51,261 nucleotides of DNA from Alphaproteobacteria bacterium. Its GTDB lineage: Bacteria; Pseudomonadota; Alphaproteobacteria; UBA8366; GCA-2717185. Positions within the stretch are counted from its first letter, which is position 1, and every line of letters starts with the position of its first letter. Shown here one piece after another: positions 1 to 51,261 of the stretch. Location: positions 1 to 51,261 of the forward strand of contig JAPKDL010000012.1 in assembly GCA_028822585.1 (NCBI GenBank). The letters run 5' to 3'. Under the pieces are notes generated by a model, which ran no database searches, was not told the origin of the DNA, and saw nothing but the letters and a program-made list of their open reading frames with translations. A program made the position numbers and the translations under genes.

Positions 1-71
1 GAATTGGCCTGACCCCGTCGTGCTAGGCTGTTAAAAGAGGCCCTGATTTGCAGGATGTTGGAGGAATGGTG

Positions 72-1088
72 ATGGTTGAAACATCGGAGATGGGAAAAAC
101 AGGCGTCATGGTGTGTGGCCATGGCAGTCGGGATGTGGAAGCGGTTCGGGAATTTGAAGCCGTCGCCAAGGGCTTGCGTGAACGAATGCCACAATTCGAT
201 GTGGATTATGGGTTTCTGGAATTTGCGACGCCGATTATTCGCACGGGACTCGATTCGCTGCGCGCCCTGGGCAATGATCGTATTTTAGCCGTGCCGGGCA
301 TGTTGTTCGCCGCGGGTCATGCGAAAAATGACATTCCCTCGGTTCTCAATACCTATCAGGCCAACACCGACCATTTTGAGATTAATTACGGTCGCGAACT
401 GGGTGTCGATTTAAAGATGATCCGTGCCGCGGGCGAACGGATCGAACAGGCATTGGCCACTGTCGACGCGGATATTTCTCGCAGTGAAACCTTGTTGGTC
501 GTCGTCGGACGCGGCGCGTCGGACCCGGACGCCAACGGGAACGTCGCCAAGGTGACACGCATGTTGTGGGAAGGCCTGGGCTTTGGTTGGGCGGAAACCG
601 CATATTCTGGCGTCACCTTTCCCTTGGTAGAGCCGGCCTTGGAACATGTGTCGAAATTGGGCTACAAACGCGTGGTGGTGTTTCCATATTTTCTGTTCAC
701 TGGCGTTTTGGTGAAGCGAATCTACGGTTATACCGATTTGGTCGCCGAACGACATCCGGATATCGAATTCATCAAGGCGCCCTATTTGAACGACCACCCC
801 CTGGTGCTGGACTGTTTCGCCGACCGGGTTGACGAAATTTTAAACGGCGCGAATTTGATGAATTGCCAGATGTGCAAGTATCGCGAACAGGTTCTGGGGT
901 TTGAAGCCGAAGTTGGCCTACCGCAGGAAAGCCACCACCACCATGTCGAAGGCGTCGGCACCGGTCCGGAATCCGAGCCTCCGCATGACCACAGTCATAA
1001 CCATGATCATGGCCACCATCCCTATCCCCATGCGGACCACCCTCACGGACCGGCAAGCATGAAGAAAACACCCCTGCCGAGCGATTGA
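72..1088 (+). CDS. cbiX: Sirohydrochlorin cobaltochelatase CbiX, long His-rich form
   Basis: Inserts cobalt into sirohydrochlorin, the step that commits to the early-cobalt (anaerobic) B12 route; cytoplasmic. The 338-residue product has the family GHGSR motif (16-20, candidate metal ligand H17) and a second histidine, H83, in GMLFAAGH. Two chelatase halves span roughly 1-125 and 135-260. They are followed by MNCQMC (263-268), resembling the Fe-S-binding MxCxxC of long CbiX proteins, and a His-rich tail (about 288-325) that may store metal. I chose ATG 72 because GGAGGA (60-65) lies six bases upstream; ATG 66 is too close to it, and an upstream TTG at 48 is possible but unsupported. It is first of five forward genes, four bases before the next. 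Bases 1-71 show no other recognisable feature. Confidence 0.93.
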   Translation: MVETSEMGKTGVMVCGHGSRDVEAVREFEAVAKGLRERMPQFDVDYGFLEFATPIIRTGLDSLRALGNDRILAVPGMLFAAGHAKNDIPSVLNTYQANTDHFEINYGRELGVDLKMIRAAGERIEQALATVDADISRSETLLVVVGRGASDPDANGNVAKVTRMLWEGLGFGWAETAYSGVTFPLVEPALEHVSKLGYKRVVVFPYFLFTGVLVKRIYGYTDLVAERHPDIEFIKAPYLNDHPLVLDCFADRVDEILNGANLMNCQMCKYREQVLGFEAEVGLPQESHHHHVEGVGTGPESEPPHDHSHNHDHGHHPYPHADHPHGPASMKKTPLPSD

Positions 1089-1092
1089 CCTC

Positions 1093-3897
1093 ATGGCGCT
1101 GTTTGATGCCTATATCGTTGTCGATTGGAGCGCCGCCAGCCGCCCCCGACACGGCAAGGATTCCATTTGGTGGGCGCTGGTGCGCCGCATCAATGGAGAG
1201 GTGGGGATGGTTCGGCGCGAAAACCCCCGCACCCGTCATGCGGCCACCCAAGGTCTCGCCAATCAACTCGCCGAGTTGCTGGCCGAAGGCGCCCGCACTT
1301 TGATCGGGTTCGATTTTCCGTTTGGCTATCCGGACGGAACCGCCGCACGCTTGGGATTACCCGGATTACCTTGGCGCCATATGTGGCAGGAGATCGCCGA
1401 CGCCTTGGACGACGCGCCCGATAATTCAAACAACCGCTTCGACCTCGCCGAAAACCTCAACGAACGTCTTTACGGTGAAGCTTTTCCATTCTGGGGCAAT
1501 GTGCGCGAAGAGGATCGCCCCTATCTGCGCCGCCGGGGCCGGCGCCCCCATACCGACGGTGATTTAGCGGAATGGCGCGCTTGCGACCGACTTGGTAAAA
1601 CGACCTCGTCCGTCTGGCAACTGGTGGGAAACGGGTCGGTCGGCAGTCAAGTTCTGACCGGCGTTTCCCGGGTGTTGCAATTGCGCACCGATCCTCGCCT
1701 GGCGATGGACAGTCTTATCTGGCCGTTTGAGACCGGGTTGGCGCACGATCCGCGCGCTAAAATCATCTTCGCCGAAGTCTATCCGTCCCTGTTAGCGCCG
1801 AAACCGGAACCAGATCAGGTCAAGGATGCCCGCCAGGTCCGGACCACGGCGGAATATTTCGCGACGCTGGACGCAACAGGTGACTTGGAACCTTTTTTCG
1901 CAGGCGACCCGGACCTGACACCCGCTGAACGCGAGGCCATAGTAGGTGAAGAAGCGTGGATATTAGGTGTAACACGTAATAATGAACGCCCTGAAAGACG
2001 CCCTCCGACGAAAAGGCGTCGATACGACTATGAACGCAATCCGGTAGAAATCTATCAAACCTCGTTTGAAATCGTTCGACGCGAAGCGAATTTAGACGAT
2101 GTCCCAGTAGATTTAAGTGACGTCGCGCGACGCCTGGTCCACGCCACGGGCACGCCGGACATTATCGACGCCCTTGTCGCATCGCCAGGCGCGGCCACAA
2201 TAGGGTGTGAGGCCTTACGTAATGGTGCGCCTATATTATGCGATGTCGAAATGGTCGCACACGGGATCACGCGCACGTCATTACCAAACCGTAACGATGT
2301 AATTTGCACGCTCAACGACCCCCAGACGCACGACCACGCCGCAGCGCTTGGGACCACCCGGTCGGCAGCGGCGATCGATTTTTGGACGCCCTGGCAAGAA
2401 GGTGCGGTCATCGCCATTGGCAATGCGCCGACCGCTCTGTTTCACCTGCTGGAACGCCTGGATGAAGGCGCCCCTAAACCGGCGCTCATTCTGGGGTTCC
2501 CGGTCGGGTTCGTGGGCGCGGCGGAATCCAAGGGGGCATTGATCGACAATCCGTTTGGCGTTCCGTATATCGCCTTGAAAGGGCGGCGCGGCGGCAGCGC
2601 CATGGCGGCAGCGGCGGTCAATGCGCTGGCGTTACTGGCAAGAGACGAGGATGCGCCGCTGAAGGTGAAATCCGGAAACAAGACGCCCTGGCTCAACATT
2701 ATCGGCGTTGGCGAGGGCGGTTATTGGGCGTTGAACCCTACTGCGCGCGCGCTGATCGACGCCGCTGAAATCTGCTATGGCGGTGCCCGCCATCTGGCTA
2801 TGTTGCCGCCGAGCTACCCGGGGGCACAACGGCGTTGGAAGACGCCCTTGCGCGACAGTTTTTCCGACATCAAAGCGTTGGAAGGCCGCCAAACCGTCGT
2901 GCTGGCGACCGGCGACCCCATGAATTTTGGCATTGGCGCGACCCTAGTTCGGGAATTTGGAGACGCCTTCGGGGTCGATACGCTGGCGATTCTGCCGGCT
3001 CCCGGCGCTTTTTCCCTATCTGCCGCGCGGATGAGATGGGCCTTGCCCGAGACAATTTGCCTGTCAATCCATGGCCGTCCTCTGGCGGTTTTGAACCTGC
3101 ACATCGCGCCTGGCGCCAAGCTGTTAATCCTGTCCGAAAACGAAAATTCGCCCGCCGCCGTCGCCAGCTTGTTATGCGACCGAGGGTTCGGCGACAGCAT
3201 CCTCAACGTCCTGGAACATTTGGGCGGCGCACGCGAAATAGTGCGCCAGTCAACCGCCAAAGCTTTCGATGCGACCGCAAAACCTTTGAGGCTCAACACC
3301 ATCGCCGTGGAATGTGTCGCCGGGCCGGACGCACAATTTTATAGCCGCAGCGGCGGCCTTCCCGACGACGCCTTTGAACATGATGGTCAATTGACCAAAC
3401 AGGTGGTGCGCGCGGCGACCCTTGCTGCCTTAGGACCTCGACCCGGCGCGCATTTGTGGGATATTGGCGCAGGGTGTGGGTCTATCAGTGTTGAATGGAT
3501 GCGGGCAGGCGGCTGCGCCACGGCAGTGGAACGCAACCCGGATCGGCTGGCCATGATCGCGCGCAACGCCACTTCCCTGGGCGTGCCCGCACTGGAGATT
3601 GTTGCAGGCACCGCGCTTGACGTTTTGCCGAACCTGAACGCGCCGGACGCGGTTTTTGTCGGTGGCGGTCTTTCAAATGATGGGTTGTTGGCGAAGTGCT
3701 ATGACGCTCTGGCTCCCAGTGGACGACTGGTCGCCAACGCGGTGACCGTCGAGGGCGAAGCGACGTTGGCGCGCGCATATGAAGCGTGGGGCGGATCCTT
3801 GACCCGGATCGCCATTTCTAAGGTCCGGCCTATTGGACGATTGCATGGATGGGATACGGCGATGCCGGTGACGCAATTCACGGTGACGAAATCATGA
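1093..3897 (+). CDS. Triple fusion: DUF429-like domain + precorrin-8X methylmutase (CobH/CbiC) + CobL (CbiE-CbiT)
   Basis: A 934-residue fusion covering two late corrin-ring steps. Residues 1-300 resemble DUF429-like proteins of unknown role: VVDWS (9-13), GFDFPFGYP (72-80) and EVYPSL (228-233). Residues 315-518 are CobH/CbiC, which moves the C11 methyl to C12; H350 in RLVHATG fits the catalytic histidine. Residues 532-740 are the CbiE tetrapyrrole methylase (GVGEGG, GDPMNFGIG), and 745-934 are the CbiT SAM methyltransferase/decarboxylase with DIGAGCGS at 788-795. CobL methylates C5 and C15 and removes the ring-C acetate carboxyl. CobH and CobL are usually separate proteins. The segment coding for the linker and start of CobH (about 1930-2330) uses many ATA, GTA and TTA codons that are rarer around it. 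The stop overlaps the next start as ATGA. Confidence 0.9.
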   Translation: MALFDAYIVVDWSAASRPRHGKDSIWWALVRRINGEVGMVRRENPRTRHAATQGLANQLAELLAEGARTLIGFDFPFGYPDGTAARLGLPGLPWRHMWQEIADALDDAPDNSNNRFDLAENLNERLYGEAFPFWGNVREEDRPYLRRRGRRPHTDGDLAEWRACDRLGKTTSSVWQLVGNGSVGSQVLTGVSRVLQLRTDPRLAMDSLIWPFETGLAHDPRAKIIFAEVYPSLLAPKPEPDQVKDARQVRTTAEYFATLDATGDLEPFFAGDPDLTPAEREAIVGEEAWILGVTRNNERPERRPPTKRRRYDYERNPVEIYQTSFEIVRREANLDDVPVDLSDVARRLVHATGTPDIIDALVASPGAATIGCEALRNGAPILCDVEMVAHGITRTSLPNRNDVICTLNDPQTHDHAAALGTTRSAAAIDFWTPWQEGAVIAIGNAPTALFHLLERLDEGAPKPALILGFPVGFVGAAESKGALIDNPFGVPYIALKGRRGGSAMAAAAVNALALLARDEDAPLKVKSGNKTPWLNIIGVGEGGYWALNPTARALIDAAEICYGGARHLAMLPPSYPGAQRRWKTPLRDSFSDIKALEGRQTVVLATGDPMNFGIGATLVREFGDAFGVDTLAILPAPGAFSLSAARMRWALPETICLSIHGRPLAVLNLHIAPGAKLLILSENENSPAAVASLLCDRGFGDSILNVLEHLGGAREIVRQSTAKAFDATAKPLRLNTIAVECVAGPDAQFYSRSGGLPDDAFEHDGQLTKQVVRAATLAALGPRPGAHLWDIGAGCGSISVEWMRAGGCATAVERNPDRLAMIARNATSLGVPALEIVAGTALDVLPNLNAPDAVFVGGGLSNDGLLAKCYDALAPSGRLVANAVTVEGEATLARAYEAWGGSLTRIAISKVRPIGRLHGWDTAMPVTQFTVTKS

Positions 3898-4637
3898 CGG
3901 GAATTTTGCATGGCGTGGGCGTTGGTCCCGGCGATCCGGACCTCATTACGCTGAAAGCGCTGCGGATAATTCAAAGCGTCCCGGTGATCGCCTGGCCCGC
4001 GCCACTGACCGGAGATTCCATGGCGCGCGCGATTGCAGCGCCCCATATTGACGCGCGCGGCGCCGACAACGCGCCAGTGGAAATAGCCATTCGTATGCCG
4101 ATGAGCGTCGCGCGCTTCCCGGCGCAAACTGTGTATGACACGGCCGCGCATGACGTTGCCGTGCATCTGGACGCGGGGCGCAATGTTGCGGTTTTGTGCG
4201 AAGGCGACCCGTTTTTTTACGGGTCGTTCATGTATTTGTTCGGCCGTCTGGCGGAAAGTTACCCGGTTGACGTCACGCCCGGCATATCATCGCTGACCGC
4301 CAGCGCCGCTGCGCTCGGCGCGCCATTGGCCGCACGCAACGATGTGTTGACCGTGTTGCCGGCACCCTTGCCCGTAGCGGAATTGCAACGGCGATTGGAA
4401 GAGTCCGACGCCGTGGCGATCATAAAAATCGGGAGCCACCTGGACAAAGTCAAAGCGGCGCTGGCAGCGGCGGATTTGCTGGACGACGCTCGTTATATTG
4501 AACACGCCACCATGCCCTCCCAAACCGAGCAACGTCTGGCGGATGTCGACGCTGCACCGTATTTTTCAATGGTCCTGGTGCATAAACGCCGGGAAGCCTG
4601 GCGAACTGACGCTGACCGAACGGAAACAGGATCATGA
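3894..4637 (+). CDS. cobI: Precorrin-2/cobalt-factor II C20-methyltransferase
   Basis: Adds the C20 methyl to the metallated (or metal-free) dipyrrocorphin using SAM. The 247-residue product has the tetrapyrrole methylase fold: glycine loop GVGPGDPDLIT near the N-terminus, CEGDPFFYGS near residue 105 and PGISSLTASAAALG near 125, all typical of CobI/CbiL. With an early chelatase and CbiG/CbiD nearby, the cobalt-containing substrate is more likely, so cbiL would be an equally good name. The start at 3894 overlaps the previous stop (ATGA); a longer in-frame start at 3849 would read into the upstream gene and adds nothing conserved. The end also overlaps the next gene by ATGA, suggesting translational coupling. 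Confidence 0.93.
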   Translation: MTGILHGVGVGPGDPDLITLKALRIIQSVPVIAWPAPLTGDSMARAIAAPHIDARGADNAPVEIAIRMPMSVARFPAQTVYDTAAHDVAVHLDAGRNVAVLCEGDPFFYGSFMYLFGRLAESYPVDVTPGISSLTASAAALGAPLAARNDVLTVLPAPLPVAELQRRLEESDAVAIIKIGSHLDKVKAALAAADLLDDARYIEHATMPSQTEQRLADVDAAPYFSMVLVHKRREAWRTDADRTETGS

Positions 4638-6448
4638 CGATCGCCATCATAGCACTTGATGCGCGGGGACTAATCTTGGCGCGGACCCTGTCCGAATCGC
4701 TGCCCGACGCAACAGTGCATCGCCGGGTCGCCCGCACATCCGCGGACTCTGGAGACATCATCTTCGATGATACAATAACATATCTGCGCGAATTGTTCAC
4801 CGCCAATATCACAATCATTGGCGTGTGCGCCGCTGGTATTCTGATCCGCGCCCTGGGCCCGCATTTGTCCGACAAGCGCCAGGACCCGCCTGTTTTGGCG
4901 GTCAGTGCCGACGGTGCGTCTGTTGTGCCACTGATCGGCGGGCATCACGGCGCCAATGATCTGGCCCGGCGCATCGCTGCGGTGACCGGCGGGACGGCGG
5001 CGATCACCACCGCCAGTGACATCGCCTTTGGGTTCGCATTGGATGATCCACCGAACGGCTGGCGCGTCGAAAACTTGGATCGACTGAAACCCATCGCCGC
5101 CGCCTTGCTGGCGGGCGACCCCGTGGCGTTTGATGTGGAATGTGGCGACGCCACATGGATGGCGGATGCGCCCTGGACTGCAACGGCGCCCTGCAATGTA
5201 CAGGTTACGGACAGAGCGGACGCGAACACGGAAAGCGATCTGGTGCTGCGCCCCCCGGTGTTGGCGCTGGGGATTGGTTGCGAACGCAATACAGACCCGG
5301 AAGAACTGCGCGTGCTTGTGCTCAAAACCCTGCGCGATGCCAATTTATCGCCAAACGCCGTGGCCTGTGTCGTCTCCATCGATTTGAAATCAAACGAGCC
5401 TGCCGTTCACGCTCTGGCGGATGAGTTGGGACGACCCGCCCGCTTCTTCGCCGCCGCCGCGTTGGAAGCGGAATCACCGCGCCTGCAAACTCCATCCGAT
5501 ATCGTGTTTCGGGAAACCGGATGCCATGGCGTCTGTGAAGGAGCAGCACTGGCGGCGGCGGGACCCGACTCTCAACTCATTGTCGCCAAGACCAAGTCGG
5601 CCCGCGCGACCTGCGCCATCGCGCGCGCAACCGGCGACATCGACGCGCATACAATTGGCCAACCGCAGGGAATTCTGAATATCGTCGGCATCGGCCCCGG
5701 CGCCAGCGCCTGGCGCACGCCGGATGCGGACCAGGCCATTCGGCGCGCCGACGCCGTGGTGGGGTACAGTCTGTATCTGGATATTGTCGCCGATGTCATG
5801 CAGCCGAGCGCGCGGGTCGACTCCGATTTAGGTGCCGAAGAAGACCGTGTCCGTCAAGCCTTGAACCTGGCGGCGGCGGGCAAACGCGTCGCATTGGTTT
5901 CTTCCGGGGATGCGGGTATTTACGCGCTGGCGGCATTGGCGTTTGAATGCCTGGACAGCGCCGATGATCCACGTTGGAACCGGCTCACTCTCAACGTTAT
6001 TCCCGGCGTTTCCGCCATGCAGGCCGCCGCCGCGCGGGCGGGTGCCCCCCTGGGACATGATTTTTGCGCCGTCTCGCTGTCAGATTTATTAACCCCGCGC
6101 GAGGTGATCCTGCAACGCTTGGACGCTGCGGCAAAAGTCGGATTCGTCACCGCGCTATACAACCCGCAAAGCCGCACACGCCGCGACTTGCTTGGCGAAG
6201 CTCAACGTATTTTTGTCGACGCCCGCCCCGCTGCGACGCCAGTGATCATCGCGCGCAATCTGGGTCGCGTAGATGAATCCATCATAATAACAACATTGGC
6301 TGATTTTGAACCAGACATAGTCGATATGCTGACCATCGTGATTATTGGCGGCGCTGATACAAAGACCATCCAACGTGGCGTAAACCGTTGGACTTATACG
6401 CCGCGCGGATACGCCAAAAAGAAACCGACCAAAGGGACAATCAAATGA
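4634..6448 (+). CDS. Fusion of CbiG (cobalt-precorrin-5A hydrolase) and CobJ/CbiH (C17-methyltransferase)
   Basis: The 604-residue protein joins two consecutive ring-contraction enzymes. Residues about 45-125 match the CbiG N-terminal region (CAAGILIRALGPHLSDK, GGHHGAN), and 208-332 match the CbiG C-terminal/CobE-like region (LGIGCERNT, ETGCHGVCEGAAL). Residues 347-592 are the CobJ/CbiH tetrapyrrole methylase (GIGPG 352-356, SSGDAGIYALA, PGVSAMQAAAARAGAP, LYNPQSRTR). CbiH methylates C17 and forms the ring-contracted lactone; CbiG opens that lactone and releases acetaldehyde. CbiG marks the anaerobic route, in which no oxygen-dependent CobG is needed. The fusion could pass the unstable intermediate directly between sites; that is inference. 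ATGA overlaps occur at both ends. Confidence 0.93.
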   Translation: MTIAIIALDARGLILARTLSESLPDATVHRRVARTSADSGDIIFDDTITYLRELFTANITIIGVCAAGILIRALGPHLSDKRQDPPVLAVSADGASVVPLIGGHHGANDLARRIAAVTGGTAAITTASDIAFGFALDDPPNGWRVENLDRLKPIAAALLAGDPVAFDVECGDATWMADAPWTATAPCNVQVTDRADANTESDLVLRPPVLALGIGCERNTDPEELRVLVLKTLRDANLSPNAVACVVSIDLKSNEPAVHALADELGRPARFFAAAALEAESPRLQTPSDIVFRETGCHGVCEGAALAAAGPDSQLIVAKTKSARATCAIARATGDIDAHTIGQPQGILNIVGIGPGASAWRTPDADQAIRRADAVVGYSLYLDIVADVMQPSARVDSDLGAEEDRVRQALNLAAAGKRVALVSSGDAGIYALAALAFECLDSADDPRWNRLTLNVIPGVSAMQAAAARAGAPLGHDFCAVSLSDLLTPREVILQRLDAAAKVGFVTALYNPQSRTRRDLLGEAQRIFVDARPAATPVIIARNLGRVDESIIITTLADFEPDIVDMLTIVIIGGADTKTIQRGVNRWTYTPRGYAKKKPTKGTIK

Positions 6449-7245
6449 CGGTTCATTTCATCGGTGCGGGCCCCGGCGCCCCCGATTTGATCACAGTGCG
6501 CGGCTTGAAATTAATCCAGCGCTGCCCGGTCATCTTGTATGCAGGGTCCCTGGTGCCCACCGAAGTTGTCGCCGAAGCCGCGCCCGGCGCCCGCATCATC
6601 GACACCGCGCCGCTGAACCTTGACGAGATTATTGAGGAATTAGCTCAAGCCCAAGCCCAAGGATTGGATGTGGCGCGGGTGCATTCCGGCGACCCGTCGA
6701 TTTACGGCGCCATCGCGGAACAAATGCGCCGCCTGGATGCGCTGGACATCGACTATGACATAACTCCCGGCGTGCCCGCCTTCGCCGCCGCCGCCGCCGT
6801 GTTGAAAACCGAATTGACCGCGCCGGAAATTTCCCAAACCGTTATTCTGACCCGCACGTCGGTGCGCGCATCGGCCATGCCGGAAGGAGAATCGCTGCCG
6901 ATTCTGGCGCAAAGCCATGCGACCCTGGCGATTCATCTGTCGGTGAACAATCTTGCCAAGGTCGTGCGTGAGTTAACTCCAGCGTACGGCGCGGACTGCC
7001 CGGTCGTGGTCGCCTATCGGGTGTCCTGGCCGGACGAGAAAATTATCCGTGGGACCTTGTCCACAATTCGGCCCCTGGTGAAGGAGTCGGGAATGACCCG
7101 CACTGCATTGATTCTGGTTGGTCCCGCGTTAGATTTGAACGCTCTTGACGCCGGCAGCATTGATGCCAGAATCCTTCATGAAAGCCGACTTTACGCTGCG
7201 GACCACCATCACGTGTTGCGGCCCCGTGCCAAACCCTCTGAATAA
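6445..7245 (+). CDS. cobM: Precorrin-4/cobalt-precorrin-4 C11-methyltransferase
   Basis: SAM-dependent methylation at C11. The 266-residue product carries FIGAGPGAPDLITVRG at the N-terminus, YAGSLV, HSGDPSIYGAIAEQM near residue 95, TPGVPAFAAAAAVL, and TRTSVRASAMPEGE, all characteristic of CobM/CbiF. The start at 6445 overlaps the previous stop as ATGA. It is the last gene of the forward cob operon and meets the reverse-strand ankyrin gene tail to tail with only four bases between them. No intrinsic terminator is visible in that gap, so readthrough or overlapping 3' ends are likely. Confidence 0.95.
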   Translation: MTVHFIGAGPGAPDLITVRGLKLIQRCPVILYAGSLVPTEVVAEAAPGARIIDTAPLNLDEIIEELAQAQAQGLDVARVHSGDPSIYGAIAEQMRRLDALDIDYDITPGVPAFAAAAAVLKTELTAPEISQTVILTRTSVRASAMPEGESLPILAQSHATLAIHLSVNNLAKVVRELTPAYGADCPVVVAYRVSWPDEKIIRGTLSTIRPLVKESGMTRTALILVGPALDLNALDAGSIDARILHESRLYAADHHHVLRPRAKPSE

Positions 7246-7249
7246 TCAG

Positions 7250-7831
7250 TTATTCGCGCGCGCCCGCTTTTTCCAGTACCCGCCGCACCGACCGGTTACG
7301 GCCCTCATCAGACCAACCCAGCACGCCACGCCCGGTATAATCCAGCATGGTCGCGTCCGCTCCACTGTCCAGCAGCAACTGCACAACGTCGAGCCATCCG
7401 CTTTTCGCCGCCAGCATCAAAGGTGATTGGCCGTACTTGTTCTGCACATTTGGTTTGGCGCCCGCTTCCAGCAAAATTGCAACAACACTGATTTCGCCCT
7501 CCGCCGCCGCCGCTGCCAACGCTGTCAGGCCAAATTTGTCCTTTAAGTCAAGCCGCGCGCCGCGCTCTAGAAGCATCGCCACAATTCCCAGCGACCCCGC
7601 CAGCGCGCCATAAATTAACGGCGTGCGATTTTCATCGTCCGAGATATCCGGCTGCGTGCCCCGTTTAAGCCAATACTCGACGACATCAGCGTCGCCAATC
7701 GCGGCCCCATCGATCAATGGATGCAAAGCCAACACGTTTCCTTGCGCACGCACCGGTGCCAATCCAAGGGATATTATCCCAAGAAGCGCCATCAGGCTGA
7801 AAACTGTAAAAGATTTAAAAATCTGCTGCAT
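7250..7831 (-). CDS. Exported ankyrin-repeat protein
   Basis: 193 residues. The N-terminus has a basic start, a hydrophobic stretch (FTVFSLMALLGIISLGLA) and a likely signal-peptidase site after PVRAQ, so the protein is probably periplasmic. The rest is four to five ankyrin repeats, for example ENRTPLIYGALAGSLGIVAM and YGQSPLMLAAKSGWLDVVQL, which form a protein-binding surface with no catalytic motif. It follows cobK on the same strand after 35 bases and is probably its operon partner. Small periplasmic ankyrin proteins often sit beside metal or oxidative-stress enzymes, but the partner here is unknown. No role in B12 synthesis can be read from the sequence. Confidence 0.8.
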   Translation of the reverse strand: MQQIFKSFTVFSLMALLGIISLGLAPVRAQGNVLALHPLIDGAAIGDADVVEYWLKRGTQPDISDDENRTPLIYGALAGSLGIVAMLLERGARLDLKDKFGLTALAAAAAEGEISVVAILLEAGAKPNVQNKYGQSPLMLAAKSGWLDVVQLLLDSGADATMLDYTGRGVLGWSDEGRNRSVRRVLEKAGARE

Positions 7832-7866
7832 GAATTTCCAATCGCGAACCTATATGTAAGCCTTCA

Positions 7867-8661
7867 TTAGAAACCTACAATCTGCTTTATCCAAAACAAC
7901 GCCTGTTGCACCGTTTCCGCCTGATTAACTCCCGCTCTGCCGGGACATCCCAAATCACAAGGTGGGCGGTCAATCATGACAACCGGAATTCCCAACACCC
8001 GCGCGGCGTGCAATTTCGCCACCGTCGCATCGCCACCGCTGTTTTTAGACACCACGACATCAATACGATGCGCCTTCATTAACTGCAGGTCGCCCACTTT
8101 TGTAAACGGTCCGCGCGCGCTCACAATATCATAGTCCACAAACGCTGAAACCGTTTCCGGCGTATCGATTAGCCGTATCAAAAAGTATACGTTCTCAAGC
8201 TCGGAAAAAGCGGCCAGTTCGCTGGCCCCCACCGTCAAAAATACACGCCGCCCCACGCTTGGCAGCAACGCGGCAGCAGCGGCAATGTCAGTCACCGAAT
8301 GCCAATCATCGCCAGATTGTGGCGTCCAGGGAGGTCGATCCAGGCGCAGTACCGGTACGGCGTGCGCCGCCTGAATCGCATGTTTGCTTATTTGGGCGGC
8401 GAATGGGTGGGTCGCGTCAATGACGACATCAACTCCCTGCGCGAGTATCCAGGCGTGCAAACCTTCTGGTCCGCCAAACCCGCCAATATGTATCGATCCG
8501 GGAAGGGATGCGGGCGCCCGTGTCCTGCCTGCCAGTGACGAGGTCACCTGAATTCGGACGCCATACGCCGCGACAACCGCGCGCGCCACCGCCGCCGCGT
8601 CGCCGGTCCCGCCCAGAATTAACAGATGCGGCTTTTGATTTACCGGTTTACGGCGCGGCAT
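7867..8661 (-). CDS. cobK: Precorrin-6A/cobalt-precorrin-6A reductase
   Basis: NAD(P)H-dependent reduction of the corrin macrocycle (CobK/CbiJ). The 264-residue product has a Rossmann start LLILGGTGDAAAVA, then VDVVIDATHPFAAQIS, RPPWTP, FLTVGASELAAF and the late segment DVVVSKNSGG, all typical of the family. I chose ATG 8661 because it precedes the conserved core by a short lead; a longer reading from 8739 would run deep into cbiD. The gene overlaps the end of cbiD by 14 bases, consistent with coupled translation. Neighbouring cbiD suggests that the cobalt form of the substrate is used. Confidence 0.92.
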   Translation of the reverse strand: MPRRKPVNQKPHLLILGGTGDAAAVARAVVAAYGVRIQVTSSLAGRTRAPASLPGSIHIGGFGGPEGLHAWILAQGVDVVIDATHPFAAQISKHAIQAAHAVPVLRLDRPPWTPQSGDDWHSVTDIAAAAALLPSVGRRVFLTVGASELAAFSELENVYFLIRLIDTPETVSAFVDYDIVSARGPFTKVGDLQLMKAHRIDVVVSKNSGGDATVAKLHAARVLGIPVVMIDRPPCDLGCPGRAGVNQAETVQQALFWIKQIVGF

Positions 8662-9751
8662 ATCCGACCCGCTCGCCCTTGCGATCAACCACAAACACAT
8701 CGACTTGAACGCCACCCGCCAATGTCGCCAGCGCCACACTGCGCGCCTGCGCCGCGATAACGTCGGCCAGCGGCAACCCTGTGGCGATATCCAACGCTTC
8801 GGCGGCCGTATTGGCGCTGCGTATTTGGCGCGCTATGTCGTCGCCGCCCAACCCACTCGCCACTCGGGCCAACCGCTCGAAATCAACCTGGCTGCGCGCT
8901 GAATGCAAATCCAAAGCGCCTTGCGCCAGTTTGGTCAATTTTGCGAACCCGCCCGCAATAGTGAGCCGGGGCACCGGGTGGCGTCTTAGATATTTTAGCA
9001 ATCCCCCAGCGAAGTCGCCCATGTCAATCAACGCGCCATCGTCCAGCCCGAACGCCGCCTTTACCGACGCTTCGGATGTTTTGCCCGTTGCACCCGCGAT
9101 ATGCATCACACCCGTATGGCGCGCCACATCGACGCCTCGGTGAATGGAATGAATCCAGGCGCTGCACGAATACGGAATGACGACACCGGTTGTGCCCAGT
9201 ATTGACAGCCCCCCCAGAATACCGAGCCGGGGATTCCATGTTTGCAGCGCAATTTCCGCGCCGCCGGGAATGGAGATGGTAATATCAACGTCGCATGCCA
9301 CGTCCAATTCTTCCGCTGCGTCGCACAACGCGTCGGTAATCATGGCGCGGGGTGCTGGATTAATGGCGGGTTCCCCCGGCGCCACCGGCAAACCGGGCTT
9401 GGTAACGGTCCCCACCCCTTCGCCCGCGCGAAACGTGACGCCGGAATTCACCGCGCCGCGCCGTGCCGTCGCCAGCACGGTCACGCCATGGGTAACGTCG
9501 GGGTCATCGCCCGCGTCTTTTACAACACCCACCACGGCATAGGGCCCGGCGGCGTCCTGAGCGACCTTGCCGTCGGTCAAATTAAAGGTGGGCCGATCCC
9601 CCCGCGGCAATCGGATCATCACCGTCGCCGGAAATGTTCCGGTGTGAAGCGCCATGAACGCCGCACGCGCTGCCGCAGTTGCACACGCGCCCGTCGTCCA
9701 GCCGCGCCTTAGCGGTGTGTTCGGTTTTTGGCTCTTTGGTTTCCGGTTCAT
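8648..9751 (-). CDS. cbiD: Cobalt-precorrin-5B C1-methyltransferase CbiD
   Basis: Methylates C1 of cobalt-precorrin-5B; a marker enzyme of the anaerobic B12 pathway. The 367-residue protein opens with the family signature LRRGWTTGACATAAA and contains VKDAGDDPDVTHG, GVGTVTKPGL, INPAPRAMI, GGLSILGTTGVV, ATGKTSEASVK and DMGDFAGGLLKYLRRHP. Length is normal. The start ATG at 9751 lacks a clear Shine-Dalgarno and lies 33 bases after the end of the ThDP enzyme gene, so translation may depend on the upstream reading. No cobF, cobG or cobN appears in the window, which fits the use of CbiD. Confidence 0.95.
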   Translation of the reverse strand: MNRKPKSQKPNTPLRRGWTTGACATAAARAAFMALHTGTFPATVMIRLPRGDRPTFNLTDGKVAQDAAGPYAVVGVVKDAGDDPDVTHGVTVLATARRGAVNSGVTFRAGEGVGTVTKPGLPVAPGEPAINPAPRAMITDALCDAAEELDVACDVDITISIPGGAEIALQTWNPRLGILGGLSILGTTGVVIPYSCSAWIHSIHRGVDVARHTGVMHIAGATGKTSEASVKAAFGLDDGALIDMGDFAGGLLKYLRRHPVPRLTIAGGFAKLTKLAQGALDLHSARSQVDFERLARVASGLGGDDIARQIRSANTAAEALDIATGLPLADVIAAQARSVALATLAGGVQVDVFVVDRKGERVGYAAP

Positions 9752-9784
9752 ACGCGTGAGTGTACGACGCGCCGCGAACGGACG

Positions 9785-11329
9785 CTACAGCATCACTTCA
9801 ATAAGATACGGCCCTTGCGTGGCGAGGCCCGCATCCAGAGCCTTGTTTAATTCATCCGCCGACGACACTCGCGAGCCTTCAACGCCCATGCCGCGCGCCA
9901 GCATCAGCCAGTCGAGGTCCGGACGGGACAGATCCATCATATCCAACGCCTTGCGGCCCGGGTTTCCGGCACCGACTTTGGCCAACTCACCCTTCAAAAT
10001 GGCGTAGGATCTGTTGGCGAAAATCACCGTTGTGACATCCAGCCCTTCCCGCGCCTGCGTCCACAATGCCTGCAATGTGTACATACCGCTGCCGTCGCCT
10101 TCCAGGCAGAGCACTTTGCGGTCCGGACACGCCACTGCAGCGCCCGTCGCCAACGGCATGCCAAGGCCAATTGACCCGCCCATGTTATTGAGCCAGCAAT
10201 GCGGCGGCGCGCCTGCGGTCAACGGATAAAACCCTCGTCCGGTCGTAACCGATTCATCGGCGACGATAGCGTCTTCCGGCAAGGCCGCGCCCAGGGCGGC
10301 GGCGATGGTGTCGTAGTCCAGCGCGCCGGTGGGACGACCTGGACGATCGGCTTCCTGGCGTACCGCGTCGGACCGTTTGGCGCCCACCACATCGGCCAGC
10401 CGTTCCAGCGCATCCACCATATCATCGGATAAATCAGCCAAGGTGTGGAATTCACAGCCTTCCGGCGCCAACAGGCTGGGCGTGTTGGGATAAGCAAAAA
10501 AGGCAACCGGGATTTTCGCGCCCACCAGAATGATATGTTTGTAATTTTTCAGAACGTCCAGCGCCTGTTCAACGACGTAGGGAATACGCAGAACCGACAC
10601 CCGCCCGGCGCCGCGTTGCAACCGTGCGTTGGAACCCTGCGACATAATGTGGGCACCCATTTTAGCGGCTATCCCTCCCGCCAGATTAAGGGGGTCTTCG
10701 TAAAGTGCCTGGCCTGTCATCAACAACAATGTCGGTTCGCCCGACCGTAACGCCGACGCCGCCATTTCCACCGCACTGTCGGAAACTTTCGCACGCCCGA
10801 TGATCTCGGGTACGTCGGCGACACCGTCAGCGGCATTCCAGGCGGTGTCCGCAGGCAGTATCAAGGTTGCGATCTGACCCGGCGCCGCACTGGCCGCTGC
10901 AATCGCCTCCGCCCCGTCCGTTGCCACTGATTTGGCGTCGGGTGATGTTTTCACCCAATGGGATACCGGCGCCGCAATGCCTTCTATATCGGCAGTCAAG
11001 GGCGCGTCATGTTGCACATGATAAGTCGCATGATCGCCCACGATATTGACCATAGGCGTGGCCGCTTTTTTCGCATTGTGTATATTAGCCAGCGCGTTGC
11101 CGAGACCCGGTCCCGTGTGCAGCAGCGTGGAGGCGGGCGTGCCGGTCATGCGAGCATAGCCGTCCGCCGCGCCGGACACCACGCCTTCGAACAGCCCCAA
11201 AACGCAGCGCATGCCGTCGACCTTGTCTAGCGCCGCCACAAAATGCATTTCCGACGTACCCGGATTTGTGAAGCAGACGTTTACGCCCCCTTTAACCAAT
11301 GTCCTAACAAGACTTTCCGCGCCATTCAT
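9785..11329 (-). CDS. Thiamine-diphosphate-dependent enzyme, acetolactate-synthase-like
   Basis: A 514-residue member of the ThDP decarboxylase/synthase superfamily. The N-terminal Pyr domain (1-165) has TNPGTSEMHFV and the cofactor-activating glutamate E48 in LFEGVVSGAADGYAR. The central domain is about 180-325. The C-terminal PP domain has GDGSG (411-415) through NRSY (439-442), the Mg-ThDP motif. Proteins of this kind are often labelled acetolactate synthase large subunit, but no small subunit is nearby and the substrate is unknown; a benzoylformate- or sulfopyruvate-decarboxylase-like activity is equally possible. ATG 11329 is preferred over an upstream GTG (11341) because AGGGTGG lies about eight bases before it. 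It heads the reverse cbiD-cobK cluster, though no B12 step needs such an enzyme. Confidence 0.85.
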   Translation of the reverse strand: MNGAESLVRTLVKGGVNVCFTNPGTSEMHFVAALDKVDGMRCVLGLFEGVVSGAADGYARMTGTPASTLLHTGPGLGNALANIHNAKKAATPMVNIVGDHATYHVQHDAPLTADIEGIAAPVSHWVKTSPDAKSVATDGAEAIAAASAAPGQIATLILPADTAWNAADGVADVPEIIGRAKVSDSAVEMAASALRSGEPTLLLMTGQALYEDPLNLAGGIAAKMGAHIMSQGSNARLQRGAGRVSVLRIPYVVEQALDVLKNYKHIILVGAKIPVAFFAYPNTPSLLAPEGCEFHTLADLSDDMVDALERLADVVGAKRSDAVRQEADRPGRPTGALDYDTIAAALGAALPEDAIVADESVTTGRGFYPLTAGAPPHCWLNNMGGSIGLGMPLATGAAVACPDRKVLCLEGDGSGMYTLQALWTQAREGLDVTTVIFANRSYAILKGELAKVGAGNPGRKALDMMDLSRPDLDWLMLARGMGVEGSRVSSADELNKALDAGLATQGPYLIEVML

Positions 11330-11486
11330 GAACCGTTCCACCCTATATCCGTAAATTCAGTGCAAATTAAACCGCCGCGAATTTTACGCATTGCCGGGAT
11401 CATTGAAAGACGAAACAGTCGCCTCTGCGGTAAATATAATGCAAGAGCCTGTTGGTAAAGGCAGCTTCGGTGATATCCTGTGACCC
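11330..11486. promoter_or_regulatory. Divergent intergenic region with a consensus -10 box for cobB
   Basis: 157 bases between the divergent ThDP enzyme and cobB genes. A perfect TATAAT lies at 11435-11440 in the cobB direction, about 46 bases before its start codon; the matching -35 is poor (GAAACA near 11412 at 17-base spacing). The reverse direction has a weak TATAGG-like box close to the ThDP start. I see no cobalamin riboswitch consensus and no clear terminator here. Confidence 0.4.
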
Positions 11487-12887
11487 ATGACCAGTCTCGA
11501 CTCAACTCCGCCAGCCGCTGTGGCGCCCGGCGTCATCATCGCCGCCCCCGCCAGCGGCAGCGGTAAGACCACTGTCACACTGGCGTTATTGCGGGCGTTC
11601 TCGCGGGCGGGCGTCAAGGTCGCATCCGCCAAAATTGGCCCAGATTATATCGACCCCGCCTATCACCGTGCAGGGATTAGCACCGCCGGGGAGGCTTCTT
11701 GCGTGAATTTGGACAGTTGGGCGATGCAGGCTGGTACGTTTTCCAACCTGGTTCACAAAGTATCGGAAAACGCCGACCTTGTTATCTGCGAAGGCGTCAT
11801 GGGTTTGTTCGACGGCGCGCTTACCCAAAAGGCAATCGGAAATGGCTCTACCGCCGACGCAGCGGCGTGCACCGGCTGGCCCGTCATTTTGGTGGTTGAT
11901 GCGCGCGGGCAAGCGCAATCGGCGGGCGCCTTGATTGAAGGCTTTGTCCGCCATCGGCAAGATATCAACGTCGCCGGGGTCATCTTCAACCGGGTCGGCA
12001 GCGACCGACACGCCCGAACGTTACGCGCCGCCGCCGAACAATCCGGCGTCATCGTGCTGGGTTGCCTGCCACGCGACCCGGCGCTGGCCTTGCCGGAACG
12101 ACACCTTGGTTTGGTGCAGGCCGGTGAACATGACTCGTTAGAAGCGTTTATGGACAACGCGGCGGGAATTGTCGCCACCGCGCTTGATCTCGACGCATTG
12201 CAAAAAATGGCCCGACCCACAGGATTGCGGACACCCGTTCGGGATCCCGCAAGTCAGGACTCCTCGGGGCCGCCGCCGCTGGGTCAGACCATCGCCATTG
12301 CACGAGATGACGCCTTCGCCTTTACCTACCCCGCCATGCTGGACCAGTGGCAAGCCCAGGGTGCCGCGCTGCATTTCTTTTCACCGCTGGGGGATGAATC
12401 GCCTGGCGCCAGCGCCGACGCGGTCTATCTGCCCGGCGGCTATCCGGAATTGCACGTTGGGCGATTGGCGGGCAATGATAAATTTATCAGCGGTGTGCGT
12501 GACGCCGCGGCGCGGGGTGCGGCTGTTTACGGTGAATGCGGCGGCTATATGGTTCTGGGCGATGCGTTGACCGATGGAGACGGACACACGCATCAAATGA
12601 TTGGGTTGCTCCCGCTCCGCACGTCCTTCGCCGCACCAAAGTTGCACCTGGGGTATCGCCGTGCGGAAACCCTGACAGCCACACCGCTGGGTGCCGCACA
12701 GACAAAATTCACGGGACATGAATTTCATTACGCTTCCATAGTCGGCGAGGGGCCGGGGCAGGCGTTGTTCCAAGTTTCCAACGCCGCAGGTGATGCGCAG
12801 GGCAACGCTGGACTGGTCGTTGGTGCGGTCGCCGGGTCGTTCATGCATTTGATCGACCGAGTAATTGACGGGGCGTCCGCCCCATGA
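11487..12887 (+). CDS. cobB: Cobyrinate a,c-diamide synthase
   Basis: ATP- and glutamine-dependent amidation of the a and c carboxylates of (cobalt) cobyrinic acid; CbiA/CobB family. The 466-residue protein has an N-terminal dethiobiotin-synthetase-like ATPase with P-loop [10 protein letters not shown] (20-29), [11 protein letters not shown] (50-60) and [10 protein letters not shown] (101-110). The C-terminal class I glutamine amidotransferase domain has LPGGYPELH (315-323), the nucleophile C351 in [11 protein letters not shown] and a closing FTGHEFHYA segment. The usual length for the family is about 430-460. The Shine-Dalgarno is weak. The stop overlaps the next start (ATGA), placing two genes of unknown role in the same operon. 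Confidence 0.95.
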
Positions 12888-13354
12888 CTGAAACGCCGCC
12901 CTTCTGGAAAACAAAATCTTTACGGCAAATGACGCCGGATGAATGGGAATCGCTGTGCGACGGCTGCGGACAATGCTGTTTGCATAAACTGGAAGATGCG
13001 GATACGGGCGAAATCGCGTTGACCAATGTCGGGTGCCGGTATCTGGACCACGACACGTGCCAGTGCCAGGACTATGCCAATCGCCAGAAAAATGTGCCGG
13101 ATTGCGTGCAGTTGACGCCGGGCAAGGCGGCGATGCTGCGCTGGTTGCCGCAGACCTGCGCCTACCGGCTGATCGCCCAGGGCGACAATTTATATGACTG
13201 GCATCCGCTGGTGTCGGGCGACCCGGACAGCGTCCACAAGGCGGGCGTTTCAATTCGTGGCGATGTGTTGAACGAAGACGATATCGACGACATTGAACAG
13301 CACGTGGTCGATTGGATGAATCAGGGTGTCAATCCGTTCCGGCGGCGGCGATGA
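12884..13354 (+). CDS. YcgN-family cysteine-cluster protein
   Basis: 156 residues of the UPF0260/YcgN branch of the YkgJ-type cysteine-cluster proteins. The N-terminal CDGCGQCC (25-32) and later [16 protein letters not shown] give a set of cysteines likely to bind zinc or an Fe-S cluster; [10 protein letters not shown] and [10 protein letters not shown] follow in the family order. Function is unknown. Length is typical. It overlaps cobB by ATGA and the following peptidase-like gene by ATGA, so the three are probably translated together. Nothing links it chemically to B12 synthesis beyond the shared operon. Confidence 0.88.
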
Positions 13355-14052
13355 CAGGCAAGATGGTGAAACATATTATAGTGCAGGGCCGGACCATCAC
13401 GCTCGCCATCCGGCGCAGTCTCCGGGCTCGACGCCTGGTGTTGCGCGTTGATTCCACAATCGGCGGCGCGGAGCTTATTTTGCCCAAATCCGTTTCCGAA
13501 TCCGAAGGTCTTGATTTTGTTACCCGTCGTGCCTCGTGGTTGTTGGATAAGCTCGACCAATTGCCGCCGCGAACGCCCTTTCATGGCGGCGCCGTGCTAC
13601 CCATCGGCGGTGTTAACTGTGTGATCCGCCACGCGCCTGAAACAACACGTAGGGTTAAACTTGAAGACGGGGTGCTCAATGTAGGCGGCGCTGACGACCA
13701 TGTGGCGCGACGGGTGCGGGACTGGCTGCGGCGCGAAGCGCGCGACGCCATCACGCCGCTGGCCTGGGAAAAAGCGCGGATTATTGCGTTGAAGCCGGAT
13801 CGCATCTCCATTCGCGATCAACGCAGCCGATGGGGCAGTTGTTCACACAAGGGCGGCTTGTCGTTCAATTGGCGGCTTATCCTGGCGCCGCCGATGGTGC
13901 TGGATTATGTCGTCGCGCATGAAGCCGCGCATTTACGGGAAATGAACCACGCCCCGGCCTTCTGGGCGGTGGTGGATCAATTGACCGACCACGCCACAGC
14001 CGGGCGACATTGGTTGAAAATTAACGGCGCGCGCCTGCATTCTTATGGCTGA
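13351..14052 (+). CDS. YgjP-like zinc metallopeptidase domain protein (DUF45/SprT-like)
   Basis: 233 residues. The family signature RSRWGSCS (158-165) and the zinc site HEAAH (190-194) with H200 in EMNHAPAF are intact, so it is probably an active metal-dependent hydrolase of the M48-related YgjP group. The N-terminal part is a beta-rich domain ([14 protein letters not shown]). No signal peptide or membrane segment is seen, so it should be cytoplasmic. The substrate is unknown. ATG 13351 overlaps the previous stop; ATG 13363 is an alternative. It ends the cobB operon; irr follows after 74 bases with its own promoter. Confidence 0.85.
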
Positions 14053-14092
14053 CCCCGCGACATCTTGGTGTCAGAACCCTTGCGCCGGTGGG

Positions 14093-14121
14093 TTTACAGA
14101 AATGGCCCACCGTCCTATAGA
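14093..14121 (+). promoter_or_regulatory. Sigma-70-type promoter of irr, apparently leaderless
   Basis: TTTACA (14093-14098), a 17-base spacer and TATAGA (14116-14121). Only five bases separate the -10 box from the irr ATG at 14127, so transcription should begin at or within a base or two of the start codon. No Shine-Dalgarno is present, which agrees with a leaderless message. Confidence 0.6.
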
Positions 14122-14126
14122 ATATT

Positions 14127-14537
14127 ATGGCCAAAATTCGCCCCTATACCCACGCGATCGATCGTCTAAAGTCCGTCCAATTGCGGCCCACCCGGCAACG
14201 CACCGCCTTGGCGCGTTTGTTGTTGGAAGGCGCGGACCGCCATGTGACGGCGGAACAACTGCACGCCGAAGCGCTGGGCGCCAACGTCAAAGTGTCACTG
14301 GCAACCGTGTACAACACGTTGCATCAATTCACCGAAGCGGGATTGATGCGGGAAGTTGTGGTTGAAACCGGGCGATCCTATTTCGACACGAATATTTCGG
14401 ACCATCACCATTTCTTCGAAAAAGACACCGGCGCGCTCAGCGATATTCCCCTCGACTCTATCAAAGTATTGGCGTTGCCTGACGCGCCCGAAGGTCGCGA
14501 AATTGATCACGTTGATATAATAGTTCATCTAAAATAA
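14127..14537 (+). CDS. irr: Irr, Fur-family iron/heme-responsive regulator
   Basis: A 136-residue Fur-superfamily DNA-binding protein. The winged-helix region includes LRPTRQRTALARLLL (19-33) and the recognition helix SLATVYNTLHQFTEAGL (57-73); the dimerisation domain has SYFDTNISDHHHFF with the triple histidine at 93-95. HHH and the short C-terminus without Fur's cysteine pairs are typical of Irr, which controls iron use in alphaproteobacteria and is destabilised by heme. There is no cysteine at all, so the N-terminal heme regulatory motif of Bradyrhizobium Irr is absent; the HHH site would have to sense heme or metal alone. It lies directly upstream of the rubrerythrin module, which carries a candidate Irr box. 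Confidence 0.88.
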   Translation: MAKIRPYTHAIDRLKSVQLRPTRQRTALARLLLEGADRHVTAEQLHAEALGANVKVSLATVYNTLHQFTEAGLMREVVVETGRSYFDTNISDHHHFFEKDTGALSDIPLDSIKVLALPDAPEGREIDHVDIIVHLK

Positions 14538-14565
14538 TGTTTTGAACAAATACGGTATTGCTTAA

Positions 14566-14582
14566 TTTAGAATTGTTTTAAT
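14566..14582 (+). promoter_or_regulatory. Candidate Irr box (ICE-like operator)
   Basis: TTTAGAATTGTTTTAAT. The remembered alphaproteobacterial ICE consensus is TTTAGAA, three bases, TTCTAAA. The left half-site here is perfect and the right half matches five of seven. It overlaps the -35 box of the likely rubrerythrin promoter, a position suited to repression. The site is next to irr itself. Confidence 0.55.
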
Positions 14583-14601
14583 AATTTGATCTCGCTATGA
14601 T
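14573..14601 (+). promoter_or_regulatory. Likely promoter of the rubrerythrin operon
   Basis: TTGTTT (14573-14578), a 17-base spacer and TATGAT (14596-14601). The predicted start near 14608 would leave a leader of about 77 bases before the rubrerythrin ATG. An alternative pair, TTGCTT (14558-14563) with AATAAT (14580-14585), sits just upstream; both are covered by the candidate Irr box. Confidence 0.5.
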
Positions 14602-14684
14602 ATTGCGAAAGAATTAATGCAGCACCGCCCTAATTGGGTCCCGTATTTAGTTAAACATTAACAACGATAACCAGGAGGGAAAGC

Positions 14685-15104
14685 ATGTCCTTAAAAGACA
14701 GCAAGACCGAAGACAATCTAAAGGCCGCGTTTGCGGGTGAAAGTCAGGCAAATCGCCGCTATTTGTACTTCGCGCAAAAAGCCGACGTCGAAGGCTATAA
14801 CGACGTCGCCTCCGTGTTCCGGTCCACCGCCGAAGGCGAAACCGGCCATGCGCACGGCCATTTGGAATTTCTGGAAGAAACCGGCGATCCGGCGACGGGC
14901 CTGCCCATCGGCGGCACCGGCGACAATTTGAAAGCCGCCGTTGCAGGCGAAACCCACGAATACACCGACATGTATCCGGGCATGGCGCGGACCGCGCGCG
15001 AAGAAGGCTTCGACGAAATCGCCGATTGGTTCGAAACTCTGGCGAAAGCTGAGAAAAGCCATGCCGGTCGGTTCCAAAAAGCGTTCGATACGCTCGACGG
15101 CTAA
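14685..15104 (+). CDS. Rubrerythrin, diiron domain only
   Basis: 139-residue ferritin-like protein that should reduce hydrogen peroxide at a diiron site. The two ExxH-type helices are visible: E19 in [15 protein letters not shown]52/H55 in GETGH, E89/E92 in AGETHEY, and E123/H126 in AEKSH. The C-terminal rubredoxin domain of classical rubrerythrin is missing and there is no cysteine, so electrons must come from a separate partner; the Fe-S protein encoded next is a natural candidate (inference). A strong AGGAGGG (14673-14679) lies five bases before the ATG. It begins the three-gene unit continued by the Fe-S protein and DUF3501. Confidence 0.92.
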
Positions 15105-15113
15105 TCACGCGTC

Positions 15114-15151
15114 ACATCACGGCGTTGCATGTTTCTGCGGCGTCGTGATGT
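15114..15151 (+). terminator. Hairpin between rubrerythrin and the Fe-S gene, possible attenuating terminator
   Basis: ACATCACG (15114-15121) pairs with CGTGATGT (15144-15151), followed by a short T run. The loop is long (22 bases). It could partly stop transcription and so give more rubrerythrin than downstream protein, or stabilise the rubrerythrin message end. The T run is too short for a confident intrinsic terminator. Confidence 0.35.
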
Positions 15152-15181
15152 TTTGCGGCTTTACAATCAGACGGAATACGC

Positions 15182-16534
15182 ATGACGGAAGGCAGTCTGG
15201 GCGCGCCCACGCGCCACCCCATTCCCTGGCGAGACGAGGCCTTTTACGACGAATCCGACCTTGATTCGGAACTTCGCCGTATCTTCGATATATGCCATGG
15301 CTGCCGTCGCTGCTTTAACCTTTGCGATTCATTTCCCCGCCTGTTCGACCTGATTGACGATTCGGATAGCGGCGAACTCGACACGGTCGAGTCAAAAGAT
15401 TTCAAACCGGTCATCGACGCCTGCACCTTGTGCGACATGTGCTTCATGTCGAAATGCCCCTATGTGCCGCCACATGAATTCGATTTGGATTTTCCCCATC
15501 TTATGCTGCGCGCCCGCGCTATCGACCACCGCAATGGCGATACGGGTTGGGTTGAAGGACAATTGTCGAAAACCGACCGTAACGGCAAACTGGCCGGATT
15601 GGCCGCCCCGCTGACAAGCCTCGCCAATTGGGCTTCGCATGACGCCAACAAATTGACTCGTCCGGTGCTGGAAAAGATGGCTCACGTCCACCGGGACGCT
15701 GCGCTGCCGGAATTTCACAGCGACACCTTCGTCAAGCGCGCCGCCAAACAGGCGCCCGCCATTAACCACGACGCACCGGGGTTTGGCCGCAAAGCGGTGC
15801 TCTACGCCACGTGTTTCGGGAATTACAACAACCCGGAAATTGGAACTGCAACCCGTGCTGTGTTCGCTCATAACGGTGTCGAAACAGAAGTCGTCTACCC
15901 CAATTGCTGCGGCATGCCGCAATTGGAGCAGGGCGACCTTGCCGCTGTTGCAAAGAACGCCGCCACGGTGGCAGCGGAAATGGCGCCATGGATTGAAAGG
16001 GGATACGACATCATCGGGTTGGTCCCGTCCTGCACCTTGATGTTGAAATCCGAATGGCCCTTGATTCTGCCGGAATCTGAAGCCGTTCAAGCTCTGGCTG
16101 CTGCGACCAAAGACGTTAGCGAATACATCGTCGATATCGCCAAGACTGAAGGTCTGGCGGACGGATTGGGCGGAATTGTGGACGGCGTCACGGTTCACAT
16201 CGCCTGTCACGCACGGGCCCAGAACATCGGTCAGAAAGCCGCCGATCTGCTGCGCCTTCTCCCAGACACGGACCTCCAAGTGATCGAACGCTGTTCCGGT
16301 CATGGCGGGTCCTGGGGCGTCATGAAAGATAATTTCGATACTGCATTGAAGGTTGGCAAGCCGGTCGCGCGACAGGTCGCCAAGGCTGCGCACAAACACA
16401 TCGTGTCCGAATGCCCGCTAGCGGGCATTCATATCGGCCAGGGCGTCGAACGACTCCCCGACGCGCCCGATAATATAAACGTCGCGCCGCACCCCATCGT
16501 GCTTTTCGCCAAGGCCTATGGTCTTGAATTTTAA
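15182..16534 (+). CDS. Heterodisulfide-reductase/GlpC-like iron-sulfur protein
   Basis: 450 residues. Two four-cysteine ferredoxin motifs lie at C38/C41/C44/C48 and C81/C84/C87/C92. The C-terminal part has two CCG-like segments, including YPNCCGMPQLEQGD and ERCSGHGGSWG, plus IACHARAQNIG; these resemble GlpC and HdrB/D-type electron carriers. No membrane segment is seen. The protein probably passes electrons between a donor and an acceptor; its place after a rubredoxin-less rubrerythrin suggests it serves that enzyme, which is inference. The rubrerythrin, Fe-S protein, DUF3501 order is one I recall from other proteobacteria. Confidence 0.85.
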   Translation: MTEGSLGAPTRHPIPWRDEAFYDESDLDSELRRIFDICHGCRRCFNLCDSFPRLFDLIDDSDSGELDTVESKDFKPVIDACTLCDMCFMSKCPYVPPHEFDLDFPHLMLRARAIDHRNGDTGWVEGQLSKTDRNGKLAGLAAPLTSLANWASHDANKLTRPVLEKMAHVHRDAALPEFHSDTFVKRAAKQAPAINHDAPGFGRKAVLYATCFGNYNNPEIGTATRAVFAHNGVETEVVYPNCCGMPQLEQGDLAAVAKNAATVAAEMAPWIERGYDIIGLVPSCTLMLKSEWPLILPESEAVQALAAATKDVSEYIVDIAKTEGLADGLGGIVDGVTVHIACHARAQNIGQKAADLLRLLPDTDLQVIERCSGHGGSWGVMKDNFDTALKVGKPVARQVAKAAHKHIVSECPLAGIHIGQGVERLPDAPDNINVAPHPIVLFAKAYGLEF

Positions 16535-16553
16535 GCTGCCGGAAGAGCCAATT

Positions 16554-17150
16554 ATGCCCCCTAAAACCGAAATCACCCACGACGATATCCTGGATACCGC
16601 CGCCTTTGCCGCCATCCGCAAGGACAAGCGCCGGGAAATAAGTGCTATCAAGCGCAACCGGCGGATTGAAATTGGTCCGGTCGCGACATGCTATTTTGAA
16701 TCTTTCGAAACAATGTGGTGGCAAATTCAGGAAATGCTCTTCATCGAAAAGGGCGGCGACGCGCAGCTGGCCGACGAATTAGCAGCCTATAACCCCTTGA
16801 TTCCCAAGGGCCAGGAACTGGTCTGCACGGTGATGTTTGAAATCGACGATGAAAAACGTCGCCGCGCGTTCCTCGGCCGTCTGGGCGGGGTGGAGGGCAC
16901 CATGTTTATCCGCATCGGCGAGATGGAAATCCCCGGCGCGCCGGAAGCCGATGTGGATCGCACCAACGCCGATGGTAAAGCGTCCTCGGTGCAGTTCATC
17001 CATTTTCGCTTCACGGAAGCCCAAATTAAGCTCTTTCGCGCGCCAAACGCTCAAATTCTCATCGGATTTTCACATTCGGCCTATGGCCATCTCGCCGTCA
17101 TGCCCGAGGAAACGCGCCAGGCGCTGAGCCAGGATTTCATCGACACTTAG
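16554..17150 (+). CDS. DUF3501 family protein
   Basis: 198 residues of unknown function. Recognisable family features are the N-terminal ITHDDILDTAAFAAIRKDKR, then RNRRIEIGPVATCYFES, MLFIEKGG and, near the C-terminus, VQFIHFRFTEAQI. No signal peptide or transmembrane segment is seen. I chose ATG 16554 because GGAAGAG (16541-16547) lies six bases upstream; ATG 16518 would overlap the preceding gene. It closes the rubrerythrin unit, so a role in the same peroxide or iron response is likely but unproven. A terminator-like hairpin follows. Confidence 0.82.
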   Translation: MPPKTEITHDDILDTAAFAAIRKDKRREISAIKRNRRIEIGPVATCYFESFETMWWQIQEMLFIEKGGDAQLADELAAYNPLIPKGQELVCTVMFEIDDEKRRRAFLGRLGGVEGTMFIRIGEMEIPGAPEADVDRTNADGKASSVQFIHFRFTEAQIKLFRAPNAQILIGFSHSAYGHLAVMPEETRQALSQDFIDT

Positions 17151-17194
17151 GTGTGATCTCTCACCAGATTGGTCGTCTGTCCATATTAGTTCCC

Positions 17195-17223
17195 CACGAC
17201 CCTGAAGGGCGTGTTTCATTTTA
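17195..17223 (+). terminator. Likely intrinsic terminator of the rubrerythrin operon
   Basis: CACG and CCC pair with GGG and CGTG around a TGAA loop, with one bulged A, followed by TTTCATTTT. It lies 45 bases after the DUF3501 stop. The rest of 17151-17898 holds only the VOC pseudogene and about 140 bases with no clear feature before the FAD gene. Confidence 0.5.
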
Positions 17224-17238
17224 GGTGCAATTTAACCA

Positions 17239-17757
17239 ATGATACATGCATAGGGGATTAGGTGGTGAGCAAAGCTTTTACGACCCATCGAATGGTACAC
17301 GACGGTGTTGGGATTAACCTTGACCGGGCGCTGGCCTGTTCGAGGGGGCCAAATAGCCTTTATGCGCTTCACCGACGACCACCATAATTTCGTTCCGTGC
17401 TCCAATCCACATTCCGTCGGCCATGAAGACAAAAGCGGTTTTTATGTGTTGCAGCATATCGCCATGGAAATTGAAAACTGGGACGAATGGCTGAAGGCGC
17501 TGGCCGAACTTAAACGACAAGGCGTTAAAATAATTTGAGGCTCGTTGGCGCACAGATTTAAAGGTGGGACAGGGTCGGACACGTTGCCGAGGGGCAGCGG
17601 CAGCCTTTCGTTTTATTTTTAGGGTTTGGACGGCAAGACGCTAGAATTCTAAGCGGACTCCATGAATGTGCCCGACGGGTTGCCCTGTCCAACGCCCGAC
17701 TACGAAGGCCTTGTTGACGAGGTGATCAAGGAACGCGCGACGACGGCGGCCGAATAG
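17239..17757 (+). pseudogene. Decayed VOC (glyoxalase/extradiol dioxygenase-like) gene
   Basis: One continuous frame of 173 codons from ATG 17239 reads like a complete VOC protein but is broken by TAG 17251, TGA 17266, TGA 17536 and two more stops near 17620 and 17650, ending at TAG 17755. Recognisable pieces are MIHA*GIR at the start, RPIEWYTTVLGLTLTGR, GQIAFMRFTDDHHNFV, LQHIAMEIENW, and FYF*GLDGKTLEF*ADS, which corresponds to the usual FYFxDPDGNxLEFYADS. No frameshift is needed to join them. The gene is not functional as written. It may once have served the catabolic cluster that follows. Confidence 0.8.
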
Positions 17758-17898
17758 TCCCGACTGTTAAAAAGCACGTCGACCTGAGTGAGCCAGAAAC
17801 GGACACTAGCATTGCCCCGCCCCCATTGTGTTGGCTAAGCTGACAGCAGACGTGGCGGTCCAGTATTCCGATGCGCCTGTGTAGGGGGAGCGAATTTT

Positions 17899-19329
17899 AT
17901 GGCGAATGATGTGGTGGTGGATGTCGTTGTTGTTGGTGGCGGGCTGGCAGGGTTGTCGGCGGCGAACCGGGCGGCGGAATTGGGATTGTCGGCGGTGGTC
18001 CTGGAACAGGGCGCGGCGCCGGACTACCCTTGCAATTCGCGTTTTTCCGGTGGCATCGTGCATGTGGCGCAGAAAGATATGCGTGCCGACCCGGCGGATA
18101 TTCAAGCGGCCATCGACGCGCTGACCGATGGTGACAATTCCACGGCTTTAAGCCCCATCATGGCGGATGAAGCCGCTCGCGCCCTGGAGTGGATGCGCGA
18201 ACAGGGTGGCAAATTTATCAAGGGCGGGGTGTTGGAATTCATGCGTTGGGTGTTGGCCCCACCGCGTCCCCGGCGGCCCGGCTTGGAATGGAAAGGGCGC
18301 GGGCCAGATGTCTTCCTGCGCAATTTGACGGCCAAGCTGGAATCGCACGGCGGCAAGTTGGAACGCGGCGTGCGTGCGACAGGCTTGATTATCGAAGGCG
18401 GCCGTGTCAGCGGCGTTACGGTGGAGCGAGGCGGCCCCCCCGAACAGTCTGAAGCCGAACAGTTCAAAAGTGAGGCGGTGGTGATCGCCGATGGCGGCTT
18501 TCAAGGCGATGCCGATATGGTGCGCCAGTATATCAGCCCAAACCCCGACGCGCTGTTCACGCGTGGCGCCGGCAATGGTAATGGCGACGGGTTGCGCATG
18601 GCGATGGTGGCGGGCGCCGGCGTCGTGGGGATGAACCGGTTCTATGGACATTTGCTGGGCCGGGAAACATTCAACAATGAAAAGCTGTGGCCCTATCCCA
18701 CGGTGGACGCGATCGCCCAGGTTTCCGTCGTGGTCGATGGAGCGGGCGCGCGCGTCTTTGATGAGGGCCAGGGCGGCGTTTACATGGCGAATAACATCGC
18801 AGCGCTGGACAATCCACTATCTATGACCGTTGTCTTTGATGATTCGGTGTGGACCGGGTTAGCTGCTGATAACCGTTATCCACCCTGCATGAACCCCAGC
18901 TTTGTGAACGAAGGTGGCACGGTATTTGCTGCCGACAGCCTGGCGGAACTGGCGGGCCAGATTGGCGTTGATGCGGCGGGGCTGGCGAAAACTGTGGTGG
19001 ACTTCAACGCGGCGGTGGAGGCGGGGTCACTGGAGGCGCTTTCCCCTCCGCGCGCCACGGATAAATTTCAACCAAACGCCATTCGGACTGCGCCGTTCCA
19101 CGCGATTCAACTTTGCGTGGGCATGACCTACACCATGGGCGGCGTTATGATTGACCGTAACAGCCAGGTGCTGCACGACGACGGCGCGCCTGTTGCAGGC
19201 CTCTATGCTGCCGGGTCGGCCACCGGTGGAATCGAAGGTGGCCCGAGCGCGGCCTATATCGGCGGATTGTCGAAAGCCGTCATCACCGGCTTGCGGGCGG
19301 CGGAACATATTTCAAATTTAAAGGGATAA
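17899..19329 (+). CDS. FAD-dependent dehydrogenase of the fumarate reductase/tricarballylate dehydrogenase type
   Basis: 476 residues. The N-terminal dinucleotide fold has VVVGGGLAGLSAANRAAELG (GGGLAG at 13-18) and a glutamate-ended second strand (VVLEQG). The C-terminal FAD contact reads LYAAGSATGGIEGGPSAAYIGG, as in TcuA-like and FrdA-like flavoproteins. A short version without a heme or FMN domain, so probably a soluble dehydrogenase or reductase acting on a carboxylic acid or related compound. GGGGGAG lies about nine bases before the start. It is the first of five closely packed genes leading to hyuAB, so it probably acts on the same compound; the substrate is unknown. Confidence 0.82.
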   Translation: MANDVVVDVVVVGGGLAGLSAANRAAELGLSAVVLEQGAAPDYPCNSRFSGGIVHVAQKDMRADPADIQAAIDALTDGDNSTALSPIMADEAARALEWMREQGGKFIKGGVLEFMRWVLAPPRPRRPGLEWKGRGPDVFLRNLTAKLESHGGKLERGVRATGLIIEGGRVSGVTVERGGPPEQSEAEQFKSEAVVIADGGFQGDADMVRQYISPNPDALFTRGAGNGNGDGLRMAMVAGAGVVGMNRFYGHLLGRETFNNEKLWPYPTVDAIAQVSVVVDGAGARVFDEGQGGVYMANNIAALDNPLSMTVVFDDSVWTGLAADNRYPPCMNPSFVNEGGTVFAADSLAELAGQIGVDAAGLAKTVVDFNAAVEAGSLEALSPPRATDKFQPNAIRTAPFHAIQLCVGMTYTMGGVMIDRNSQVLHDDGAPVAGLYAAGSATGGIEGGPSAAYIGGLSKAVITGLRAAEHISNLKG

Positions 19330-19331
19330 TC

Positions 19332-19883
19332 ATGCTTTATATCGTTGAAATGGCCTTCTCGGATCCTTCCAAGGAAGATGAATGGAACGATTGGTATAAT
19401 GGGCAGAAATCATCGGAGTTATTGGCGTTTCCCGGTTTTAACGCAACGCAGCGATTCAAGACGGACGCCGATGTGCCCGCGCCCTATCTGGCGATCCATT
19501 CCATCACATCGACCGATTTATACACCAGTGAAGTCTACCGCAAGGGCGGCGGTGGCTCGGCGGCGCATTGGAATGATTTGCAACCCAATTGGACGCGGCG
19601 CATCTTCAGCGACATCGATGAAATGCCGGGCGTGGATATGGCGCAAGTTCTGGTCATGGTGGACCTAGCGCCGGATGGCGTGCCTGATCTGGGCCTCGAC
19701 ATATTGTGGGCGGAAGGGTTGGATTGGGAAACCGCGTCGTCCTATCGCGATGCGATTGCGCTGGATTCCTCCGTACCCCATCGTGGATTTGCGATTGTCG
19801 CCCCTGTCACCGCCGACGCGTTGCCTAAAATACCGGGCGTGAATGTCTACCGGCCCCTTTTCAAGAAACAAACGGCTTCATAA
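19332..19883 (+). CDS. Conserved hypothetical protein, dimeric alpha-beta-barrel-like
   Basis: 183 residues, no confident family. The start LYIVEMAFSDPSKEDEWNDWYNGQ with a later PGFNATQRFK is reminiscent of dimeric alpha-beta-barrel (DUF4286-like) proteins, which often bind small aromatic or carbonyl compounds, and a second half (VLVMVDLAPDGVPDLG onward) may be a second such repeat. No signal peptide, cysteine cluster or membrane segment is seen. It starts three bases after the FAD gene and is followed within 17 bases by the racemase-like gene, so it belongs to the same operon. Function not assigned. Confidence 0.6.
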   Translation: MLYIVEMAFSDPSKEDEWNDWYNGQKSSELLAFPGFNATQRFKTDADVPAPYLAIHSITSTDLYTSEVYRKGGGGSAAHWNDLQPNWTRRIFSDIDEMPGVDMAQVLVMVDLAPDGVPDLGLDILWAEGLDWETASSYRDAIALDSSVPHRGFAIVAPVTADALPKIPGVNVYRPLFKKQTAS

Positions 19884-19899
19884 ATCAGGAGATTTCAAC

Positions 19900-20658
19900 A
19901 TGCATGGATGGCGCGCCCGAATCGGGCTTATGGTGCCTGCGGTCAACAACACTATGGAATGCGAATTGTGGTCGTTAGTCCCCAAAGGCGTGACGGTGTC
20001 GACCGCGCGCATCGCGTGTGAACGTGAAGGGGCAGCGGAAACCCTGCGCGGCATGGAGCAGGAAGGCAAACACGCGTGTACACGGGTGATGACGGCGGAA
20101 CCCGATGTTGTGTTGTTCGGCTGCACTAGCGCCAGCTTTTACGAAGGGCCGGACTGGAACCGGGGGTTTCAGGCAGATCTGACGGAATTAGCAGGTGTTC
20201 CGGCGATTACCACCACGGGCGCGATGATAGAAGCGTTGCGGCGCGATGGAATCCGCACCGTCGACGTAATTACGCCCTATGTGGAAACCACCAATGAACG
20301 GCTGCGGCGCTATCTGGAAGCCGAAGGGGTCGGTGTCAAATCCTTCGGGACCTTCGACATGTTGGATATGTTCGACCACGCCCGCATCCAACCCAGCGAC
20401 GTCTATCAAAAGGTCCGCCAAGTCGCCAGCGACGACGCGGACGCGGTGTTCATCGCCTGCACGCAAGTCCGCGCACTGGAAGTCGTCGATGTCTTGGAAC
20501 GTGATCTGGGTAAACCGGTCTACACCGCCAACCAATGTTCGTTCTGGAAGGCGTTTGAAACCTTGGGTGTGGCACCGGAGGTGGATGATGTGGGCGGCGC
20601 CCTGTTTCGTTCATTGCAAAACAGTTCGGCTGGCGCGTCTGCGCGCAAGATCGCATGA
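19900..20658 (+). CDS. Maleate isomerase / Asp-Glu racemase superfamily protein
   Basis: 252 residues. PAVNNTMECEL near the N-terminus and the two catalytic-type cysteines, C75 in LFGCTSASF and C187 in FIACTQVRAL, match the maleate cis-trans isomerase and arylmalonate decarboxylase group. Maleate isomerase converts maleate to fumarate by a cysteine-based mechanism; related members racemise or decarboxylate. Both cysteines are present, which favours isomerase or racemase over decarboxylase. ATG 19900 is chosen because AGGAGA lies seven bases upstream; a longer start at 19843 would overlap the previous gene. It lies six bases before hyuA, suggesting handling of a ring-opened dicarboxylate, which is inference. 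Confidence 0.82.
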   Translation: MHGWRARIGLMVPAVNNTMECELWSLVPKGVTVSTARIACEREGAAETLRGMEQEGKHACTRVMTAEPDVVLFGCTSASFYEGPDWNRGFQADLTELAGVPAITTTGAMIEALRRDGIRTVDVITPYVETTNERLRRYLEAEGVGVKSFGTFDMLDMFDHARIQPSDVYQKVRQVASDDADAVFIACTQVRALEVVDVLERDLGKPVYTANQCSFWKAFETLGVAPEVDDVGGALFRSLQNSSAGASARKIA

Positions 20659-20664
20659 CGACTT

Positions 20665-22731
20665 ATGACTGATTACTGGATCGGCGTCGACACCGGCGGC
20701 ACTTTCACCGACCTTGTGCTGGTGGACCGTGACGCAAACCACCGCGTTTCCTTCAAACTGCCAACGACGCCGGACGATCCGGCGCTGGGGATTTTGTCGG
20801 GCGTGCGGTCGCTTTTGGATTTGGCGGAGGCGGATGGCGTGGACGTATCTTTCCTGGGCCATGGGACAACGCTCGGCACCAACGCCATTCTGACCGGCCG
20901 CACAGCGCCGACCGGCATGATCACTACCCAGGGGTTTCGCGATATTCTGGAACTGGGTCGCCAACGTCGCCCGTCGTTCTATGATATCGAAGTCGCTAAG
21001 CCCACCCCGCCCGCGACGCGGGACCATATCATCGAAGTGGCCGAACGGTTGGACGAATGCGGCGGCGTGGTGATGCCGTTGGACGAAGACGGCGTTCGCG
21101 ACGCAGCGCGGCAACTCCAAGCCGACGGCGTCACGGCGGTGGCGATCTGTTTCATGCACGCTTACGCCAACCCGGACCACGAAGTCCGCGCAGCGGCGAT
21201 TGTGCGCGAGGTCTGGCCCGATGCCTTTGTGTGCGCGTCGTCGGATATCCTGCGTGAATTTCGCGAATTTGAACGCTTCGCGACAACGACTGTCAACGCC
21301 AGCCTGTTGCCGGTGATGGACGAATATCTGCGCCGCTTTGAAGCGGGTTTGGCCGAACTGGGCGTTTCGGTCCCGCCACTGGTCATGCAATCAAACGGCG
21401 GCGCGGTGTCACCCGCAACGGTGCGCGCGGCGCCGGTGAACACGTTCTTTTCTGGGCCCGCGGGCGGCGTCATCGCCACCGTGGCGTTGGGGAAGTCGCT
21501 GGCCATGGAAAATCTGGTGTCGTTCGACATGGGCGGCACTTCGACTGATGTGTGTCTGGTTAAGGATGGCGCCCCGGCGAAGCGCAATGTCCGCGATATG
21601 GCGGGATTCCCGGTGCGCATCCCGACCCTGGATTTGCACACCATCGGTGCGGGCGGCGGCTCCATCGCCTGGGCCGATCCGGGCGGATTGTTAAAAGTCG
21701 GCCCGCACAGCGCCGGTGCCACGCCGGGTCCTGCGCTTTACGGGCTGGGTGGGGAGGACGCTACCGTGACCGACGCCAATGTCGTGCTAGGGCGACTGTC
21801 CGGCGGTGCGTTGATCGGCGGCACCATGACTGTCTACCCGGAAAAATCATATGAGGCGGTGGCGCGGCTAGGCGAAAAAATCGAACTCGATCCCATCGCG
21901 ACGGCGGCGGGGATCATTGAAATCGTCAACGTCAATATGATGGGCGCGGTGCGGGCGGTGTCCATCGAAAAAGGCGAAGACCCGCGTCATTACGCTTTGG
22001 CGGCATTTGGCGGGGCGGGCCCGTTGCACGCAGCGGGTGTGGCGGCGGAAATGGGCATGGACACGGTGGTCATCCCGACCCGGCCTGGCATCCTGTCGGC
22101 CTTGGGATTACTTGATGCCGATGTGCGTGGTGATTTCAGCATCACGCGGCTGGTGGCGCTAACGCTGGAAAACACGGCGGCGTTGCGCGACGGCGCCGTG
22201 GATTTGATGGCGCGTGGCGCGGCGTGGCGCGTGGCGGAAAGGCTCAATGAAGATAGCGTCGAGATCAGCTGGACCGCCGATCTTCGCTATATCGGGCAGG
22301 CCTTTGAATTAATGGCACCAATACTGACTCTATCCGGGACGCCTGATTTCGATGAAGCGACACTCGCGGCTTTGCGTGCGGAATTTCATCGCCAACATGC
22401 ATCGATAAATGGCTACGCCATGGAAGGACATGCGGTGGAGATGGTGAATTTACGGCTGAGCGTCGCCGCCATCCGACCCTCAGCAGGCGGTGTCGAGATT
22501 CTTGGCGACGGCGCTGACGTCGAGGAAACGATCCGCCCGGTCTGGTTTCCCGAAACCGGGTTTGTCGAAACGCCGGTACGAGATCGCGCATCGTTGACGC
22601 CGGGCCAAAGGATTGCCGGGCCAATGATCGTAGAGCAAATGGACACGACGCTGGTGATCCCGCCCGCCGCGACCGCCATCGTCCAACCGAGCGGTGATTT
22701 GACACTCCATCTTGGAGGGACCCAGACATGA
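20665..22731 (+). CDS. hyuA: Hydantoinase A/oxoprolinase family protein, first copy
   Basis: 688 residues of the HyuA family, an actin-like ATPase-fold subunit that with HyuB opens cyclic amides such as 5-oxoproline or N-methylhydantoin, usually with ATP. Markers are GVDTGGTFTDLVLVD (7-21), GTTLGTNAIL, REFREFERFATTTVNASLLPVM, SGPAGGVIAT, FDMGGTSTDVCLV and GAGGGSIAWAD; the C-terminal third has AAFGGAGPLHA. Length is typical. It ends in an ATGA overlap with hyuB. The substrate cannot be told from sequence, since the family also includes acetone carboxylase and acetophenone carboxylase subunits. Confidence 0.88.
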   Translation: MTDYWIGVDTGGTFTDLVLVDRDANHRVSFKLPTTPDDPALGILSGVRSLLDLAEADGVDVSFLGHGTTLGTNAILTGRTAPTGMITTQGFRDILELGRQRRPSFYDIEVAKPTPPATRDHIIEVAERLDECGGVVMPLDEDGVRDAARQLQADGVTAVAICFMHAYANPDHEVRAAAIVREVWPDAFVCASSDILREFREFERFATTTVNASLLPVMDEYLRRFEAGLAELGVSVPPLVMQSNGGAVSPATVRAAPVNTFFSGPAGGVIATVALGKSLAMENLVSFDMGGTSTDVCLVKDGAPAKRNVRDMAGFPVRIPTLDLHTIGAGGGSIAWADPGGLLKVGPHSAGATPGPALYGLGGEDATVTDANVVLGRLSGGALIGGTMTVYPEKSYEAVARLGEKIELDPIATAAGIIEIVNVNMMGAVRAVSIEKGEDPRHYALAAFGGAGPLHAAGVAAEMGMDTVVIPTRPGILSALGLLDADVRGDFSITRLVALTLENTAALRDGAVDLMARGAAWRVAERLNEDSVEISWTADLRYIGQAFELMAPILTLSGTPDFDEATLAALRAEFHRQHASINGYAMEGHAVEMVNLRLSVAAIRPSAGGVEILGDGADVEETIRPVWFPETGFVETPVRDRASLTPGQRIAGPMIVEQMDTTLVIPPAATAIVQPSGDLTLHLGGTQT

Positions 22732-24371
22732 CCGACGCGCCAGACCCGATCACCCCAGATCTGATCACGACCGAAGTCGTATCCCGCCACGTTTTAGCGG
22801 CGGCGGCGGAAATGGGCATTGTGCTGATGCGCACGGCCTTTTCGCCGAATATTAAGGAACGCAACGATTGTTCGACCGCCGTGTTCAACGCACGCGGCGA
22901 CGTGGTGGCGCAGGCGGAACACATCGCCATTCATCTGGGCTCGATGATAGGCGCCATTGAAAACATCACTGCACGGTTTGAGCCCGCCGAGATCGGGCTT
23001 GGGGATATGTTCGTCGCCAATGATCCGTATAACGGCGGCGGGTCGCATTTGCCCGACCTCAACGTTGTTGCGCCGGTGTTTCATGACGGACGTATCGTCG
23101 CCTATGTTGCCAACATCGCCCATCACGCCGACGTCGGCGGCATGGTGCCAGGCAGCGAAGCCGCTGTCTGCGAAACCATCTTTCAGGAAGGCTTGCGCCT
23201 TCCCCCGGTGCGGCTGGTGCGCGACGGCGCCGTGAACCGGGATGTCCTGGATATAATCCTGTTGAATTCGCGCACGCCGGACGAACGCCGGGGTGATTTG
23301 AACGCACAGATCGCCGCTAATCATGTGGGCGTTCGATCCATGCAACAACTGATCGAACGCTATGGCCTGGACGTGTTTGAACGCGCGCTCGACGCGTATC
23401 TTGACTTCAGCGCACGGCGGATGGAAGCGGCGGTGGCGGCGTTGCCCGAAGGGGTTTTTAAGGCTGAAGATTTCATATCCAGCGCAAACGAAAACGCCGA
23501 GGCGCGGCTGTCCTGCACGCTCACTATTGCAGGTGGCCGCATGAGTTTTGATTTCACCGGCACCGATCCACAATTGAACGAAGCGCGCAACATTCCCCAT
23601 CAGGCGCTGTTGGCGACGGTGTACACGGTCGCCAAGGCTTTGCTGGACCCCGATGCGCCCGCGAATGGCGGCGCCTTTCGTGTTATTGATATTACCGCGC
23701 CGCCAGGGTGCATCGTGCAACCCACGTCGCCGGCGCCGGTAGGCGCGCGATCACTGTCTTGCGGTGTATTGTCCGACGTGGTGCTGGCGGCGTTGTCGCA
23801 GGCGCTGCCGGACAAGGGCATGGCACGGTGCGGTCCACACGGGCTTTTGTTGCTGTCGGGGGTTGATCCGCGCAATGGAAAATATTTTGTGAATTATGAA
23901 ACCGTCTCCGGTGGCCTTGGCGCGCTTCCCAATCGCGATGGCCTGGACGCGGTGCGCACCATCACCTCGGGCAGCGCCAATTTACCGGTTGAAGCGTTGG
24001 AGCATGATTTTCCTGTGCGCGTGGAACGCTACGCCTTGCGCGACGGGTCGGGCGGCGAGGGTCGACATCGCGGTGGCCGGGGCGTGTTACGGGATTACCG
24101 CATTCTGGGGGAGTCCATGACGGTCAGTTTGACGGGCGAGCGTCAACGCGTCGCGGCGCGGGGCGTGGCGGGCGGTGGCGACGGCGCCTTGGGAGAATTC
24201 GTGATCAATCCAGGCAAGCCGGATGAAAAAACCCTTGGTGCCGCGGTGAAGGAAGCGCCTTTGCCAAAAGGATCGGTTCTACGGGTTGGCACGCCGGGCG
24301 GCGCTGGGTGGGGAAAACCGTCTGACCGCGACCCCACCTTGGTGGATAAGGACATTCGTGAGGAACGTTGA
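22728..24371 (+). CDS. hyuB: Hydantoinase B/oxoprolinase family protein, first copy
   Basis: 547 residues, the expected partner of the preceding HyuA. Family segments are FSPNIKERNDCSTAVFN, AEHIAIHLGSM, DMFVANDPYNGGGSHLPDLNVV, RTPDERRGDLNAQIAAN, FDFTGTDPQLNEARN and, near the end, DGSGGEGRHRGGRGVLRDYRIL. HyuB supplies most of the substrate site in characterised N-methylhydantoin amidohydrolases. It overlaps hyuA by ATGA, so equal synthesis is expected. It ends the forward operon and meets the reverse phosphoesterase gene across 60 bases that hold only a weak five-base-pair hairpin. Confidence 0.88.
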   Translation: MTDAPDPITPDLITTEVVSRHVLAAAAEMGIVLMRTAFSPNIKERNDCSTAVFNARGDVVAQAEHIAIHLGSMIGAIENITARFEPAEIGLGDMFVANDPYNGGGSHLPDLNVVAPVFHDGRIVAYVANIAHHADVGGMVPGSEAAVCETIFQEGLRLPPVRLVRDGAVNRDVLDIILLNSRTPDERRGDLNAQIAANHVGVRSMQQLIERYGLDVFERALDAYLDFSARRMEAAVAALPEGVFKAEDFISSANENAEARLSCTLTIAGGRMSFDFTGTDPQLNEARNIPHQALLATVYTVAKALLDPDAPANGGAFRVIDITAPPGCIVQPTSPAPVGARSLSCGVLSDVVLAALSQALPDKGMARCGPHGLLLLSGVDPRNGKYFVNYETVSGGLGALPNRDGLDAVRTITSGSANLPVEALEHDFPVRVERYALRDGSGGEGRHRGGRGVLRDYRILGESMTVSLTGERQRVAARGVAGGGDGALGEFVINPGKPDEKTLGAAVKEAPLPKGSVLRVGTPGGAGWGKPSDRDPTLVDKDIREER

Positions 24372-24431
24372 CAGCTGGACTGATTTACGGATTCGTTACG
24401 CGAATATTCGTTATAAAAACGTTAATGAGGA

Positions 24432-25205
24432 TCAATCTTGTAAATTAAAATCTCGTACGCTAATCACGCCAACCTCGCCAATATCGTAAACCCGAAACGG
24501 ATGTGGTGCCTCGCAGAACGCAGGCGGCAGTGAGTGGATTAATCCGCCCGCTCCTGTCGCCAGGCTGCCGGGGTGGTGGTGGCCCGACAAGACAGCGCGC
24601 ACGCGGCCTGACGTCTCCATTGATTGTTTCATCTCCGCCGCGCCCTTGTATTCGTAATTCCAGCCTTTTGCGTGGATGGGAGGATCGATCATGTAATGTT
24701 GTAGGTGAATTTGCGGTGTAGCATGTTCATCGGCGGTTAACGCGGCGTCATATAAATCACGTTGGTCGCCCGTGCGGCGCGGTTGCCTGTCCGGCCCAAG
24801 CGAGTCCCAAAAACTGAAGAACCGCATACCGGCGATATCGTTTACGAGAGGCGGGTCATCGAACACCCGACGGAAGGCCTCCACATCGTCGTGATTGCCC
24901 GGCACGCCCAGATAGGGAATGCTCAAGGACTCGAACCAATCGTGGTATATTCGAAAGTCAGCCTCGATTTCGGCGCGCCATACCTCCAATGAACGGCCAT
25001 CGGCGGGCACCCCGTCCAAAACATCATCCGGCACGTCCAGAAAATCACCGGTCATCACCACTACATCGGGTTGGAGTTTCGCAATCCTACTGGCCAAACG
25101 TCCTAGCATATCTGGCATTTGGCGAGATAGCCGTAATGAATCGGAGGCGCTTCCTGGTTGGTTACAGCGCAAATGGGCGTCGGTAAAATGCAGAACACGA
25201 GGCAT
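24432..25205 (-). CDS. Calcineurin-like metallophosphoesterase
   Basis: 257 residues with the dimetal phosphoesterase motifs in order: FTDAH (D9, H11), VMTGDFLD, GVPGNHDD, LQHYMID and SGHHHPG. These coordinate two metal ions; members cleave phosphomonoesters, diesters or cyclic nucleotides. No signal peptide is seen, so cytoplasmic. It lies on the reverse strand between two forward operons of the catabolic region, and its start is 79 bases from the cupin start, so the two are divergently transcribed. Substrate unknown; a link to the surrounding pathway is not evident. Confidence 0.82.
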   Translation of the reverse strand: MPRVLHFTDAHLRCNQPGSASDSLRLSRQMPDMLGRLASRIAKLQPDVVVMTGDFLDVPDDVLDGVPADGRSLEVWRAEIEADFRIYHDWFESLSIPYLGVPGNHDDVEAFRRVFDDPPLVNDIAGMRFFSFWDSLGPDRQPRRTGDQRDLYDAALTADEHATPQIHLQHYMIDPPIHAKGWNYEYKGAAEMKQSMETSGRVRAVLSGHHHPGSLATGAGGLIHSLPPAFCEAPHPFRVYDIGEVGVISVRDFNLQD

Positions 25206-25222
25206 GAAAAAACATCCTTGGT

Positions 25223-25252
25223 TTTACGAACGGACGATGTATCGATTATACT
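25223..25252 (+). promoter_or_regulatory. Possible promoter of the cupin-aconitase X operon
   Basis: TTTACG (25223-25228), an 18-base spacer and TATACT (25247-25252), 33 bases before the cupin ATG. The -35 is only moderate. A second TATAGA lies at 25265-25270. Confidence 0.4.
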
Positions 25253-25284
25253 ATTTTAGAACATTATAGACGAGGAGATTGATC

Positions 25285-25653
25285 ATGCCCGTTATCCAAT
25301 TAGGCGACGTTCCCAAACAATCGTTTCCCAATGGTGCCACGTATCAGACCCTCGTTGGCGACGATGAGGGATCGACGCCGATACGCGTCGGTGTCCAAGT
25401 GTCACCACCCGGGTATTCCACAGGCACCCATTCGCACCCCTATATGGAAGTGGTCAGCGTTCTGGAAGGGCAAGGCGAAGCGTGGATTGACGGGCAGGAC
25501 GGATTGCTCGCCATTGGTCCCGGCATAACCATGGTGTTCCCGGCAAACACTAAGCACGGGTTTCGCGCAACGGGACTGGTCGATTTAAAAACCCATGGCG
25601 TTCACGCCTCAGCAGAACGTATTCTTGACCGCTTTCCCGATGAAGACAGATAA
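25285..25653 (+). CDS. Small cupin-domain protein
   Basis: 122-residue single cupin barrel. THSHPYMEVVSVLEGQGEAWIDGQ carries the first metal-binding motif (two histidines and a glutamate), and TMVFPANTKHGFRATG the second. Such small cupins act as isomerases, dioxygenases or ligand sensors; nothing here decides between them. ATG 25285 is seven bases after GAGGAG, better than the in-frame TTG at 25279. It lies 16 bases before the aconitase X large subunit and probably shares its message. Confidence 0.82.
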   Translation: MPVIQLGDVPKQSFPNGATYQTLVGDDEGSTPIRVGVQVSPPGYSTGTHSHPYMEVVSVLEGQGEAWIDGQDGLLAIGPGITMVFPANTKHGFRATGLVDLKTHGVHASAERILDRFPDEDR

Positions 25654-25669
25654 ATAGATTGGTGGTCTC

Positions 25670-26917
25670 TTGAAATTAAATACGCTTGAACAGGCGATGG
25701 CCGATGGCGCGCATGGCGAAGCCGCGCGATGGGGCATTGAGTATCAACAACGGGTCGGCGCGTTTTTCGACGCTGAGGATTTTGCGCCCATTCGCGTCGT
25801 TCATGTCAGCACCGACCGTGAAACCATGGGTGATACCGGGGTCGCGTTCATTCGCGAACTGGTGGACATGGCGCCGGAGCAGCGGCGACCCCGCGCCTTC
25901 GCCGTGGCGGATTTTCGCGGGTTCGACGAAGAAACTTTCAAATTCCTATTACCCGGGCGCGATTTAGCGGCGCAAAGCGAAGAAGCGGTGGCGGCGCTGG
26001 CCCAACTCGGCGTCTCGACCTCGCACGCCTATGTAAATGATCATTCGGTGACCGCGCCTGCGTTTGGCGAGGCCTGCGGATATTCGGGCACGCCGTCGGT
26101 CATATATATGAATGGGCTGGTTGGCGCGCGGTGCAATTTCGAAGCGGGACCTTCCAGTCTGGCCGCCTTTTTCACCGGCCGTGTGCCGCGTTACGGGTTT
26201 CATCTCGATGACAGCCGCCGCGCCACGCACGCTTATCGCTTGGGTTTCAACCCGAATAATGTGGCAGAATGGGGAGCGGTCGGCGCGATTATCGGTCGCA
26301 AATTAAATTCATACTGGTCGGTGCCGGCGCTGGAGATTCCCGACAAATCCGCCGCTGTTCTATCGCTGAATCATATGGCGTTGAACCTAGCGAGTTACGG
26401 GTCTATCGCGATGTTCCATGTCATTGGCGTGACGCCGGAAGCGAGGGATTGGACGGACGCCTTTGGGGGACCCGCGCCCACACCAGAAGTCCTCACCCAA
26501 GCCGACGTCGATGAATTTCTCGACTCCTGGGGTGGCACCGGTGAAAAGTTGGATGTCGTCGCACTATCAACACCGCAATTAACGATCACCGAATTGGTAG
26601 AAATTGCCGCACTTCTGGACGGAAACCGCGTCCACAGCGACACCGCTTTGTTGGTTTACGCGCCACGTGAGATCAAAGCCGCCGCCGAACGAATTGGCGT
26701 GGCGCAACAGATTGAAGCGGCAGGTGGACGGATGGTGCATGGGCATGACTTCTTCGCCACCTTCGCCAAGGAAATTCGCGAAAGCCACAATTGGGATCGG
26801 CTGATGACCCATTCGGTCAAGGTCGCCAATATTTGCGCGGGCTATGGCTACCGACCCCGGCCCGCTTCCATTGAACAATGCGTCAAATCGGCGATCGCCG
26901 GAAAGGTCTTGCCGTGA
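25670..26917 (+). CDS. Aconitase X (AcnX) large catalytic subunit
   Basis: 415 residues of the AcnX (DUF521) family of Fe-S dehydratases, which in bacteria include cis-3-hydroxy-L-proline dehydratase and in archaea phosphomevalonate dehydratase. The N-terminus MKLNTLEQAMADGAHGEAARW is the family opening, which supports the TTG start at 25670, four bases after GGTGG, over ATG 25697. Later family regions are YMNGLVGARCNFE (about 146-158), DVVALSTPQLTITEL (295-309) and ANICAGYGYRP with SIEQCVKSA (386-408). C136, C155, C389 and C404 are candidate cluster ligands. The segment at 300-305 reads STPQLT where I recall GxPHxS in many members, so substrate choice may differ. The small subunit follows in a GTGA overlap. 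Confidence 0.85.
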   Translation: MKLNTLEQAMADGAHGEAARWGIEYQQRVGAFFDAEDFAPIRVVHVSTDRETMGDTGVAFIRELVDMAPEQRRPRAFAVADFRGFDEETFKFLLPGRDLAAQSEEAVAALAQLGVSTSHAYVNDHSVTAPAFGEACGYSGTPSVIYMNGLVGARCNFEAGPSSLAAFFTGRVPRYGFHLDDSRRATHAYRLGFNPNNVAEWGAVGAIIGRKLNSYWSVPALEIPDKSAAVLSLNHMALNLASYGSIAMFHVIGVTPEARDWTDAFGGPAPTPEVLTQADVDEFLDSWGGTGEKLDVVALSTPQLTITELVEIAALLDGNRVHSDTALLVYAPREIKAAAERIGVAQQIEAAGGRMVHGHDFFATFAKEIRESHNWDRLMTHSVKVANICAGYGYRPRPASIEQCVKSAIAGKVLP

Positions 26918-27342
26918 CTGAAGAAAAAAATGGGTTAGTTCTTCGTGGCCATGTGGGAATCGGGCCTGGCGTGCGAGGCGTGGCCTTGTCGGCGGCGGAT
27001 GATTTCAGCGCGCGGTATGATCTTGACCGGGATCGCGGCGTCGTATCTCGACCGCAGCACAAGCTATATGGCGAAAATTATATCGGTAAAATTCTAGTGT
27101 TGAACGCGGCCAAGGGCGGGGTCGCCTCCGCCTGGATGTTGCGTGACATGGTGCTGGCCGGAAAGGCACCGCTGGCGTTGCTGTTGAATAACGCTAACCC
27201 GGTAATGGCACAGGGCGCAGCGTTTGCCGACTTGCCGTTCATTGACCGGTTCGAGACCGATATTACCCAGGCGATCCGCACGGGCGATGTGGTGTATGTC
27301 GACCCTACAAATGGATGCGTGCGGATCGAGCAAAAGGTATAA
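26914..27342 (+). CDS. Aconitase X small (swivel, DUF126) subunit
   Basis: 142 residues of the DUF126 swivel domain that pairs with the AcnX large subunit to complete the active site. Family features are LRGHVGIGPGVRGVALSA near the start, then YGENYIGKILVLNAAKGGVASAWML, LLLNNANPVMAQGAAFADLPFIDRF and GDVVYVDPTNGCVRIE. The GTG at 26914 overlaps the large-subunit stop and follows GGAAAGG, so I prefer it to ATG 26878, which lies inside the large-subunit gene. Separate subunits are normal for many bacterial AcnX enzymes. It ends 14 bases before the reverse yajQ gene. Confidence 0.85.
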   Translation: MTEEKNGLVLRGHVGIGPGVRGVALSAADDFSARYDLDRDRGVVSRPQHKLYGENYIGKILVLNAAKGGVASAWMLRDMVLAGKAPLALLLNNANPVMAQGAAFADLPFIDRFETDITQAIRTGDVVYVDPTNGCVRIEQKV

Positions 27343-27356
27343 GCCTAGACGGGTGG

Positions 27357-27842
27357 TTAATCCCGAAAATTCACGTATTGCAAGGGCTGTTCGATCCCCA
27401 TGTCCTTGACGAATTGAATGGCGGCTTGCAGATCATCGCGTTTCTTGCCGCTGACCCGCAGTTCGTCCCCTTGAATGGCGACTTGGGTTTTCAACTTTGC
27501 GACTTTTAACGCCTTGACGATTTTCTGCGCTAATTCCCGTTCGAGTCCCACTTTGATAGTCACGGTTTGCCGAATGGTGTTGTTGCCGGCCTTTTCCGGT
27601 TCGCCAAAATCAAGCGCGGCGGGCTCCACCTTGCGTCGGACCATGTAGGTCCGCAGTAAGTCTTGCACCTGCCGCAGTTTCAAATCATCATCCGCGTGAA
27701 GTTGAATGACTTCGTCCGTACGTTCAATGGTGCAATTGCTGCCCTTGAAGTCATAGCGCGTGGAAATCTCCCGCAACGCGCCTTGCACGGCGTTATCGAC
27801 TTCGGGCATGTCGGTACGCGAAACAATATCAAATGAAGGCAT
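27357..27842 (-). CDS. yajQ: YajQ family nucleotide-binding protein
   Basis: 161 residues, full length for the family. It opens with MPSFDIVSRTDMPEVDNAV and has YDFKGS, the paired ferredoxin-like halves, ISGDELRVSGKKRDDLQ-type sequence (here IQGDELRVSGKKRDDLQ) and the ending QYVNFRD. YajQ proteins bind RNA or nucleotides; a Xanthomonas member binds cyclic di-GMP and acts with a transcription factor, so a signalling role is possible. AGGA lies about nine bases before the start. This housekeeping gene interrupts the catabolic region. Confidence 0.94.
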   Translation of the reverse strand: MPSFDIVSRTDMPEVDNAVQGALREISTRYDFKGSNCTIERTDEVIQLHADDDLKLRQVQDLLRTYMVRRKVEPAALDFGEPEKAGNNTIRQTVTIKVGLERELAQKIVKALKVAKLKTQVAIQGDELRVSGKKRDDLQAAIQFVKDMGIEQPLQYVNFRD

Positions 27843-27975
27843 GGTGGCACATCCTGTCTTAGGGGTCGATTATCCGTCTTAATACTCTATTCTTTTACCC
27901 CGGCCGGACCCGCTTCGTCCATCAGCCAATTACCTCTTTCAGGTCTGAAGCTAGCCCTTGCTTATAATGGAGACG

Positions 27976-29217
27976 CTAGTCGTCTCCGGCAGCGACCTTT
28001 TTGGCGTCCTTCTTGGCCATTCGCGCCTTCAATTGGTCCGGCGTTAGCCTCACGATGTCTTCGTTCTGGTGGCTGAAGATGTCATGGGGCTGGGTATCCA
28101 GGTCTTCCAGGACGGTTTTGCGGGACATGACATCTGCCTTCCATTGGGCGTGTCGGTCCTCGTCCGCATGAAATTCCGGCATAATTTCTTCAGCAAACAT
28201 TTGCAAGCTGCCGCAAATATCTTCATGGGTCGTATTGCCCGCCTGGTTCAGCAAGATGACCTGATCGACATTGGATTCCTGAAAAATACGCAGTTTTTTG
28301 CGGATGGTGTCCGGGGACCCGATTAGCGCGCCATCGAACGCGGCCTGCGCCTTTTCAGTATAGCGCCATTCCTGGAATTCCTTCCACAGATCTCCTTCGC
28401 CGGGCGCATCCACGCCGTTGCGACCGTAATACGACAAGGCGAAGATAAAGAACGTCCAGCCCGCCGCTTTTTCGTAGGCTTCTTCGTCAGTTTCCGCGCA
28501 CATGAACCCGGCCACCATGGCGATGTTCGGGTTAGCGGGATATTCCGTCAACTTGGCCTGATTATTCAGCAGATTGTTGTAATATTTGTTCACCCACGCC
28601 TCGGCGGCGTCCGGCGACACGAAGGTGAACCCCAGCGCACCCATGCCCCAGGATCCGGCCTGGCCAATAGTTTGAATATTCGAACACGCGACCCACAACG
28701 GCGGATGCGGTTTTTGGTAGGGTTTTGGGATTACGTTGCGAGCGGGAAAGTCGTGAAATTCACCATGAAACTCCCAACTGTCTTTTGAAAACATGGGAAC
28801 AATTGCCTTTACTGCTTCTTCCCAGCGGTCTCGCTTGGTGCGCACTTGCGTACCGAAGGGGTGCAATTCAGCGGGCCCGGCGCCTTCCCCCATGCCCAAT
28901 TCGACCCGGCCTTTGGAGAGGAGATCCAGCGTCGCCACCCGTTCGGCCACGCGGTGCGGCTGGTTGGTCGGCAATTGGATGACCCCATGACCCAGGCGGA
29001 TATTCGTGGTGCGTTGACTGGCCGCGCCCAGAAAGACTTCCGGCGCGGAGGAATGCGAATATTCTTCCAGAAAATGGTGCTCGACTTCCCACGCGTAATC
29101 ATATCCGAGCTTATCCGCCAGTTCGATTTGCGTCAGCGAATCCTGAAGCAATTGGTATTCCGAATGCTTGCCCCAGGGACGGGGAAGTTGATGTTCGTAA
29201 AAAATACCGAATTTCAT
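27976..29217 (-). CDS. Luciferase-like flavin-dependent monooxygenase (LLM class), first copy
   Basis: 413 residues of the bacterial luciferase TIM-barrel family, which uses FMNH2 and oxygen. Markers: MKFGIFYEHQLPRPWG at the start, LADKLGYDYAWEVEHHFLEEYSHSSAPEVFLGA, IRLGHGVIQLPTNQPHRVAERVATLDLLSKGRVELGMGEG, and RDRWEEAVKAI. Length is slightly above the typical 340-370. A separate flavin reductase is expected but none is nearby. Divergent from the second hyuA, with 208 bases between starts, so the two may be regulated together. Substrate unknown; family members attack sulfonates, nitrilotriacetate, uracil and aldehydes. GGAAGA precedes the start by five bases. Confidence 0.87.
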   Translation of the reverse strand: MKFGIFYEHQLPRPWGKHSEYQLLQDSLTQIELADKLGYDYAWEVEHHFLEEYSHSSAPEVFLGAASQRTTNIRLGHGVIQLPTNQPHRVAERVATLDLLSKGRVELGMGEGAGPAELHPFGTQVRTKRDRWEEAVKAIVPMFSKDSWEFHGEFHDFPARNVIPKPYQKPHPPLWVACSNIQTIGQAGSWGMGALGFTFVSPDAAEAWVNKYYNNLLNNQAKLTEYPANPNIAMVAGFMCAETDEEAYEKAAGWTFFIFALSYYGRNGVDAPGEGDLWKEFQEWRYTEKAQAAFDGALIGSPDTIRKKLRIFQESNVDQVILLNQAGNTTHEDICGSLQMFAEEIMPEFHADEDRHAQWKADVMSRKTVLEDLDTQPHDIFSHQNEDIVRLTPDQLKARMAKKDAKKVAAGDD

Positions 29218-29317
29218 GGCGATTCTTCCAGGAAAACTTTGTTGTCATGGTTACGCATTGATCTATCCGAGCATTTAGCGGTCATAAAGGCAATCTATCC
29301 GTGATAATTTCGCTCGG

Positions 29318-29352
29318 GGCGCACAGGGGGAAGGAAGTGCCCCTGTTGCGCC
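29318..29352 (+). repeat. Strong hairpin in the hyuA leader region
   Basis: GGCGC and CAGGGG (29318-29329) pair with CCCCTG and GCGCC (29340-29352) around a ten-base loop, with a small internal mismatch. It lies in the 208-base divergent region, about 74 bases before the second hyuA. There is no T run, so it is not a standard terminator. It may be an operator or an mRNA leader structure; otherwise the region shows no clear element. Confidence 0.45.
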
Positions 29353-29425
29353 ATACGTGACAAACGCCGGGTTAGGCCGCATTCTCCGTACCGTAATTTA
29401 CGTCGCGGTCTAGGAGGAGGGTGCT

Positions 29426-31516
29426 ATGAGCTGGCGAATTGGCGTCGATATCGGTGGGACTTTTACCGATGTGGCCTTGGTCAATGAAGATAACGGGCGC
29501 ATCGGCATCGCCAAGGTCTCAACCACACCGGACGATTTCGGCGCGGGCGTGGTACAAGCGCTGTCAATTGCCCTGGACGATCATAATGTGGCGCCCGAGT
29601 CGGTAAGCCTGCTGTCACACGCGACCACGGTCGTCACTAATGCAATTTTGGAAAACAAGGGCGCGCGCATCGCCCTTGTCGCGACCCGCGGGTTTCGCGA
29701 CGTTCTGGAATTGCGCCGGTCGGCCCGCGTTGATCTCTACGACCTTTACCAGGATGCACCCGCCGTGCTGGCGCCGCGTCATTGCCGGTTGGAAGTGACC
29801 GAACGTCTAGATGCATCCGGCGCGGTGGTGACGCCATTGGATGAATCCGACATCGACCCCATTATTGAATTCGTGAAGAACAATGACATTGAAGCAGTTG
29901 CGGTGTCACTGTTGTATTCCTTTCTGAATGACGCGCATGAACGCATTGTCGGAGACCGCTTGCGCGCCGCCTTACCGGGCGTGCCGGTTTTTCTGTCGAG
30001 CGAGGTGTTGCCGGAAATTCGCGAATATGAACGCACCAGTACGACAGCGGTGTGTGCTTATGTTGGGCCCATATTAGAATCTTATCTGCACCGCCTGGAA
30101 GAAGCAGTGAGCGGCATGGGCCTGCCTAAATTATATGTCATGGGATCTAGTGGCGGGGTTTTTGACGTGGCCGAAGGGTTGAAAATGCCCGCCATGGCGA
30201 TTGAGTCCGGCCCGGCAGCAGGCGTTATCGCGGCGCAATTGATAGGGCGGCAATTAAACAAACCCAATTTGATTTCCTTCGACATGGGCGGCACGACGGC
30301 GAAAGCCAGCCTGATCAAAGACGGCCAGGTTGAAACGACATCCGAATACGAAGTTGGCGGCGGTGACGGCAATGTGAACCGCTGGATGAACGGCGCAGGA
30401 CACCCCATCCGCGTCCCGGTCATCGATCTGGCGGAAGTCAGCGCAGGCGGCGGATCCATCGCCTGGATTGACCCGGTGGGCGCGTTGCGTGTCGGGCCGA
30501 AAAGCGCGGGGGCGGCGCCGGGCCCGGTTTGTTACGATGGTGGCGGTGTTGACCCCACCGTGACCGACGCCAATCTGACACTGGGGTATCTTGACCCTGG
30601 CGCGTTGTTGGCGGGCCGGTTGGCGATCCGCGCGGACAAGGCCGAAGCCGCAATAACCGAACGCCTCGCCGGACCCTTGAAACTCGATGTCGACGCCACG
30701 GCGGCGGCGGTAGTGAGCATCGTCAACAACGCCATGGCCGAAGCGCTCCGCATTGTATCGGTGGAACGCGGCCATGATGCGCGGGAGTTCAGTCTTGTCG
30801 CATTCGGCGGCGCTGGACCCATGCACGCGGCGGAACTGGCCAGCGAACTTGGCGTGCGCGAAATTATCATCCCACCTATCCCTGGCGGCTTTTCCGCGTT
30901 GGGGTTGGTCGCGACGGATTTGAAACGCGACTATGTGAAGACGTTCTACGCGCCGCTGACGGGCATCGACCCGGCGGATATCAACGCGGTGTATCAAGGC
31001 ATGGAAGAGTCCGCGCGCGATATGCTGCGCGCTACCGATATTCCCGAATCCCGCTGGGTGTTCGAACGCGCCGCCGATTTACGCTACTTGCGCCAAGCCT
31101 ATGAATTGACAGTGCCCGCTCCGGCTGATGCCGTGACGCCCGAAACATTGGACGCGCTGGCCAATGGGTTTCATGAGAAACATCGCCAAACCTATGGCCA
31201 TGAAAACCGCAATGAGATCGTGCAAATGGTCAATCTGCGGCTGACCGCCATCGGTCGTCTGGAAGGTCTTGACCTGCGCCAGACCAGTGCAACAGGCGGC
31301 GGGTCGTCAATGACGGGGTCTCGCAAGGTCTGGTTCAAGGGGGCGAGCCGCATCGATTGCGCCATTCACGACCGCGATAAAATGAACGCGGGTGCCGAGG
31401 CACCAGGTCCTGCTGTTATCCAAGCCGTGGATACGACCATCGTCGTGCCGCCCGGTTGGACGGCACGCGCCGACGACAACGGATATATTATCATGGAGGC
31501 CAGTGATGGATGCTAA
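29426..31516 (+). CDS. hyuA: Hydantoinase A/oxoprolinase family protein, second copy
   Basis: 696 residues, same family as the gene at 20665 but clearly diverged. Markers are GVDIGGTFTDVALVN, HATTVVTNAILENKGARIALV, LPEIREYERTSTTAVCAYVGP, ESGPAAGVIAAQLIG, FDMGGTTAKASLIKDG, SAGGGSIAWID and FGGAGPMHAAELA. In place of the TSTDV of the first copy it has TTAKAS, as in the hydantoin-utilisation HyuA subgroup, so the two pairs probably act on different compounds. AGGAGGAGGG precedes the start. It overlaps hyuB by 11 bases. Confidence 0.88.
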   Translation: MSWRIGVDIGGTFTDVALVNEDNGRIGIAKVSTTPDDFGAGVVQALSIALDDHNVAPESVSLLSHATTVVTNAILENKGARIALVATRGFRDVLELRRSARVDLYDLYQDAPAVLAPRHCRLEVTERLDASGAVVTPLDESDIDPIIEFVKNNDIEAVAVSLLYSFLNDAHERIVGDRLRAALPGVPVFLSSEVLPEIREYERTSTTAVCAYVGPILESYLHRLEEAVSGMGLPKLYVMGSSGGVFDVAEGLKMPAMAIESGPAAGVIAAQLIGRQLNKPNLISFDMGGTTAKASLIKDGQVETTSEYEVGGGDGNVNRWMNGAGHPIRVPVIDLAEVSAGGGSIAWIDPVGALRVGPKSAGAAPGPVCYDGGGVDPTVTDANLTLGYLDPGALLAGRLAIRADKAEAAITERLAGPLKLDVDATAAAVVSIVNNAMAEALRIVSVERGHDAREFSLVAFGGAGPMHAAELASELGVREIIIPPIPGGFSALGLVATDLKRDYVKTFYAPLTGIDPADINAVYQGMEESARDMLRATDIPESRWVFERAADLRYLRQAYELTVPAPADAVTPETLDALANGFHEKHRQTYGHENRNEIVQMVNLRLTAIGRLEGLDLRQTSATGGGSSMTGSRKVWFKGASRIDCAIHDRDKMNAGAEAPGPAVIQAVDTTIVVPPGWTARADDNGYIIMEASDGC

Positions 31517-33239
31517 CGTCAAAACCGACCCGGCGACGTTCGAGGTGGTCAAGAACAGCCTGTATGCGGCGGCGGAAGAAATGAAGGTCGTGCTGGCGAA
31601 AACCGCCTATTCACCGATCCTGAAATCGGCGGGTGATTATTCCTGCGGGGTTTTCGACGTGTCCGGAAACATGGTCGCCCAAGGCCCCGATCTGCCGATC
31701 CATCTGGGCTCCATGCCCGATGCGGTCAAAGCGGTCGTCCAATCCGTAGAGGCGATGGCGGAAGATTTCCAGCCCGGCGATATTTTCATCCATAACGATC
31801 CATATTTTGGCGGATCGCATTTGCCGGACGTCAATGTCGTGTCGCCCGCGTTCCGCGAAGGCCGTCTGTTGGGCTTCGCTTGCGTCCGCGCCCATTGGCC
31901 CGATATTGGCAGCGCTACGCCGGGCAGTTATGGCGCGGTGACGGAAATCTTCGGCGAAGGATTGCGCTTGCCGCCAGTGCGATTGTATTCAGCAGGCAAG
32001 TTGAACCGGGATGTAGACGCCATCATCTTTTGCAATGTGCGCACACCTGACGAACGGCGCGGCGACCTGAACGCCCAAATCGCTGCCAACCGGCGCGGCA
32101 GTGAACGGCTGTCGGAATTGGCGGGTAAGTATGGTGCTGATGTTCTCTTGCGCATCATGGGCGAGGTCATGGATTATTCCGACGCAATGATGCGCGCGTT
32201 ATTACGTGACTTGCCCGACGGTGAGGGGTCGTTCGAAGATTTCTGCGATGGTGACGGCATTCTGGAACCCGGCGCCACCGAAGATGAAACTTTCACCGTT
32301 TGCATGAAGGTAAAAAAATTCGGTGACGCGCTGGTCGTTGATTTCACGGGTTCGGACCCCCAGGTTGCAGGACCGATGAATGCGCCGTTATCGGTGACGG
32401 CGTCGGGCGTCTTCACCTCGGTCAAGATGGCCGTCGACCCCACCGGCATGATCCCGCCGAACTCCGGGTGTTGGCGGTCCGTCACCGTAATTGCGCCCGA
32501 AGGGTCGGTCGTAAACGCGACGTTTCCCGCCCCTGTCGTTTACGCCAACCATGAAATGTCGCACCGCATCTCTGACATGATGTTTGGCGCCTTGGCGGCT
32601 TTCATGCCGGACCGGGTCATGGCGTGCTCGCAAGGCACGTCGGCGATCTTGACGTTAGGCGGCGTCGATTACCGCACCGGCGGGCGATATGTCAGTTACG
32701 AGACAATCAAGGGCGGCTTTGGTGCGCGGCCCACCAAGGATGGTATAAACTGCGTCGCCAGCGGTATTTCAAACACCATGAACACGCCGATTGAAGTGCT
32801 GGAGATGAGCTTTCCCGTTCGCGTCGAATATTATGAAATTATTGCTGACAGCGGGGGTGCTGGAAAATACCGAGGCGGCTGCGCAGCGCGGCGCGCTTGG
32901 CGCATATTAGGCAACGACGCACAGGCGGCGGTGTGTTGCGAGCGCACAAAATCGCCGCCGTTCGGATTGGACGGGGGCAAGGCCGGAACACCGATGCGCA
33001 TTCACCTGGAAACCCCGGATGGCGCCCGCCGTGAATTAATCAGCAAAGGCGGGTTCACCGCGCCCGCCGATTCACGCGTATTGTTTGAAGTGCCGGGGTC
33101 CGGTGGATATGGTGCGCCCGAGGAGCGGGACCCCGTCAGTTTGCGCAACGACTTGCGCAACGGATATGTCAGCCTGAACGCCGCGCGCCGATATTACGGC
33201 GTTACCGACCCACAAGCATTGCTAGACGGCGACGATTAA
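31506..33239 (+). CDS. hyuB: Hydantoinase B/oxoprolinase family protein, second copy
   Basis: 577 residues. Family segments are AYSPILKSAGDYSCGVFDVSG, GPDLPIHLGSMPDAVK, GDIFIHNDPYFGGSHLPDVNVV, RTPDERRGDLNAQIAANRRG, VDFTGSDPQVAGPMNAPLSVT and DSGGAGKYRGGCAARRAWRIL. ATG 31506 is chosen because GGAGG lies at 31495-31499 and it overlaps hyuA; an in-frame start at 31392 would bury 114 more bases in hyuA. It has about 30 more residues than the first copy at its C-terminus (RNDLRNGYVSLNAARRYYGV), a tail often seen in this subgroup. The shared repeat element begins 27 bases after its stop. Confidence 0.88.
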   Translation: MDANVKTDPATFEVVKNSLYAAAEEMKVVLAKTAYSPILKSAGDYSCGVFDVSGNMVAQGPDLPIHLGSMPDAVKAVVQSVEAMAEDFQPGDIFIHNDPYFGGSHLPDVNVVSPAFREGRLLGFACVRAHWPDIGSATPGSYGAVTEIFGEGLRLPPVRLYSAGKLNRDVDAIIFCNVRTPDERRGDLNAQIAANRRGSERLSELAGKYGADVLLRIMGEVMDYSDAMMRALLRDLPDGEGSFEDFCDGDGILEPGATEDETFTVCMKVKKFGDALVVDFTGSDPQVAGPMNAPLSVTASGVFTSVKMAVDPTGMIPPNSGCWRSVTVIAPEGSVVNATFPAPVVYANHEMSHRISDMMFGALAAFMPDRVMACSQGTSAILTLGGVDYRTGGRYVSYETIKGGFGARPTKDGINCVASGISNTMNTPIEVLEMSFPVRVEYYEIIADSGGAGKYRGGCAARRAWRILGNDAQAAVCCERTKSPPFGLDGGKAGTPMRIHLETPDGARRELISKGGFTAPADSRVLFEVPGSGGYGAPEERDPVSLRNDLRNGYVSLNAARRYYGVTDPQALLDGDD

Positions 33240-33265
33240 CAGTACAAGATACGTCAAACTAATTA

Positions 33266-33379
33266 GTGATCTGATCGAAACGCTTGGTTCTCAAGCCTTT
33301 CGTGAATCAGACCACAAACTTATTTATCTGCGGGGCAACTGATCAAGACGGATGGGAACCATCCGCTTCGGTTGCACCA
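33266..33379 (+). repeat. Copy A of a 115-bp leader element shared with the dsbA leader
   Basis: Closely similar over its whole length (roughly four bases in five by eye) to 45181-45296 on the reverse strand. It contains two CTGATC-R-A-A/R-ACG direct repeats about 68 bases apart and a nested hairpin at 33332-33378: GGGGCAAC (33332-33339) with GTTGCACC (33371-33378) outside, CGGATGG (33349-33355) with CCATCCG (33359-33365) inside. It ends 16 bases before the ATG of the Gfo/Idh gene, immediately 5' of the sequence TTTGGAGA that contains its Shine-Dalgarno. Either a leader RNA regulator or a mobile/dispersed intergenic repeat. Confidence 0.8.
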
Positions 33380-33394
33380 TTTGGAGAGAATCTT

Positions 33395-34459
33395 ATGAGC
33401 GAAGACACGATTCGAATTGGCCTGATCGGCGCGGGTGCCAACACCCGCGACCGGCACATTCCAGGCTTCTTGAAGCAAGCGAATATTGAAATTGCGTCTG
33501 TCGCCAACCGCAGTATCGAATCAGGCCAACAAGTCGCCGACAAATTCAATATCCCCAAAGTCGCTGTGGACTGGATGGAGCTCCTCGACGATGATTCCAT
33601 CGACGCCGTGTGTATCGGCACCTGGCCGTATATGCACGCTGCCCTGACGATCGCCGCGCTGGAATCTGGCAAGCATGTCATGTGTGAAGCGCGCATGGCG
33701 ATGAACGTGGATGAAGCGCGTGAAATGTTGATGGTGTCCCGTCTCCATCCGGAATTGGTCGCGCAAATCGTTCCGGCGCCCCATACGTTGAGCGTTGACC
33801 AGACCATCGTGGAAATGATCGGCGGTGGTTACATTGGCGATGTGATTTCGATGGATGCGCGCGTCACGCCGGGCGCCAACTTTCCCAACCCCGACTCGCC
33901 CGTCCATTGGCGTCATATTCGGGATTTCTCCGGCAATAACATCATGGGCATGGGTATCTGGTACGAAGCGATGATGCGGTGGGTCGGTCCCGCCGCCAGT
34001 GTGAACGCGGTTGGGCAAAGTATTGTATCGCACAGGGTGGACACCGATGGGCGTCGCGTCCCGATGTCCATTCCCGACCACGTGGATATCGTGGGTCGGT
34101 TGGAACAAGGCGGACAGATGCGGTTCTGCTTTTCCAGCGTCGCGGGCCATGCGCCGAACACGGCGGAGGTTTATATCTTTGGCACAGAAGGCACATTGTA
34201 CCTGCAACAGGATAAATCCGGCGCGTTCTCCCTGTCTGCGGGCAAGCGGGGCGATGACGGATTAAGTCCGGTCGAGATCGACTCGGCGAAAAGCGGCGCC
34301 TGGCGGGTGGAAGAAGAATTCATCAACGCCATCCGCGGCAAGGAGGAAATCACCCACACGGATTTCCAGACCGGGGTTAAATACATGGAATGGACGGATT
34401 CCGTCGCGCTTTCGATCCGTCATCGCAAGGCGATCAACCTGCCGCTTACGGAGGGTTGA
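33395..34459 (+). CDS. Gfo/Idh/MocA family oxidoreductase
   Basis: 354 residues. The NAD(P)-binding Rossmann start reads RIGLIGAGANTRDRHIPGFLKQ, and the family EK/EAxx-like motif appears as HVMCEARMAMNVDEAREML; the C-terminal two-thirds is the alpha/beta substrate domain with DVISMDARVTPGANFPNPDSPVHWR. The usual EKP lysine is replaced (CEARMA), so catalysis may differ from standard dehydrogenases. ATG 33395 follows GGAGAG (33383-33388) and lies just after the copy-A leader element; an in-frame start at 33284 would translate the repeat. A strong terminator follows, so this closes the hyuAB operon or forms its own unit. Confidence 0.83.
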   Translation: MSEDTIRIGLIGAGANTRDRHIPGFLKQANIEIASVANRSIESGQQVADKFNIPKVAVDWMELLDDDSIDAVCIGTWPYMHAALTIAALESGKHVMCEARMAMNVDEAREMLMVSRLHPELVAQIVPAPHTLSVDQTIVEMIGGGYIGDVISMDARVTPGANFPNPDSPVHWRHIRDFSGNNIMGMGIWYEAMMRWVGPAASVNAVGQSIVSHRVDTDGRRVPMSIPDHVDIVGRLEQGGQMRFCFSSVAGHAPNTAEVYIFGTEGTLYLQQDKSGAFSLSAGKRGDDGLSPVEIDSAKSGAWRVEEEFINAIRGKEEITHTDFQTGVKYMEWTDSVALSIRHRKAINLPLTEG

Positions 34460-34474
34460 TAATCGTACAATTAA

Positions 34475-34516
34475 CCGGCCTTGTTGAGACACTTCGGCAA
34501 GGCCGGTGTTGTTTTT
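34475..34516 (+). terminator. Rho-independent terminator after the Gfo/Idh gene
   Basis: Perfect nine-base-pair stem CCGGCCTTG (34475-34483) with CAAGGCCGG (34498-34506), a 14-base loop, then TGTTGTTTTT. It lies 15 bases after the stop codon. Confidence 0.85.
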
Positions 34517-34555
34517 GCAATATATTTAGCGGAAGCGTCCCTGGCGACTGCGTTC

Positions 34556-34621
34556 ATGGCAGAGGTATTTGATCTGTCGGGGCAACCCATCGCTATTACC
34601 GGCGCGCTGCATTTTAGCTAA
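34556..34621 (+). pseudogene. Possible remnant of a short-chain dehydrogenase start
   Basis: A 21-codon frame starting at ATG 34556 reads MAEVFDLSGQPIAITGALHF and then stops. FDLSG followed by ITGA is the classic opening of short-chain dehydrogenases (FDLSGKxAxVTGA), cut off just where the glycine-rich loop should continue. Its stop overlaps the end of the reverse LLM gene. It may be the scar of a deleted gene, or chance; too short to be sure. Confidence 0.35.
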
Positions 34622-35694
34622 GTTAAATCCGCTATACGTGGACCCACGTCTTCGGCCAACAGACGCAGACTTTCATGGTCCCAACTGGGGTCATCGGAAT
34701 CCGCAGTGACGCTGAGCAACGATCCGAATCCACCCGTGGTGTCGTACAGTGCGCGGATTTTATCTTCGCATTCTGCAGGGTCGCCGACAATCCAGACATT
34801 TTCCATCATGTAATCGACATCCACGGCTTCGTCCGACATTGAAGGGTCGAGCTTGCAAGATTGTATCTGTTTCGTTCCGACTCGGCTTGGCAACTGGTGC
34901 ACGTTGTAGTTTCGGCCCATTGTTCCGCGCGCGCGCTCCCGGGCAATCTTGGGCGTGGGGCCGACGAAGATGTCACGGGCGATCCGCCAATCGCTCCGGT
35001 TTGCTTTCTTACCCGCCTTTTTAGCGCCCTCTTCCACCGTATCCCAATGACCGGGCAGCAAGGTGGATGAGAGAATGGAGCTGGACATCGCACTCCACCC
35101 GCGCGCGCCGGCAATTCGCAATGAATTGGAATTAGGTGTGCTGGCGGCGAGCGCGATTGGCGGATGGGGCAGTTGAAACGGTTTCATATGCAACCCGCGT
35201 TCGGTCACTGGATCCAACGCGGGCGCGTCAATGTTGAAGAAGTTGCCGTGAAATTTGAAGGGGCCCTCTTCATGGCTCCACAACGCCAGAATAACCTCAA
35301 GCGCTTCGGCGGCGCGGTCCCGCGCCGTACTGGGATCCAGCCCCATCAACACCATATCTGTGGGAATGCCGCCAAGGCCGATGCCCCATTGAAACCGGCC
35401 ATGCGAGAGGTGGTCAAGCGTCGCCAGACGGTGCGCTAGATAGACCGGTTCGTGCATGCCCAGCAATGTCACGCCGGTTCCCATGACAATATTTTCGGTC
35501 AACGCCAGCGCTTTAGCGATGAGAAGGTCGGGCGCCGGGGCGTTTTCCCATTTCTCCGTAAAGTGTTCCCCCAGCCACGCTTCATTAAAACCAAGTTTGT
35601 CGGCAAGAACCAATTGGTCGATATCGCGATCATAGCATTCCGCAATTGGCCGATAGGATGGATGCAAAGGCATCATGAATAAACCAAGGCGCAT
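34618..35694 (-). CDS. Luciferase-like flavin-dependent monooxygenase (LLM class), second copy
   Basis: 358 residues, normal length for the family. It starts MRLGLFMMPLHPSYRP, with LADKLGFNEAWLGEHFTEKWENAPAPDLLIA, IVMGTGVTLLGMHEPVYLAHRLATLDHLSHGRFQWGIGLGG, and a C-terminal VWIVGDPAECEDKIRALY that fits the limonene/alkane-monooxygenase-like branch. Only distantly similar to the LLM at 27976, so not a recent duplicate. It needs FMNH2 from a reductase encoded elsewhere. AAGGA lies about eight bases before the start. Divergent from the thiolase-like gene, 160 bases apart. Substrate unknown. Confidence 0.87.
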   Translation of the reverse strand: MRLGLFMMPLHPSYRPIAECYDRDIDQLVLADKLGFNEAWLGEHFTEKWENAPAPDLLIAKALALTENIVMGTGVTLLGMHEPVYLAHRLATLDHLSHGRFQWGIGLGGIPTDMVLMGLDPSTARDRAAEALEVILALWSHEEGPFKFHGNFFNIDAPALDPVTERGLHMKPFQLPHPPIALAASTPNSNSLRIAGARGWSAMSSSILSSTLLPGHWDTVEEGAKKAGKKANRSDWRIARDIFVGPTPKIARERARGTMGRNYNVHQLPSRVGTKQIQSCKLDPSMSDEAVDVDYMMENVWIVGDPAECEDKIRALYDTTGGFGSLLSVTADSDDPSWDHESLRLLAEDVGPRIADLT

Positions 35695-35854
35695 GGCGTA
35701 AATCCTTTAAAAAATAGCGGGATAAGAAAGCGATTTGATTAAAAGTACAATTGTTACATCGCGCCAGCCAGGGTTGATTTCACGCGGGTATTCTAGGGAC
35801 GTGCGGTCTACACTCGCGGAAAGGATGGCACCGTTTTGAAAAAGGAAGCATACA

Positions 35855-37369
35855 ATGTCGATGAATGACCGTACCCCGATTTATGTCGGAGTGGCCCAAG
35901 TGGAACAACGCGAAGACGACCCAAGCGCCGCGAAGGAACCGCTGGAATTGATGGTCGAAGCGGTGAAGGCTGCGGCGGCGGATTGCGGCAACCCGAATAT
36001 TCTCCAAGCCTCCGATTCGGTTCGCGTCGTGCGCGGTATCTGGGGTTATGGCAATCCTGCACGAGCCGTCGCAGCGCAGATCGGCGCACCGGACGCGCAA
36101 ACGGGAATCACCTCGCTGGGTGGGAATTACGTTCAATCCCTGACCAATCGCAGCTTTCTCGACATTCAAAGCGGCAAGAACGACATTATCATCGTGACCG
36201 GTGGTGAATGTGGCCGCACTCAGGCCCGTGCGCTGAAGGTGGGACTTAAACTCGACTGGAACCCGCTCACCAGAGAGCCCGGCGCGAACCCCCCAACCGA
36301 CGATGGCGGCGACACTCCGGATATATTTCATGGTAGCAACAAGGTCACCCGCCACGAAGCGGAAATGAAGCGGGGCATCGCGCGTCCCATTCAATTCTAT
36401 CCAATGTTTGAAACCGCCTTGCGCCATGCGAATGGCGAAAGCGTTAACGGGCATCTGGAACGAGTGTCCGAGCTTTGGGCTGGCTTCAACAAGGTCGCCG
36501 TGGACAACCCCCATGCATGGATTCGGAAATCAATGAGCGCCGCTGACATTCGTACGCCGTCGCCAGCGAACCGCGCGGTCTCCTATCCGTATACTAAGCT
36601 GATGAATTCTAACAACTCTGTCGATCAAGGCGCAGCGCTTATCCTGACCTCGGTCGGGAAGGCGCGCAGTCTGGGCATTAGCGAAGATCGCTGGGTCTAT
36701 CCCCATGCCGGGACGGAAGCCTGGGATCATCTCTATGTCTCAGAACGGGACAATTTGCACAGCTCCCCCGCCATTCGGTTCGCAGCGGCAAAATTGTTCG
36801 ATCTGACCAGCTTCGGCGTTTCAGATATGGATTATATCGATCTGTACAGTTGCTTCCCCGCCGCCGTGCAGGTGTCCGCCAATGAAATCGGTATTCCCCA
36901 GGATCGCCCGCTGACCGTTACTGGCGGTCTGACCTTTGCCGGGGGTCCGTTGAACAATTACGTGATGCATTCCGTCGCGCGTACGGTTGATCTCCTGCGC
37001 GCCAATCCCGGTAGCCGCGGTCTGGTCACCGCCAACGGAGGGCTGCTGACCAAGCACGCACTGTGCATTTATTCAACAACGCCGCCAGAACGTCCGTTTG
37101 CTTGGGCTGACTTACAAGCCGACGTCGATGCGACGCTGCGCCGCAAAGTGACGGTCGACCACGATGGCGGCGCGACGGTGGAATCCTATGTGGTGATGTA
37201 TGGCCCCGATGGCGCGCCAAATGTAGCGCACGCCGCCTGCCTTTTGGATGATGGGAGCCGAACCTGGGCGAACGTCGACGACCTGGACACCGTCGGCGCC
37301 ATGATGACCGAAGAGTTTTGCGGTCGCAGCGGTGCCATTGACGGTGCCGGAAACTTACGGATGACTTAA
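35855..37369 (+). CDS. Thiolase-fold protein lacking the usual nucleophilic cysteine
   Basis: 504 residues resembling the acetyl-CoA acetyltransferase/SCP-x-like branch. Family features: TPIYVGVAQVEQRE near the start, ITSLGGNYVQSLTNRSFLDIQSG (about 88-110), IIIVTGGECGR, FYPMFETALRHANGES, YPYTKLMNSNNSVDQGAALIL, DLYSCFPAAVQ and TANGGLLTKHALCIYST, where the HxxxxYS segment sits. The position normally holding the acyl-accepting cysteine reads GGNYVQSL, so classic thiolysis is unlikely; this subgroup, with GGNxPQ there, is widespread and uncharacterised. AGGAAG precedes the ATG by seven bases. It ends three bases from the reverse 2-hydroxyacid dehydrogenase. Confidence 0.82.
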   Translation: MSMNDRTPIYVGVAQVEQREDDPSAAKEPLELMVEAVKAAAADCGNPNILQASDSVRVVRGIWGYGNPARAVAAQIGAPDAQTGITSLGGNYVQSLTNRSFLDIQSGKNDIIIVTGGECGRTQARALKVGLKLDWNPLTREPGANPPTDDGGDTPDIFHGSNKVTRHEAEMKRGIARPIQFYPMFETALRHANGESVNGHLERVSELWAGFNKVAVDNPHAWIRKSMSAADIRTPSPANRAVSYPYTKLMNSNNSVDQGAALILTSVGKARSLGISEDRWVYPHAGTEAWDHLYVSERDNLHSSPAIRFAAAKLFDLTSFGVSDMDYIDLYSCFPAAVQVSANEIGIPQDRPLTVTGGLTFAGGPLNNYVMHSVARTVDLLRANPGSRGLVTANGGLLTKHALCIYSTTPPERPFAWADLQADVDATLRRKVTVDHDGGATVESYVVMYGPDGAPNVAHAACLLDDGSRTWANVDDLDTVGAMMTEEFCGRSGAIDGAGNLRMT

Positions 37370-37372
37370 GGG

Positions 37373-38362
37373 TTAGACGATATCTTGCGGCGGCACTTCG
37401 TCTGGAAAGGGTTCGCCCTTCAAAAACCGGGTGATGTTGTCGAGGAAAAGCTTATCGGAGCGGCCACGTGCGCCGTTCCCGGCGTAGGACGTGTGCGGCG
37501 TAATACGCACCTTGGGGTGGGACCAGAGCGGATCATTTCCCGGTAGCGGTTCGGTATGAAAAACATCGAGCACCGCCATCGCAAACTGGTCATCGTCGAG
37601 GGCGGAAATCATGGCGTTATCGTCGATCAACTTGCCGCGCGCGATATTGACCAGAATGGCACCTTTCTTCATCGCCGCGAAAAACCGCGTATCGGCGAAT
37701 CCGCGCGTTTCGTCGTTGAGCGGGCACGCCAGCACAACAATGTCGGCATCGGGTAAAAACGTCTCTAAATCCGCCATGGTCCCGGCCTTGTCGACGACAT
37801 CCGATGTCGCGGGCGACCGCCGGATCACCGATGTGCTGGCACCGAAAGATTTAACCCGTTTGGCGAGTTCCTGACCAATCGGCCCATATCCGAAGATTAA
37901 CCAATTCGTCCGCGACAGTTCACGGAATGGCGTGCTTTTCCATGTCTTGTCGGCCTGCTGGCTACGTTGCAGATCGATGGGGTGATACAGGCTCAACACA
38001 TGCGCCATGGTGTATTCGGCGATTGCCACCGCCTGTGCGCTGCTGTTGCAAATCCGCGCGCCTTTATCGGATATTTTTTTATAGGCTGGATTGTCGAGGC
38101 CTGCGTTGAAGGTTTGCAACACGCCAACCGATTTACAATCCAGCACGAGATTAAAGGCCTTGCCCCGAAACCCGCCATCGTTGACATGACTACTCAGCCA
38201 AAAATAATCGACATCCATGTCGCCTGGGGCAACCGCAGCGCCATTAATCTGAAATTGGCCATCATCGCCAAACGTGTGGACAACGATATCGAGGTTAAGT
38301 GCGTTCAGTGGCACCTCAATATGTTCGAACGACTTATCGTACATGGCGATGGTGACAGGCAT
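37373..38362 (-). CDS. D-2-hydroxyacid dehydrogenase family protein
   Basis: 329 residues with the NAD-binding domain in the middle: FGYGPIGQELAKRVKSFGA (about 175-193). The catalytic triad is visible as arginine in NIARGKLIDD, glutamate in FHTEPLPGNDPLW and histidine in ITPHTSYAG. Members reduce 2-keto acids to D-2-hydroxy acids or the reverse. AAGGA lies before the start. It follows atpF on the reverse strand after 58 bases that contain a hairpin without T run, so it might be read from the ATP synthase promoter, but its content fits the accessory catabolic region on its other side. Confidence 0.87.
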   Translation of the reverse strand: MPVTIAMYDKSFEHIEVPLNALNLDIVVHTFGDDGQFQINGAAVAPGDMDVDYFWLSSHVNDGGFRGKAFNLVLDCKSVGVLQTFNAGLDNPAYKKISDKGARICNSSAQAVAIAEYTMAHVLSLYHPIDLQRSQQADKTWKSTPFRELSRTNWLIFGYGPIGQELAKRVKSFGASTSVIRRSPATSDVVDKAGTMADLETFLPDADIVVLACPLNDETRGFADTRFFAAMKKGAILVNIARGKLIDDNAMISALDDDQFAMAVLDVFHTEPLPGNDPLWSHPKVRITPHTSYAGNGARGRSDKLFLDNITRFLKGEPFPDEVPPQDIV

Positions 38363-38374
38363 ACGGGAATTCCT

Positions 38375-38395
38375 TCTAACGAGTGAGGCGTTAGA
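38375..38395 (-). repeat. Hairpin between atpF and the 2-hydroxyacid dehydrogenase gene
   Basis: TCTAACG (38375-38381) pairs with CGTTAGA (38389-38395) over a seven-base loop. On the reverse strand it falls between the atpF stop and the next gene's Shine-Dalgarno. No T run follows, so termination is doubtful; it may protect the 3' end of the atp message. Confidence 0.4.
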
Positions 38396-38420
38396 GCAAA
38401 CTGGGACTGCAGTGGTTTGT

Positions 38421-38909
38421 TTAGTGCAGTCGGCCCGGCAGATCGCGAATCGACTGCTCGATCAAGGCGTCGCCCGCATCGCCGGAGAGTTTGTTGGTAA
38501 GTAGCCGGGTTGTTGCGGCAATGGCGACATCAACGGCCTGATCGCGAATTTCGCGCAGCGCAGTCGCTTCGGCCTGAGCAATCTTTTCCTGGGCCTGTTG
38601 TTCTTGACGCTTCAACGCCGCTTCCAGTGCTTTGGCGGCTTCAGCGGCATGTGCTTCAACGTCACTTTGAGCGCGGTCCGCCATGGCTTCAACTTCCTGG
38701 ACAGCGTCACGCTGTCGACGTTGATAGGCGGCCAGTGTCGCCTGCGCTTCTTCGCGCAGTCGTTGCGCTTCATCTACTTCGTTGCGGATTTGCGCAATTT
38801 TGTTATCAAGGCTGGAACCCAGCGCCTTTTTGATCGGCTTGAACAGCAACCCAACAAAAATAACAAACGCAACAAAAACCGCGAATGTGGGATCTTGCAG
38901 GAAATCCAT
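38421..38909 (-). CDS. atpF: F0F1 ATP synthase subunit b
   Basis: 162 residues: one N-terminal membrane helix (TFAVFVAFVIFVGLLF) followed by a long charged coiled coil (about 35-140) that forms half of the peripheral stalk. LFKPIKKALGSSLDNKIAQIRNEVDEAQRLREEAQ is the usual join between membrane and stalk. It starts within the stop of the b' gene (TAATG), so the two are translationally coupled. Last gene of the F0 operon; F1 genes are not in the window, as usual for this group. Confidence 0.93.
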   Translation of the reverse strand: MDFLQDPTFAVFVAFVIFVGLLFKPIKKALGSSLDNKIAQIRNEVDEAQRLREEAQATLAAYQRRQRDAVQEVEAMADRAQSDVEAHAAEAAKALEAALKRQEQQAQEKIAQAEATALREIRDQAVDVAIAATTRLLTNKLSGDAGDALIEQSIRDLPGRLH

Positions 38910-39409
38910 TATTGGGTCCCTCCCGCGCTGGCGAGGGCAGAGTCGACAGCCGCTTTCGCTTCGTCTACGCTGATATCGCCGCCCAGTAATCGTGCGCCGG
39001 CCGCTTGGGTCAAATCATTAGAGATGCCGCCGATGCTGGCCAACGCGCGGTCTTTTTCTTCACTGATGCGCCGTTCGGCTTCGGCCGTTTGGTTTTCCAG
39101 TTTTTCCGCCAACTCTTCGCGCTGCGCTGTTGCCGCGTCGGCGGTTTTTTGCGCCGCCTCCCGGATCGTAGCTTGCGCCTTAGCCGCGGCGTTCGCCATA
39201 GTCTTTTCGTAATCCGCCAATGATGATTCCGCTTCGGCCCTGAGAGTCGATGCCTTTTCAAGGTCGGCGTCGATGCGGGCCCGCCGCGCTTCGCGCACGC
39301 TTGTCACGCGCGGAAGAGCGGATTTCCACATAATCAGATAAAGCGGAATGAACGTCAGCGCCAACCAAAACAACTGGGTTGGGAAGACAGACGGATCAAG
39401 TTGCGGCAT
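38909..39409 (-). CDS. atpF': F0F1 ATP synthase subunit b'
   Basis: 166 residues. MPQLDPSVFPTQLFWLALTFIPLYLIMWKSALPRV gives the short N-terminal lead and single membrane helix typical of b'; the rest is alpha-helical coiled coil rich in E, A and R, ending near 150. Organisms with both b and b' form a heterodimeric outer stalk; this is known in phototrophs and many alphaproteobacteria. GGAGA lies five bases before the start. It is coupled to atpF downstream and lies 28 bases after atpE. Confidence 0.92.
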   Translation of the reverse strand: MPQLDPSVFPTQLFWLALTFIPLYLIMWKSALPRVTSVREARRARIDADLEKASTLRAEAESSLADYEKTMANAAAKAQATIREAAQKTADAATAQREELAEKLENQTAEAERRISEEKDRALASIGGISNDLTQAAGARLLGGDISVDEAKAAVDSALASAGGTQ

Positions 39410-39437
39410 TACAGTCTCCGGACCCGGGGTTTCGCAA

Positions 39438-39662
39438 TTATCCGAACAGGATCAAAAGCGCGATAACAAGCGCGAACAACGCGATGGCTTCAACAAGCGC
39501 GAAGCCTAGCATCGTCATGGTGAAAACATCGTCCTTTGCGGCGGGGTTACGGCCCACGGCGATAATAAACGACGAGAACACGCTGCCGATGCCAATACCT
39601 GACCCGATCATGCCGATAACGGCAAGGCCGGCACCGATAAGTTTTGCGGCTTCTACTTCCAT
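39438..39662 (-). CDS. atpE: F0F1 ATP synthase subunit c
   Basis: 74-residue proteolipid of the c-ring, two membrane helices joined by the polar loop GRNPAAKDD. The first helix has the glycine repeat IGSGIGIGSV; the second holds the proton carrier E58 in FALVEAIALFALV. There is no sign of the polar residue set of sodium-type rings, so proton coupling is expected. AAGGA lies before the start. Length and sequence are typical of alphaproteobacteria. Confidence 0.96.
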   Translation of the reverse strand: MEVEAAKLIGAGLAVIGMIGSGIGIGSVFSSFIIAVGRNPAAKDDVFTMTMLGFALVEAIALFALVIALLILFG

Positions 39663-39728
39663 AGTTTGATTCCTTCTTAGCTATGTAATTTCAGTGTGGG
39701 ATTAAATCGTGAATGAGAGGGCCAACGC

Positions 39729-40457
39729 TTAGTGCAGATGCAACGCGTCGTTGATGTACAGGCAGGTCAAAATCGTGAACACATAAGCCTGCAGGCAGGC
39801 GATCAGTATTTCCAAGCCTGTCAGCGCGACGACAAAGGCCAGCGGCAATATGCCAAAGACGCCAAGCGCCCAGACAAACCCGGCGATCACCTTCAATAAC
39901 GTGTGTCCCGCCAACATGTTGGCGAACAAACGTACAGACAGACTGATGGGGCGCGACAGATACGAAATGACTTCAATGGGGATCAGCAGTGGGTACATCG
40001 GAAGCGGTGTGCCCGGCGGGACGAAAAAGCTGAAAAAGTGGAATCCGTGCTTGACGAAGCCCAAGATGGTCACGCCGACAAAAATGATGAACGCCAAAGC
40101 GAATGTCACCACGATGTGGCTGGTGAAGGTAAAGCTGTACGGCACCATACCCAGCAAATTGCCAAACAGAACGAACATGAAAACTGTGAACACAAAGGGG
40201 AAGTATTTTCGGCCTTCCTGGCCGACCGTGTCCCGAAGCATGTTGGCAATGAATTCATACGCCATTTCCGCAGCGCATTGCCAACGGCCCGGCACAATCG
40301 CGCTACGGCGCATGCCCAAAACCATGAAGCCGGAAATTAACACCATCGCAAGGACCATAAAGAGCGCTGAATTCGTGAAAGACACGTCTACGCCCGCGTC
40401 GCCCAATTGAATGGGAATGATCGGATGGATCTCAAACTGATGTAAAGGGCTCGCCAC
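39729..40457 (-). CDS. atpB: F0F1 ATP synthase subunit a
   Basis: 242 residues, five to six membrane helices. The essential arginine lies in SLSVRLFANMLAGHTLLK, and the C-terminal LEILIACLQAYVFTILTCLYINDALHLH is conserved. Forms the proton half-channels against the c-ring. The start codon is GTG (40457 reading down), preceded by GGGGA about seven bases away; no better ATG is available. Sits 66 bases before atpE and 23 after atpI. Confidence 0.96.
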   Translation of the reverse strand: MASPLHQFEIHPIIPIQLGDAGVDVSFTNSALFMVLAMVLISGFMVLGMRRSAIVPGRWQCAAEMAYEFIANMLRDTVGQEGRKYFPFVFTVFMFVLFGNLLGMVPYSFTFTSHIVVTFALAFIIFVGVTILGFVKHGFHFFSFFVPPGTPLPMYPLLIPIEVISYLSRPISLSVRLFANMLAGHTLLKVIAGFVWALGVFGILPLAFVVALTGLEILIACLQAYVFTILTCLYINDALHLH

Positions 40458-40480
40458 TATATTTCCCCGGTCGTCCTTCG

Positions 40481-40846
40481 TTACGGTTCCTTATCAGGTT
40501 CCGCGGCCTTGCCGCCAGGCTTGGAGTAGCCCGCCGTCATTTCAAATCCTCGTACAGTGCGAAAAACGTTCAAAAGACCCGCCGCCGCACCCAACACAAA
40601 AAACAACACCAGGAACCAGGGTTTCGTCTCTAGCCAGCTATCCAAAATCAGCCCAATTCCTACGCCAACGATAAGCGCCGCAACAATGTCGGCACCAATT
40701 TTGAACGCGAAGCCTATTCCGCCTTGACCACTGGCCTTTCCACCCTTGTCCGAACCCTCCCCGAACTTATCGTCCCGGCGTCTTTGAGCAGCACTAAGCC
40801 GCTCGTCAAAATTTTGCAGCGTTGATGGTTTCTGATCTTTCACCAT
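40481..40846 (-). CDS. atpI: ATP synthase accessory protein AtpI
   Basis: 121 residues with a charged N-terminus and two membrane helices (ADIVAALIVGVGIGLILDSWL and PWFLVLFFVLGAAAGLLNVFRTV), the AtpI/AtpQ layout. It helps c-ring assembly and may carry magnesium. I chose ATG 40846, eight bases after AGGA, over an in-frame start at 40912 that would lie on top of the promoter. First gene of the F0 operon. Confidence 0.88.
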   Translation of the reverse strand: MVKDQKPSTLQNFDERLSAAQRRRDDKFGEGSDKGGKASGQGGIGFAFKIGADIVAALIVGVGIGLILDSWLETKPWFLVLFFVLGAAAGLLNVFRTVRGFEMTAGYSKPGGKAAEPDKEP

Positions 40847-40908
40847 GGGACCAATCCTGGGACAAATCCTTCCGATGCAAGCTGTCCACGTCGGCTGAAA
40901 ACGCGCGC

Positions 40909-40937
40909 ACAATACTGTTGGGGTCTTTTGAAGTCAA
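40909..40937 (-). promoter_or_regulatory. Sigma-70-type promoter of the F0 ATP synthase operon
   Basis: Read on the reverse strand: TTGACT (40937-40932), exactly 17 bases, TATTGT (40914-40909). The start would be near 40902, giving a leader of about 56 bases to the atpI ATG. It lies in the 180-base gap after smc, where no clear terminator for smc is visible. Confidence 0.65.
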
Positions 40938-41026
40938 GGCGCAATGCCTCGTCTTCGATTGGTTGAAATAACTCGTATAAATCAAGTAATTCCGCCGTTT
41001 TCCCCGAGCTTGCCCAAGGGCCAGGG

Positions 41027-44000
41027 CTAACCTTCCGGATGTAAAGAATCTGCGCCGTGAAGATCGACCGACACCAGTTGGCTGACGCCCTGTTCACCCA
41101 TCGTGACGCCATACAGGCGATCCATTCGCGCCATGGTGATTCGATGGTGGGTAATGACGATGAATCGCGTGTCGCCGTCATGGGCAATTTCATCCAGAAG
41201 CGCGCAAAACCGGTCCACATTAGCGTCGTCCAATGGGGCGTCAACTTCGTCAAGCACGCAAATCGGCGCCGGATTGGTCATAAAAACCGCAAAAAGAAGC
41301 GAAATCGCGGTCAACGCCTGTTCACCACCAGACAGCAACGACATGATTTGCAACTTCTTGCCCGGCGGACTGGCCATGATCTCCAATCCGGCTTCCAATG
41401 GGTCCTCAGCTTCGGTCAACGCGAGATGCGCGTGTCCGCCGCCATAAAGTTTTGCGAATAATTCCTGGAAATGGCCGTTGACTGTTTCGAATGCGGCTAA
41501 TAGCCGCTCCCGGCCTTCGCGGTTTAAGGCGGAGATGCCATGCCGCAACCGGGCGATGGCGGCCAGTAAATCTTCCCGTTCGGTCTGCATCGACGTGATT
41601 TGCTGCTCCAGCTCTTCGGCTTCCGCTTCAGCGCGCAAGTTAACCGGTCCCATATTGTCGCGTTCGCGCATCAGGCGTTCAAATTTGATCTCGATAGCGG
41701 CATGGTCTGGAAACGCGGCATTAGGGTCAATTTCTGCGGCCGCTAAGACCGCGTCCGGGGCGCAATCCAGGCGCTCTCTGATCCGTTCGATCACGGTCCG
41801 TTCTTCGCCGTCGGCTTGCTCCACATGGCCTTCCTGGCGCACGCGGTCTTCGCGCGCCCCACCCATCAAGGCTTCCGCCTCACGAAGCGCTTTGTCACCA
41901 TTGGTCTGGCGGGTTTCTCCTTCCGCCAACCTGTCGGCGGCGGCGTCCCGGCGGGCCTCGGACTGTTCCAGAGCTTCAAACAACCGGGCACGCTGTTCAG
42001 TGATTTCTTCCGGGCGCCCGGACAAGCGCAATTTTTCTTCTTCTTCCGCCGCCCGTCGCGATTCCAAGTCGGTCATACGCTCGCGCGCCCCGCCGGAGCG
42101 ACCCCGCCAGGACTGTAATTCACCTTTGATGACTGAGAGGCGCCGCGACCGTTCGGCGACTTCGCGCTGCACCTGGTCGAACGCGCTGCGATGTTCGACT
42201 TGGGTGGCGCGATGTTCGGCCAGTTCGCGCCGTATAATTTCAATTTCGCGCGCCTTTGCTTCTGGGTCGTCCAATTCTTCCAGCGCCTGGGCCGCGTTTT
42301 TCCATTGTTGTTCGGCTTCTTCCAAATCGCTGGTCGCTTGGTGGGACGATTCGGCCAGGGCGGTCAGTCGGGATTGGGCGGCGTTGGCGGCGTTCGACGC
42401 GGCGGCGTGGCGTTGGCGGGCGTCGCTCAATTGGGAAAATGCGGATTGCAGGGCCGCCTGCCCCGCGCGACTCGATTCTTGCGCGTCCGCACGGGACTGG
42501 CGCGCATGGTCTCGCGCCATGCCAAGCCTTTCAACCGCTGGCGATTCCATAACTTTACGGTCGCGTAACTCGTTCAACCGGTTGCGCTGGCCCAACCGGA
42601 CCGCCGCCGCCGTTGGCGCGCCCGCGCTGAGCGTATATCCGTCCCAACGCCACAACGCACCGGTCTTACTGACGAGGCATTGACCCGGTTGAAGCGCGCT
42701 TTGCAAATCCGCGCCTTGAACGGCGACGCCGACGACGCCTATTTGCGACAGACCGCGCGCCAGCGCTGGGACGCTGCGCACGAATTGTGACAACGATTCA
42801 ACCCCATCGGGCAAAGACGGTATGGACTCATAGGGCGGCAACGTGTGCCAGAACGCCGGGGCTTTACTGTCTACCGGAGCGTGGATGTCCTCGCCCAATG
42901 CAACGCCAAGCGCCACTTCATACCCTGGCTCCACTGCGACGCCTCTGATCAATGGCGCAAAGAAATCACCTTCCATCGGGTCGACCAGTTCCGACAAGGC
43001 CCGAATTTCCGCTTGTAGCTCTTTTAACCCCGATTCAGCTTGGTCCGCTGCCTGACGCGCGATGCCTTCGGATTCCTGAGCCTGGGTAAGCGCGCCTTCG
43101 TGGGATTCGGCCTGCGCTTGCGCGCCCGTTAGTGCCGCGTCCATCTCCTTGATGGCCTGCTCCGCCGCGATGAGTTCAGTGTCGTCCTCAACCTTGGCGG
43201 CCAGGGCGGCGCGCTCCGATTCCATATCCGCCGCCCGGCGGTTCAGGGTTTCAATACGAGCGCCCAGTTGGTCGCGCTGGCGGGCCAATGCGGTGCAGCG
43301 ACCTTCAATTTCCGCGCGTTCGGTTGAAAGATCGCCGAGCACACGCTCCGTCGCTTCGGTCTTGGCTGTCGCGTCTTCCAGCGCCGCGTGTGCCAGTAAT
43401 TTTGCATCATCTTCGCCTGCGCGGGCGGCGGCAATAGTTTCCGCTTCGCCTTGTAAACGCGCCACCGCGGTTTCCGCATCCGCCGCTAGCGACGTTTCCC
43501 GCTCTATATCGTTTGATATCTGGGACAGGCGATTGGTGTTCTCGCGTTGGGCTTCAACCAGTCGGATTTCTTCACGTTCAAGTTCGCTGCGCGCCAGCAA
43601 CAAACGTTGCAATTCTGCGGCGGCTTTCGCTTCATGTTGACGAAGGTCCGGAAGCCCCGCCGCCGCTTCAGCTTGTACGGTAGCCGCTGAGGCTGAGGCC
43701 TCTGTTCGCGTGGCGACCGTCGCTTCTGCCTGGGACAGCCGTGCGCGTGCATCTGCCAGGTTCTGTTTGGCGTCTTCCCAGCGCCGATGCAACAACATGG
43801 CTTCGTGTTGGCGAATTTGTTCGGACAGGCGGCGATAGCGCGCGGCTTGGCGAACTTGCCGACGCAGGCTTTGGTATTGGCCTTCCAACGCGCCGATCAC
43901 ATCTTCCAGACGTTCGAGATTGGTTTCCGCCGCCCGCAGCCGTAATTCAGCTTCGTGGCGCCGCGAATGTAGTCCCTTGATGCCGGCGGCTTCTTCCAAC

Positions 44001-44512
44001 AAGGATCGTCGTTCGGTGGGTTTCGCCCCGATCAGCGCGCCAATGCGGCCCTGGCTGACCATAGCGGTGGAATGCGCCCCCGTTGCCAAATCCGCGAACA
44101 GGAGCTGCACATCGCGGGCGCGGGTTTCCTTGCCATTTATCCGGTACGTGGACCCGGAGCCCCGACCAATTTTCCGGCTGACTTCAATTTCCGCCAAATC
44201 GTTAAAGGCGGCGGGCGCTGTTCGACTGGCGTTATCAATGTGCAAGACAACTTCGGCGGAATTGCGTTGAGGTCGGGTCGTGGTGCCGCCAAAGATGACA
44301 TCGTCCATCTCCCCGCCACGCATGTTTTTGGCCGAAGTTTCGCCCATGACCCAGCGCAGGGATTCGACAACATTGGACTTGCCGCACCCATTCGGACCAA
44401 TCACGCCGGTCATGCCGTGCTCGATACTGAGCTCGGTCGGGTCGACGAAGGATTTAAACCCCGTTACGCGAAGTTTACTGAAATGCACTCGTTTGGAGCC
44501 CCCGGTTTCCAT
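41027..44512 (-). CDS. smc: Chromosome segregation protein SMC
   Basis: 1161-residue condensin ATPase that compacts and segregates chromosomes with ScpA and ScpB. Walker A GPNGCGKS is at 39-46; long coiled-coil arms flank the hinge region (about 500-650, including DFFAPLIRGVAVEPGYEVALGVALG). The ABC signature LSGGEQ is at 1060-1065, and Walker B ICVLDEVDAPLDDAN begins at 1084; the D-loop and switch histidine (VITHHR) follow. Length is normal. It lies 31 bases after dsbA on the same strand, so the two are likely co-transcribed, an order common in alphaproteobacteria. Confidence 0.97.
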   Translation of the reverse strand: METGGSKRVHFSKLRVTGFKSFVDPTELSIEHGMTGVIGPNGCGKSNVVESLRWVMGETSAKNMRGGEMDDVIFGGTTTRPQRNSAEVVLHIDNASRTAPAAFNDLAEIEVSRKIGRGSGSTYRINGKETRARDVQLLFADLATGAHSTAMVSQGRIGALIGAKPTERRSLLEEAAGIKGLHSRRHEAELRLRAAETNLERLEDVIGALEGQYQSLRRQVRQAARYRRLSEQIRQHEAMLLHRRWEDAKQNLADARARLSQAEATVATRTEASASAATVQAEAAAGLPDLRQHEAKAAAELQRLLLARSELEREEIRLVEAQRENTNRLSQISNDIERETSLAADAETAVARLQGEAETIAAARAGEDDAKLLAHAALEDATAKTEATERVLGDLSTERAEIEGRCTALARQRDQLGARIETLNRRAADMESERAALAAKVEDDTELIAAEQAIKEMDAALTGAQAQAESHEGALTQAQESEGIARQAADQAESGLKELQAEIRALSELVDPMEGDFFAPLIRGVAVEPGYEVALGVALGEDIHAPVDSKAPAFWHTLPPYESIPSLPDGVESLSQFVRSVPALARGLSQIGVVGVAVQGADLQSALQPGQCLVSKTGALWRWDGYTLSAGAPTAAAVRLGQRNRLNELRDRKVMESPAVERLGMARDHARQSRADAQESSRAGQAALQSAFSQLSDARQRHAAASNAANAAQSRLTALAESSHQATSDLEEAEQQWKNAAQALEELDDPEAKAREIEIIRRELAEHRATQVEHRSAFDQVQREVAERSRRLSVIKGELQSWRGRSGGARERMTDLESRRAAEEEEKLRLSGRPEEITEQRARLFEALEQSEARRDAAADRLAEGETRQTNGDKALREAEALMGGAREDRVRQEGHVEQADGEERTVIERIRERLDCAPDAVLAAAEIDPNAAFPDHAAIEIKFERLMRERDNMGPVNLRAEAEAEELEQQITSMQTEREDLLAAIARLRHGISALNREGRERLLAAFETVNGHFQELFAKLYGGGHAHLALTEAEDPLEAGLEIMASPPGKKLQIMSLLSGGEQALTAISLLFAVFMTNPAPICVLDEVDAPLDDANVDRFCALLDEIAHDGDTRFIVITHHRITMARMDRLYGVTMGEQGVSQLVSVDLHGADSLHPEG

Positions 44513-44543
44513 AGACGGCTTTCGGCAGACGGCTTTTGGCGGA

Positions 44544-45158
44544 TTATTGTGAGACCTCCAGAATCGCCTTATCGAAGGCCTCTAATGGCATCGCGCCTTC
44601 AACGCGTGTTTGACCTTTCGGTCCGTTGATGATGAAGGTCGGCGTCGAGGAAACTTCAAATTTCTTTGAGCCAACAAGTCGACTTTCAATAATACCATCG
44701 ATAATAGCTTCATCGCTTAGACAAGCCTGATAATCCGATTCGCTCAATCCGCCAAGCTTTCCAATTCGCGCCAGGGCTTTTTGAGTGTCGGGCGCGACGC
44801 CCCAATTGGGTTGTTGCTGAAACAAAACGTCCAGAAAACTGAAATATCGTTTGGGGTTCCCGCACCGGGCCAGAACCGACGCCAGCAACGCCGTCTTATC
44901 GAACGGAAAGTCGCGAAAGACCAGGCGGGCCCTGCCTGTGTCGATGTATTTCTTCTTTAAAAGGGGTAGGATTTCGGTGTGAAAGACGCGGCAATGTGGG
45001 CAGGTCATCGAAGAATAGTCGATAATTTCGATGGGCGCCTTGGGATCACCCATAATCCTGTCCTTCAACGCATCCGCGCTGCTGGGCGGCGCTGCAAGGG
45101 CGGCGTTCGCGCCGGTTAGGGCAAATAATGTAATAAGTATCGAAATCAGTCGCGCCAA
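44544..45158 (-). CDS. DsbA-family thiol:disulfide oxidoreductase, exported
   Basis: 204 residues from a TTG start. The signal peptide is ARLISILITLFALTGANAALA, cleaved before APP, so periplasmic. The thioredoxin-fold active site CPHC is C53-C56 (in SSMTCPHCRVFH), and the cis-proline loop is VSSTPTFIING. It forms or isomerises disulfides in exported proteins. TTG 45158 is chosen because GGAG lies five bases before it and it begins exactly at a proper signal peptide; a longer frame from 45260 would place 34 residues encoded by the copy-B repeat before the signal, which is implausible. smc follows after 31 bases. Confidence 0.85.
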   Translation of the reverse strand: MARLISILITLFALTGANAALAAPPSSADALKDRIMGDPKAPIEIIDYSSMTCPHCRVFHTEILPLLKKKYIDTGRARLVFRDFPFDKTALLASVLARCGNPKRYFSFLDVLFQQQPNWGVAPDTQKALARIGKLGGLSESDYQACLSDEAIIDGIIESRLVGSKKFEVSSTPTFIINGPKGQTRVEGAMPLEAFDKAILEVSQ

Positions 45159-45180
45159 TTTTGTCTCCAATCCAAACCAG

Positions 45181-45296
45181 TGGTGCAACCGAAACGGATG
45201 GTGCCCATCCGTTTTGATCAGTTGCCCCACCAAATCAATAACATGGTGGTCGTGATTCACGAAATGCCCGGGAACCTAGCGTTTTGATCAGACCAC
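45181..45296 (-). repeat. Copy B of the 115-bp leader element, upstream of dsbA
   Basis: Reverse-strand match to 33266-33379, with a two-base insertion in the middle. The inner stem is longer here: AAACGGATGG pairs with CCATCCGTTT (45192-45214), ten base pairs around a GCA loop; the outer pair is GGGGCAAC with GTTGCACC (45228-45221 and 45189-45182). It ends 22 bases before the TTG of dsbA, just 5' of its ribosome binding site. A further TTGATCAG lies upstream near 45350 and may be related. Confidence 0.8.
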
Positions 45297-45361
45297 GAGG
45301 AACGCCAAAAGAATCATGTGAGTATATGAGGGTGAATGTGGACTGATCAAGGCGGTCGCGA

Positions 45362-45928
45362 TCACCTGCGTGTCGCGGCGGCGCTGCGGGCCATGATAGC
45401 GCGACCAATGCGGCCCAGCGAGGCGCGAAGTTCCGGATCGTCGACAATGGCGAGAAGGGCGTCCAATTCCGCGGCGCTTTGCGAATCCAGAGGCGGCAAT
45501 TCAGAATCTTTCGGCTCAGCCGCGCGTTCGCTACGGCCCGATAAAGGCGCGTGAATCAGGCGAAGTTTGGCGACCGCCCGGTATCCAAAATGCCCGTTAA
45601 TTCGCTCCAGCACCAAGGGTTCGAGATGCTGTAATTCCGTGGCAGCGCCGCCATAGACGCGGATATGCAAGGTGCCGCCGCTGCGTTCGCGCGGTGGATG
45701 CGCCAGCCGTTCGGGTTGGCAGGACGCGGCGAGCTCTGGCCCCACGATTCGCACCCAATCCGTGATCAAGCCGCCTTCAGCCAAACCGCGTTTGCCTAGC
45801 GTTTTTTTGGTGATGTCCGGAATATTTGCCGATAATGGTCTCGGTGCGCCACCGCGCTTGAATGGTTTGGACGCGCCGCCGCGCTTGAACGCTGAATTTT
45901 TTTGATCTTTCCGGTCATTTGCAGACAT
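45362..45928 (-). CDS. DUF721 (DciA-like) protein
   Basis: 188 residues. The DUF721 core is ITDWVRIVGPELAASCQPERL (55-75) and GTLHIRVYGGAATELQHLEPLVLERINGHFGYRAVAKLRLIH, matching DciA-type proteins that load the replicative helicase in bacteria without DnaC. The N-terminus has a short basic repeat, FKRGGASKPFKRGGAPRP, and the C-terminus an extension (LDALLAIVDDPELRASLGRIGRA) found in alphaproteobacterial members. No strong Shine-Dalgarno. Divergent from mutY with 54 bases between starts. Its position before dsbA-smc is conserved in the group. Confidence 0.82.
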   Translation of the reverse strand: MSANDRKDQKNSAFKRGGASKPFKRGGAPRPLSANIPDITKKTLGKRGLAEGGLITDWVRIVGPELAASCQPERLAHPPRERSGGTLHIRVYGGAATELQHLEPLVLERINGHFGYRAVAKLRLIHAPLSGRSERAAEPKDSELPPLDSQSAAELDALLAIVDDPELRASLGRIGRAIMARSAAATRR

Positions 45929-45944
45929 AGGGGCGCCTTAATTT

Positions 45945-45974
45945 TTGTGCCTCGGGGTTGGGATGCTATATAAC
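45945..45974 (+). promoter_or_regulatory. Likely leaderless promoter of mutY
   Basis: TTGTGC (45945-45950), an 18-base spacer and TATAAC (45969-45974), or TATATA at 45967 with 16 bases. The mutY ATG at 45983 begins eight bases after the -10 box and has no Shine-Dalgarno. Confidence 0.5.
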
Positions 45975-45982
45975 TACGCCTC

Positions 45983-47053
45983 ATGGAATGGTCTGAAAAC
46001 AACGGATCCGCAACTAAAATTTTGGCATGGTACGATCGGCATCGCCGGGTTATGCCGTGGCGCGCCGTTTCCGATGGTGTTGTTGACCCGTATCGGGTCT
46101 GGCTCAGCGAAATTATGTTGCAGCAAACGACCGTTATCACAGTCGGCCCTTATTTTGAACGCTTCGTCGCGCGCTGGCCAACGGTGCATGATTTAGCGAT
46201 CGCAGCGCTGGATGACGTCCTGCACGCCTGGCAGGGGTTAGGGTATTACGCGCGGGCGCGCAACATGCACAAGTGCGCGCAGGCCGTGGTCGCTGACCAC
46301 AATGGCCGGTTTCCCGATACCGAAGCTGCTTTGCGAAATCTTCCTGGCATTGGCCCTTACACGGCGGCGGCGGTGACTGCCATCGCCTTCGATCGCCGCG
46401 CCGTGGTGGTTGATGGCAATGTCGAACGGGTCATGGCCCGCAAATTCGCGATCCACGACCCCTTACCCAAAGTCAAACCACAGCTATACGATTTGGCGGA
46501 CAGCTTGACCCCGGACAGACGACCCGGCGATTACGCCCAGGCGGTCATGGATTTGGGCGCCACAATCTGCACGCCGCGCGGGCCAAAATGTCTGCTGTGC
46601 CCCTGGTCAGGTGAATGTGAAGGCCGTGATATTGCAGAAACGCTGCCAAACCGCGTGCCGAAAGGCGAAAAGCCGACGCGGCGCGGCGTTGTGTTCTGGC
46701 TGACCAATGCGGCGGGCGCGGTGTTGTTGCGCCGCCGACCGGAATCAGGGTTGCTGGGCGGCATGATGGAAGCGCCATCGACGCCGTGGCAGGAAACGCT
46801 ACCCCCGGAAGGAGACGATGCGTGGCGTCACGCGCCCATCGCCATTGGTAAACGCGGTGCCTCGCTTGGCGTCGTGCGGCATGGGTTCACCCATTTTCAT
46901 TTGGAACTTGCCGTCTACACGGGCCAGGCGAACGCCCGCAGCACCGCGCCGCCGGACGCGATTTGGTGTCCGATCAACCAATTGGGAGACCATGCGCTGC
47001 CCACCTTGATGCGCAAAGTCGCTGCGCATGTCATGACGGCACTCGACTGCTAA
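45983..47053 (+). CDS. mutY: A/G-specific adenine glycosylase MutY
   Basis: 356 residues; removes adenine paired with 8-oxoguanine. The catalytic acid E43 lies in LSEIMLQQT and D144 in VVVDGNVERVMAR after the helix-hairpin-helix LPGIGPYTA (120-128). The [4Fe-4S] cluster ligands are C196, C203, C206 and C212. The C-terminal NUDIX-like domain (about 228-356) has the 8-oxoguanine-sensing region with RHGFTHFHLEL. Complete and normal in length. Convergent with ccrM, 24 bases apart, with no clear terminator between them. Confidence 0.97.
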   Translation: MEWSENNGSATKILAWYDRHRRVMPWRAVSDGVVDPYRVWLSEIMLQQTTVITVGPYFERFVARWPTVHDLAIAALDDVLHAWQGLGYYARARNMHKCAQAVVADHNGRFPDTEAALRNLPGIGPYTAAAVTAIAFDRRAVVVDGNVERVMARKFAIHDPLPKVKPQLYDLADSLTPDRRPGDYAQAVMDLGATICTPRGPKCLLCPWSGECEGRDIAETLPNRVPKGEKPTRRGVVFWLTNAAGAVLLRRRPESGLLGGMMEAPSTPWQETLPPEGDDAWRHAPIAIGKRGASLGVVRHGFTHFHLELAVYTGQANARSTAPPDAIWCPINQLGDHALPTLMRKVAAHVMTALDC

Positions 47054-47077
47054 TATAGTTTTGCCGCACCTGGGTGC

Positions 47078-48861
<1,784 letters not shown>

Positions 48862-48869
<8 letters not shown>

Positions 48870-50289
48870 CGGGTTTCTTAGAGTCAGGTGTCTGGGGTTC
48901 CGCAGGTGGCGCCAATCGCTGTGTTTCTTTAAGCTGTGGGGGTGCCGCAGCGTCGAGGATGGCGTTAGGCCGTCGCGCCTTGCCCATTCGCGCCGCCAAC
49001 CGATTGCGCGCCACGTTGACGTATCGTGTCGCCGCCACGGCCCATGTCGCCGCTTCCGCGGTGGCGCGGCGTGTAAAGCGCCATTCCCGGAAATAAATCA
49101 AGCGAAGCAGGCGGCCAAGATCATCTGTACGTTGCGCTGCACGATGGTGCAGGCGCCGCGCGGTGGTGAGCCATAACGGCCCCGTCATCAAGGATAACAC
49201 TGTCACCGCGACAACCATCCTGTACAGATCGGAATCGATGACGCCGCGATCAATCGCCGCCGCGCCCAATACGAACGAAAACTCGCCAAGTTGCGCCAGG
49301 ATTAGGCTGGACAGGAAGGCGCGCCGCCATGATTCGCCCATGAACCGTAAAATGGTGGTGTTCAACGCCGTCTTGAATACCGACACCAAAAACCACAACA
49401 ATAGGACCAGACCAAGATTGGCCCACAGAAAATTCAAATCAATCAACAATCCAATCGACAGGAAAAACACCATCAACAAGACACTTCGGATGGGGTGGGC
49501 GCTTTCCATCACAATCTGGCGCTGCGCACTATTGCCGACCAACAGTCCGGCAAGGAAGGCGCCAAACGCCGGTGACAGTCCCAGCAGGCCGCTCAACGCG
49601 GCACAGGCGAAACACCAGGTCAGCGCTGCGATGGGGGTCAAATCCATGCCGCCGACCATCGCCACCGATATTGGCAGATTGATTCGGCGGCGACGGCTAA
49701 GATAAACGGTCGCCGCCGCCAGCAGCGCGACGGACGCCGCAATCTTGAAAACGACCACAACGGCGAAGCCTTCCCCCGCCAAGGCTCCGACGATCAACAA
49801 CATCGGACCCACCGCCAAATCCTGCGCAACCAGAACGCCAACGGTCACGCGCCCCACCCGGGTGCGGAGTTCACCTACTTCCTCCAACATCCGAATCGCG
49901 ACCGCCGTGCTACTTAGCGCAAGGACAAAGCCAAAGAAGACCGCGTGGGAAGCGGGCCAGCCAAAAAATCGAGTTATTGCTAACAGGACGACAACGCTGA
50001 CGGTGACCTGCATCACGGTGCTGAACACGGCGATTCGCCAACCGCGTCGGAAATTGCGCAGGGACAATTCCATGCCGACGAAATACAGCAGCATCAACAC
50101 GCCAAGTTCAGCCAACGCGCCGACTTGCGCCCGGTCGCTGATGAGGGCTAACCCGGACGGGCCCAACAACACCCCGGCCAGGATATACCCGACGATGGCA
50201 GGTTGCCCCAGACGTGTAATCAAAGTACCGCAGAGTGTCGCCGCACCCGCGACGACGGCAATGCCAGTTAAATCGAAATTGCTTTCCAT
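48862..50289 (-). CDS. CPA2-family cation:proton antiporter (KefB/KefC-like)
   Basis: 475 residues with about 12 membrane helices in the first 385, followed by a basic cytoplasmic tail (about 390-475). GQPAIVGYILAGVLLGPSGL near the start, LALSSTAVAIRMLEEVGELRTRVG, GVLVAQDLAVGPMLL and LSPAFGAFLAGLLVGNS are family segments; the QD of VAQDLAV is the ion-binding pair. The TrkA-N nucleotide-binding domain of true KefB/C is absent, so it is a short form; sodium or potassium as the ion cannot be decided. It overlaps rnhB by eight bases. Confidence 0.88.
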
Positions 50290-50353
50290 AGCCGTTAGGT
50301 TAGCACGAACAAATGGAGCGCGCCCGCGAACTGATGGTGCCTACAAGGTTGGT

Positions 50354-51261
50354 TTAAAATAAAATCAGTTGGTCATCCTCTCTCGGCGGAACGGAAAATT
50401 GCGTGATGTCCAAATCATGACGGTGTTTATTTAAACCGAGGCGTGCAGCTGCAATCGCAAAACGTTGTTTCATCAACGCCTCGTAAGCGCCGGTGCCGGT
50501 CATGCGGGTTCCCCAATTGGCGTTGTAGTCGGCCACATTACGCGTATCGCGGACCAAAGATATGACGTGGTTGGCGCGGTTGGGGAAATTACCGTGCAGC
50601 CATTCAACAAAGAGGTCCCGAATTTCCAGCGGCAAACGCAGCATGATGTACTCCGCCGCCGACGCCCCCACACTTTGCGCGGCTTCCATTTAGCTGTCGT
50701 TGAGCGCCGGGATCACGGGCGCGGCGAGGACGGGGGTGGGGATTCCAGCTTTGGCCAAAGCTGATATCAATTCGATCCGTTTGGCGGGCGTTGGTGCGCG
50801 CGGTTTAAGTTTACGAGCGATGGCGCGATCCAAGGTGGTGATGGAAATCACCACATGGGCCAGCCTCTTGTCTGCAATCGGTTAAAAAATGTCGACATCA
50901 CGGACCACCAAAGGCGACTTCGTTACGATGGCGAAAGGCTGGTTGAACGCGGCCAGGATTTCGAGAGTGTGCTATGTCAGCTTTAATTTTCGTTTTGGGG
51001 GTTGATAAGGGTCGGTGTCGGTTCCCAACGCCAGGGTCGCTGGAGTGTGTCCGGGTTTGCGCAGTTCTTCGGCCAACAATTTCGCCCCGTTGGGTTTGTG
51101 AAGCAGCTTGGTTTCAAAATCCAACCCTGGCGACAGGCCGTAATACGCGTGCGTTGGCCGGGCGAAGCAATAGAAGCACCCATGGTCACACTCCCGATAG
51201 GGGTTAATGGATCGTTCAAACGGAACGTCGGGCGATTGATTATAGGTGATGATCCGCCGTG
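50354..51261 (-). pseudogene. PA0069-type radical SAM gene with three nonsense codons, cut by the window edge
   Basis: One unbroken reverse-strand frame encodes most of a PA0069-family (SplB-like) radical SAM protein. It includes RSINPYRECDHGCFYCFARP with the CxxxCxxC cluster motif, LSPGLDFETKLLHKPN, TLALGTDTDPYQP, PFAIVTKSPLVVRDVDIF, LAHVVISITTLDRAIARKLKP, APVIPALND and the C-terminal YIMLRLPLEIRDLFVEWL to LNKH. It is interrupted by TAG (50974-50972), TAA (50884-50882) and TAA (50692-50690), with no frameshift. As written only fragments could be made. Function of intact members is unknown. The 5' end lies beyond the window. Confidence 0.85.

Follow-up and report, generated by a model that had tools for sequence, protein, structure and literature searches.

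A MITE-like mobile repeat with two hairpins as the probable source of two similar leaders in an alphaproteobacterial genome

Two similar stretches that lie just 5′ of the Shine-Dalgarno sequences of two genes in the window (the whole stretch of 51,261 nucleotides analysed here) are almost certainly decayed, lineage-specific insertions of a MITE-like, REPIN-shaped, non-autonomous mobile repeat with two hairpin units and no gene. The repeat is ordinary in kind, and its family appears to be undescribed. In the proposed mechanism a transposase made elsewhere would recognise inverted ends of about 26 bp and insert the element at CTAG or CTAG-like (CNNG) sites, and any effect on the host mRNAs as a 5′ UTR hairpin would be a by-product.

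Results

The repeat and its two copies in the window

The first-pass annotation had reported that bases 33266-33379 (forward strand) and 45181-45296 (reverse strand) align along their full length with about four bases in five the same. With one copy used as query against the whole genome the two stretches were indeed alignable end to end in these orientations (85% identity, E 2.5e-27), and the true limits of both copies fall a few bases beyond these positions. Including the flanking 4-mers, copy 1 occupies 33263..33383 on the forward strand (left TTAG, right TTTG) and copy 2 occupies 45177..45299 on the reverse strand (left CTCG, right CTGG). Copy 1 lies between a hydantoinase B/oxoprolinase gene (31506..33239, forward), which also neighbours the empty site of the congeners, and a Gfo/Idh/MocA oxidoreductase gene (33395..34459, forward; PF01408, E 1.5e-21), the ATG of which is 11 nt from the end of the copy. 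Upstream of copy 2 is a DciA-like gene (45362..45928, reverse) and downstream, about 18 nt away from its end, is the TTG start of a gene for an exported DsbA-like thioredoxin (44544..45158, reverse; PF13462, E 4.1e-34), so that the domain matches agree with the identities first given to both downstream genes. It may be noted that the longest open reading frame of the DsbA gene (44544-45260, reverse) reaches back into the repeat, to a GTG at 45260. More probably, translation begins with the TTG at 45158, which aligns with the ATG of the orthologue in a congener (G002, locus L238), and automatic annotation may wrongly lengthen this gene into the repeat. A search of copy 1 for promoter and terminator patterns found none.

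At full length the element measures about 122 bp, is non-coding and has sharp ends (CTAGTGGT...ACCACTAG) in the aligned copies. Its terminal 26 bases show an inverted match at 20 of 26 positions, which makes them imperfect inverted ends that read GTGGTCTGATCGAAACGCTTGGTTCC and GTGGTGCAACCGAAACGGATGGTTCC over some 26 bp, or GTGGTCTGATCGAAAC and GTTTCGGTTGCACCAC in short form. The element is built of two hairpin units, A and B, which in copy 1 fold at 33266..33315 (GTGATCTGATCGAAACGCTTGG...CAAGCCTTTCGTGAATCAGACCAC, forward) and 33331..33379 (CGGGGCAACTGATCAAGACGGATGG...CCATCCGCTTCGGTTGCACCA, forward) respectively. Each window copy gives a two-hairpin fold (fold z -5.4 and -3.8), and the two CTGATC..ACG direct repeats earlier seen inside each copy are real, there being one in the 5′ arm of each hairpin. 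Shorter forms with the same ends were found in the congener G001 (about 86, 78 and 53 bp), as was one tandem form, and two loci (L179 and L188) carry single-hairpin forms.

Distribution and age of the family

For the following counts G000 denotes the window's own genome, G001 and G002 its congeners and G021 a genome of another family; matching loci make it probable that G001 is the Rhodospirillaceae MAG SI074_bin63. The search of the genome and its relatives that had been proposed at first pass shows that the element common to the two genes is real, but that it is not a pair: it belongs to a family of dozens of copies. Either window copy as query matched 29-31 places in the own genome and a scan with the left end gave 38 places, for a total of about 40 copies, whole or in part. 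In G001 we found at least 38 near full-length copies that are 89-97% like the consensus. The mean pairwise identity is 93% among 12 sampled G001 copies as opposed to 77% among 11 own-genome copies; the former are young and the latter decayed, so that the family has undergone a burst in one lineage and is fading in the other. Three pieces occur in G002, a member of the same genus, and five weak ones in G021; of the 43 genomes of the order that were searched, the remaining 39 lack the repeat. On scanning 84,980 species genomes for exact 22-mers, matches were obtained only in SI074_bin63 and in two alphaproteobacterial MAGs, JAAFHH and RDXE. The elements of these two (L139/L214 in JAAFHH; L148/L213 and L217 in RDXE) have CTAG ends and a nearly identical hairpin A, whereas their hairpin B is unrelated, and the family is therefore mosaic. 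A plasmid collection searched with the repeat gave no real match, and none of three short matches in viral contigs extended into the repeat. Also, in the right flank of one full copy (L146) there is an adjoining divergent two-hairpin relative (TCCTGATCGAGAAATTC...CATCACACTAG), perhaps of another subfamily.

Empty sites at orthologous loci

When the flanks of copy 1 were joined and searched in G001, an unbroken match was obtained that runs from the hydantoinase gene to the Gfo/Idh gene, and in G002 the two genes are likewise neighbours with no element between them. As the orthologous site is empty in both congeners, copy 1 is an insertion. The Gfo/Idh orthologues of the congeners have their own Shine-Dalgarno sequence a few bases before the ATG. 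The site of copy 2 is apparently empty in G002, and four further own-genome copies (L002, L007, L008 and L026) have empty sites in G001. Conversely, the loci orthologous to two G001 copies (L125 and L109) are unoccupied in the own genome, where one CTAG stands at the equivalent position of the locus matching L125.

Target sequence and position next to genes

The alternative offered at first pass, that the element is mobile and inserts beside start codons, was right as to mobility (dozens of copies, empty sites, both orientations) and wrong as to the target, which is CTAG. This 4-mer is strongly avoided in the window, with 29 occurrences where base composition would predict about 190. On dividing these by the genes predicted with our own codon-usage gene finder, 9 were found in the 4.1 kb outside genes and 20 in the 47.2 kb inside them, a roughly fivefold higher density outside. 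The copies adjoin both starts and stops on account of the rarity of CTAG within genes and of its overlap with TAG stops and with TAGGAG Shine-Dalgarno sequences: many adjoin the end of a gene exactly through the CTAG/TAG stop overlap, and behind several comes GAG or GGAG, about twelve bases 5′ of an ATG. Adjacency to start codons hence follows from the target, in either orientation. Of 30 young G001 copies, 5 are sense-upstream, 9 are antisense-upstream, 8 lie between divergently and 4 between convergently oriented genes, the rest being undetermined. In the own genome 15 are sense-upstream and 4 antisense-upstream, with 8 between divergently and 6 between convergently oriented genes; this 15:4 excess of sense copies is weak (uncorrected p about 0.02, automatic gene calls) and is absent in G001.

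Flanking 4-mers and candidate transposing enzymes

C and G are the most constant letters of the flanking 4-mers. In 23 of 57 aligned copies from G000 and G001 there is CTAG at both ends, and among the changes in these 57 copies 24 are left-only as against 1 right-only, so that the right CTAG is conserved and the left 4-mer is variable. In three young copies the 4-mers of the two sides are identical but are not CTAG (CCGG, CCTG and CTGG), the changes being confined to the central two bases, and such pairs point to target duplication. There is no simple transposition model that explains both the conserved right and variable left 4-mers and the three identical pairs.

As a single kind of enzyme, we tentatively favour an IS630/Tc1-like DDE transposase that would duplicate the central TA of CTAG, a choice that falls somewhat short of an even chance. 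It draws on the CTAG preference of IS630, on the inverted ends and on the three identical non-CTAG pairs; IS630 prefers the TA within 5′-CTAG-3′, to go by the title of Tenzen and Ohtsubo (1991) as listed in PMC2170065. The left-only excess (24 vs 1) runs against a symmetric target duplication. All 58 left-end matches in G001 belong to miniature copies, of full or reduced length, or to decayed pieces, and none is an autonomous element with the ends of the repeat, G001 being a fragmented MAG of a kind from which multi-copy insertion sequences are easily lost. In the same fragmented assembly the IS630 transposase domain (PF13358) is absent, and in the own genome it was found as two fragments only, whose flanks on reading lack the ends of the repeat. 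Two decayed IS630-like remnants of the own genome (L158:1500-1770 and L159:1400-1650) have a common end, TTATACCAACGAACATTAATTAGA, that is unrelated to the repeat. A search of the literature on bacterial MITEs with a CTAG target gave none of this kind and one useful paper, on an IS630-family element.

The next most likely enzyme, which we consider unlikely though a serious contender, is a Y1 (HUH) tyrosine transposase of the RAYT or IS200/IS605 kind that would move a REPIN/BIME-like repeat as single-stranded DNA, the left CNNG being the target and the right CTAG a part of the element. In its favour, REPINs too occur as two-hairpin doublets and in single-hairpin forms (PMC3116915), and the flanking 4-mer is conserved as CTAG on the right and variable on the left. 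G001, which has the young copies, carries a Y1 transposase gene, as does G021; none was found in G000, which has the decayed ones. Against this, the tag is CTAG and not GTAG, the ends of the element are inverted repeats, the identical non-CTAG 4-mers at both ends of three young copies suggest target duplication, and the repeats on either side of the Y1 gene in G001 are others than this element. The loci of 2.8-3.3 kb read around the Y1 genes of G001 and G021 hold no copy of the repeat. The repeats flanking the G001 gene, which is RAYT-like (L161:1100-1950), are of a different sequence (AATTAAAGGGACACAGTACTTATTT).

It is improbable, if less so than the leader and duplication readings below, that the mechanism is an unusual or unrecognised one in which the right CTAG is carried and the left CNNG is chosen and sometimes duplicated, which would place the family in a class between MITEs and REPINs. 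If so, it would be a class of mobile repeats that occurs in several alphaproteobacterial lineages with the second hairpin exchanged.

Alternative readings: leader RNA or duplication of the region

The first-pass annotation had also put forward a family of regulatory leaders, i.e. cis-acting RNAs (for example a tandem aptamer) that control the downstream genes. The strong fold of two related hairpins would suit such a role, as would the sense orientation of both window copies just 5′ of start codons and the ratio of 15 sense-upstream to 4 antisense-upstream copies in the own genome. Yet the covariation test then suggested gave nothing beyond shuffles: with the structure written on 15 copies, 86.6% of the cells were paired as compared to 86.4% in shuffles, and 3 pairs were changed on both sides where 4.8 were expected. 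Copies that decay from a palindromic master sequence would be expected to behave in this way. Orientations are mixed in the young G001 family (5 sense, 9 antisense, 8 between divergently and 4 between convergently oriented genes), and the same genes lack the repeat in the congeners. The repeat has no match in Rfam at the gathering thresholds, only chance-level matches lying below them, in line with its not having been recognised as a known RNA family. Given the lack of covariation and the empty sites, a leader RNA no longer serves to explain the family, and we hold this hypothesis to be very improbable. An individual copy may affect its host mRNA, which is compatible with the null covariation result.

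Copy 1 differs from the family consensus at 12 positions and copy 2 at 10, each thus being about 91% like it, and only two changes from the consensus are common to both; the window copies are therefore independent insertions and not duplicates of each other. That one intergenic region of the window was segmentally duplicated, the reading to which a lack of other copies would have led, hardly deserves credence: the two copies are 12 kb apart and, at 86%, slightly more alike than other sampled pairs, but it is refuted by the copies across the genome (about 40), by the likeness of each copy to the consensus and by the near full-length copies of G001.

Discussion

The MITE-like reading of the repeat can be set against systems already described. 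The bacterial MITEs listed in PMC3733652 are RUP, NEMIS/Correia, ERIC, YPAL and Nezha. Like bacterial MITEs, the repeat is non-coding and strongly structured with inverted ends, and is dispersed between genes, adjoining starts and stops, by lineage-specific insertions. Its length of about 122 bp, with derivatives of 53-86 bp, and its lack of coding capacity agree with the size (70-300 bp) and non-coding nature of MITEs. Its ends correspond, imperfectly, to their terminal inverted repeats of 15-30 bp, and it shares with them multiple dispersed copies and polymorphic insertions. Unlike in bacterial MITEs, the flanking 4-mers are asymmetric and no parent insertion sequence was found in these fragmented MAGs. 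The ends and sequence of the repeat are not known to match any of the five MITEs named above.

With REPINs and BIMEs, which are mobilised by RAYTs (PMC3116915, PMC2817692, PMC3733652), it shares the doublet of hairpin units and the single-hairpin relatives. It differs from REPINs in having CTAG where their tag is GTAG or CGTC, in units of about 50 bp as compared to 20-40 bp, in ends that form an inverted repeat and in that no RAYT gene is flanked by it. The Rhizobium-specific intergenic mosaic elements (RIME) of Osteras et al. (1995) are reportedly an alphaproteobacterial intergenic mosaic repeat with palindromes. By this description, our repeat may be likened to RIME, as the element is cited in PMC2573895.

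What looked like a conserved leader is explained as a decayed mobile repeat, and a caution follows: two similar 5′ UTRs are insufficient for calling a riboswitch. The rarity of CTAG in genes gives a simple reason why such repeats adjoin starts and stops. To the known MITE-like families the analysis adds one from uncultured Rhodospirillaceae, in which young and old copies contrast clearly between congeners and which has mosaic relatives in two other alphaproteobacterial MAGs.
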